A stretch of DNA of 39,991 nucleotides. Source: an uncultured Pseudomonadota bacterium (GTDB taxonomy: Bacteria > Pseudomonadota > Gammaproteobacteria > Burkholderiales > Methylophilaceae). Positions 1-39,991 of this stretch are shown piece by piece. Position numbers and translations under genes: made by a program. The stretch covers positions 1 to 39,991 of the forward strand of contig CAIYLB010000006.1 of assembly GCA_903926935.1 (NCBI GenBank), read 5' to 3'. Each line of letters begins with the position of its first letter. Position 1 is the first letter of the stretch. The notes under the pieces are model-generated. The model was given only the letters and a program-made list of their open reading frames with translations. It ran no database searches and was not told the DNA's origin.

Positions 1-1
1 C

Positions 2-1177
2 GTAATTAAAATGACGGATTTAGATTTAAGTGGCAAGCGCGTGCTTATTCGCGCTGATCTTAATGTGCCTGTGGTTGACGGGAAAGTGACTTCAGATGCA
101 CGTATTACCGCGTCTATGGCAACCATAGCCTTTGCTTTGAAAGCGGGAGCAAGCGTCATGGTGACTTCGCATCTAGGCCGTCCTGAAGAAGGTGTTTATT
201 CTGAAGAAAATTCGCTTCAGCCTGTGGTTGATGTTCTCTCGGCAAAACTTAACACTAAAGTTCGCCTGATCAAAGATTGGGTTGATGGTGGTTTTGACGT
301 AGCATTAGGTGAGCTAGTAGTGCTGGAAAATTGTAGATTTAACAAAGGTGAGAAAAAAAATAGCGATGAACTAGCACAAAAATACGCAAAGCTATGCGAT
401 ATATTTGTGATGGATGCTTTTGGTACTGCGCACCGCGCCGAAGCATCAACGTACGGGGTTGCTAAATTTGCGCCTGTAGCGGCTGCCGGCATTCTGTTAG
501 TGAATGAACTTGAGGCACTGACCAAGGCTTTACTAAATCCAGCGCGCCCAATGGTGGCGATTGTGGGCGGTAGTAAAGTTTCTACAAAACTTACAGTGCT
601 AGAAAGCTTGTCTGACAAGGTAGACCAAATGGTCGTTGGCGGTGGTATTGCTAATACATTTTTAAAAGCGGCTGGTTTTGAGGTTGGCAAGTCACTTTGC
701 GAAGATGATTTAGTGCCAGTTGCGCGCACCTTAATGGACAAAATGACCCAAAGAGGCGCAGCTGTGCCCATTGCAGTTGATGTTGTTTGTGCTAAAAAGT
801 TTGATGCCAATGAAGTTGCTGTTAAGAAAGATGTTGCTTCCGTGGCCGCAGACGATATGATTTTTGATATTGGCGCGAAATCTGCTAATGAAATAGTAGA
901 TATCATTAAAAATGCTGGTACGGTGGTATGGAACGGCCCAGTCGGTGTGTTTGAATTTGATCAATTTGGTGAAGGCACAAAAACCATTGCCAAAGCCATT
1001 GCTAATACCAAAGCATTTACATTGGCCGGAGGTGGTGACACGATTGCCGCTATCCAAAAATATGGTATTGAAGATAAAATTGATTACATCTCTACCGCAG
1101 GTGGTGCATTTTTAGAGTTTTTAGAAGGTAAAAAACTGCCAGCAGTTGAAATATTAGAATTACGCGCTAAGGCTTAA
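2..1177 (+). CDS. pgk: Phosphoglycerate kinase, 5' end cut by window edge
   Basis: Cytoplasmic glycolytic/gluconeogenic enzyme transferring a phosphate between 1,3-bisphosphoglycerate and ADP. The N-terminal domain shows RADLNVP (substrate-binding region) and TSHLGRP. The C-terminal nucleotide domain shows [18 protein letters not shown] and the GGGDT loop. From the ATG at position 11 the protein has 388 residues, about the full family length. However, the frame stays open to the left edge and the three preceding codons read V-I-K. Many proteobacterial PGKs begin M-S-V-I-K-M-T-D-L, so the true start is probably just outside the window. The next gene is pyk, a common betaproteobacterial arrangement (gap-pgk-pyk). 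A hairpin follows the stop codon. Identification is secure; only the start is uncertain. Confidence 0.97.
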
Positions 1178-1200
1178 TAGCCAGCCTAACGTGTTAATTA

Positions 1201-1223
1201 AAATGGGGCTTAAAGCCCCATTT
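1201..1223 (+). terminator. Hairpin after pgk, probable intrinsic terminator
   Basis: A 10-bp perfect inverted repeat (AAATGGGGCT / AGCCCCATTT) with a 3-nt loop starts 23 nt after the pgk stop codon. It is followed by a T-rich but interrupted tract (ctatttg). It probably ends or attenuates pgk transcription ahead of pyk. The weak T tract suggests partial read-through. Confidence 0.65.
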
Positions 1224-1270
1224 CTATTTGCTTGGGACGAGTCTCAATAGGATTGTAAAAAGGGTGTAAA

Positions 1271-2707
1271 TTGACATTACGTAAAACAAAAATCGTTGCA
1301 ACATTAGGTCCTTCGTCAACTAGCGAAGAGATGTTGGCACGCATGATTAGTGCTGGCGTGAATGTTGTGCGTTTGAATTTCTCACATGGCAGTGCTGAAG
1401 ATCATATTAAGCGAGCAGAAATCGTCCGTGCTATTGCGGCTAAGTTAAATCGGCCGATTGGTGTGTTATGTGATTTGCAAGGCCCTAAAATTCGTATTGG
1501 CCGATTCGAGCTTGGAAAAATCAGCTTGAAAATGGGCGATTTATTTATTCTTGATGCCGATTGTGAATTGGGTAATCAAGATCATGTAGGTTTAGATTAC
1601 AAAACGCTGCCACAAGAGGTTAAAGAAGGAGTTATCTTATTGCTAGATGATGGCCGTATTAGCCTGCTGGTCGATCGAGTGAAAGGTAATCAGATTCACT
1701 GCGTGGTATTAAGCGGCGGCGTGCTGAGTAATAATAAAGGGATTAATCGCCAAGGCGGCGGTTTATCTGCTGATGCGCTGACTAAAAAAGACCGTGAAGA
1801 TATTAAAACCGCGGTGGCCTTAGAGGCGGATTATATAGCGATTTCTTTTCCAAAATCGGCGGCAGATGTCGAACTTGCGCGGACTTTGGTTAAAAAGGCT
1901 GGCGGCACAGCCAGTATCATTGCAAAAATTGAACGTGCCGAAGCTATTGAAAACTTAGAAGCGATTATTGAAGCATCTGACGCCATTATGGTAGCGCGTG
2001 GCGACTTGGGTGTAGAAGTGGGCGACGCTGCAGTGCCGGGTTTGCAAAAGCGCATGATACGCATGGCGCGCGCACAAAATAAATTAGTCATTACCGCCAC
2101 GCAAATGATGGAATCTATGATTAGCAGCCCAATTCCAACACGTGCGGAAGTTTCAGATGTTGCCAATGCCGTGTTGGATGGCACCGATGCGGTGATGTTG
2201 TCGGCTGAAACTGCTGCTGGGCAATATCCATTAGAAACTGTGCAAGCGGTACACCGCGTGGTGATGGAGGCAGAAAAAGAATATCTCAGCCAATATCATG
2301 TACAAAAGCTAGATCAAGTGTTTGTGCGAACGGATGAAACCATTGCCGCTGCTGCTATTTATACGGCTAAACATTTCAAAGTGAAAGCCATTGCCGCGCT
2401 AACGCAATCTGGCAATGCTGCACAATGGCTGTCGCGTGCAGATGCTGAGGTGCCGATTTATGCGCTCTCACCGGATAAATATGCACGTAGAAAACTGACT
2501 TTGCATCGCGGTGTTTATCCTTATCCGATTAGCCAAGACAACAAAAATAAAGATGAAGTGCTGCAAGAAATGGAGCAGGTCTTGCTGCAACAAAGAGTCG
2601 TTAGCACTGGTGATTTAGTTTTGCTAACGTTTGGTGAGCCTATAGGCAGTCCGGGCGGCACCAATACACTGAAAATTGTTAAGATAGGCCTCGTTAAACA
2701 GGGCTAG
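1271..2707 (+). CDS. pyk: Pyruvate kinase, TTG start
   Basis: Converts phosphoenolpyruvate and ADP to pyruvate and ATP in the cytoplasm. The 478 residues begin TLRKTKIVATLGPSS, the usual type II-like N-terminus. They contain the active-site region IIAKIERAEAIENL, the metal/substrate loop ARGDLGVE, ITATQMMESM and SAETAAGQYP, then the C-terminal allosteric domain. The start is TTG: an in-frame stop lies 15 nt upstream (1256-1258), no ATG or GTG fits the family N-terminus, and an AGGGTG ribosome-binding site sits 4 nt before it. It follows pgk by 93 bp, separated by a hairpin. Confidence 0.97.
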   Translation: MTLRKTKIVATLGPSSTSEEMLARMISAGVNVVRLNFSHGSAEDHIKRAEIVRAIAAKLNRPIGVLCDLQGPKIRIGRFELGKISLKMGDLFILDADCELGNQDHVGLDYKTLPQEVKEGVILLLDDGRISLLVDRVKGNQIHCVVLSGGVLSNNKGINRQGGGLSADALTKKDREDIKTAVALEADYIAISFPKSAADVELARTLVKKAGGTASIIAKIERAEAIENLEAIIEASDAIMVARGDLGVEVGDAAVPGLQKRMIRMARAQNKLVITATQMMESMISSPIPTRAEVSDVANAVLDGTDAVMLSAETAAGQYPLETVQAVHRVVMEAEKEYLSQYHVQKLDQVFVRTDETIAAAAIYTAKHFKVKAIAALTQSGNAAQWLSRADAEVPIYALSPDKYARRKLTLHRGVYPYPISQDNKNKDEVLQEMEQVLLQQRVVSTGDLVLLTFGEPIGSPGGTNTLKIVKIGLVKQG

Positions 2708-2766
2708 CTTAGTATGAATAATGCGTGCAAATGACGTTAAAAATGGCTAATTTCTAAGCAGCCATT

Positions 2767-2772
2767 TATAAT
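2767..2772 (+). promoter_or_regulatory. Perfect -10 box (TATAAT) before purC
   Basis: TATAAT lies about 50 nt upstream of the likely purC start. No good -35 is visible at 17 bp (TGGCTA at 2744-2749 is weak). The box overlaps an upstream in-frame ATG at 2771, so that ATG would lie before the transcription start. This argues for a downstream purC start. Confidence 0.5.
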
Positions 2773-2815
2773 GAAGCTCTTGTATTTTACTCAGCCAACA
2801 CTTAAGTCACTTTTT

Positions 2816-3739
2816 ATGACCACCGCCATGAACACACCTCTATTAGAAACCAGCATTCAAAGTTTGAAACGTATCCATCAAGGCAAAGTGCGTGATATTT
2901 ACGATATTGATGCCGACACTATGCTGTTAGTGAGCACTGATAGATTGTCTGCATTTGACGTGATATTGCCAACAGGCATTGCCAATAAAGGTGCGATGCT
3001 GACACAAATGGCTAATTTTTGGTTTGAAAAACTTAAAGATGTGGTGCCGAATCATCTCACTGGCATAGACCCCAATAGCGTAGTGACCAATTCTGAAGAG
3101 CAAGCGCAATTAGGCCTTGGCAATTTAAGCCGTGCTGTGGTGGTTAAGAAACTAAAAGCCTTGCCGGTTGAGGCGATAGTGCGCGGTTATTTAGTCGGTA
3201 GTGGCTGGAAAGAATATAAAGCCAAAGGGACGGTCTGCGGTATTCAATTGCCTGCAGGCTTGCAAGAAGCTTCAAAATTGCCAACGCCTATTTTTACGCC
3301 ATCAAGCAAGGCCGCGGTGGGTGAGCATGATGAAAACATCAGCTTGCAACAATGTGCAGATTTAATCGGCAGTGAGATGGCCGAGCAAGTTGCGAAAGTG
3401 GCCATTGCGCTATACAAACAAGCGGCTGAATATGCCATTACGCGCGGCATTATTATTGCAGACACTAAATTTGAATTTGGCTTAGATAGCCATGGCGTGT
3501 TACATGTGATGGATGAAGTGTTAACGCCGGACTCTTCACGTTTTTGGCCAGCGGATAGTTATGCTGTTGGTAGCAATCCGCCAAGTTACGATAAGCAGTT
3601 TGTGCGTGATTGGCTAGAAAGCACAGGCTGGAATAAAACTGCGCCAGCCCCAGCTTTACCAGCGGAAGTTGCACAAAAAACCAGTGAGAAATATATGGAA
3701 GCGTTTGAGCGATTAACGGGCCACCCGCTTGTTGCTTAA
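2816..3739 (+). CDS. purC: Phosphoribosylaminoimidazole-succinocarboxamide synthase (SAICAR synthetase)
   Basis: Purine biosynthesis enzyme joining CAIR and aspartate using ATP, cytoplasmic. Visible family motifs are GKVRDIYDID (ATP-binding loop), STDRLSAFDVI, VEAIVRGYLVGSGWKEY, DTKFEFGLD and DEVLTPDSSRFWPA. Length is about 307 residues, typical of the longer betaproteobacterial/yeast-like form. The reading frame opens at ATG 2771, but that codon is inside a TATAAT promoter box. Homologs usually begin close to NTPLLETS, so I take ATG 2816; ATG 2828 is equally possible. None of the candidates has a strong ribosome-binding site. It stands alone rather than in a pur cluster. Confidence 0.95.
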   Translation: MTTAMNTPLLETSIQSLKRIHQGKVRDIYDIDADTMLLVSTDRLSAFDVILPTGIANKGAMLTQMANFWFEKLKDVVPNHLTGIDPNSVVTNSEEQAQLGLGNLSRAVVVKKLKALPVEAIVRGYLVGSGWKEYKAKGTVCGIQLPAGLQEASKLPTPIFTPSSKAAVGEHDENISLQQCADLIGSEMAEQVAKVAIALYKQAAEYAITRGIIIADTKFEFGLDSHGVLHVMDEVLTPDSSRFWPADSYAVGSNPPSYDKQFVRDWLESTGWNKTAPAPALPAEVAQKTSEKYMEAFERLTGHPLVA

Positions 3740-3775
3740 GTTGCTGGCTTAAAGTCTGTTTATTAGGCTTAGTCT

Positions 3776-4069
3776 ATTAAGCGCCTCATTGAAAAGTTAA
3801 AGTCTTTCAGTAAACATCTCAAACAAGAGTTTGCTGTTTATCGTTTGGTCGTTAAACATCCTAAAACGCCTTGGTTAGCGAAAGCTTTTTTAGGCTTAGC
3901 CATTGGCTATTTGCTGTTACCTTTTGATTTAATTCCTGATTTTATCCCTGTGTTGGGCCAGTTGGAAGATGTGATTATCATCCCATTTTTGGTCTATATC
4001 GCCTTGTTATTCACTCCAAAAGAAGTCATACAAAGTTGTCGCGAACAAGTACGAGCAAACTTGCTATAA
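3776..4069 (+). CDS. DUF1232 (YkvA-like) small membrane protein, apparent ATT start
   Basis: Small protein of the DUF1232/YkvA family, function unknown. The conserved core reads KTPWLAKAFLGLAIGYLLLPFDLIPDFIPVLGQLEDV, with about two hydrophobic segments. The first conventional start codon is TTG at 3845. The open frame upstream encodes an amphipathic basic helix (KRLIEKLKSFSKHLKQEF) like the N-terminal helix of family members, and contains no ATG, GTG or TTG. ATT at 3776 lies 8 nt after TTAGG and is the best candidate start; ATT 3788 and TTG 3845 are alternatives. Its 3' end overlaps the ppa promoter. The family assignment is firm; the start is inference. Confidence 0.75.
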   Translation: MKRLIEKLKSFSKHLKQEFAVYRLVVKHPKTPWLAKAFLGLAIGYLLLPFDLIPDFIPVLGQLEDVIIIPFLVYIALLFTPKEVIQSCREQVRANLL

Positions 4070-4070
4070 T
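4062..4070 (+). promoter_or_regulatory. Extended -10 promoter of ppa
   Basis: TGCTATAAT is a perfect -10 with the extended TGn element. It overlaps the stop codon of the DUF1232 gene and lies 44 nt before the ppa ATG. The -35 at 17 bp (CGAACA) is poor, as is usual for extended -10 promoters. Confidence 0.6.
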
Positions 4071-4114
4071 CGTGGCTCAAAATTAACCATATTTTTATTA
4101 TTTAGGAATTAGTA

Positions 4115-4663
4115 ATGTCATTAAATCAAGTGCCAACCGGTAAAGATGTGCCAAATGACTTTAACGTGATCATTGAAATCCCGATGCAAGGTGACCCGGT
4201 AAAGTATGAAGTGGACAAAGAAAGCGGTGCCATTTTTGTAGATCGTTTTATGGGTACAGCGATGCAATACCCAACCAATTACGGTTATGTGCCGCATACT
4301 TTAGCCGATGATGGAGACCCTGTTGACGTACTTGTAATGACGCCAGTACCACTGATTCCTGGTGTTGTGGTGCGTTGCCGCCCATTAGGCGTATTGATGA
4401 TGGAAGATGAAGCGGGTATGGATGCTAAAGTGCTGGCAGTGCCGGTAGAGAAAGTTTGTGGTTTATATGGCCATTTAAAATCACACACAGATGTTTCAGA
4501 ATGGCGCCTCAATATGATTGCCCATTTCTTTGAGCATTACAAAGATTTGGACAAGGGTAAATGGGTAAAAATCAATGGTTGGGGCGACATTGAACAAGCT
4601 AAAAAAGAAATTATTGAAGGCGTAGAGAATTATAATAATGAAAAAGTGAAGCCAGCTTTTTAA
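4115..4663 (+). CDS. ppa: Inorganic pyrophosphatase, family I (soluble)
   Basis: Hydrolyses pyrophosphate to two phosphates in the cytoplasm, pulling biosynthetic reactions forward. At 182 residues it matches the bacterial hexameric family I length. It shows the signature DDGDPVDVLV with its three metal-binding aspartates, plus KYEVDKESGAIFVDRF, YPTNYGYVPHT and EDEAGMDAK. A ribosome-binding site (TTAGGAA) precedes ATG 4115. It has its own extended -10 promoter and is followed by a good terminator, so it is probably monocistronic. A membrane H+-pumping pyrophosphatase is encoded 4 kb away. Confidence 0.98.
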   Translation: MSLNQVPTGKDVPNDFNVIIEIPMQGDPVKYEVDKESGAIFVDRFMGTAMQYPTNYGYVPHTLADDGDPVDVLVMTPVPLIPGVVVRCRPLGVLMMEDEAGMDAKVLAVPVEKVCGLYGHLKSHTDVSEWRLNMIAHFFEHYKDLDKGKWVKINGWGDIEQAKKEIIEGVENYNNEKVKPAF

Positions 4664-4705
4664 ATAAAATAGTGACTTAAGGTAATTTGTTATTTAGTTT
4701 TTTGC

Positions 4706-4731
4706 AAAAAGGCAGCTTTGGCTGCTTTTTT
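4706..4731 (+). terminator. Intrinsic terminator of ppa
   Basis: AAAAAGGCAGC / GCTGCTTTTTT forms a stem extended by A-T pairs around a 4-nt loop, with a T6 run. It starts about 43 nt after the ppa stop codon. Classical rho-independent form. Confidence 0.85.
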
Positions 4732-5097
4732 GCTGTCTGGGTAATCTTTAAATCAAATGAATTTGATGCTTCAATGTCTAAAATATCTAAGTTTTAATGT
4801 GTAGATTTGAATAAAATTTCACCAATTTATAGAATTTAACTTCTGGATACCAGATATTCAAGATTGGCAGTGTTAGTGCAAAGCTGATATTTACCAATTT
4901 ACCATATCTGCTTACTATTTCTAATATAGTGGCCATTTAGTTCTGCAAAGAGATTCGCTAACCTGCCGATGGTAATACCTTTAATTCACCTGATGGCAAT
5001 GAATTAAATCGTGACGACTAAGATTTAAGTGTATATTCAAATCTATAAATAGTGGATAGTCACTTCCGTTTACAAATCTTTAGTTAAGCCGGTAAAT
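4732..5097. other. AT-rich intergenic region with a 9-bp inverted repeat
   Basis: There are 366 bp between the ppa terminator and the cyclic-di-GMP gene. No convincing gene is seen. It contains a perfect 9-bp inverted repeat (TTTAATTCA at 4980-4988, TGAATTAAA at 5000-5008, 11-nt spacer) about 90 nt before the downstream ATG. A TATAAA box lies at 5044-5049, without a good -35. The repeat could be a regulator site or a hairpin in the leader; this is inference. Confidence 0.4.
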
Positions 5098-7740
5098 ATG
5101 AACTCCATCAATCTTTCGCCCTATGTTAAGTCTAGTTTCCCAATCACTTTTAGCGCGTTGCTGAAACAGCTAGTTGTCGCCACGCTTTACCTATTTTTGG
5201 GTATGACCTTTCAACTCTTATTCAGTAGTAATGGTTTTGTAAGTATTGTTTGGCCAGCAAGTGGTTTAGCACTTGCCGTGCTGCTGATTGGTGGCAAGCG
5301 TTACATTTGGGGCATACTCCTCGGCTCTCTAATACTTAACGTACTATTAGATGATTCACTATGGGCTATTGGAGGCATTATACTGCTGAGTGTCGTTGAA
5401 CCTCTTTTAGGACTTTGGTTGCTTACGCGTAATAAAAAATCAACTGAATTTCTAGACTCTCTGCCCAATTATTTACACTTAATTGTATTAGGCGGAGGAG
5501 TTTCAAGCCTATTTGGTTGCATTGTTGGGCCATTGTCTTTATTGCTTTCTGGTTTTATCACTCCCGAAAATTACTTTCGGAATGCGCTACATTGGTGGAT
5601 GGGCGATATATTAGGTGTCGTAATAATAACTCCATTAATCCTAGCATGGCATCAAGTTAAATCAACACAGCAAATGCATAAGAAGCGACTTGCGAATAAA
5701 CAGGTATTTGAAGGGTTGTTATTGGTAGGCGCAACCTTTATATGTGGTGAAATTGTTTTTCTTGACTGGTTTCACCCATTTTTTAGTGACACTCCAAAAG
5801 GTTACGTTATGTTTATTTTTGTAGCTTGGATAGCGACACGACTAAATGCTCAATGGTTAACTTTGGTGTTACTGATGATTGCAATACAAGGGCTACTTGG
5901 TGCATATCATTTTGTCGGTTATTTTGCGCACGACATTGCCAATGCTAACCTATTTAATTACTGGACTTATATGATAATCATATCGACAGTCGGTATGGCA
6001 ATAACTAGTTATGTTAAAGAAATTAAATATAAAACGATTAAGCTGCAAAAGAGCGAAACTCAAATGAAGTCATTGATAAACGCTATTCCAGATCTAATCT
6101 GGCTAAAAGATGCAGAAGGCATCTACATATTTTGTAACCAAATGGTCGAACGATTTTTTGGTGCAAAAGAAACAGATATTATTGGTAAAACGGACTACGA
6201 TTTTGTAGAAAGTGCTCAAGCCAGTTTTTTTCGTGAGCATGATCAAAAAGCTATAGTCAATAAAAAAACTAACTTTAATGAAGAGTCACTGACTTTTGCT
6301 GACAATGGCTATCACGGTCTATTTGAAACTACTAAAATATCCCTGCAGGATAATGACGGAGAGCTGGTAGGTGTGCTGGGCATTGCTCACGACGTCACGG
6401 CACGTAAGCAAGCCGAAGATGTAATTCAACAACTGGCCTTCTATGACCCACTCACGCATTTGCCGAACCGAAGGCTATTGATAGATAGACTCAATCAAGC
6501 TTTAGCTTCCAGCATGCGTAGTGGAAGAGATGGTGCGATACTTTTTCTTGATCTTGATAATTTTAAAACGCTCAATGACAGCCTAGGTCATGATATTGGT
6601 GATCTGTTGCTGCTGCAAGTGGCTGAGCGCTTAACTCATGCAGTACGCGAGTGCGATACAGTGGCACGCATAGGTGGTGATGAGTATGTCATCATGCTGG
6701 CAGAGCTCAGTGAGTCAGTGCTTGAGGCCGCAGCGCAGGCTGAAGCTATCGGCGAGAAAATTCTCACAGCACTTAATCAGCCATATAAGTTGGCTACACA
6801 TCAATACTATGGCACGCCTAGTATAGGAGTTACACTTTTCAGTAGCCATGAATGGTCCCGAGATGAGCTGCTCAAATATGCTGATATCGCCATGTACCAA
6901 GCCAAGAAGGCCGGTCGCAACGCAGTGCGATTTTATGATCCAAAAATGCAACAAGTCATTCAGGCTCGCGTAGATCTTGAAAAAGAGCTGCGTATAGCAC
7001 TTGATCAGCAGCAATTCCAATTGTATTACCAAGTTCAGGTAGATATTTCCGGACGTCCTTTGGGTGCGGAGGCTTTGATCCGCTGGGTACACCCAGAGCG
7101 CGGCTTAATTTCCCCCGTTCTCTTTATCCCGTTGGCAGAAGAAACGGGACTAATTCTGCCAATAGGTCTATGGGTGCTAGAGACTGCATGCGCTCAGCTT
7201 AAAAAATGGGAACAAGACCCTATAACTCGTGATCTCAAAATAGCAATCAACGTCAGTGCTAAACAATTCTATCAATCTAAATTTGTGGAGCAAGTGCAGG
7301 CTACTTTGTCGCGCTATGCCATAAACCCGATGAGGCTTAAGATTGAGCTCACTGAAAGTATGTTGCTGAATAATATAGAAGATACTATTGTTAAAATGAA
7401 GGTCTTGAAGGATATCGGAATACGTTTTTCATTGGATGACTTTGGAACAGGCTATTCATCATTACAATACATTAAACGCTTGCCACTGACTCAAGTGAAG
7501 ATCGATCAATCGTTTGTGCGAGATATTGAAACTGATAAAAATGATCAAGCCATTGTTCGCACCATCATCGCCATGGCCCATTCACTGCAGTTGGACGTTA
7601 TTGCGGAAGGGGTGGAAACCATAGAGCAACAAGGGTTCCTTCTAAATAATGGTTGTCGGCATTACCAAGGGTATTTGTTTGGTAAGCCCGTGACGATTGA
7701 TGAGTTTGAGGCAGCGCTAGGAGTGGTTGATTTGAAGTAA
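5098..7740 (+). CDS. MASE1-PAS-GGDEF-EAL cyclic-di-GMP signalling protein
   Basis: Inner-membrane protein that should control c-di-GMP levels. Residues about 20-310 form a hydrophobic MASE1-type sensor (VWPASGLALA, WWMGDILGVVIITPL). About 320-435 is a PAS domain (IPDLIWLKDAEGIYIFCN). About 445-605 is a GGDEF domain with I-site R517-E-C-D520 and active-site GGDEY at 526-530, Tyr replacing the usual Phe. About 620-875 is an EAL domain with EAL 658-660, IELTES, DDFGTGYSSL 780-789, KIDQSFV and AEGVET. All EAL catalytic motifs are present, so phosphodiesterase activity is likely; cyclase activity is possible. It appears monocistronic. The signal sensed is unknown. Confidence 0.93.
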   Translation: MNSINLSPYVKSSFPITFSALLKQLVVATLYLFLGMTFQLLFSSNGFVSIVWPASGLALAVLLIGGKRYIWGILLGSLILNVLLDDSLWAIGGIILLSVVEPLLGLWLLTRNKKSTEFLDSLPNYLHLIVLGGGVSSLFGCIVGPLSLLLSGFITPENYFRNALHWWMGDILGVVIITPLILAWHQVKSTQQMHKKRLANKQVFEGLLLVGATFICGEIVFLDWFHPFFSDTPKGYVMFIFVAWIATRLNAQWLTLVLLMIAIQGLLGAYHFVGYFAHDIANANLFNYWTYMIIISTVGMAITSYVKEIKYKTIKLQKSETQMKSLINAIPDLIWLKDAEGIYIFCNQMVERFFGAKETDIIGKTDYDFVESAQASFFREHDQKAIVNKKTNFNEESLTFADNGYHGLFETTKISLQDNDGELVGVLGIAHDVTARKQAEDVIQQLAFYDPLTHLPNRRLLIDRLNQALASSMRSGRDGAILFLDLDNFKTLNDSLGHDIGDLLLLQVAERLTHAVRECDTVARIGGDEYVIMLAELSESVLEAAAQAEAIGEKILTALNQPYKLATHQYYGTPSIGVTLFSSHEWSRDELLKYADIAMYQAKKAGRNAVRFYDPKMQQVIQARVDLEKELRIALDQQQFQLYYQVQVDISGRPLGAEALIRWVHPERGLISPVLFIPLAEETGLILPIGLWVLETACAQLKKWEQDPITRDLKIAINVSAKQFYQSKFVEQVQATLSRYAINPMRLKIELTESMLLNNIEDTIVKMKVLKDIGIRFSLDDFGTGYSSLQYIKRLPLTQVKIDQSFVRDIETDKNDQAIVRTIIAMAHSLQLDVIAEGVETIEQQGFLLNNGCRHYQGYLFGKPVTIDEFEAALGVVDLK

Positions 7741-7873
7741 AGGTCCGATAAGCGGATGATGCAATCGTTTAATAAAATAGTCTAGCATTCAATTAATGGA
7801 CTGTTATGATGAGCTCACGTTGGTGTGAGATTATGAAATTAAGCTTAATATCAATCAGTGAAGAAATTGGCGC

Positions 7874-8563
7874 TTATGCAACAACGCCAAATAAACTGCC
7901 AACACCAGCTGTTGCAGCCATTGCTAATGCACCCCAAAAGGCTACACGCGTCATCCCAAGTAACATTCTCGCACCACCTACTTTGGCGGCAATAGCGCCT
8001 AGGCCGGCCAGAAATAATAGTGACATGATGGCCACATAAGGCACTGTTAGCGTAATTGGTGCAAGTAAAACTACCAGTAAAGGTAAGACTGCTCCAATGG
8101 CAAAAGTTGCTGCAGAGGCAAGTGCCGCTTGAATAGGCCGCGCATTAAGCGCCTCAGTAATGCCGAGTTCATCGCGTGCGTGGGCCGATAGCGCATCATG
8201 TGCAGTAAGCTGCAACGCAACTTGACTGGCTAATTCTGGCGTTAGGCCGCGTTCTATGTAAATGTTGGTAAGTTCTAAAAGCTCGTGATCTTGCTCAGTC
8301 TCAAGCTCTAAGCGTTCACGGGCTAAATCTGCATTTTCGGTATCGGACTGCGAACTGACTGAAACATATTCACCTGCGGCCATCGCCATGGTGCCTGAAA
8401 CTAAACCAGCCACCCCAGTTAATAATATAGTGCTATGCGCGGCGTGGGCAGTGGCAATGCCAATAATCAAACTTGAAGTAGAGACTAGGCCGTCGTTAGC
8501 CCCTAGCACCGCTGCACGTAACCAGCCAATGTGGTGTGAACGATGGAATTCAGCATGTTTCAA
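7874..8563 (-). CDS. VIT1/CCC1-family Fe2+/Mn2+ transporter, TTG start
   Basis: Membrane protein of 229 residues of the VIT1/CCC1 family, which moves ferrous iron or manganese. The N-terminus HIGWLRAAVLGANDGLVSTSSLIIG is the family signature. About five membrane segments are visible: two before and three after a charged, Glu-rich cytoplasmic stretch (about 75-140). In plant VIT1 that stretch binds metal. The start is TTG, 9 nt downstream of TAGGACG; the alternative ATG in the same stretch is out of frame. It lies downstream of hppA on the same strand but is separated by a strong terminator. Substrate preference cannot be read from sequence. Confidence 0.92.
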   Translation of the reverse strand: MKHAEFHRSHHIGWLRAAVLGANDGLVSTSSLIIGIATAHAAHSTILLTGVAGLVSGTMAMAAGEYVSVSSQSDTENADLARERLELETEQDHELLELTNIYIERGLTPELASQVALQLTAHDALSAHARDELGITEALNARPIQAALASAATFAIGAVLPLLVVLLAPITLTVPYVAIMSLLFLAGLGAIAAKVGGARMLLGMTRVAFWGALAMAATAGVGSLFGVVA

Positions 8564-8606
8564 ATTGATACGTCCTAATTACTGAGTCAATAAATTGGCG
8601 GTGGAT

Positions 8607-8636
8607 TTAAAAAGGCAAACTCAGTCGCCTTTTTAA
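8607..8636 (-). terminator. Intrinsic terminator of hppA (symmetrical)
   Basis: A perfect 10-bp stem (TTAAAAAGGC / GCCTTTTTAA) with a 10-nt loop lies 17 bp beyond the hppA stop codon. A/T-rich arms flank it on both sides, giving a T run in the hppA transcript. Confidence 0.8.
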
Positions 8637-8652
8637 TCATAATTGCCTCATA

Positions 8653-10686
8653 TTACATGTGGAGTAATGGCACGATTAATAAAGCCACAATGTTAATAAT
8701 TTTAATTAACGGATTAACCGCAGGGCCGGCTGTATCTTTGTAAGGATCGCCTACGGTATCGCCTGTTATTGCAGCTTTATGTGCCTCAGAACCTTTGCCA
8801 CCGTGGTTGCCATCTTCAATATACTTTTTGGCATTATCCCAAGCACCGCCACCAGTACACATTGAAATAGCGACAAATAAGCCTGTCACAATCGTCCCCA
8901 TTAACATGCCGCCTAATGCCACTGGGCCAAGAATTAAGCCAACAGCCACTGGTACCACCACTGGTAAAAGTGATGGAATCATCATTTCTTTAATCGCCGC
9001 TGTGGTGAGCATGTCCACCGCTTTGCCATACTCTGGTTTTGCAGTGCCTTCCATAATGCCTTTAATTTCGCGGAACTGCCTGCGCACTTCTTCAACCACC
9101 GCGCCAGCCGCTCTACCGACCGCTTCCATTGCCATTGCCGCGAATAAAAACGGAATTAAGCCGCCAATGAATAAGCCGATAATGACCATTGGGTCGCTTA
9201 AGTCAAACTTAGCAACCATGCCTGCGCCTTCAAGTTTATGGGTGTAATCGGCAAATAATACTAAAGCCGCCAAACCTGCAGAACCAATCGCATAGCCTTT
9301 TGTTACGGCTTTTGTGGTGTTGCCAACCGCATCTAGCGGGTCGGTAACATCACGCACTTCTTTTGGTAAACCTGCCATTTCTGCAATGCCGCCTGCGTTA
9401 TCGGTAATCGGTCCGTAAGCATCCAGTGCTACCACGATGCCCGCCATGCTCAACATAGAGGTTGCAGCAATCGCTACACCATATAATCCGCCTAAATAAT
9501 GCGATACATAAATGGCTAAACAGACAGAAAGTACTGGCCAAGCGGTAGATTTCATTGAAATGCCAATGCCGGCAATAATGTTGGTTGCGTGGCCAGTGGT
9601 TGAGGCTTGCGCAATATGTTTTACTGGCGCGTAATCGGTGCCTGTGTAGTATTCCGTAATCCATACTAAGGCGGCGGTGAGCACCAGACCAACTGCACAT
9701 GAACCAAATAATTGATTAGCAGAAACGTTAAGATCGCCAGCCACTAAGCCTTCAGGAAACATTTTTGTGGTAACAAAGTAAAAAGCTATTAGCGATAAAC
9801 TGCCAGCAACTGCCAGTCCTTTATATAAAGCCGGCATTACATTTTTCATACCGGGTGAGGCTTTAACAAAGAAGCAACCAACAATTGAAGCGACAATAGA
9901 AACAGCCGCTAACATTAGTGGATATAAACTGCCGTTTGCACCAGCATTTGTTAGTAATAAACTACCTAACACCATTGTTGCAATCAAGGTTACTGCATAG
10001 GTTTCAAATAAGTCAGCCGCCATGCCTGCGCAGTCGCCTACGTTATCACCTACATTATCAGCAATCACCGCTGGATTTCGCGGATCATCTTCCGGGATGC
10101 CCGCTTCAACTTTGCCGACTAAGTCCGCGCCTACATCTGCGCCTTTAGTGAAAATTCCACCGCCAAGTCGTGCGAAAATTGAGATTAGGGATGAGCCGAA
10201 CGCTAAGCCTATCAACGGATTAAGATCTGTGGCATTTTCTCCGCCTAAAAACCAGTAAAAGCCAGCCACGCCTATTAGTCCTAAGCCGACGACTAACATG
10301 CCGGTGATGGCGCCGCCTTTAAACGCTACGTCTAGTGCCGGTGCAATTCCGCCTGTGGCTGCCTGTGCGGTACGTACATTGGCTTTCACTGAAACATTCA
10401 TACCGATAAAACCGCAGGCGCCAGATAATACCGCGCCGATAATAAAGCCTAATGCGGTTTTTTGGCCTAAAAATAGTCCGATTAAAATGGCGAGTATGAC
10501 ACCAACGATGGTAATGGCTTTATATTGACGGGCTAAATAAGCGGCAGCCCCTTGTTGAATGGCGCTAGCAATTTCTTGCATGCGTTCGTTACCGGCGGGT
10601 AGATTTGCAATCCATCTACTCATAATTACGCCATATAATACCGCTAAAATAGCGGCTCCGATGACAATCATTATTGCAACTGACAT
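8653..10686 (-). CDS. hppA: K+-independent proton-translocating membrane pyrophosphatase
   Basis: Integral membrane enzyme of 677 residues, about 16 membrane helices, that couples pyrophosphate hydrolysis to proton export. The catalytic loop [20 protein letters not shown] is followed by [25 protein letters not shown]. The second acidic cluster appears near the C-terminus ([21 protein letters not shown]). [10 protein letters not shown] carries Lys at the position that is Ala in K+-dependent enzymes, so this belongs to the K+-independent H+-pumping class. ATG 10686 follows a strong GGGAGAAG ribosome-binding site. A sigma-70-like promoter lies just upstream and a terminator downstream, so it is monocistronic. 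It complements soluble Ppa and would recover energy from PPi. Confidence 0.97.
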
Positions 10687-10706
10687 GACTTCTCCCTATC
10701 TAAATT

Positions 10707-10736
10707 TTTATAAAATCCGCATGTCCGATAAGTCTA
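10707..10736 (-). promoter_or_regulatory. Sigma-70-like promoter of hppA
   Basis: On the minus strand TAGACT (10731-10736; 4 of 6 matches to TTGACA) and TATAAA (10707-10712; 5 of 6 to TATAAT) are separated by 18 bp. They lie about 20 nt before the ATG and just before the ribosome-binding site. The leader would be very short. Confidence 0.6.
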
Positions 10737-10739
10737 GAT

Positions 10740-11147
10740 GACGATCAAGATAATAAGCGCGGATTCAACATTGAAATACAACGTTAAAATAAAACTAGTG
10801 TGAATTGAAACCAAGAACAAATACAAATCAACGACAAATACTAAAGTAACAGCAAATACAATGTGACTATAAGCAGTAGAATTTTTTAATTCTATTTTAT
10901 AAAGCAAAATCCCCAAATTTTTGTATGAAGCGAGTGCTAACCATGCTGTTTAAAAAATCATTAAAATGCACGGCACAATGTAAATGATTTGTAACAGCGG
11001 ATTCATTATTACACTATTGAGCACCGCTAACAACTGTTTATATCGTAATGTTTTAAGAATAGATTAGCGCAATTCTGAGCGGAATATTTTATTAGCGAAG
11101 CTCAATTTTGAGCTAGCTAATATATGGCGCAATTGGCGTTTGAATGT
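10740..11147. other. AT-rich intergenic region between hppA and the DciA-like gene
   Basis: About 400 bp with no convincing gene. It holds a 7-bp inverted repeat TAGAATT-TTTT-AATTCTA (10877-10894) and a larger hairpin at 11091-11121 described separately. A 60-codon hydrophobic frame starting with TTG on the minus strand (10734-10916) has no ribosome-binding site and is treated as spurious. Confidence 0.4.
11091..11121. terminator. Hairpin downstream of the DciA-like gene
   Basis: ATTAGC and GCTAAT form an outer 6-bp stem, and AGCTCAA / TTGAGCT an inner 7-bp stem with a 2-nt core, separated by a GA bulge. It lies 27 bp beyond the stop codon. No T run follows on the minus strand, so it may be an mRNA 3'-end stabiliser or weak terminator rather than a classical one. 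Confidence 0.45.
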
Positions 11148-11564
11148 TTAATCGGCTTTGCTAGCTAATCTAGCTAGAGCCTCGCCCAGCGGCGTTCCAG
11201 TGAGTTTTTCAGCAAGAATTTTTAGCTCCGAACCGGCCTGCGGACTAAGTTTTTTAATGACCTTAGGCTTGGTCTGCGGGCTAGATTTAACTTGCACTTT
11301 CACCCGAATTGCAGTAACTTCACACTCTTGCTTTTCTAGCTGAATCAACAGGCTAGGGATGAAAAGCTTGATTTTTGCCGCAACCGCATTGCTGTGCGCA
11401 ACTATGTTGAATTGTTGATTTTTAATTGCGCTTGCATGGCTGAATTTAGCCAAGTTTTCAGGGGCAATCATCTCCCAAATATTTTGTGCAGTTTGAGCTT
11501 CTTTGGTATAGGCATTTAATGCCATAAGCTCAGGTTGTTTCAGTAAAGAATTAAACTGGCGCAT
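11148..11564 (-). CDS. DciA-like protein (DUF721), putative replicative helicase operator
   Basis: Protein of 138 residues resembling the DUF721/DciA family, whose members help load DnaB helicase in bacteria lacking DnaC. The N-terminal two-thirds has the expected alpha/beta pattern with a central NIVAHSNAVAAKIKLFIPSLLIQL segment. The C-terminal part is basic and Pro/Lys-rich (SSPQTKPKVIKKLSPQAGSELKILAEKL), then ends PLGEALARLASKAD. The family call is supported by position: a DUF721 gene next to an M23 peptidase and secA recurs in beta- and gammaproteobacteria. Here it is divergent from the peptidase gene, with only 42 bp between starts. The ribosome-binding site is weak. Function is inferred from family and context. 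Confidence 0.72.
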   Translation of the reverse strand: MRQFNSLLKQPELMALNAYTKEAQTAQNIWEMIAPENLAKFSHASAIKNQQFNIVAHSNAVAAKIKLFIPSLLIQLEKQECEVTAIRVKVQVKSSPQTKPKVIKKLSPQAGSELKILAEKLTGTPLGEALARLASKAD

Positions 11565-11606
11565 GGCTGCTAGCGTTGTACATAACTAGTGGTTGATAGG
11601 AATGCT

Positions 11607-12521
11607 ATGAATATCATATTTGTCTCAAATAGTATGGCAAAAGCGAAAACGCTGTCAGTGCTACAAGTGAGCATGATAGCGCTTGCACTGGTGCTTATTC
11701 CAACTTTTATTACAATAATGTTGATTGTGCCACAGGAGTCTGCCTTGCAAAAGGGAGTGAAATATTTAATTCCTCCGCAACTAAAGTTTTTTAATAATCA
11801 GCAAAAGCATCTTGATGTCTATGCGGTACAGTTGGGTGAAATGCAAGCGCGGATTATGCGCTTAGATGCCCAGAGCGACCGCTTGTCCAAACTGGCAGGC
11901 GATAAAGCGTCAGTAACTGCTGATAGAACAAAGGTGAAGAAAGATTCATCGCCAAGCAACGCCTCAAAAGATGGTAAGGGCGGTCCTTTAGTGCGTAATT
12001 CACCGTTATCTGAGGCTGAGCTGCAGCAATATATAGCGGATTTGATGGCAAAGATAGACCTGGAGACTGACCAGTTTAGTGGACTTGAGGCTAAGTTATT
12101 ACAACAAAGCGTGCTTAAAGATATGTTGCCCAATAGTAGTCCGGTTAGCGTGGCGTTTAATTCATCTAGCTATGGCTGGCGTATAGATCCATTTAATGGC
12201 GAAAAAGCCTTTCACGAGGGATTGGATTTTCCAGCGGCAGTGGGTACTAGGATTAATGCTGCGGCTGGCGGTATCGTGTCGTTTGCCGGGCCATCCGCTG
12301 ATTATGGTAAACTGATAAAAATTGATCACGGATCTGGTTTAGAAACGCGTTACGCACATAGCTCAAAATTATTTGTGACAGTGGGTCAGCGGGTGGAAAA
12401 AGGGCAGGAAATTGCTGAAATTGGTAATACCGGCCGTTCTACTGGCCCACATTTGCATTATGAAATTCGATTTAACGGTAACGCCTTAGATCCGAGGCGT
12501 TATCTTAAAGCTAGTATTTAA
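11607..12521 (+). CDS. M23 family (LytM/peptidoglycan endopeptidase-like) membrane protein
   Basis: Envelope protein of 304 residues. It has a short cytoplasmic tail, one membrane segment (about residues 17-40), a periplasmic region with coiled-coil character (about 60-100 and 130-165), and a C-terminal M23 domain from about 185. Zinc-ligand motifs are present: H203-x3-D207 (HEGLD) and H282-L-H284 (HLHYE), with YAHSSKL and GNTGRSTGPH between. It is therefore likely an active murein endopeptidase rather than an inactive activator. I start at ATG 11607, 5 nt after AGGA; a GTG at 11589 is less likely. It lies upstream of secA, as in many proteobacteria. Confidence 0.9.
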   Translation: MNIIFVSNSMAKAKTLSVLQVSMIALALVLIPTFITIMLIVPQESALQKGVKYLIPPQLKFFNNQQKHLDVYAVQLGEMQARIMRLDAQSDRLSKLAGDKASVTADRTKVKKDSSPSNASKDGKGGPLVRNSPLSEAELQQYIADLMAKIDLETDQFSGLEAKLLQQSVLKDMLPNSSPVSVAFNSSSYGWRIDPFNGEKAFHEGLDFPAAVGTRINAAAGGIVSFAGPSADYGKLIKIDHGSGLETRYAHSSKLFVTVGQRVEKGQEIAEIGNTGRSTGPHLHYEIRFNGNALDPRRYLKASI

Positions 12522-12756
12522 AGCATGTTTGTTGATAGCCGAGCATTAAAGCGGTTGAATTCTTAAAAGTACGCACCATTTACTATTTGTGCAATGTAAT
12601 ATCAAGATTCAAAAAATAAAGTCAGACGATAATAAAGCTAAAAAAATAACGAAAACAAATAACATTAAGTCATTATTCAAAAAAATAACTAGATTAACAG
12701 TCACATTCACCTAACTCAAAAGCCTTTTATCCTTTAAGCGGAAAGTCACTCACCTC

Positions 12757-15489
12757 ATGATATCCACGTTGTTCAAAAAACTATTCGGTAGCCGTAACGA
12801 CAGGCTTGTTAAGCAGTACGCACAAAAAGCGCAAGAGATTAATGCGCTAGAACCAGCAATGCAGGCTTTGTCTGATGAGGCACTTAAAGCAAAAACCGCT
12901 GAGTTTAAACAACGTTATGCCAATGGCGAAACCTTAGATCAGTTATTGCCAGAAGCGTTTGCGGTAGTGCGTGAGGGTGGTAAACGTGCACTTGGCATGC
13001 GTCATTTCGATGTGCAAATGATAGGCGGCATGGTGCTGAATGCTGGGAAAATCGGTGAAATGCGTACCGGCGAAGGTAAAACGCTGGTAGCTACTTTGCC
13101 TGTTTACCTAAATGCGCTGACAGGTAAAGGCGTTCATGTGGTGACAGTGAATGATTATTTAGCTAAACGTGATGCGGAATGGATGGGTAAGCTATACAAT
13201 TTCCTTGGCTTGAGCATCGGCATTAACTTATCTCAAATGCCAACCGATGTAAAACGCCTAGCTTATGCAGCAGACATTACTTACGGTACTAATAACGAAT
13301 ACGGTTTTGATTATCTACGCGACAACATGGTGCATAGCCGTGAAGAGCGCGTACAGCGTGACTTAAGCTATGCGCTCATTGATGAAGTGGATTCTATTTT
13401 AATTGATGAAGCTCGTACACCGCTGATTATTTCTGGCCAAGCAGACGATAGTATTGCGCTATATAACCAAATTAATGCGGTTGCGGCAAAATTAGTCGCA
13501 CAAACTGAAGAAGAAGGAGCAGGCGATTTTTGGGTAGATGAAAAAGGCCAAAATGTTGTGATGTCTGAACAAGGACACGAGCACGCAGAAGATTTGCTGA
13601 CAGAATCTGGCTTGTTACCAGCAGGTTCTAGCTTGTATGAAGCGGCTAATATTACCTTGGTACACCATTTATATGCCTCATTACGTGCGCGCAACTTGTA
13701 TCACAGAGATCAGCATTATGTGGTGCGTGATGGCGAAGTGACGATTGTCGATGAAATCAATGGCCGTATGATGCCGGGACGTCGTTGGTCGGACGGTTTG
13801 CATCAAGCGGTTGAAGCCAAAGAAGGCGTGGAGATTCAAAAGGAAAATCAAACGCTAGCTTCAATTACCTTTCAAAATTACTTCCGCATGTATGCCAAAT
13901 TGTCAGGTATGACAGGTACAGCGGACACTGAAGCTTATGAATTCAATCAAATTTATAATCTAGAAACAGTGGTAATTCCTACGCATCGGGCAATGTTGCG
14001 TAAAGACAATATGGATAAAGTTTACCGTACTGCACAAGAAAAATACGCTGCGGTTATTTTGGATATTAAAGATTGCCAAAGTCGCGGTCAGCCAGTATTG
14101 GTGGGTACAACTTCTATTGAAAATTCAGAGTTAATCTCTAATTTATTGAATGCTGAAAAGCTAGAGCATCAAGTACTTAACGCTAAACAGCATGAGCGTG
14201 AAGCGCATATTATTGCGCAAGCGGGCCGTCCTGGTGTGATTACTATTGCCACTAATATGGCAGGTCGCGGTACTGATATTGTATTAGGTGGTAACCCTGA
14301 ATCAGATATTGACGCGGTAAAAGAAGATGCCAACCTAAGTGCTGCAGAAAAAGATACACGTATTGCGGCCATTAAAGCTGACTGGCAACAACGTCATGAT
14401 GCAGTGTTGGCTGCCGGTGGTTTGCATATTGCGGGCACTGAGCGCCATGAGTCACGTCGAGTCGATAATCAGTTGCGCGGACGTTCTGGTCGCCAAGGCG
14501 ATGCTGGTTCTAGCCGTTTTTATCTTTCTTTGGAAGATCAATTGCTACGAATTTTTGCTTCTGATCGCGTTTCTGCAATTATGGAAAAACTCAATATGCC
14601 AGATGGCGAGGCAATTGAGCATCCATGGGTAACGCGTGCAATTGAAAACGCACAGCGTAAAGTAGAAGGTCGTAACTTTGATATTCGTAAACAATTACTC
14701 GAATATGATGATGTAGCCAACGATCAACGTAAAGTAATCTACGAGCAACGTAATGAGTTGTTAGAAGCGGCCGATATTGGCGATACCATTCGTGCGATGC
14801 GTGAAGACGTGCTGATTAGCATGATTGCTACGCATATTCCACCGAATAGTGTTGAAGAATTATGGGATGTGCCTAGCTTAGAAAGAGAACTTAAGGCGGA
14901 AGCTGGCCTAGAAATTCCACTGCAAAAAATGTTGGAAGATAATCCTGATTTGCATGAAGAAACCCTGCGTGATCGTATTCTAGAAGCCGCAGAAAAAACT
15001 TATATGGCTAAAGAAGAGCAGGCTAGCGCAGATATCATGCGCCAATTTGAACGCTCAGTGATGTTGCAAAGTTTGGATAATCATTGGCGTGAGCATTTGG
15101 CTGCTTTAGACCATTTGCGCCAAGGGATTCATTTACGTTCTTATGCACAAAAAAATCCTAAGCAAGAATATAAGCGTGAAGCTTTTGAGTTGTTTGAGGG
15201 TTTACTCAATTCAGTAAAAAGTGAAGTTACAAAAGTGACTATGCTAGTACAAGTGAAAACTGAAGCCGATGTTGAAGCAGTAGACCGCCCGGTTGAAGTT
15301 GAAAATGTACAATATCAGCACGCTGATTATGATGAAGCTTTAGGCGTTTCTAGTAATGTTGATGAGCAAGGTGTTGCTAGTGATACTGCGCAACCTATCA
15401 TTCGTGAGGGTGTCAAAGTTGGCAGAAATGACCCTTGCCCATGCGGATCAGGCAAAAAATTCAAGCAATGTCATGGTGTTTTAAGTTAA
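12757..15489 (+). CDS. secA: Preprotein translocase motor ATPase SecA
   Basis: ATPase of 910 residues that drives unfolded preproteins through SecYEG at the inner membrane. Walker A is at 100-109 ([10 protein letters not shown]) and the DEVD box at 209-212, followed by [15 protein letters not shown]. The preprotein cross-linking domain is at about 230-370. NBD2 contains [13 protein letters not shown] and GRSGRQGD. The helical wing/scaffold region includes [23 protein letters not shown]. The C-terminal zinc-binding tail has C894, C896, C905 and H906 ([14 protein letters not shown]), used for SecB and ribosome contact. Full length. The upstream 235 bp is AT-rich with no evident small ORF. SecDF and YajC are encoded near the right end. 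Confidence 0.99.
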
Positions 15490-15562
15490 CTTAAGTTTTA
15501 ACTAAATATTTTAACTCACTGTCATTTAACCCATTTACCAAGTTTTTAATCAGTAGAATATT

Positions 15563-15760
15563 ATGTCAGAAAATAGCAGCACTGAAATTCAATCACCTTG
15601 CATTAGTGTTTGTGCGATGGACGATCTAACAGGCTTATGCCAAGGTTGTTATCGCACTATTGATGAAATAAAAGCCTGGTGGGACATGGGCTTAGAAGAA
15701 CAAAAAAACTTGCTAATAGCGCTAGAGGAACGGCAACTGCAGCAAGTGAGTTTTGACTAA
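15563..15760 (+). CDS. DUF1289 small cysteine-rich protein
   Basis: Protein of 65 residues of the DUF1289 family. The core is SPCISVCAMDDLTGLCQGCYRTIDEIKAWWDM, with four cysteines in a C-x3-C-x8-C-x2-C arrangement and the conserved CxGCxRT-x2-EI-x2-W ending. The cysteines suggest a metal or Fe-S site, but the function is not established. It lies 73 bp after secA on the same strand and is convergent with the hvfC-like gene. Confidence 0.88.
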   Translation: MSENSSTEIQSPCISVCAMDDLTGLCQGCYRTIDEIKAWWDMGLEEQKNLLIALEERQLQQVSFD

Positions 15761-15817
15761 TTTAGGCTGTTCTAGCAAGTTTTTAAGTTAGTTTAGACCT
15801 TAATGATCTGCCACTAA

Positions 15818-15845
15818 TAATAAGCGCCTAGTAATAAGTTCCTAG
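15818..15845. repeat. 14-bp tandem duplication spanning the hvfC stop codon
   Basis: Two adjacent 14-bp units, 12 of 14 identical (TAATAAGCGCCTAG and TAATAAGTTCCTAG on the + strand), overlap the last codons and stop of the DUF2063 gene. Confidence 0.6.
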
Positions 15846-16595
15846 TATGATGCCTTGCTCCCGTAAGTCATTCAGTATTTCCAAAGAAAACGGAACTAAA
15901 CTTTCTAAATATGGCTGACTTCTTTCATTCGCTATGATAGTTAGTGCTTGCTCTGCTGTGTAAGTTTGGTTCCGCATTAATTCAATCAAGCTGTACGTCA
16001 CAAGGTTCAGTTCAACAAACTTTACCGTATGTTCAGTATTCCGGTACACCAGAATGTAAGTGTTTACTTTATTTTTAGGTTTATGCTTAGCCGATATTGT
16101 ATGCACGGCATAGTCGTAATTAAGTAATCGCATGCTTGGTGTAAAGGCAGTTCTGCGTGCTAATAAATCACCGCTTGGATTAATTTTCTTAACTTCAGGC
16201 TCGGCAACATCTGTCATGGATGAAACTTGTAGTTCTACACATTCATAATGACAAAGGCTAGCTAGATATGGTGGTAGAAGGTTGGCTTCAATCAAGCTCA
16301 GTTGACTTAAGTAGCTAACAAACTCTTCCGGAATCTGGCGAAATAATGGGCTATTTGCTGCGTGCTCACGCAAGAATCTACGCACCAATGCTAACCAGCC
16401 ACGTTTACCTAAGACTTCTTGTGCAACAGGAAAGCAAGCCGAGACTGACTCAAATAAATTATTGAATACCAGTTCTTTATAAACGCCCATGCGTTTTTTT
16501 GGCACACCTTTGGGGTGTTGCTGCTTCAACGAATCTCTAATATAGGCAGTAAACGCTTGTTGGTAAATTTGAAAGGATGGCGTGTCGATTGTCAT
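15828..16595 (-). CDS. HvfC-like DUF2063 protein, partner of the MNIO enzyme
   Basis: Protein of 255 residues. The N-terminal DUF2063 domain (about 8-105) shows YQQAFTAYIRD, RMGVYKELVFNNLFESVSACFPV and FLREHAANSPLF. The C-terminal domain (about 150-250) is of the kind seen in HvfC/MbnC-like partners. In characterised systems this protein forms a complex with the DUF692 enzyme and presents the precursor peptide for modification. It starts 8 nt after the DUF692 gene stop, so the two are translationally linked. The third position after precursor and enzyme matches the hvfA-hvfB-hvfC order. No hvfD/DoxX-like gene follows. The stop region carries a short tandem duplication. Confidence 0.85.
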   Translation of the reverse strand: MTIDTPSFQIYQQAFTAYIRDSLKQQHPKGVPKKRMGVYKELVFNNLFESVSACFPVAQEVLGKRGWLALVRRFLREHAANSPLFRQIPEEFVSYLSQLSLIEANLLPPYLASLCHYECVELQVSSMTDVAEPEVKKINPSGDLLARRTAFTPSMRLLNYDYAVHTISAKHKPKNKVNTYILVYRNTEHTVKFVELNLVTYSLIELMRNQTYTAEQALTIIANERSQPYLESLVPFSLEILNDLREQGIILGTYY

Positions 16596-16603
16596 GTTGT
16601 TTT

Positions 16604-17521
16604 CTAGACATGTACATCGGCCACATTAGGCATATTGCGACCGTATTGGCTTTGTAAATAGGCAATTTTGTTAACTTCTTGCATCAAGCTAGCTAAGGGT
16701 GGTATGTTGTTATCGCGCTCTAGTAGTGTAGGGAAGCTGCCAAAAAGTTGGTAGGCCTCTTGTAATAATACCCAAACTGGGTCGATAATATCTTCACCAT
16801 GCGTATCTATCAATAAATCTGTGCTTTGCTGATAATGCCCGGCAATGTGGCCATAGGCGATACGTTCAGTAGGAATGCCGCGCAAGAATTCGTGTGCATC
16901 AAAGCCAAAATTTACGCTATTCACATAAATATTATTAAGATCTAAATGTAGCAGACAATCGGCTTCTGCTAAAACTGCCTGAATAAAGGTCAATTCATCC
17001 ATGGTCGAAATCGGTGCCTGAACGTAATATGATGTATTTTCAATAGCAATGCGCTGACCTAATATATCCTGTGTTTGGCGTATGCGCTTTGCTACATAAA
17101 ACACGGCTTCCTCTGTAAATGGTATTGGCAGCAAATCATACAGATAGCCTTGCTGGCCGTTGTAGCCATCGGTGGAGTAGCTTAGATGTTCGGTGTATAG
17201 CGGCACTGCATGTTGCTGCAAGAACTTTTTAACTTGTAGTAAAAAAGCCGTATTAAGCGGCGCTAAACCGCCTAAAGATAAACATAAACCATGACAAACA
17301 ATCGGATAACGTTGTGTAAACCAGTCTAACTGGTGACGCCCTTTACCACCCACATCTAGCCAATTTTCAGGGGCAATTTCAATAAAATTAATATTGGCAA
17401 TTAAATCTTGGCCAAAAGCAGCTTGAATTTGGGGGATTAGCGCACGCTTTAACCCTAGGCCTGCACCTGTAACTATTGCTTGATCTGCAATGTTAGCGTT
17501 GGCATTGTTTAGCAGAATCAT
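16604..17521 (-). CDS. HvfB-like DUF692 multinuclear non-heme iron oxidative enzyme (MNIO)
   Basis: TIM-barrel enzyme of 305 residues of the DUF692/MNIO family, which oxidatively modifies cysteines in ribosomally made peptides. Likely iron ligands are visible: H77 (CHGLCLSLGG), E111-H112 (TEHLSYS), E161-N162 (IENTSYY), H192/D194/N196 (HLDLNN), H225 (GHIAGH), D239/H241/E243 (DTHGED) and E268. The N-terminus (VTGAGLGLKRALIP) and IAPENW are also typical. It sits 40 bp downstream of a secreted Cys-motif peptide gene and just upstream of the DUF2063 partner, forming a three-gene unit. The exact product (oxazolone/thioamide, thiooxazole or other) cannot be read from sequence. Confidence 0.93.
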   Translation of the reverse strand: MILLNNANANIADQAIVTGAGLGLKRALIPQIQAAFGQDLIANINFIEIAPENWLDVGGKGRHQLDWFTQRYPIVCHGLCLSLGGLAPLNTAFLLQVKKFLQQHAVPLYTEHLSYSTDGYNGQQGYLYDLLPIPFTEEAVFYVAKRIRQTQDILGQRIAIENTSYYVQAPISTMDELTFIQAVLAEADCLLHLDLNNIYVNSVNFGFDAHEFLRGIPTERIAYGHIAGHYQQSTDLLIDTHGEDIIDPVWVLLQEAYQLFGSFPTLLERDNNIPPLASLMQEVNKIAYLQSQYGRNMPNVADVHV

Positions 17522-17561
17522 TGCTTAGCTAACTTGCGAACTTCTGTTTAGATTGCCGTGC

Positions 17562-17900
17562 TTATTTTTCCATATCCTTTTTCATTTCAGCACTGCACGC
17601 ACCTTCTTGCATTTTTTCAGCACTACAGGCACCTTCCTTCGATTTTTCGACTGGGGCTTTTACAGCCAATGCTTTTTCTGCGGCTTCTTTTTTTGCCGTG
17701 GCTTTTTTGCTTGCACCACATTTACCCGCACTGCATTGACCCTCTTTCATTTTTGTAGGGGCATTATCCGCAACTTGATAGCCAGTCGATAATGATTTGG
17801 CCGAAAATGGGTTTTCTGTTGCATTAACCGCCGTTGCCGCCATTGATAATGTCAGCGCAGCACTAATCGCTAGAGCTATATTTTTGCTAGTGTCAGTCAT
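17562..17900 (-). CDS. HvfA/bufferin-like secreted Cys-motif precursor peptide
   Basis: Peptide of 112 residues with a signal peptide: short basic start, hydrophobic core about 8-25, probable cleavage after VNA at about residue 27. The mature part is rich in Lys/Ala/Glu and has four cysteines: C56 and C61 in EGQCSAGKCG, C92 in EGACSAEK, C102 in EGACSAEM. EGxC motifs are the known modification sites of MNIO enzymes in HvfA/bufferin peptides. Here the canonical EGKCG is replaced by EG(Q/A)CSA plus one AGKCG. ATG 17900 is chosen because AAAGGA lies 8 nt before it; an upstream in-frame ATG at 17936 lacks this. Role in copper or other metal stress is inference from the family. Confidence 0.88.
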   Translation of the reverse strand: MTDTSKNIALAISAALTLSMAATAVNATENPFSAKSLSTGYQVADNAPTKMKEGQCSAGKCGASKKATAKKEAAEKALAVKAPVEKSKEGACSAEKMQEGACSAEMKKDMEK

Positions 17901-17932
17901 AGGTAGATCCTTTTTTAGAGTTAAAAGTAGTG

Positions 17933-17964
17933 CCAAATAGCGTTAACCAAGTATTACCAAATAG
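17933..17964 (-). promoter_or_regulatory. Direct repeats upstream of the hvfA-like gene, possible operator
   Basis: Two identical octamers (CCAAATAG on the + strand at 17933-17940 and 17957-17964) are spaced 24 bp start to start, with a GTTAAC palindrome between them. They lie 33-64 bp upstream of the precursor ATG. This fits a regulator binding tandem sites, or a -35/-10 pair of an alternative sigma factor. The regulator is unknown. Confidence 0.4.
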
Positions 17965-18016
17965 TATCGTTGAAAATAGCCTTATAATGAAGACCTTTTA
18001 TTTAAATGCGGGCTTA

Positions 18017-18457
18017 TCAATGTTGCCCGATTTTTTGCTTGAGTAAACTCAGGTAGGTTTCTGAATCTAATGCTTGGTTATTATGCTGCGCCTGCCAGAT
18101 GGTTTCAGCTAAGCACTCAAGTATATCGTGCTGGGCTAAATGGCTATCGTTCAATTGTTGTTTCAATTGTTCATAAATCTGCGTGATGCCTATAGGCTGG
18201 TTGATACTGATTTGCTCAATCACTGATAAGTGCAGGCTTAAATGTAAAAATGGATTCGTTTCGCCCATCTCAGGGAAATATTGCTGGTGCACATAACGCG
18301 CTGGCGAATCTAAAATCACATGATATTCAGGGTGCATTTGAATGACTTCAACAGCGATTTTTTCTAAATCGCTTAATGTTGAATGTTGCTTAAATTTAGC
18401 CCAAGCATCAAATAGAAATTGGCGGGCTTGATCGCGGCTAGGCTTATACAAACTCAT
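18017..18457 (-). CDS. DUF1841 protein
   Basis: Protein of 146 residues of the DUF1841 family, common in beta- and gammaproteobacteria and of unknown function. Conserved stretches visible are PSRDQARQFLFDAW, HPEYHVILD, GETNPFLHLSLHLSVIEQISINQP and ILECLAETIWQAQ. The His-rich HLSLHLS segment could bind metal, but no role is known. It begins 66 bp after nth and may be cotranscribed with it. The hvfA-like gene follows 116 bp downstream with its own likely promoter. AAGGG lies about 11 nt before the ATG. Confidence 0.9.
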   Translation of the reverse strand: MSLYKPSRDQARQFLFDAWAKFKQHSTLSDLEKIAVEVIQMHPEYHVILDSPARYVHQQYFPEMGETNPFLHLSLHLSVIEQISINQPIGITQIYEQLKQQLNDSHLAQHDILECLAETIWQAQHNNQALDSETYLSLLKQKIGQH

Positions 18458-18523
18458 GGCTTATAAGCCCTTATTTAGATAATTGAAACGTTTAGGCATA
18501 GTAATATTCTGTGGATAAGACAT

Positions 18524-19189
18524 TTATATTTGGCTTTGTGGCGGCGTTATTGTTGAATTAAATTCTTTTGCTTTATATTCACATAAATCTTCAATGCAGC
18601 ACTCGGCACATTTCGGTTTACGTGCTGTGCAGGTGTAGCGGCCATGTAAAATCAATAAATGATGTGCATCTTGCATAAATTCTGCCGGTATCGTTTTTAG
18701 GTATTTCAGTTCAACGTCTAAAACAGTTTTACCTGTGGCTAGTTTAATGCGGTTGCCTAATCTAAATAAATGCGTATCTACGGCTATGGTGGGTTGCCCA
18801 AAGGCCGTATTCAAAATTACATTCGCTGTTTTGCGCCCTACACCGGGTAATGCTTCAAGCGCTAAGCGGGTATTGGGTACTTGCGATTGATGCTTGCTAA
18901 TCAACATTTGACAGGTAGCTAATACGTTTTTTGCTTTGGCGTGGTAGAGGCCTATGGTTTTAATGTATTGCTCTAGCCCAGATAGCCCAAGCGCTAGAAT
19001 ACTTTCAGGCGTGTTGGCAACGGCATACAGCTTTTCTGTGGCGAGATTAACGCCTTTATCCGTGGCCTGCGCTGATAAAATTACCGCAATTAAAAGCTCA
19101 AAAGTGCTGTTATGCCTAAGCTCCGTACTTGGGTTGGGAATTGCGATGCTTAAGCGCTTGAATATTTCAAAACGTTGCTTTGTATTCAT
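18524..19189 (-). CDS. nth: Endonuclease III
   Basis: DNA glycosylase/AP lyase that removes oxidised pyrimidines. The 221 residues contain the helix-hairpin-helix LPGVGRKTAN with catalytic Lys120, then Asp138 in VDTHLFRL. The 4Fe-4S cluster has C187, C194, C197 and C203 with E. coli-like spacing C-x6-C-x2-C-x5-C. An extra Cys198 sits inside the cluster loop. It begins 33 bp after rsxE, reproducing the rsxABCDGE-nth order of enterobacteria, so it is likely the last gene of that transcript or shares it with DUF1841. Confidence 0.98.
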   Translation of the reverse strand: MNTKQRFEIFKRLSIAIPNPSTELRHNSTFELLIAVILSAQATDKGVNLATEKLYAVANTPESILALGLSGLEQYIKTIGLYHAKAKNVLATCQMLISKHQSQVPNTRLALEALPGVGRKTANVILNTAFGQPTIAVDTHLFRLGNRIKLATGKTVLDVELKYLKTIPAEFMQDAHHLLILHGRYTCTARKPKCAECCIEDLCEYKAKEFNSTITPPQSQI

Positions 19190-19212
19190 AGCTGCTTAAT
19201 TTAGTCGCGTAA

Positions 19213-19233
19213 GGATTAATGATTAATGATTAA
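19213..19233. repeat. 7-bp tandem repeat over the rsxE stop codon
   Basis: Three adjacent heptamers (GGATTAA, TGATTAA, TGATTAA on the + strand) cover the last codons and stop of rsxE (stop at 19223-19225). The first unit has one mismatch. Confidence 0.6.
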
Positions 19234-19906
19234 GTGACGGATTAAGGACTGGTGCTATCGTCTTTGATTTAGCGGTATTTCTACTTTCAATCCAATTTCG
19301 AATTGCGATTAGAGAAGCTAGGCCTAAAAATGCCCCAGGCGGCAATACCGCTAATAGCAAACCATGATAATCAGTACTTACCCACATAAAGGGTGTCGCA
19401 GATGAACCAAAAACTAAATCTAAGCCAGACAGAATAGTGCCTTTTCCCACTAGTTCACGTATAGCACCTAGTAAACCTAGCACCAACATCAGGCCTGAGC
19501 CCATCATAAAGCCATCTAGAATAGAAGGTAAGGAGGTGTTTTTCGCAGCAAATGATTCTACCCGCGCTAGAACGATACAGTTCACTACAATTAATGGAAT
19601 AAAAATACCGAGTACTTTATGTAATTGGTGCGCAAAGGCATTGATAGACATATCAATCACGGTAACTAGGGTGGCGATAACTAAGATAAATACCGGTACG
19701 CGAATTTCGCTAGGTACTAATTTCCGCACTGGTGAAACTGAGCCATTGGCCGCTGCCATCACCAATGCAGTGGCTAAACCAAGGCTTATGCCATTGACCG
19801 CGCTAGTGGTGACTGCCAGCGTCGGGCATAGGCCTAATAGTTGCACCACGCCAGTGTTTTGCTTCCATAAGCCATTTATGGTGATTTCTTTATAGATATT
19901 ATTCAT
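19223..19906 (-). CDS. rsxE: Rsx/Rnf complex subunit E (membrane)
   Basis: Six-helix membrane subunit (227 residues) of the ion-translocating NADH:ferredoxin-type oxidoreductase Rnf/Rsx, paralogous to RsxA. Motifs include NGLWKQNTGVVQLLGLCPTLAVTTSAVNGISLG at the N-terminus (the Cys of GLCP helps hold a membrane Fe-S centre in Rnf/Nqr structures) and FIPLIVVNCIVLARVE. Its ATG overlaps the rsxG stop by 4 bp, showing translational coupling. The C-terminal region is extended by a charged tail (WIESRNTAKSK). Confidence 0.96.
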   Translation of the reverse strand: MNNIYKEITINGLWKQNTGVVQLLGLCPTLAVTTSAVNGISLGLATALVMAAANGSVSPVRKLVPSEIRVPVFILVIATLVTVIDMSINAFAHQLHKVLGIFIPLIVVNCIVLARVESFAAKNTSLPSILDGFMMGSGLMLVLGLLGAIRELVGKGTILSGLDLVFGSSATPFMWVSTDYHGLLLAVLPPGAFLGLASLIAIRNWIESRNTAKSKTIAPVLNPSLNH

Positions 19907-20595
19907 GATTTATCCTTAGGCTTTTGAATTAAGTTAGCCTGTACGCTTGCTGCATTTTCTGGGTTAGAAGAAAGGGATTCTTTGTTCATTGCAAAATACT
20001 GTTCAGCTTTTAAAACTGCTTTGACCACAGCCCGTGGTGTAATGGTTGCGCCCACCATATAATCAAACTTACCACCATCTTTTTTTACTTGCCAATGTTC
20101 GGCGGCTGTTTTGGCTAAAGATTCATCATTAAACAGCCTTATCCACTGACTATGTGCCACGTCAATATAATCACCTAAACCAGGTGTTTCTTTATGGGTT
20201 AATACGCGTACGCCGCTAATAGAACTATCCGCCCGAATCGCAATTAAAAGTTTGATGTCGCCACTATAGCCATCGTGTGCGACCGCTTCTAATATGACGG
20301 CTGCCATTTTATGGTTCAGGATTGCAATATTGGCTTCTGTGGATCGATGATTGCCTAATAATTCGTTAGGGGCAATTTTAATGGTCTGTTTTAACAGATT
20401 ATTATCGTAACTATTTTCTGGCAAAATTTGCTTAAAAAGCGCCAAGCGCGCTTCAGCTTCACTGGCTTCAATCGGTGCGCGGGTAATTTCAAACACATAA
20501 GCGAGTAGGGCTGTACCAAGGAAAGCGAAAGCAATCATAGTGATTGCAGTTTTGGATGTGTGTTTTACCATTGATTCAGATTTGGATTCAGACAT
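19903..20595 (-). CDS. rsxG: Rsx/Rnf complex subunit G (periplasmic flavoprotein)
   Basis: Subunit of 230 residues with one N-terminal membrane anchor (about 16-36) and a periplasmic FMN-binding domain. ETPGLGD (about 136-142) is the usual signature. The covalent FMN site near the C-terminus reads V181-G-A-T184-ITPRAVV. In the flavinylation consensus a Ser or Thr usually precedes GAT, so Val here is unusual, although the acceptor Thr184 is kept. An AAGGA ribosome-binding site precedes the start, 13 bp after rsxD. The stop overlaps the rsxE ATG. Confidence 0.95.
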   Translation of the reverse strand: MSESKSESMVKHTSKTAITMIAFAFLGTALLAYVFEITRAPIEASEAEARLALFKQILPENSYDNNLLKQTIKIAPNELLGNHRSTEANIAILNHKMAAVILEAVAHDGYSGDIKLLIAIRADSSISGVRVLTHKETPGLGDYIDVAHSQWIRLFNDESLAKTAAEHWQVKKDGGKFDYMVGATITPRAVVKAVLKAEQYFAMNKESLSSNPENAASVQANLIQKPKDKS

Positions 20596-20608
20596 GGTCA
20601 GCTAATCC

Positions 20609-21625
20609 TTATTTGTGGCCAAATACACGCGGCTGCGTTAAAGCATCTATTAGCGGTACACACATATTCATTAGTAATACGGCAAAAGCTACACCATCTG
20701 GGTAGCCGCCATATACGCGGATTAAATAAGTAAGTACGCCAACGCCGGCAGCAAAGTAAACTTTTCCTCTTGGTGTCGTCGGGCCACTGACTGGGTCGGT
20801 GATGATGAAAAAGGCACATAACATCGATGCGCCGCTCATTAAGTGGAACAGCGGATTGGCAAAATGGTTAGGCTCAATCGCATAAAAGGCTAAAGAGATG
20901 GTCGCCAAAGAGGCTAAAAAGACTGTAGGTAAATGCCAGCTAATAATGCGCTGTTGTAATAAATACAGGCCGCCGAGTAAATAAGCGCCGGTGACAAGTT
21001 CACCACCTTTAGCACCAAATGCCCCAAAAATAGGCGCTTGCGTGATGCTGGAAACCTCATGTTTCAGCATTAATTGCGTTTTTAGGTAATCCAATGGTGT
21101 GGCCGAAGTAATGGCATCAACTTTAATATCGCCTGGCAAGCTATGGCTAAAAATAAAATGTAACTGATCCATAAAACTAAGTGGATGTTCAGCTAACAAT
21201 AATGGCGCTGGCCATTTCGTCATAATCAATGGAAATGAGATGAGCAATGCTGCGTAGCCAACCATGGCTGGGTTAAATGGATTGTAGCCTAGGCCGCCAT
21301 AAAGCTGTTTGGCGATGACGATGGCAAAGAAGGTGCCCACAATGACTAGCCACCAAGGCGCCAAGGGCGGCAGGGCTAATGCCAATAACCATGCGGTAAC
21401 TACGGCGCTCATATCCATTAAGTAAGGTTTAACTGGGCGCTGACGGATTTTTAGCAATACCGCCTCAGCAGTAAGTGCCGTCAGTGTTGCTAGCGTCAGC
21501 GAAACTAAAATGCCGCCGCCATATATCCACACATAAGCGGCAATGCCAGGCACTAGGGCCAGCAACACTTTAAACATAATAGTGCTAACGGTCGGGGCGT
21601 CGGTAATGTACGGTGAACGGTTCAA
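20609..21625 (-). CDS. rsxD: Rsx/Rnf complex subunit D (membrane flavoprotein), TTG start
   Basis: Membrane subunit of 338 residues, about ten helices, that carries covalent FMN and forms part of the ion path. The FMN attachment motif is T173-S-A-T176-PLDYLKT. YNPFNPAMVGYAALLISFP and ITDPVSGPTTPRGK are typical RnfD segments. The start is TTG, 7 nt after AGGA; no in-frame ATG fits the conserved N-terminus (NRSPYI). A 50-bp spacer with a 14-bp tandem repeat separates it from rsxC. Confidence 0.96.
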   Translation of the reverse strand: MNRSPYITDAPTVSTIMFKVLLALVPGIAAYVWIYGGGILVSLTLATLTALTAEAVLLKIRQRPVKPYLMDMSAVVTAWLLALALPPLAPWWLVIVGTFFAIVIAKQLYGGLGYNPFNPAMVGYAALLISFPLIMTKWPAPLLLAEHPLSFMDQLHFIFSHSLPGDIKVDAITSATPLDYLKTQLMLKHEVSSITQAPIFGAFGAKGGELVTGAYLLGGLYLLQQRIISWHLPTVFLASLATISLAFYAIEPNHFANPLFHLMSGASMLCAFFIITDPVSGPTTPRGKVYFAAGVGVLTYLIRVYGGYPDGVAFAVLLMNMCVPLIDALTQPRVFGHK

Positions 21626-21640
21626 GGGTTTATCCTATTA

Positions 21641-21668
21641 ATATTGTCTTATTCATATCGTCTTATTC
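21641..21668. repeat. 14-bp tandem repeat in the rsxC-rsxD spacer
   Basis: Two adjacent units, ATATTGTCTTATTC and ATATCGTCTTATTC (13 of 14 identical), lie just beyond the rsxC stop and before the rsxD ribosome-binding site. Confidence 0.6.
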
Positions 21669-21675
21669 GTATTGC

Positions 21676-23667
21676 CTAGTCAGACTCTTTACTTTTTGAT
21701 ACTTGCGCCTCAACTGCCAGTTTTGCTTTTTCACGTAGCGCATCTGTTGCATTGATTTCCGCCTGCACTGTCGCGCTTACATTTTCAATATTTTTGGGCG
21801 CATCACCCGCTTGTGCAGCGGCTAGTTTTTGTGCTTTTGCACGTTCAATGGCCGCGGCAATCAGTGCTTGTTTAGCTAGCTTAGCTTTTAATTCAGCGGC
21901 TTCAGTTTCTGGGGTTTTAGCCTCAGTGATTTTAGTCTCAGGAGTTTTAGTCTCAGGTGCAGTTGGCAAAACAGTGACTTTTTCTGCGGAAATATCACTG
22001 GTATTGGCCGCAGCTAATTTCTGCGCTTTAGCCCGGGCAATAGCCGCAGCAATCGCTGCTTGTTTGTCTGTGCTGGCAGGAGCTTCTTCATTTTTAATGC
22101 TTTCAGCGATTACTTCTTTAACATCGTCTACAGGTTTGATTTCAGCAGACTTTACTTCAGATTTAGTGGCTTGAGCGCGTTCAGCATGTTTTTGTGCGCG
22201 CTCTAATTTTTCACGCTCGATACGCGCTAATCTAAAATCATTCCGTTCACGCGCTAAATCTGCCGCTTCTTTGGCTTTATCTACCGCAATAATCTCGCTT
22301 TTTGCATAACGATAATATTGCACTAATGGAATGTCGCTCGGGCATACATACGTACAGCAGCCGCATTCGATACAATCAAACAAATTGTAGTCACGGGCTT
22401 TTTCAAAGTTATCCGACTTTGCAAACCAATACAGTTCCTGCGGCTGCAAATTTACTGGGCAGGCATCAGCACAGCGTGCACAACGAATACACGGCATAGC
22501 CGGTGGAGGAGCTGCAAATAAATCAGGTGTAGCAGCAATAATGCAATTAGCCGCTTTGGTAATTGGCACTAAGTCATTGGGTAAATCAAAGCCCATCATA
22601 GGCCCACCCATAATAAAATGTGTGGTGTTGGTTTTGGCGCCGCCAGCGGCAGCGACTAATGCATGTAATGGCGTACCAAATAACACTTCAAAATTCTGCG
22701 GCACAGCCACATTACCAGTCATGGTTACAATGCGGCTGATAGAAGGTTCGCCAAACTCAAAATAGCGATAAATCGCCAGCACTGTGGCTACGTTAAATAC
22801 TTGAATGCCAACATCGGTTGAGCGTTTGTCATTAGGTATTTCAGTGCCCAGTAATAAATGAATCAGTCTGCGCGCATCTCCGCTAGGGTATAGCGTGGGT
22901 ACTATTTTTACTGCTATGGTCGAGCTTGCCGCCAGCGCTTTAGTCATGATGCCAGCTGCGACTGGTTTGTTATCTTCAATGCCAACGATACATTTTTCTG
23001 CACCTAGCAAAGACTGCACAATTTCTATGCCTTTTAATATCTCATCAGCACGCTCGCGCATCAACATATCATCACAAGTGATGTAAGGCTCGCACTCGGC
23101 AGCGTTAATCACCAAGGTATGTACGTTCGACTTTCCGTTGCTGCGCAGTTTAATGTGCGTTGGAAAAGTAGCGCCACCCAAACCCACAATTCCAGAGGCA
23201 CGCAAAGCATCAACCAACGTTTTTTTATCAGTGTTGCGCCAATCTACAGGCTGTAATGCGGTCCATTGATCTTTATTATCCGGCACTAAGTTGATGCACA
23301 TATCCGGCAAACCTGACGGATGTGGAATGACTTGTTCGCTGATTGCTGTGATTGTGCCTGAGGTCGGTGCATGAATCGCCGCAGAAACAGAGCCTTCTGG
23401 CTCCGCTAACATTTGACCTTTAAGTACGTAGTCACCCACTTGTACTTTTACTTTAGGCATATGTCCAACATGTTGGCGCAAGGGCAAAATCAACTTTTCT
23501 GGCATCATCAATTTGCTGATTGGATGCGTGGTCGATTCTGCTTTATGTTCTGCTGGATGCACGCCGCCGTTGAACTTGAAAATATCTTTCAAGCTGTTAT
23601 TGGCTGTGGCTTTTTTAGAAAATGTATTGCGAATCAAATTACTCGCAAAATTTATAATGTCGCTCAT
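21676..23667 (-). CDS. rsxC: Rsx/Rnf complex subunit C (Fe-S, NADH/FMN-binding)
   Basis: Peripheral cytoplasmic subunit of 663 residues thought to receive electrons from NADH. The N-terminal RnfC domain includes [20 protein letters not shown] and [13 protein letters not shown]. Two 4Fe-4S clusters are at C393/C396/C399/C403 and C432/C435/C438/C442. From about 470 to the end it is a low-complexity charged tail with two near-copies of [18 protein letters not shown] (the second reads [16 protein letters not shown]), separated by PETKTPE-type repeats. Such tails are found in gammaproteobacterial RsxC. ATG 23667 overlaps the rsxB stop by 4 bp. Confidence 0.96.
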
Positions 23668-24257
23668 GCGCTTGTGCTATTTAATGTAGAGGTATTCAAA
23701 CTGAAAGGGACGGCTGTAATTGGAATGATAGGATATTTCCATTTCCAATTATCTGGATTTTCTGCTACAGGCAGCATGGTGATGCAATCCACTGGGCAAG
23801 GCGCAAGGCATAATTCGCAACCGGTACATTCAGAGGCGATAATCGTGTGCATGTGTTTTGCTGCGCCCAAAATTGCATCTACTGGACATGCTTGTATGCA
23901 TAAAGTGCAGCCGATACAAGTCGCTTCATCAATAAATGCCACTGATTTTGGTTTAGGTGTGCCATGTTCTGCGTTGAGCGGTTTGTATTCTACACCCATC
24001 AAATCTGCCAAAGCATGCGCGCCAGCATCTCCACCTGGCGGACATTGATTAATATCCGCTTCGCCCGCGGCAATGGCAGTGGCGTATGGTTTACAGCCGG
24101 GATAGCCACATTGTCCGCACTGCGTTTGTGGCAAGATTGCATCGATACGCGCGATTAACGGGTCGCCCTCAACTTTGAATAGCAAGGCAGAAATACCTAA
24201 TACGAGGCCAAGTGCAAGTGCAAGGCCAAGCATGATGTAAAGTGAAGTTAATAGCAT
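23664..24257 (-). CDS. rsxB: Rsx/Rnf complex subunit B (ferredoxin-like)
   Basis: Fe-S electron carrier subunit of 197 residues with an N-terminal membrane anchor (about 3-28). Next comes the Fer4-like cluster C47-x2-C50-x4-C55-x16-C72 ([11 protein letters not shown]). Two ferredoxin 4Fe-4S motifs follow, C114/C117/C120/C124 and C144/C147/C150/C154, each ending in CPVD. The short tail is hydrophobic. It lies 18 bp after rsxA and overlaps rsxC. Confidence 0.97.
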
Positions 24258-24275
24258 AGCGTTACAATTTAAAAG

Positions 24276-24869
24276 TTAGTATTTATCAAGACCAGCAAAG
24301 CCCATAAACGCTAAACTCATTAGCGCGGCGGTGACCATAGCAATTGCCGAACCTTTAAGCGTGACAGGAATATCCGCCGCTTCAAGTCGCTCACGCATCG
24401 ATGCGAAGAGTATTAGTACCAGTGAAAAGCCAATTGCGCCGCCCATGCCAAATAACAAAGATTCTAGAAAGCTATGGCTGGCTTGTGCATTGAGTAGCGG
24501 AATACCTAATACCGCACAGTTGGTGGTAATTAGCGGTAAAAATATGCCAAGTGATTGATATAATGGTGGAAAGTTCTTTTCCATGACCATTTCAGTAAAC
24601 TGTACTACGCCTGCAATAATGACAATAAATGACAGTGTGCGTAGATATTCCAAGCCGTTCGGCTCAAGTAAATAGTGATTTATACCCCAGCTTGTCATTG
24701 AGCCTATGCTCAACACAAAGGCCGTTGCACCAGCCATGCCGATGGAGGCTTCTAGTTTTTTAGAAACTCCCATGAACGGGCAAAGGCCGAGAATTTTAAC
24801 TAACACGATGTTGTTAACAAACACTGTGCCGATTAAAATCATGATGTAATGATGAAAATCAAAGGTCAT
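24276..24869 (-). CDS. rsxA: Rsx/Rnf complex subunit A (membrane)
   Basis: Six-helix membrane subunit of 197 residues, first gene of rsxABCDGE. The N-terminus [20 protein letters not shown] carries the conserved Cys of GLCP that pairs with RsxE around the membrane Fe-S centre. [24 protein letters not shown] is also typical. In E. coli the complex resets SoxR; in other bacteria Rnf drives reverse electron flow. The sequence does not show which role applies here, and no soxR-like gene is in the window. A perfect 20-bp palindrome lies 31 bp upstream of the start. Confidence 0.97.
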
Positions 24870-24899
24870 ATTTAAGATTTAATACGTTATGAAAAATTC

Positions 24900-24919
24900 T
24901 ATAATTACGCGTAATTATA
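24900..24919. promoter_or_regulatory. Perfect 20-bp palindrome upstream of rsxA
   Basis: TATAATTACGCGTAATTATA is fully self-complementary. It reads TATAAT at the left end of either strand, so it could contain the rsxA -10 box and be a dimeric repressor or activator site. It lies in the 293-bp divergent region between rsxA and dapA. No other strong promoter is evident there apart from TTAAAATA before dapA. Confidence 0.6.
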
Positions 24920-25162
24920 CCTCTATTAGCTCTCTTTAAGACCTGTCAGGCTGAGCAAAAAAGTCACTTTAAAGACTATAGTCGGCACAATATAATGCTT
25001 GTTTTTTCATGTGTCGTGAAGTAAGTGCTGCAGATTTCATTAAGTATGTTGCCATTGAGGCTGCATGCCCAGCGCGAACTAGGTGAAAGTTTAAGTCTAC
25101 AGTGTGTATATTTGGCTGAATTTTAAGTTAAAATACAGGATTATGAATCGTTTAGGTTTGCT

Positions 25163-26038
25163 ATGTTGCAAGGTAGTTTAGTCGCTATTGTTACACCTAT
25201 GTTTGAAGACGGCAGCTTGGATATTCCGTCTCTGAATGCGCTGATTGACTTTCATGTAGAGCAAGGCACCGATGGTATTGTGATTGTTGGTACGACCGGT
25301 GAGTCACCTACAGTTGATTTTGACGAACATTGTTTGCTCATTAAAACTGCGGTTAGCCAAGTCGGCGGCCGAGTACCTGTGATTGCCGGTACAGGGGCAA
25401 ACTCAACCAAAGAAGCTATTTTGCTCACGCAAAAAGCCAAGGAGTTGGGTGTTGATGCTTGTTTGTTAGTGGCGCCTTATTATAATAAACCCACGCAAGA
25501 AGGCTTATTCCAGCATTTTACCGCGATTGCTAATGCGGTAGACATACCGCAAATATTGTATAACGTTCCTAGTCGCACTGGCTGCGATATTAGTAATGAC
25601 ACTACGCTACGCCTAGCCGCACATAAAAACATCATTGGGATTAAAGATGCAACCGGTGGCATTGAGCGTGGTACAGATTTGATACTACGCGCGCCTGCTG
25701 ATTTTGCCGTGCTGAGCGGTGACGACGCAACAGCCATGAGTTTGATGTTGCTGGGCGGTAGAGGCGTAATTACCGTTACTGGCAATGTTGCGCCTAAGTT
25801 AATGCACGAAATGTGTCTGGCGGCAATCGCTGGTGATGTGATTGCTGCGCGTAAAATTAATGCCAAACTTTTCGGCTTACATCAAAAGCTATTTATAGAG
25901 GCCAATCCTATCCCAGTTAAATGGGTGCTGGCGGAAATGGGTTTGATTAAAGCCGGTATTAGATTACCTATGGTGAATTTATCTGCGCAATATCATGATG
26001 TATTGCGTGGCGCTTGCAAGCTTGCAAATATTTTATAA
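25163..26038 (+). CDS. dapA: 4-hydroxy-tetrahydrodipicolinate synthase
   Basis: Schiff-base aldolase of 291 residues condensing pyruvate with aspartate semialdehyde, the first step to diaminopimelate and lysine. Catalytic Tyr133 and Arg138 lie in YNVPSRTG and Lys161 in IGIKDATGG. The pyruvate-binding GTTGES is at 43-48. Residue numbering matches the E. coli enzyme exactly. AGG lies 6 nt before the ATG. It heads a dapA-bamC-MBL operon (33 bp to bamC), the first two genes in the order found in E. coli. Confidence 0.98.
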
Positions 26039-26071
26039 AAGCTGTTATAAACGTCTTATAAAGAGGTCTGA

Positions 26072-27376
26072 ATGAAACAAATTAACATCAAGCCATATAC
26101 AATTTCAAGTTGTGGAACTGCAACAAGCGCGATTAAACGTGCAGCCATAGGTCTTTTGTTGGTCAGCAGCTTGGCCGCTTGCGATTCAATTCCGTTTATT
26201 AATAATACTTCAGATTATAAATCTGCTAATCGCACTAAGCCTTTAGAAGTTCCGCCAGATTTAACGGCAAGCCCGGCCAGCGATGCGTATTCCATTCCTG
26301 GTAGCACAAGTTATTCTACTTACAGTCAAGCACAAGAAAATCAAGAGGTTGTTGCCGAGAAAATTTTGACCTCTCCTGAAGGTGTTAGGCTAGAAAAAGC
26401 CGGCGCGCAGCGTTGGCTAGTGGTTAATGCGCCAGCTGAAAAAATATGGCCAGTGATTCGCGATTTTTGGACGGACATGGGTTTTGCGGTACGTGTAGAA
26501 AATCCGCAATTGGGCGTAATGGAAACTGAGTGGATTGACTCTGAAGCCATTAAGAAAGATGACTCAGGCAATATAGGTGACAAGTTTGATAAATGGTTAG
26601 ATAAATTATCTGGCTTTGCTGATAAAAAGAAATTTCGTACCCGTTTAGACCGTGGTAATGAAGCCAACACAACTGAGATTTATATGTCTCATCGCTCAGT
26701 ATCAGGTGCACCAGATGATGGTAAAAATAGAGTGCAAACACAATTGGGTGAAATTGATACAGGCTACAAACTTGGTTCAAAAACTAACACAGAGATGGAT
26801 GCTAGGGATGTTGAACTGGATGATGAATTGCTACGCCGTTTGATGGTGAAGTTAGGTGTTGAAGAGCAAAAGTCTAAAGCTATTATTGCTGAAGCAGTGA
26901 CATTGAAACGTGCTGAAGTGATTAAAGAATCCGATGGCAGCGCGACCTTGGTGTTAAACGACCCATTTGACCGCGCATGGCGCCGTGTTGGCTTGGCGCT
27001 AGATAGAGTTGGTTTTGTTATTGAAGATAAAGATCGTTCTAATGGCGTGTTCTTTGTGCGTTATGCTGATGTCGATATAGATGATGCACCAGTGAAAAAG
27101 AAAGGCTTATTTGATACTTTGAAGTTCTGGGGAGACGATGATAAAAAATCTGCTGTAGCGGAGCCGAAAAAAGAAGAGAAAAGTATGGTTGAAAAACTTA
27201 AGTTCTGGGGTAAGGACGACAAGCAAAAAACCAACCCAGAAAAACAATATCGTATCAAAGTAGCCGATGGCGTTAAAGGTAATGCCGTAGTGAGCGTGAT
27301 AGATAAAGACGGCGTACGAGTTCGCACAACGACCGCAAATAAAATTGTAGCGCTGATGTACGAGCAATTAAAATAG
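26072..27376 (+). CDS. bamC: Outer membrane assembly lipoprotein BamC
   Basis: Lipoprotein of the BAM complex that folds outer-membrane proteins. It has a long basic N-region, hydrophobic stretch IGLLLVSSLAAC and lipobox Cys37 (LAAC). A proline-containing unstructured segment (KPLEVPPDLT) follows, of the kind that lies on BamD. Two helix-grip domains (about 105-230 and 285-434) come next. The second contains a charged insert at about 340-395 in which LKFWG-(D/K)DDK occurs twice, about 31 residues apart; the insert makes this BamC long (434 residues). AAGAGG lies 5 nt before the ATG. Confidence 0.92.
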   Translation: MKQINIKPYTISSCGTATSAIKRAAIGLLLVSSLAACDSIPFINNTSDYKSANRTKPLEVPPDLTASPASDAYSIPGSTSYSTYSQAQENQEVVAEKILTSPEGVRLEKAGAQRWLVVNAPAEKIWPVIRDFWTDMGFAVRVENPQLGVMETEWIDSEAIKKDDSGNIGDKFDKWLDKLSGFADKKKFRTRLDRGNEANTTEIYMSHRSVSGAPDDGKNRVQTQLGEIDTGYKLGSKTNTEMDARDVELDDELLRRLMVKLGVEEQKSKAIIAEAVTLKRAEVIKESDGSATLVLNDPFDRAWRRVGLALDRVGFVIEDKDRSNGVFFVRYADVDIDDAPVKKKGLFDTLKFWGDDDKKSAVAEPKKEEKSMVEKLKFWGKDDKQKTNPEKQYRIKVADGVKGNAVVSVIDKDGVRVRTTTANKIVALMYEQLK

Positions 27377-27405
27377 TTATTATCATTCAATTTAAGGTCT
27401 AACAA

Positions 27406-28179
27406 ATGCGTTTTGCTTCACTGGGTAGTGGCAGTGCTGGCAATGCGCTGATAGTTGAGGTTAAACAGACTCGACTAATGTTAGATTGCGGTTTTAGTGT
27501 TAAAGAAACTAGTGCTAGATTAGCCAGATTAAATCTTAAACCTGAAGATTTATCTGGCATCGTCATTACGCATGAGCATGATGATCATGCGGGTGGCGCA
27601 TTTAAATTTGCCGCTAAGCATAAAATCCCAGTATGGCTTACTTACGGTACGCTAAAAATGGTGACGCGCTATCTACCTAATCAGCATGATTTACAATTAA
27701 ATGTAGTGGATAGCCATTGTTCTTTTGATATTGCTGACATTCAGGTGCAACCATATCCAGTGCCACACGATGCGCGTGAGCCGATTCAATGTGTTTTTTC
27801 TGACGGCAACCATAAATTAGGCGTGCTAACTGATGTGGGACGCGCGACACCTCATATTGAGGAAATGTTAACGGCTTGTGCCGCCTTGGTTCTTGAATGT
27901 AATCATGATGCCAGTATGCTACAGGCGGGGCCTTATAGTTGGTCACTCAAACAGCGGGTAGGTGGGGATTTGGGTCATTTAGAAAATTTAGCCTCAGCAA
28001 ATTTATTGTCCAAGTTGGATAATAGTCGCCTGCAGCATATTGTGGCGGCGCATCTAAGTGCTAAAAACAACACGCCAATGTTGGCGCAGTCTGCCTTAGC
28101 CAAAGTATTAGATTGTGAAAATGGTTGGATTGGTGTTGCTGATCAATTGCTTGGTTTTGACTGGCGCGAGATTAATTAA
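27406..28179 (+). CDS. MBL-fold metallohydrolase (YycJ/WalJ-like)
   Basis: Cytoplasmic metallo-beta-lactamase-fold hydrolase of 257 residues. It starts MRFASLGSGSAGNALIVE and has the metal motif THEHDDHAGG (H-x-H-x-D-H). Further likely ligands are in PVPHDARE and LECNHD, and near the end AAHLSAKNN. It resembles the YycJ/WalJ group, linked to DNA repair exonuclease activity in Gram-positives; substrate here is unknown. It lies 29 bp after bamC in the same operon. The operon ends at the strong hairpin at 28265-28291. Confidence 0.9.
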   Translation: MRFASLGSGSAGNALIVEVKQTRLMLDCGFSVKETSARLARLNLKPEDLSGIVITHEHDDHAGGAFKFAAKHKIPVWLTYGTLKMVTRYLPNQHDLQLNVVDSHCSFDIADIQVQPYPVPHDAREPIQCVFSDGNHKLGVLTDVGRATPHIEEMLTACAALVLECNHDASMLQAGPYSWSLKQRVGGDLGHLENLASANLLSKLDNSRLQHIVAAHLSAKNNTPMLAQSALAKVLDCENGWIGVADQLLGFDWREIN

Positions 28180-28264
28180 TGGAAGTATAGATTGTGCTAT
28201 TTATCAGTTACAGAATGTTAGCATTCGAGTTAAAAGTTACAGCTTAAAGTGGATCTCTAAAATA

Positions 28265-28291
28265 AAAAAGCCGACATATAGTCGGCTTTTT
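28265..28291. terminator. Bidirectional intrinsic terminator
   Basis: An 11-bp perfect stem (AAAAAGCCGAC / GTCGGCTTTTT) with a 5-nt loop gives a T run on both strands. It lies between the convergent MBL hydrolase gene and the small lipoprotein gene and can end both transcripts. Confidence 0.9.
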
Positions 28292-28310
28292 AGTTCTTAC
28301 TAAAGGCTAA

Positions 28311-28511
28311 TTACTTAGCAGCTTCGGCAGGAGCAGCAGCTTCAGCAGGAGCAGCAGCTTCAGCAGCAGGTGCAGCAGCTTCAGCAGGAGCAGCAACTTC
28401 AGCAGCAGGAGCAGCAACTTCAGCAGCAGGAGCAGCAACTTCAGCAGCTTTTTCGCCACAAGCAGTTAGAGCAAGAGCCAATAATGCAGCAAGTAAAAGT
28501 GAACGTGTCAT
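28311..28511 (-). CDS. Small Ala/Pro/Glu-repeat lipoprotein
   Basis: Predicted lipoprotein of 66 residues. Its signal is MTRSLLLAALLALALTAC with lipobox Cys18. The rest is low complexity: EVAAPAA at 24-30, 31-37 and 38-44 (last residue Glu), then AAAPAAE-type heptads, ending EAAK. No domain is recognised; the function may be a spacer or filler in the envelope. AAGGA lies 6 nt before the ATG, and the downstream terminator supports real expression. The repeat is mirrored in DNA as 21-nt units, so its length may vary between strains. Confidence 0.8.
   Translation of the reverse strand: MTRSLLLAALLALALTACGEKAAEVAAPAAEVAAPAAEVAAPAEAAAPAAEAAAPAEAAAPAEAAK
28330..28445. repeat. 21-nt tandem repeats within the small lipoprotein gene
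   Basis: Near-identical 21-nt units of the type GCAGCAACTTCAGCAGCAGGA are repeated, degrading to GCAGCTTCAGCAGGA variants toward the 3' end of the gene. Each unit encodes one heptad, so slippage would keep the frame. Confidence 0.75.
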
Positions 28512-28892
28512 GTTTAATCCTTAAGAGTTTAACTAGTTAAAAAAACTTTTACGGTGTTTGATCAAAAGTTTTATCTAATAATCTATACCGAGTGACGCAA
28601 ATTTTACCAGTAATTTTAAAAAAAACCCAGCTAAAAACCTAGATAACTAGTAAAAAGTTGCACTAAATTTAAAATAAATGTCTGTTTTTAGTCAAAAATG
28701 AAAATTTAAAGCAGGTTTTTTAAAAATGACATTTTTATGAAATTAATAATGCCATTGAGAAGTTTTTTTATTTTAATTAGTGACTAGAAATTTCACCTAT
28801 TATCTGTCACATATTAGATTTAGCAGAATGCACCTTGGATTCAATTGCAACGTTGAAATTTAATTTAAACAGCCAACTAAACCATTGTCCAA
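28512..28892. other. AT-rich intergenic region with palindromes
   Basis: 381 bp with no convincing gene. A 14-bp perfect palindrome TTTAACTAGTTAAA (28528-28541) and a 9-bp inverted repeat AAAACTTTT / AAAAGTTTT (28542-28550 and 28564-28572) lie in the leader or promoter of the small lipoprotein gene. They may be operators or a leader hairpin. The right part ends with a 16-bp tandem repeat at the stop of the next gene. Confidence 0.45.
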
Positions 28893-28905
28893 CTAAATCA
28901 TTGTC
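28874..28905. repeat. 16-bp tandem duplication at the stop codon of the roxA-like gene
   Basis: CAACTAAACCATTGTC and CAACTAAATCATTGTC are adjacent and 15 of 16 identical. The second copy contains the stop codon (28893-28895, minus strand). Confidence 0.7.
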
Positions 28906-30089
28906 AAGTATCCCGCGAGATACCAATCGTAAAGTTGTTTTGATAGTAACTGATCTTGCTCGACTTTATTCGCTATGTCGCTAGCTAACAAGTGGCGCTT
29001 ATCCGCAAGTGTTTTGAGTAACTCTGCTGAATCACCTGTAAATGATGCTGTTTCGCCGTTCACGAAAAATGTGGTGAGTGCGGTGTTGCAAAAAAACAGC
29101 ATTTGGCTTTTTAGGTCTAAGGCAATACCCAATTTAGCTAATTTATCACTAAAACTTTTTATCGAGATTTTCTTATTGGCATCAAATACTACATCAGCTT
29201 TGGGATCTGATAAATAAGTCCCTAGAAACTCAGCGACCAACTCATCAGACCATTTTATTTTTTGTAAGTCCAGGCTGACTTTATTCACCATAGCACCGCT
29301 CATTTCTGCAGCATGATTTTGTAGTGTTAAATCAGCATCTTGATAAATGCCTGGTAAAATAATTTGATCTTGATTTAATTTATCCTGCATAAACCCTAAA
29401 AATTCGCTGGCGAGTTCCTGGTTTTTGGGCGCGCGAAACCCTATTGAGTAGGTCATGCAATCGGTTTTGCCCTCAGACACAGCAATCCCCCAGTGCGCAA
29501 GGTGCGGCGGTAAGTAAAGCATGTCGCCAGCCCCTAATAGCCATTCCTGAGCCGTGTCAAAGTTCTGCAATATGCGTAGTGGCGCGCCCTCAATTAAGCT
29601 TAAGTCAGTTTGTTCGCTAATGCGCCATAAACGCCGGCCTTGGCCTTGTAGTAAAAATACATCATAACTATCAAAGTGAGGCCCTACACCACCGCCATCT
29701 GGTGCGTAACTCACCATTAAATCATCCAGCCTTGCATGTGGGATGAAATCAAATTGCTGTAATAACTCTGCGGCTTCAGCTAGGTAATGATTCACACTTT
29801 GCACTAATAAAGTCCAATTATGCTGTGCTGATGGTTTTTGTGGCAGGCGTGCAAAATCTTCATCGTCAAATGGCCCATGGCTTGCATGCCATTTTCCTTT
29901 TATGTATTCTACAATGCGCGATTGCACATCTTCTTCGCAGGCTAAGCCAGCAAGTTCTTCTGGGCTTAATAAACCTTGAAAATTAGAAATAGCATTTTTG
30001 ATTAACAAAGGTTTTTTTTGCCAATATTCAGCTAAAAATTGCGTGGGTGTTAAGCCGCCGAGTAGTTGTAGTGCTTGATTTTTTGCCAT
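28893..30089 (-). CDS. JmjC/cupin ribosomal oxygenase, RoxA (YcfD)-like
   Basis: 2-oxoglutarate/Fe(II) oxygenase of 398 residues. The family's E. coli member YcfD/RoxA hydroxylates an arginine of ribosomal protein uL16. The iron triad is H138-x-D140 (GPHFDSYDVFLLQ) and H199 (LPPHLAHWG). The N-terminal part (FLAEYWQKKPLLIKNA) and the arrangement YSIGFRAP after the cupin core match the family. The C-terminal winged-helix/dimerisation region is about 250-398. It appears to stand alone. The substrate is inferred from family. The stop region shows a 16-bp tandem duplication. Confidence 0.9.
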   Translation of the reverse strand: MAKNQALQLLGGLTPTQFLAEYWQKKPLLIKNAISNFQGLLSPEELAGLACEEDVQSRIVEYIKGKWHASHGPFDDEDFARLPQKPSAQHNWTLLVQSVNHYLAEAAELLQQFDFIPHARLDDLMVSYAPDGGGVGPHFDSYDVFLLQGQGRRLWRISEQTDLSLIEGAPLRILQNFDTAQEWLLGAGDMLYLPPHLAHWGIAVSEGKTDCMTYSIGFRAPKNQELASEFLGFMQDKLNQDQIILPGIYQDADLTLQNHAAEMSGAMVNKVSLDLQKIKWSDELVAEFLGTYLSDPKADVVFDANKKISIKSFSDKLAKLGIALDLKSQMLFFCNTALTTFFVNGETASFTGDSAELLKTLADKRHLLASDIANKVEQDQLLSKQLYDWYLAGYLTMI

Positions 30090-30231
30090 TAGATTCGATT
30101 TAATAGATGCGAATTATTCAGTTGACTATTATGCCACCGCCATCGTTTGCTAGCTAACAAGTTGCAGCACTTAGCCCTGAAAAAATTAAATTTGTTACGC
30201 CATTAAACAATGGTGAATTGCTTGCCTTGCA

Positions 30232-30261
30232 TCGACGGTCAAATGCATTTTGCAGTAAAAT
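30232..30261 (+). promoter_or_regulatory. Promoter of pyrD, probably giving a leaderless mRNA
   Basis: TCGACG (30232-30237; 4 of 6 to TTGACA) and TAAAAT (30256-30261; 5 of 6 to TATAAT) are 18 bp apart. The pyrD ATG is only 6 nt after the -10 box. Transcription would therefore begin at or beside the start codon, and no ribosome-binding site is present. Confidence 0.5.
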
Positions 30262-30267
30262 ACGGCT

Positions 30268-31299
30268 ATGAATATTTACTCACTGGCAAAACCTTTGCTG
30301 TTTCAGTTCGATGCTGAAGTGGCCCATGACCTTACTTTAAAAAGCCTTAAGCTTGCCAAGCGATCTGGACTTTTGAATCTATATCCAAAAGCGCCAACTT
30401 GCCAACCACGGCAAATAATGGGGCTTAATTTCCCCAATCCGGTTGGCTTAGCAGCAGGCTTGGATAAAAATGGCGCCGTGATAGACGGTTTGGCAACCTT
30501 AGGATTTGGTTTTATTGAAATTGGCACCGTTACTCCAAGGCCGCAACCAGGTAATCCTAAGCCGCGCTTGTTTAGAGTTAAGGAAGCGCTTGGTATCGTG
30601 AATCGCTTTGGCTTTAATAATTTTGGTGTAGATAATTTGCTTGAAAACGTAAAGGCGGCGCAATATAAAGGCCTGACCGCGGGTCAAATACTAGGCATAA
30701 ACATTGGTAAGAATTTTGATACACCGATGGAAAATGCCGTCGATGATTATTTGATTTGTATGCGAAAAGTGTATGCCTACGCCAGTTATATCACGGTCAA
30801 TATTTCATCACCCAACACCAAAAATCTACGTGCATTGCAAGAGAAATCTGCATTGTCTGCTTTGCTGTCTAGCCTTAAGTTGGAGCAAGCTAAATTAGCC
30901 GAGCAACACGGACGTTACGTACCTATGACGCTTAAAATTGCGCCAGATTTGGACCGTGAGCAGATTAACGAAATTGCTGATTTGTTAATGGAACATAAAA
31001 TAGATGGTGTAATCGCCACCAATACTACACTTTCACGCGATTTGGTGCAGGGCATGGAACACGCCGATGAAGCTGGCGGCTTATCTGGTGCGCCGGTGCG
31101 TGAAAAATCGACTTTGGTAATACAGCAGCTTTCTCAACGATTACAGGGTGCATTGCCTATTATAGGCGTTGGCGGTATTTTAAGTGGTGCCGATGCCGTA
31201 GAGAAAATTGCAGCAGGCGCTGATTTGGTTCAAGTGTATAGCGGCCTGATTTATAAAGGCCCCAAATTAGTTCATGATATTTGCCAAACATTAGGCTAG
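30268..31299 (+). CDS. pyrD: Dihydroorotate dehydrogenase (quinone), class 2
   Basis: Membrane-associated flavoenzyme of 343 residues oxidising dihydroorotate to orotate with quinone as acceptor, in pyrimidine synthesis. The N-terminal amphipathic helices ([22 protein letters not shown]) mark class 2. Substrate/FMN motifs are [12 protein letters not shown], the catalytic-Ser loop NISSPNTKN (Ser181), ATNTT and IGVGGILSG. No Shine-Dalgarno sequence precedes the ATG. The next gene begins 5 bp after the stop. Confidence 0.97.
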
Positions 31300-31304
31300 T
31301 TTTA

Positions 31305-31940
31305 ATGCCGCTACCGATCCTTTATTCCTACCGCCGCTGTCCATATGCCATGCGGGCAAGAATGGCGATTAAATATGCGAATGTCAGTGTGGATATTCGA
31401 GACATAGAGTTAAAAGAAAAGCCTGCAGAAATGTTAATAGCTTCACCTAAAGGCACTGTGCCAGTGTTAGTTTTGCAGGATGGACAGGTACTTGAGCAAA
31501 GTCTGGATATTATGTATTGGGCATTGCAGCAGCGTGATATCGATGGCTGGCTAACTGCCGATAAGCCATTGACGCCGCGTTTAATTGCTGAAAATGATGG
31601 AAGTTTTAAACAGGCTTTAGATAAATACAAATATGCGATTCGTTTCCCTGAGCAATCAGTTGAATTTTACAGAGCGCAAGCGGAAGTATTTTTGCAAAAG
31701 CTTGAGCGTTTATTAGCGAAGTCTGTATTTTTGTTAGGCGATAAAGTCAGTCTGGCCGACATTGCACTTTTCCCGTTTATTCGGCAGTTTTCTGGCGTTG
31801 ATCCGGTTTGGTTTGAAGCGGCCGCTTATCTTAAATTAAAGGCTTGGTTAAAGCAGTTAGTCGATTCAGATTTATTTGTCGACATCATGCAAAAACAGCC
31901 AACTTACGCAGATAAGCAGGCCGTTTTGATTGCTGATTAA
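31305..31940 (+). CDS. Glutathione S-transferase family protein
   Basis: Protein of 211 residues with a thioredoxin-fold N-terminal domain beginning LPILYSYRRCPYAMRARMAI. The CPYA Cys12 resembles glutaredoxin-2-like GSTs. GTVPVLVLQDGQVLEQSLDIMYWA follows (the cis-Pro and Glu-Ser glutathione site). The C-terminal all-helical domain has VSLADIALFPFIRQF. I use ATG 31305 (AGG 9 nt upstream) rather than a TTG inside pyrD. It is probably cotranscribed with pyrD and ends 9 bp from the convergent clpA stop. Substrate unknown. Confidence 0.88.
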   Translation: MPLPILYSYRRCPYAMRARMAIKYANVSVDIRDIELKEKPAEMLIASPKGTVPVLVLQDGQVLEQSLDIMYWALQQRDIDGWLTADKPLTPRLIAENDGSFKQALDKYKYAIRFPEQSVEFYRAQAEVFLQKLERLLAKSVFLLGDKVSLADIALFPFIRQFSGVDPVWFEAAAYLKLKAWLKQLVDSDLFVDIMQKQPTYADKQAVLIAD

Positions 31941-31949
31941 AGTAGGGCG

Positions 31950-34226
31950 CTAATCGACTGTAGCTAGTGCATCTGTGTTTGATAGCGTCTCGTCTGAGAA
32001 AATAAGTTTCACTTCATCTTTATCATCAATATCTACATGCACACTGCCGCCGTTAGCGAGTTTGCCGAATAGCAATTCATCGGCCAAGGCTTTACGTATA
32101 GTGTCTTGAATTAAGCGAGCCATCGGACGCGCACCCATTAATGGATCGAAGCCTTTTTTACCTAAATAAGCTTTAAGTGCATCGCTAAAGGTCACTTCAA
32201 CTTTTTTATCATGCAACTGGTCTTCTAGTTGAATCAAGAATTTATCGACCACACGAATCAGAATATCTTGAGAAAGTGAGGCGAACGACACTGTTGCATC
32301 TAAGCGATTGCGGAATTCAGGCGAGAATAAACGCTTGATATCAGATTGTTCATCACCAGCTTGTTTTGCATTGGTAAAGCCCATACTGGTTTTAGATAAA
32401 TTCTCAGCGCCGGCATTAGTTGTCATGATTATCGTCACGTTTCTAAAGTCCGCTTTACGCCCGTTATTGTCAGTGAGCGTACCGTGATCCATCACTTGCA
32501 GCAATATGTTGAAAATATCTGGGTGGGCTTTTTCAATTTCATCCAACAACAACACGCAGTAAGGATGCTTGTTAATCGCCTCGGTCATCATGCCGCCTTG
32601 ATCGAAACCTACGTAGCCAGGAGGTGCGCCGATTAAACGCGATACCGCATGTCGCTCCATATATTCACTCATGTCGAAGCGAATTAATTCTATGCCCATA
32701 ATGTAGGCTAATTGTTTAGCAACTTCAGTTTTACCAACGCCGGTAGGGCCACTAAATAAGAAACTGCCGATAGGTTTGTTGCCTTGTCCTAAACCACTAC
32801 GGGCCATTTTTACTGCAGAGGCTAATGTTTCAATCGCTTTGTCCTGACCAAACACGACCGCTTTTAAATCACGCTCTAAGGTTTTAAGTGCGCTTCTATC
32901 GTCGCTAGAGATATTTTTGGGCGGAATGCGCGCGATTTTTGCGACAATGTCCTCAATCTCTTTATTGCCTATGGTTTTTTTCTGTTTCGATTTTGGCAAT
33001 ATACGTTGCGCAGCGCCAGCCTCATCAATGACGTCAATCGCTTTGTCTGGTAAGTGGCGGTCATTAATATATTTAGCCGATAACTCAGCAGCGGTGGTTA
33101 AAGCGCTAGCAGTATATTTAACGTTGTGATGCGCTTCAAAGCGGGATTTCAAGCCTTTTAATATTTCAATGGTTTCAGCAACGGTTGGCTCAGCCACATC
33201 AATTTTTTGGAAGCGGCGTGCCAGTGCATGATCTTTCTCAAATACGCCGCGGTATTCTTGGTAAGTCGTTGCGCCTATGCATTTGAGTGAGCCATTGGAA
33301 AGCGCCGGTTTCAGCAAGTTGCTGGCATCCAAAGTGCCGCCACTGGCAGAGCCCGCACCGATTAAAGTATGAATCTCGTCTATGAATAAAATCGCATCTG
33401 GATTTTCAGCCAGTTGCTTCATGACCGCTTTTAAACGTTGCTCAAAGTCACCACGGTATTTAGTGCCAGCCAGCAATGCACCCATATCTAACGAATACAC
33501 AATGGCATTGGCTAATACCTCAGGAATTTCTTTTTCAACAATCCTACGTGCTAAACCTTCAGCAATCGCAGTTTTACCCACGCCGGCTTCACCCACTAAT
33601 AAAGGATTATTTTTGCGGCGGCGGCAAAGTGTTTGCACTACGCGTTCTAGTTCTGGGCCGCGTCCAATCAAAGGATCTATTTTTCCGGCTAAAACCTGTG
33701 CGTTTAAGTTGAGTGTGTAATTCTCCAGCGCGCCATTAGGCGTTGCTTCTACGTCAGCCTCTGTATCCGCACCTTCTGGTTTAGCCGTTTCCCCAACCTT
33801 AGAAACACCATGAGAAATGAAGTTAACTACATCGAGACGCGTTACGCCTTGTTGCAGTAAATAGAACACTGCATGTGAATCTTTTTCACCGAAAATGGCT
33901 ACTAGCACATTAGCGCCGGTGACTTCTTTTTTGCCTGAAGATTGCACATGCAACATGGCCCGTTGAATCACGCGTTGAAAGCCAAGCGTGGGTTGTGTAT
34001 CAACGTCATCTTGCCCCATTACGGTAGGCGTATGTTCTTCAATGTATTGATTCAGTTCAGTGCGTAAAATGTCTAGCTTCGCACCGCAGGCACGCAACAC
34101 TTCAGCGGCAGTCGGGTTGTCTATCATAGCGAGTAGCAAATGTTCAACCGTAATGAGCTCATGACGCTTTTGTCTAGCGTCCATAAAGGCCATGTGTAGA
34201 CTAACTTCTAACTCTTGAGCGATCAT
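31950..34226 (-). CDS. clpA: ATP-dependent Clp protease ATPase subunit ClpA
   Basis: AAA+ unfoldase of 758 residues that feeds substrates to ClpP. The N-domain (about 1-145) has two ClpN repeats, the adaptor-binding surface. Walker A of the first ring is GEAGVGKT at 212-219. LFIDEIHTLIGAG is its Walker B. The second ring has GPTGVGKT at about 495 and VLLLDEIEKAHPDI. ISHGVSKVGETAKPEGADTEADVEATPNG is the linker after the N-domain. A strong AAGGTAAGG site precedes the ATG. It follows clpS by 43 bp, the standard pair. Confidence 0.98.
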   Translation of the reverse strand: MIAQELEVSLHMAFMDARQKRHELITVEHLLLAMIDNPTAAEVLRACGAKLDILRTELNQYIEEHTPTVMGQDDVDTQPTLGFQRVIQRAMLHVQSSGKKEVTGANVLVAIFGEKDSHAVFYLLQQGVTRLDVVNFISHGVSKVGETAKPEGADTEADVEATPNGALENYTLNLNAQVLAGKIDPLIGRGPELERVVQTLCRRRKNNPLLVGEAGVGKTAIAEGLARRIVEKEIPEVLANAIVYSLDMGALLAGTKYRGDFEQRLKAVMKQLAENPDAILFIDEIHTLIGAGSASGGTLDASNLLKPALSNGSLKCIGATTYQEYRGVFEKDHALARRFQKIDVAEPTVAETIEILKGLKSRFEAHHNVKYTASALTTAAELSAKYINDRHLPDKAIDVIDEAGAAQRILPKSKQKKTIGNKEIEDIVAKIARIPPKNISSDDRSALKTLERDLKAVVFGQDKAIETLASAVKMARSGLGQGNKPIGSFLFSGPTGVGKTEVAKQLAYIMGIELIRFDMSEYMERHAVSRLIGAPPGYVGFDQGGMMTEAINKHPYCVLLLDEIEKAHPDIFNILLQVMDHGTLTDNNGRKADFRNVTIIMTTNAGAENLSKTSMGFTNAKQAGDEQSDIKRLFSPEFRNRLDATVSFASLSQDILIRVVDKFLIQLEDQLHDKKVEVTFSDALKAYLGKKGFDPLMGARPMARLIQDTIRKALADELLFGKLANGGSVHVDIDDKDEVKLIFSDETLSNTDALATVD

Positions 34227-34269
34227 TTTTTACCTTACCTTCAATATTGTGCGTGTGCTCGAATATTCT

Positions 34270-34581
34270 CTAAGCGGGATCAACTACGCATTGCAAAGGA
34301 TGCTGCAACTCATTGGCATAGTTAATTACCTGATTCTTTTTCGTTTCTGCAATGTCCTGTGAATATACACCGCAGACACCAACGCCCTCAGTATGTACTT
34401 TGAGCATGATTTGCGTCGCTTGTTCACGGCTTTTATTAAAAAATCTTTCGATACACTCCACCACGAATTCCATAGGGGTGTAATCGTCATTTAACAGCAT
34501 TACCTTAAACATGGGGGGCAATTTTGGTTTTGCAACTTCAGGTTTAAGCGCGGTATTATTTTCAAAAGGTGAATTAGCCAT
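34270..34581 (-). CDS. clpS: ClpAP adaptor ClpS (N-end rule)
   Basis: Adaptor of 103 residues that delivers N-degron substrates to ClpA. An unstructured N-terminal tail (about 1-24) leads to the fold with [37 protein letters not shown] contains the pocket residues, followed by [21 protein letters not shown]. Both the pocket-forming Asn-Asp and the HTEG segment are intact. It lies directly upstream of clpA. Confidence 0.98.
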
Positions 34582-34607
34582 ATTGGATTCTATTTTGGAC
34601 CAAGCTG

Positions 34608-34638
34608 TAAAAAATTCAAGCCCAATTTGGGTAGGGCT
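34608..34638 (-). terminator. Probable terminator of the CNNM/CorC-type gene
   Basis: On the minus strand AGCCC and GGGCT enclose a 10-nt loop containing CCCAAATT, followed by TTGAATTTTTTAC. It lies 18 bp after the stop codon. The stem is short but the T run is good. Confidence 0.55.
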
Positions 34639-34655
34639 ATATAAATTTTATGAAA

Positions 34656-35927
34656 TTAAGGAAATATTTTAACGACTTTAACAATACGGTCTTGAGTTTG
34701 AACAATTTCAATCGTATGAGTTGCAATTTTGAAGCAGGTGCTAGCTTCTGGAATATCTTCAAAGTGTTCAAGAATTAGGCCGTTCAGCGTGCGCGGACCA
34801 TTAAGCGGCAGGCTAAGACTTAATTTCTTATTCAAATCACGTAAGGTGCTACTGCCATCCACCAGCCAGCTACCATCTGCCTCTTTTCGATAACTACCAA
34901 TACGTGATGGGGATTGCGTGGTGAAGTCGCCAATCACTTCTTCTAGAATATCTTCTAAGGTGACCAATCCTTTAAACTCGCCGTATTCATCAACCACCAA
35001 AGCGACACGCTGCTGATTTTCTTGAAACTGTTGTATTTGCGTGTATAGCGGTGTGCCGGACGGTATAAAGTACGGTTCTGCAATCACTTCGCGTAAGGCA
35101 TCTTTATCGATATTGCTTTTTTGATGATGTGAGCGTAGCAGCGACATCACTTTTCTCAGATGTAATATGCCGATAATCTCTTCGTTATCACCTTGGCGCA
35201 CAGGCAACCGCGTGTGTTGGCTATTAGCAATTTGTTGCAGTATATCTTCCAGCGCCGCATCAAGATCTATCGTTTCAACCAGCGTGTGCGCGGTCATTAC
35301 GTCGTCGACGGTAATGGTTTCTAAGTCAAATAAATTAAGTAAAATAGATCGGTGTTTTTTGGGGATAAAATGCCCAGCATCAGTCACAATGCTGCGTAAT
35401 TCCTCGGTGGTGACTGCTTGTAAAGTTTCTTCAAAATTGACTTTAAGGCCTAATACTTTTACGAAGCCTTTAACAAATAGATTTACAAATGAAACGATAG
35501 GATTAAACAGCCATAGCAATGGATAAAGCAAATAGCTGCAGGCAAAGCCTAGTTTTTCGGGATACGCGGCAGCAATGACTTTGGGCGAAATTTCGCTAAA
35601 TACTAGAATAGCGAAGGTGACCGCAAGTGAGCCTATCATCAATACATATTTACCTTCACCAAAGAAGTATTCGCTAATGAACACTTCTAAAGCGGACGCG
35701 CCAACAATACAAAGAGTATTCCCTAGCAGGATAACGCCCAGCAACTTGTCAGTTTTGGATAATAAAATACTGGCTAATTTAGCGCCGCGATGGCCATTCT
35801 TAGCCAAATGCTTCATCCGATAACGGTTGAGCGACATCAGGCTGGTTTCGGCCATAGAGAAAAATGCAGAAAACAGTAACAGTATGGCTAGTATGCCTAA
35901 CTGCCAGTGGATGGGAATGTTATCCAA
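34656..35927 (-). CDS. CNNM/HlyC-CorC family membrane protein (DUF21-CBS-CorC_HlyC), TTG start
   Basis: Membrane protein of 423 residues. DUF21/CNNM transmembrane domain: about 1-185, with SAFFSMAETSLMSLNRYRMKHLAK. A pair of CBS domains: about 200-330, including DVMTAHTLVETID and VALVVDEYGEFKGLVTLEDILEEVIGD. C-terminal CorC_HlyC domain: about 345-420. Members are linked to Mg2+/Co2+ efflux; older annotations call them hemolysins. The start is TTG: in-frame stop TGA lies 9 nt upstream, and an ATG 14 nt upstream is out of frame and stops at once. It lies downstream of secF, past an inverted repeat. Confidence 0.9.
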   Translation of the reverse strand: MDNIPIHWQLGILAILLLFSAFFSMAETSLMSLNRYRMKHLAKNGHRGAKLASILLSKTDKLLGVILLGNTLCIVGASALEVFISEYFFGEGKYVLMIGSLAVTFAILVFSEISPKVIAAAYPEKLGFACSYLLYPLLWLFNPIVSFVNLFVKGFVKVLGLKVNFEETLQAVTTEELRSIVTDAGHFIPKKHRSILLNLFDLETITVDDVMTAHTLVETIDLDAALEDILQQIANSQHTRLPVRQGDNEEIIGILHLRKVMSLLRSHHQKSNIDKDALREVIAEPYFIPSGTPLYTQIQQFQENQQRVALVVDEYGEFKGLVTLEDILEEVIGDFTTQSPSRIGSYRKEADGSWLVDGSSTLRDLNKKLSLSLPLNGPRTLNGLILEHFEDIPEASTCFKIATHTIEIVQTQDRIVKVVKIFP

Positions 35928-35983
35928 AGAAGTTCATTTTTTTAAAGGTGAAATGTGAGTGTATACGTGAGAGCACCCATAAA

Positions 35984-36013
35984 TCAAGTGTGCATTATAT
36001 TTTGCACACTTGA
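35984..36013. other. 11-bp perfect inverted repeat between secF and the CNNM-type gene
   Basis: TCAAGTGTGCA and TGCACACTTGA flank an 8-nt loop. There is no T run, so it is a poor intrinsic terminator. On the minus strand the loop and adjacent bases read AATATAATG, a TATAAT-like -10 box. It could therefore be an operator over a promoter for the downstream gene, or a transcript-end hairpin. Confidence 0.55.
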
Positions 36014-36065
36014 GATATTGGTGACTGATGCTTATTGCCGATGAATAAGCTTGTACTGCTAGAAG

Positions 36066-37037
36066 TTAGGCGAAGTCTGACGGGTGTGGTTCTGCCACTT
36101 CAACTTCTACTTTTTTGCCGTTATCTTTCTTTTCAACATCACCTATTAAGTTGGCGCGATTAACGCCTAACCACATGGCAATTGGGCAAGCGACCAATAC
36201 GGACGAGTAAATGCCGAACAAAATGCCGATGGTTAGTGCTAGGGCAAAGTTATGTAATACTTCGCCACCAAATAACAGCATTGAGCCGACCATAGTTTGT
36301 GTCATGGTATGGGTGATGATAGTGCGAGACATCGTGCGTGTGATGGCGTTATCAATTACTTGCACAACACTGGCTTTACGCATTTTTCTGAAATTTTCGC
36401 GTACTCGGTCAAACACCACTACAGATTCATTTACTGAGTAACCCAATACTGCCAAAATCGCTGCAAGTACTGTTAGGTTGAATTCCCACTGAAAAAAAGC
36501 AAAAAATCCTAAAATAATCACCACATCATGCATGTTGGCGATAATTGCTGCAATCGCAAAACGCCACTCAAAACGTAGCCACAGGTATAACACGATGCCT
36601 AAGCTCACAAAGAACAGCGCTAAACCACCATTCTCATAAAGTTCATCGCCCACTTGTGCTCCTACGGCTTCCACACGACGAACTTCAGCTTTTGGATCTG
36701 CTGTCACTAAAGCAGTTTTAACTTGTTCTGATAGCTGAGAAACTGACAAACCAGTTTTTATCGGCAATCGAATTAACACATCGCGGCTAGAGCCAAAGTT
36801 TTGCACAGTGGCTTCCTTTAAGCCTATGCTATCTACCGCTTTGCGAACACTTTCTAAATTAGCCGCTTGCGGATAGTTTACTTCCATGACGGTGCCGCCA
36901 GTAAAGTCGACACCAAAGTTTAGGCCGCGTGTGGCTAAAAATACAATCGCCAATATAAAGGTGATTAATGAGATGGACGTTGTTAGACGGCCATAACTCA
37001 TAAAGGGAATATCATTTTTAATTCTAAATAATTCCAT
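36066..37037 (-). CDS. secF: Protein translocase subunit SecF
   Basis: Inner-membrane subunit of 323 residues with six helices; with SecD it uses the proton gradient to help complete protein export. GLNFGVDFTGGTVMEV is the N-terminal signature, the P1-like periplasmic loop follows (about 45-135), then ALFFVSLGIVLYLWLRFEWRFAI and VVFDRVRENFR. AVLGYSVNESVVVFDR is the conserved fourth-helix region. It follows secD after 95 bp that can form a long hairpin. The C-terminal tail is charged. Confidence 0.98.
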   Translation of the reverse strand: MELFRIKNDIPFMSYGRLTTSISLITFILAIVFLATRGLNFGVDFTGGTVMEVNYPQAANLESVRKAVDSIGLKEATVQNFGSSRDVLIRLPIKTGLSVSQLSEQVKTALVTADPKAEVRRVEAVGAQVGDELYENGGLALFFVSLGIVLYLWLRFEWRFAIAAIIANMHDVVIILGFFAFFQWEFNLTVLAAILAVLGYSVNESVVVFDRVRENFRKMRKASVVQVIDNAITRTMSRTIITHTMTQTMVGSMLLFGGEVLHNFALALTIGILFGIYSSVLVACPIAMWLGVNRANLIGDVEKKDNGKKVEVEVAEPHPSDFA

Positions 37038-37084
37038 GATGTCTACTCAAATATTCTAAATAATGTGTATTGAACTAATTGCAT

Positions 37085-37141
37085 AAAGCTTAATTTTAAA
37101 GCCTAGATATTTCAATCTAGGTATTAAAATTTTTAAGCTTT
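37085..37141. other. Long imperfect hairpin covering the secD stop codon
   Basis: The left arm AAAGCTTAA-TTTTAA-AG-CCTAGAT (37085-37108) pairs with the right arm (37115-37141) through AAAGCTTAA, TTTTAA and CCTAGAT blocks. Mismatches or bulges lie between the blocks, and the loop is ATTTCA. About 22 bp can pair. It spans the secD stop (37133-37135) and most of the secD-secF spacer, with no T run after it. Confidence 0.65.
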
Positions 37142-38977
37142 GTAAATTTGGCCAATGGATAATTTGTTTACTTTACGGCGATAACCATAAATCAAGTTTA
37201 CAAAGGCGCGCGAGACTAAAACCGCACTAAACATTGAAGTTAAAATGCCAAGTACATGCACTACGGCAAAGCCTTTGATAGGGCCTGTACCAAACATGAA
37301 CAGCGCTAAACCAGCGATCAGGGTAGTCACGTTCGAGTCTAAAATAGTGTCCCAAGCCCTATCGTAACCAGCATGAATGCTGGCTTGTGGCGTATTGCCA
37401 TTGCGCAGTTCTTCACGTACACGCTCATTAATCAACACGTTGGCATCAATCGCCATACCCAAGGCTAGCGCAATCGCAGCTAATCCTGGCAGAGTTAATG
37501 TGGCTTGTAGCATAGATAAAATCGCTACCAATAATAATAGATTAATCGCCAATGCTGCCACTGAAACCACACCAAAAGCCATGTAGTAAATCATCATCAT
37601 GACTGCAATGGCTGCAAAGCCCCACATAGTTGAATGCATGCCGCGGTTGATGTTGTCTTGTCCCATGCTAGGGCCAACGGTACGTTCTTCAATAATATCC
37701 ATGGGTGCTGCAAGTGCGCCGGCGCGGAGTAGTAGTGAAATGTCGGTTGCTTCTTGCGTGTTTGCCATGCCAGTGATTTGTACGCGACCACCACCAATTT
37801 CACCATTAATCACAGGCGCAGTGACGACTTCGGTACTGCCTTTTTCAATCAGCAGAATGGCCATTCTCTTACCCACGTTTTCTCGTGTTACTTGTTGAAA
37901 AATACGAGCGCCGCGACCATCTAAGGTCACGTTTACTGTAGAGCGACCAGATTGGCCATCTACGCCAGGGCCGGCATCAGTAATATAATCACCGGTTAGC
38001 ACTACATTCTTTTTGACTAAAATTGGACGACCTTCACGGTCTTTATAGACTTCATCACCCATAGGCGCTTGGCCTTTTAAGGCGTTTTCCATCGTCACTG
38101 AGTCGGTTTTTTCTTCATCAACCATGCGAATTTCAAGCGTTGCAGTGCGGCCAATAATCTCTTTAGCTTTAGCGGTGTCTTGTACGCCTGGTAATTGCAC
38201 TACAACTCGGTCTACGCCTTGTTGTTGAATGATAGGTTCAGCAACGCCGAGCTCATTGATACGGTTATGCAGAGTTTGAATGTTTTGCTTGATAGCGAAG
38301 TCTTGAATATGCTTTTGTTCTACTAAGCTCAATGAGGCTTTAAGAATTTTTTCTTCACCATCAGTAGATTCTGTTAGTGTTAAATTAGGATATTCTTTAG
38401 TGATGATTGCGCGCGCTTTGCCTAATTCAGCATCGCTATTAAAACGCACTTGTACTACTTCGCCTTCACGCGTAACACCCACATAAGAAATTCGCTCTTT
38501 ACGTAGTGCACTTCTAAAATCACCAACAAATCGCTCAGCCGCTTTGCTTAGTGCGGCTTTCATGTCTACTTGCATTAAAAAGTGCACGCCACCACGTAAA
38601 TCCAAACCTAGGTACATTGGTTTTGCACCTAAGCTACGCAACCACTCTGGTGAACGAGAAAGCAAGTTTAGCGCAACGGTATAATCGCTACCTAGGCCAG
38701 CTTGCAAAACGTCTTTAGCCTTGATTTGCGTATCTGTGCTTGCAAAGCGAGCTTTAACGCCGCGCGCATCTAAGTACACACCATCGTATTGAATGTTTTC
38801 TTGTTTAAAAATCGCCTCAACTTTACTTAATAGTGCTGAATCAAGTTTAGTTGTGCTTTTTGCCGGGGTGATTTGCACCGCAGGCGATTCACCAAAAAAG
38901 TTAGGTATGGTGTAAATGAAGCCAATCAAAATCATGATGGCAACAAGAATATTCTTCCACATTGGATAGCGGTTCAT
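37133..38977 (-). CDS. secD: Protein translocase subunit SecD
   Basis: Inner-membrane subunit of 614 residues. It has an N-terminal membrane helix (about 9-27), a large periplasmic region with P1 base and head domains, and a C-terminal five-helix bundle. LGLDLRGGVHFLMQVDM is the first signature; RVVVQLPGVQDTAKAKEIIG and GRTATLEIRMV follow. LPGLAAIALALGMAIDANVLINERVREEL in the fourth helix holds the Asp used in proton movement. It lies between yajC (83 bp) and secF in the conserved tgt-yajC-secD-secF order. Confidence 0.98.
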   Translation of the reverse strand: MNRYPMWKNILVAIMILIGFIYTIPNFFGESPAVQITPAKSTTKLDSALLSKVEAIFKQENIQYDGVYLDARGVKARFASTDTQIKAKDVLQAGLGSDYTVALNLLSRSPEWLRSLGAKPMYLGLDLRGGVHFLMQVDMKAALSKAAERFVGDFRSALRKERISYVGVTREGEVVQVRFNSDAELGKARAIITKEYPNLTLTESTDGEEKILKASLSLVEQKHIQDFAIKQNIQTLHNRINELGVAEPIIQQQGVDRVVVQLPGVQDTAKAKEIIGRTATLEIRMVDEEKTDSVTMENALKGQAPMGDEVYKDREGRPILVKKNVVLTGDYITDAGPGVDGQSGRSTVNVTLDGRGARIFQQVTRENVGKRMAILLIEKGSTEVVTAPVINGEIGGGRVQITGMANTQEATDISLLLRAGALAAPMDIIEERTVGPSMGQDNINRGMHSTMWGFAAIAVMMMIYYMAFGVVSVAALAINLLLLVAILSMLQATLTLPGLAAIALALGMAIDANVLINERVREELRNGNTPQASIHAGYDRAWDTILDSNVTTLIAGLALFMFGTGPIKGFAVVHVLGILTSMFSAVLVSRAFVNLIYGYRRKVNKLSIGQIYKA

Positions 38978-39060
38978 AGTGAGGCTCTAGTCAATAACAG
39001 TCTGTAGATTAAATAACAGGGTATAGATTAATAATAGGTGAAATTTTATAGCAAAAATGA

Positions 39061-39378
39061 CTAAATGCTTTTAATCGTACCTTTTGGTAACGCGCTTTGA
39101 ATCGCTTGTTTTTGCACGGTAATTTCGGTATTTGCGGCAATTTCAATGCTGACAAAAGTATCACTTACTTTAGTGACTTTACCAACAATGCCACCGCTGG
39201 TTACAACTTCATCGCCTTTTTGCAAAGCTGCGATCATATTGCGTTGCTCTTTTGCTTGCTTCATTTGTGGGCGAATAATCATGAAGAAAAATAATACAAA
39301 GATCACAACAAGCGGTAAAAAGCTCATTAAGTCTGTGGCTGATGAAGCAGATGCTGCGTACGCGTTTGAGATAAACAT
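39061..39378 (-). CDS. yajC: Sec translocon accessory protein YajC
   Basis: Small membrane protein of 105 residues with one helix (about 18-40: LMSFLPLVVIFVLFFFMIIRP). A cytoplasmic beta-rich domain, ALQKGDEVVTSGGIVGKVTKVSD, follows, which is the family signature. It associates with SecDF. A clear AAGGCA site precedes the ATG. The gene follows tgt by 66 bp. Confidence 0.97.
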   Translation of the reverse strand: MFISNAYAASASSATDLMSFLPLVVIFVLFFFMIIRPQMKQAKEQRNMIAALQKGDEVVTSGGIVGKVTKVSDTFVSIEIAANTEITVQKQAIQSALPKGTIKSI

Positions 39379-39444
39379 GAGATTGCCTTCTTAATAAAAT
39401 AGGTTGCGATTAAAGTACTTGACTACAAAATATACAAAATAGTG

Positions 39445-39991
<547 letters not shown>

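Follow-up and report, generated by a model that had tools for sequence, protein, structure and literature searches.

A predicted HvfABC copper-peptide operon with Cys-Ser precursor repeats and a substituted maturase residue in a Methylotenera-like bacterium

This study analyzed a stretch of 39,991 nucleotides (the window) from an uncultured bacterium whose family was taken as Methylophilaceae, referred to below as the family. The window carries a three-gene operon that, from sequence comparison, is probably a 5-thiooxazole copper-peptide HvfABC operon with relaxed substrate specificity, for which modification of Cys-Ser sites is predicted. An earlier note on this DNA had placed the genes in the order hvfA-hvfB-hvfC at 15828-17900, and both the coordinates and the HvfB and HvfC model scores agree with this arrangement, which lies on the minus strand (Table 1). 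The intergenic gaps are 40 bp (hvfA/hvfB) and 8 bp (hvfB/hvfC). Neither a tRNA nor an Rfam match at the gathering score was found in the whole window, and literature searches combining Methylotenera with DUF692 or with copper/methanobactin returned nothing on the hvfABC locus.

Table 1. Coordinates of the hvfABC locus and its features in the window.
Feature	Position	Strand	Basis
hvfA-like precursor gene, 112 aa (P0001)	17562-17900	-	ORF; profile match of family precursors to canonical ones
Putative Sec signal peptide, residues 1-27 (VNA/T)	17820-17900	-	P0001 by eye
Core Cys pair EGQCSAGKCG (C56, C61), spacing 5	17715-17744	-	Sequence
Repeat EGACSAE (C92)	17616-17636	-	Sequence
Repeat EGACSAE (C102), 10 residues beyond C92	17586-17606	-	Sequence
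hvfB, MNIO/DUF692 maturase, 305 aa (P0002)	16604-17521	-	NF003818; PF05114; solved relative 3bww_A (E 1.2e-71)
Codon of N271 (after Asp270; FonB Phe250 equivalent)	16709-16711	-	Enzyme alignment
hvfC, DUF2063 + NGO1945_C partner, 255 aa (P0003)	15828-16595	-	NF050145; PF09836; PF22106; solved relative 3dee_A
116-bp gap, DUF1841 to hvfA; sigma/anti-sigma pair here in most relatives	17901-18016	.	Locus comparison

The enzyme P0002 scored 388.9 bits against the NCBI HvfB model NF003818, above its cut-off of 360, and matched PF05114 in Pfam (1.6e-97). The partner P0003 likewise exceeded the cut-off of the NCBI HvfC model NF050145 (238.4 bits against 142) and carries PF09836 and PF22106; an HvfC relative is encoded at all 102 distinct family loci. 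The DUF692 enzyme had been described as retaining all likely iron ligands, and this was borne out. Residues H77, H112, E161, D194, H225, D239, H241, and E268, which we take to be the iron ligands, and the base D270 are all present, and each is identical in 298 or 299 of the 299 aligned enzymes. P0002 differs from FonB in having Lys25-Arg26 and Asn271 at the positions of Arg15-Arg16 and Phe250. The accessible text of the published work reports Arg-Arg and Phe at these FonB positions for 100 Lys-Cys enzymes.

The precursor contains four cysteines, in the order EGQCSA (C56), AGKCGA (C61), EGACSA (C92), and EGACSA (C102). The departure from EGKCG claimed for these four sites is real: Cys-Ser-Ala occurs at three of them, the remaining site is a canonical GKCG, and EGKCG occurs at none. 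Against the NCBI model NF050188 the precursor scored 22.9 bits, below the cut-off of 95, and it gave no match to NF050137 (cut-off 19.5) at E-values up to 1. The NF050188 cut-off was reached by none of 10 precursors scored, including a canonical one from outside the family (L136, 53.7 bits), whereas that of NF050137 was reached by six of the same 10. In hhalign, hand-chosen sets of 26 family precursors (the window precursor placed first) and 25 canonical precursors aligned at 99.7% (E 3.2e-27) over 81 columns that cover the leader and the core pair. In the comparison with the HvfA and Buf families that the earlier note had proposed, the precursor reaches the cut-off of neither NCBI HvfA model, and hhalign joins the family precursors to the EGKCG ones. 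Because the NCBI repeat model misses the Cys-Ser-type motif, such peptides can go unnamed. A plasmid search with the precursor yielded one weak match (39% identity, E 2e-3).

For comparison across genomes, 103 family loci with enzyme matches above 350 bits were used; lower-scoring paralogues were set aside, as was G106, a partial frame of 186 aa with 247.6 bits. Outside loci comprised 89 and 65 selected from two larger match sets, L046-L048, and further additions; L195-L198, which repeated loci of the window's family, were dropped. Taking out 12 loci whose enzyme DNA was identical to that of another left 102 family and 197 outside enzymes, and precursors were recognized by pattern at 97 and 170 of these loci, respectively. 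Counts relating Phe to the residue after Cys (+1) used 265 enzymes, and the column scan used 96 family and 170 outside enzymes. The family motif counts were made on the 103 loci before identical DNA was removed (L113 and L114 are identical), and L066 has no precursor because its contig starts at that point.

The results revealed that the Cys-Ser motif is widespread in the family: at least one Cys-Ser occurs in 71 of the 102 family precursors, 26 of the 102 are entirely Cys-Gly, and the motifs grade from pure EGKCG to EGxCSA, EGxCGG, and EGxCH. Over the 573 Cys sites of these precursors, the +1 residue is Gly at 277, Ser at 225, His at 40, Ala at 17, and another residue at 14. The first two sites are the most conserved part, with Lys at -1 in 190/204 and Gly at +1 in 151/204, whereas Ser follows Cys at 187 of the 369 later sites; the spacing of the first pair is 5 in 90 of the 96 family precursors counted. 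A leader pattern matches 95/97 family precursors, and a slightly laxer one only 70/170 outside precursors. As for the earlier suggestion of a distinct precursor class, the motif intermediates within the family and the profile match to canonical precursors show that no such class is confined to this genome. It is very improbable that the precursor belongs to a class of its own that is modified differently or binds a metal other than copper; although its motif falls outside both NCBI models and the 40 Cys-His sites could add metal donors, the operon, enzyme family, and catalytic residues are the same as in canonical systems, and no metal-related gene was found among the three neighbors scanned.

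The change in the precursor is accompanied by a change in the enzyme. Phe occupies the residue-271 column in 162 of 197 outside enzymes but in only 1 of 102 family enzymes. In the available text of PMC12668002, a model places FonB Phe250 in contact with substrate positions 3 and 5; unlike the wild type, the F250D variant took Phe at position 3; and at position 5 FonBC tolerated only Ala in place of Gly, all other changes tested there blocking the reaction. For outside Phe enzymes, the +1 residue at 854 sites is Gly at 835, Ala at 13, Ser at 2, and another at 4; for family non-Phe enzymes, the 545 sites comprise 262 Gly, 218 Ser, 38 His, 14 Ala, and 13 others. The few outside sites with Arg, Pro, or Asp at +1 stem from long ORFs or stray matches in which the motif is not clear. 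By shuffle-corrected mutual information with a non-Gly +1 residue, residue 271 took the top rank both in the family (271 columns) and outside it (266 columns); by z-score, it ranked second in the family, and with all rows pooled it ranked sixth or eighth, behind columns that merely mark the family.

This association is sensitive to kinship. In five redundancy-reduced draws, the rank of residue 271 in the family was 1 in every draw at 90% identity, 1, 3, 7, 1, and 2 at 80%, and 25, 35, 2, 4, and 5 at 75%; outside the family, it was 5-8, 9-34, and 20-69, respectively. In tree-corrected comparisons, Phe loss and a non-Gly +1 residue agreed in 4.4 of eight pairs and opposed in 0.3 (median p 0.125, not significant); for a residue that is neither Gly nor Ala, the values were 2.3 and 0.1 (median p 0.5, not significant). 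An earlier tree with fewer loci gave 3.1 versus 0.2 and, of six pairs, 2.1 versus 0.0, respectively, neither being significant. The tree-corrected tests point the same way as the association within the family, without significance. Taking the raw counts to settle the coupling was rejected, as the tree and redundancy controls weaken it.

Individual cases illustrate both the coupling and its limits. Family f179 has non-Gly sites with five of six Leu enzymes and none of nine Phe enzymes, and the sole Phe enzyme in the window's family (L116) accompanies a precursor with Cys-Gly at 5/5 sites. Phe loss is not sufficient for non-Gly sites: of the 16 non-Phe enzymes sampled in family f225, one goes with a non-Gly site, and of 30 non-Phe enzymes outside the window's family, 20 go with Cys-Gly alone. 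L225 and L284 each combine a Phe enzyme with one Cys-Ser, so Phe does not forbid Ser. Outside the family, the sequence comparisons are suggestive of a Phe/+1 coupling.

We also considered that modification is limited to the core pair (C56/C61), the Cys-Ser repeats being unmodified and serving as plain thiol metal ligands or on their way out. The conservation of the core pair fits this reading, as do L014 and L022, in which the core pair is kept and all later Cys are lost, so that the later sites can be dispensed with; the tolerance of FonBC for Ala alone at position 5, as given in the accessible part of PMC12668002, also speaks for it. However, residue 271 does track the +1 residue, at rank 1 in the family by corrected mutual information (lower in some of the redundancy-reduced draws), and such tracking would not be expected if HvfB left the later sites alone. 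The repeats keep their motif despite synonymous codon differences (at Glu, Cys, and Ala in the window, and to a wider extent in the family as a whole), suggesting that they are maintained at the protein level. Moreover, the position-5 block was published for a Phe enzyme, and the variants described in that part of PMC12668002 may not include Ser. We regard modification of the core pair alone as rather unlikely.

The neighborhood of the operon was examined through three flanking genes, encoding DUF1841, an endonuclease-III-type protein, and DUF1289; as had been claimed, neither DoxX nor a sigma factor is among them. The sole DoxX match in the genome lies on another contig (C211). Of the 103 genomes with an HvfB-type locus, 61 were searched for DoxX within about 2 kb of hvfB; it was present in 7 and absent from 54, although contig ends may hide some, and its absence is usual in the family. 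The sigma factor differs in this respect. Of the 96 usable family loci, 86 have a gene pair for an ECF sigma factor and a zf-HC2 anti-sigma factor ahead of hvfA, and this pair is missing at the window locus; presence is the family norm, and the absence is a derived loss. A promoter scan of 15400-18200 gave 12 sigma-70-like matches, with 6.2 expected; on the strand of hvfA, the closest match ahead of the gene (9/12, 18108-18080) lies inside the DUF1841 gene.

Loss of the sigma pair is linked with loss of the core Lys, which is gone in 8 of the 10 sigma-less loci but in 3 of the 86 sigma-bearing ones; in independent pairs, 5.3 of 7 agree and 0.0 oppose (median p 0.0625). In sigma-less loci, the number of Cys is also lower (Mann-Whitney p 0.016) and the terminal branches of the enzyme tree are longer (p 0.013), both without correction for kinship. 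These observations would suit a locus that is decaying, with the operon losing its function in this lineage after the sigma loss. We consider such decay improbable, because the hvfA, hvfB, and hvfC frames are all open, the ligand columns and the base are intact, and the closest relative (L003/L032), which retains the sigma pair, shares the motif style (EGSCSA and EGNCSA).

The closest known systems are the EGKCG "Lys-Cys" captophorins, namely HvfABC/oxazolin of Haemophilus, fontiphorin FonABC, and Microbulbifer mmr. The hallmarks of captophorins are 5-thiooxazole on Cys, absorbance near 305 nm, and Cu binding. The window operon shares with them a signal-peptide-like precursor, an NPF...GYxVA leader (not universal among the outside precursors, though many have it), an HvfB-family MNIO, an HvfC/PME1 partner with a C-terminal domain, the order A-B-C, and the core spacing of 5. 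It differs in its first site, EGQCS, and in its later EGACSA repeats, which are spaced by 10 rather than being EGKCG spaced by 5; the oxazolin operon also has a DoxX gene (HvfX), which the window operon lacks. Methanobactin MbnABC is similar in using an MNIO to modify Cys residues in a peptide that binds copper, but the window enzyme scored only 37.4 bits on the MbnB model (cut-off 325), and, to our knowledge, Mbn precursors have no Sec signal. Bufferins (BufA1/BufA2 with BufBC) likewise combine a secreted Cys-rich precursor with an MNIO and a DUF2063 partner, and the accessible text of PMC12452194 assigns them a role in copper stress. Unlike for bufferins, the window enzyme, at 259.9 bits, remains below the BufB cut-off of 310 while exceeding that of HvfB, and no DUF2282 match was found in the window precursor among Pfam families. 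The oxazolone/thioamide chemistry that the earlier note quoted for HvfA and bufferins has since been revised to 5-thiooxazole, according to the available portions of PMC12668002 and PMC13419390.

On the favored reading, this is an HvfABC operon of the oxazolin/captophorin type in a Methylotenera-like bacterium, in which HvfC would hold the secreted precursor HvfA while the iron enzyme HvfB oxidizes its cysteines. Judging from characterized relatives, the products would most likely be 5-thiooxazoles that bind copper in the periplasm. The family enzyme appears to have lost the Phe beside the catalytic Asp and, in step with this loss, the later repeats would have shifted from EGKCG to units that mostly lie 10 residues apart and carry Ser, His, or Asn at +1. 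Because of this covariation, together with the published mutants, HvfB here probably accepts Cys-Ser sites that Phe enzymes mostly refuse. The window lineage would have lost the ECF sigma/anti-sigma pair before hvfA, and in its core pair [DE]GKC would have drifted to EGQC; the operon is thus probably transcribed from another promoter, and its core motif is probably under weaker selection. A broader proposal is more tentative, and we consider it possible rather than probable: naturally relaxed family MNIOs, through Phe loss and Arg-to-Lys replacement at FonB Arg15, may thiooxazolate Cys-Ser, Cys-His, and Cys-Asn sites, adding Ser and His copper donors, and repeated independent sigma loss may lead to core drift.

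In the literature found, as far as its accessible text extends, the choice of cysteines by MNIO enzymes was studied with mutants of a single enzyme made in the laboratory. The family described here differs, throughout almost all its members, at the very enzyme residue that the in vitro work had highlighted, and also at the substrate residue that this residue is reported to face, with graded cases and one apparent reversal; the family therefore offers ready-made enzyme-substrate pairs as a natural experiment on substrate choice. A second pattern, which ties regulation to the evolution of the precursor, is that the ECF sigma pair was lost recurrently and that the core Lys eroded along with it.

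The precursor, enzyme and partner genes in the window are separated by gaps of 40 bp and then 8 bp, in a source genome of 247 contigs. The NCBI HvfB model scored the window enzyme at 388.9 bits (cut-off 360), and the enzyme fell under the cut-offs of the BufB, MbnB, ChrH, and ApyH models; the HvfC model gave 238.4 on the partner (cut-off 142). The operon proteins matched the Pfam domains PF05114, PF09836, and PF22106, and the solved structures closest in sequence were 3bww (E 1.2e-71) and 3dee (E 1.2e-12). Most likely, HvfC would present the precursor to HvfB, which would oxidise the precursor cysteines to 5-thiooxazoles, and these would bind copper. The oxazolin groups have been reassigned as copper-binding 5-thiooxazoles in the accessible parts of PMC13419390 and PMC12668002.

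Coordinates and strands of the operon genes and of neighbouring genes in the window
Feature	Position	Strand
Precursor gene (hvfA-like), 112-aa secreted-looking peptide	17562-17900	(-)
MNIO (DUF692) enzyme gene (hvfB), 305 aa	16604-17521	(-)
DUF2063 protein gene (hvfC), 255 aa	15828-16595	(-)
Six genes upstream of DUF1841 and hvfA	19223-24869	(-)
VIT-family (PF01988) gene	7874-8563	(-)

The six-gene run resembles what we take to be an rnf electron-transport operon and is followed by an endonuclease-III-type gene on the same strand, likewise upstream of DUF1841 and hvfA. The VIT-family gene, whose name points to a putative iron/manganese transporter, lies about 7 kb from the operon.

Among 187 genomes of the window's family, 113 exhibited an enzyme match at E up to 0.001, paralogues counted. 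We took 103 HvfB-type loci, 102 of which had an upstream precursor. Across the 573 Cys sites of these precursors, the following residue (+1) was Gly at 277, Ser at 225, His at 40, Ala at 17, and others at 14, and the preceding residue (-1) was Lys at 325, Ser at 149, Ala at 46, and Asn at 26, plus others. At least one Cys-Ser occurred in 71 of the 102 precursors; 26 were exclusively Cys-Gly. The first two cysteines stayed near the canonical form (-1 Lys 190/204; +1 Gly 151/204) and were spaced by 5 in 90 of 96 precursors, and the later ones were variable (369 sites; +1 Ser 187, Gly 126, His 40), with a most frequent spacing of 10 in the family (151 intervals) and 5 outside it (399/894). The earlier note had read the EGxCSA motif as a departure from EGKCG, which the Ser sites bear out; the motif is, however, not a singleton, because the spread of Cys-Ser over the family precursors indicates a family-wide diversification. 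A strict DNA pattern narrower than the motif class (EGxC, then Ser, Thr, or a few others, then AEK) was run on 300 genomes of the window's order, including 9 of its family, and matched 2: the window genome and one outside the family whose match reads Cys-Cys. Two family precursors (L014 and L022) retain only the core Cys pair, with no Cys in the later repeats; L022 also has no sigma gene, and the upstream DNA of L014 is too short to judge. In a third (L117), Cys-Cys pairs (DGSCCAG, DGSCCAA) replace the single-Cys repeats.

The proposal of a separate precursor class appears unlikely to hold, since a profile comparison of 26 family and 25 canonical precursors, both sets hand-picked, gave 99.7% (E 3.2e-27) across the leader and core pair. 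A leader pattern matched 95/97 family precursors, and a slightly laxer version matched 70/170 outside ones. The cut-off of the NCBI repeat model NF050137 was reached by 6 of 10 precursors tried, including the canonical one, and not by those of loci L003, L016, L101, and L220, nor by the window precursor. A literature search in which the variant motif itself was not a search term found no paper describing a motif of this kind or the enzymes of the family. The letters EGAC were absent from the main texts of PMC12452194, PMC12668002, PMC13419390, and PMC12538549, except inside a longer string of one mutant repeat (PMC12668002, accessible part). Table S2 of PMC12452194, according to its accessible text, holds hundreds of additional small precursors, and an EGxCSA-type motif may therefore already be listed there.

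The window has no sigma factor adjoining the operon, as the earlier note had stated: both flanks are retained, and 116 bp alone separate DUF1841 from hvfA. At L032, the locus of the closest relative (also numbered L003), the genes run in the order endonuclease III, FIST protein, DUF1841, ECF sigma factor, zf-HC2 anti-sigma, hvfA, hvfB, hvfC, DUF1289, and secA; its hvfC is split in two reading frames (L032:4387-5171), by a genome frameshift or an assembly error. Of the 102 distinct loci in the family, 86 had a same-strand sigma gene upstream, which makes 86 of the 96 usable ones (sigma gene present or at least 1450 bp before hvfB); the anti-sigma was found in 87. Placed on the tree, the ten loci lacking the pair require about 8 changes. 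A Lys preceding either of the first two cysteines was lost in 8/10 sigma-less compared with 3/86 sigma-bearing loci (Fisher 5e-8, not tree-corrected); thus, the unusual Gln of the window (EGQC) goes with loss of the regulator at the locus. Among 7 independent pairs, 5.3 were for, 0.0 against, and 1.7 showed no difference, with a median p of 0.0625 (range 0.03-0.375). Sigma-less loci also exhibited lower Cys counts and longer enzyme branches, uncorrected for the tree. In the accessible part of PMC12452194, sigma and anti-sigma genes are reported for Buf1 but not Buf2 clusters, and we found no statement there on such genes in EGKCG clusters.

According to the accessible text of PMC12668002 (published version PMC13097082), Asp249 of FonB is the likely base, a model has the adjoining Phe250 facing substrate positions 3 and 5, Arg15 and Arg16 flank position 1, Gly at position 5 is replaceable by Ala only, and these Phe and Arg residues are kept in 100 Lys-Cys enzymes. 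Our alignment comprised 102 distinct enzymes of the family and 197 from outside it. The Phe250 site (residue 271 of the window enzyme) was Phe in 162/197 outside and 1/102 family enzymes; in the family (n=103, one duplicate still in) it was Ser 33, Asn 25, Thr 23, Ile 9, Leu 7, and others 6. The Arg15 site was Lys in 101/102 family enzymes. Near metal-binding columns, the family also carries Phe at residue 205 (102/102; mostly His outside), Tyr at 126 (98 of 102; mostly His outside), and Cys at 80 (81 of 102; mostly Ser outside).

In the raw counts, residue 271 was associated with the +1 residue. Gly occupied 835/854 sites of outside Phe enzymes (Ser 2), 181/208 of outside non-Phe enzymes (Ala 25, Ser 2), and 262/545 of family non-Phe enzymes (Ser 218, His 38); the sole family Phe enzyme (L116) has an exclusively Cys-Gly precursor. 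By shuffle-corrected mutual information, residue 271 ranked 1/271 columns as a predictor of non-Gly sites in the family and 1/266 outside, the latter narrowly (0.100 vs 0.099). Individual cases are consistent with the association: in the outside family f179, Cys-Ala or Cys-Ser accompanied 5/6 Leu enzymes and 0/9 Phe enzymes, and the Leu enzyme at L220, described below, likewise goes with non-Gly sites.

Other results counted against this association. By z-score, the residue ranked second in the family for non-Gly and first for neither Gly nor Ala; with all rows pooled, it was first or second by mutual information and sixth or eighth by z-score. After redundancy reduction, its family rank was 1 in 5/5 draws at 90%, 1, 3, 7, 1, and 2 at 80%, and 25, 35, 2, 4, and 5 at 75% (12 to 16 rows), and its outside rank was 5-8, 9-34, and 20-69, respectively. 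Tree-corrected pairs gave 4.4 for and 0.3 against, of 8, for non-Gly (median p 0.125), and 2.3 vs 0.1 for neither Gly nor Ala (median p 0.5). A well-supported branch sets the family enzymes apart on one side, so the signal is largely a single old event together with variation inside it. A single Cys-Ser accompanies each of two Phe enzymes (L225 and L284). Sites were Gly only in 20/30 outside non-Phe enzymes, and in another outside family (f225) a non-Gly site accompanied only 1/16 sampled non-Phe enzymes; thus, Phe loss appears to permit but not force the change. The Leu enzyme at L220 (genome G669) has precursor repeats DAKCAA and DAKCSA, and the five other species sampled in its genus have Phe. 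L220 and its genus form a compact set for specificity testing.
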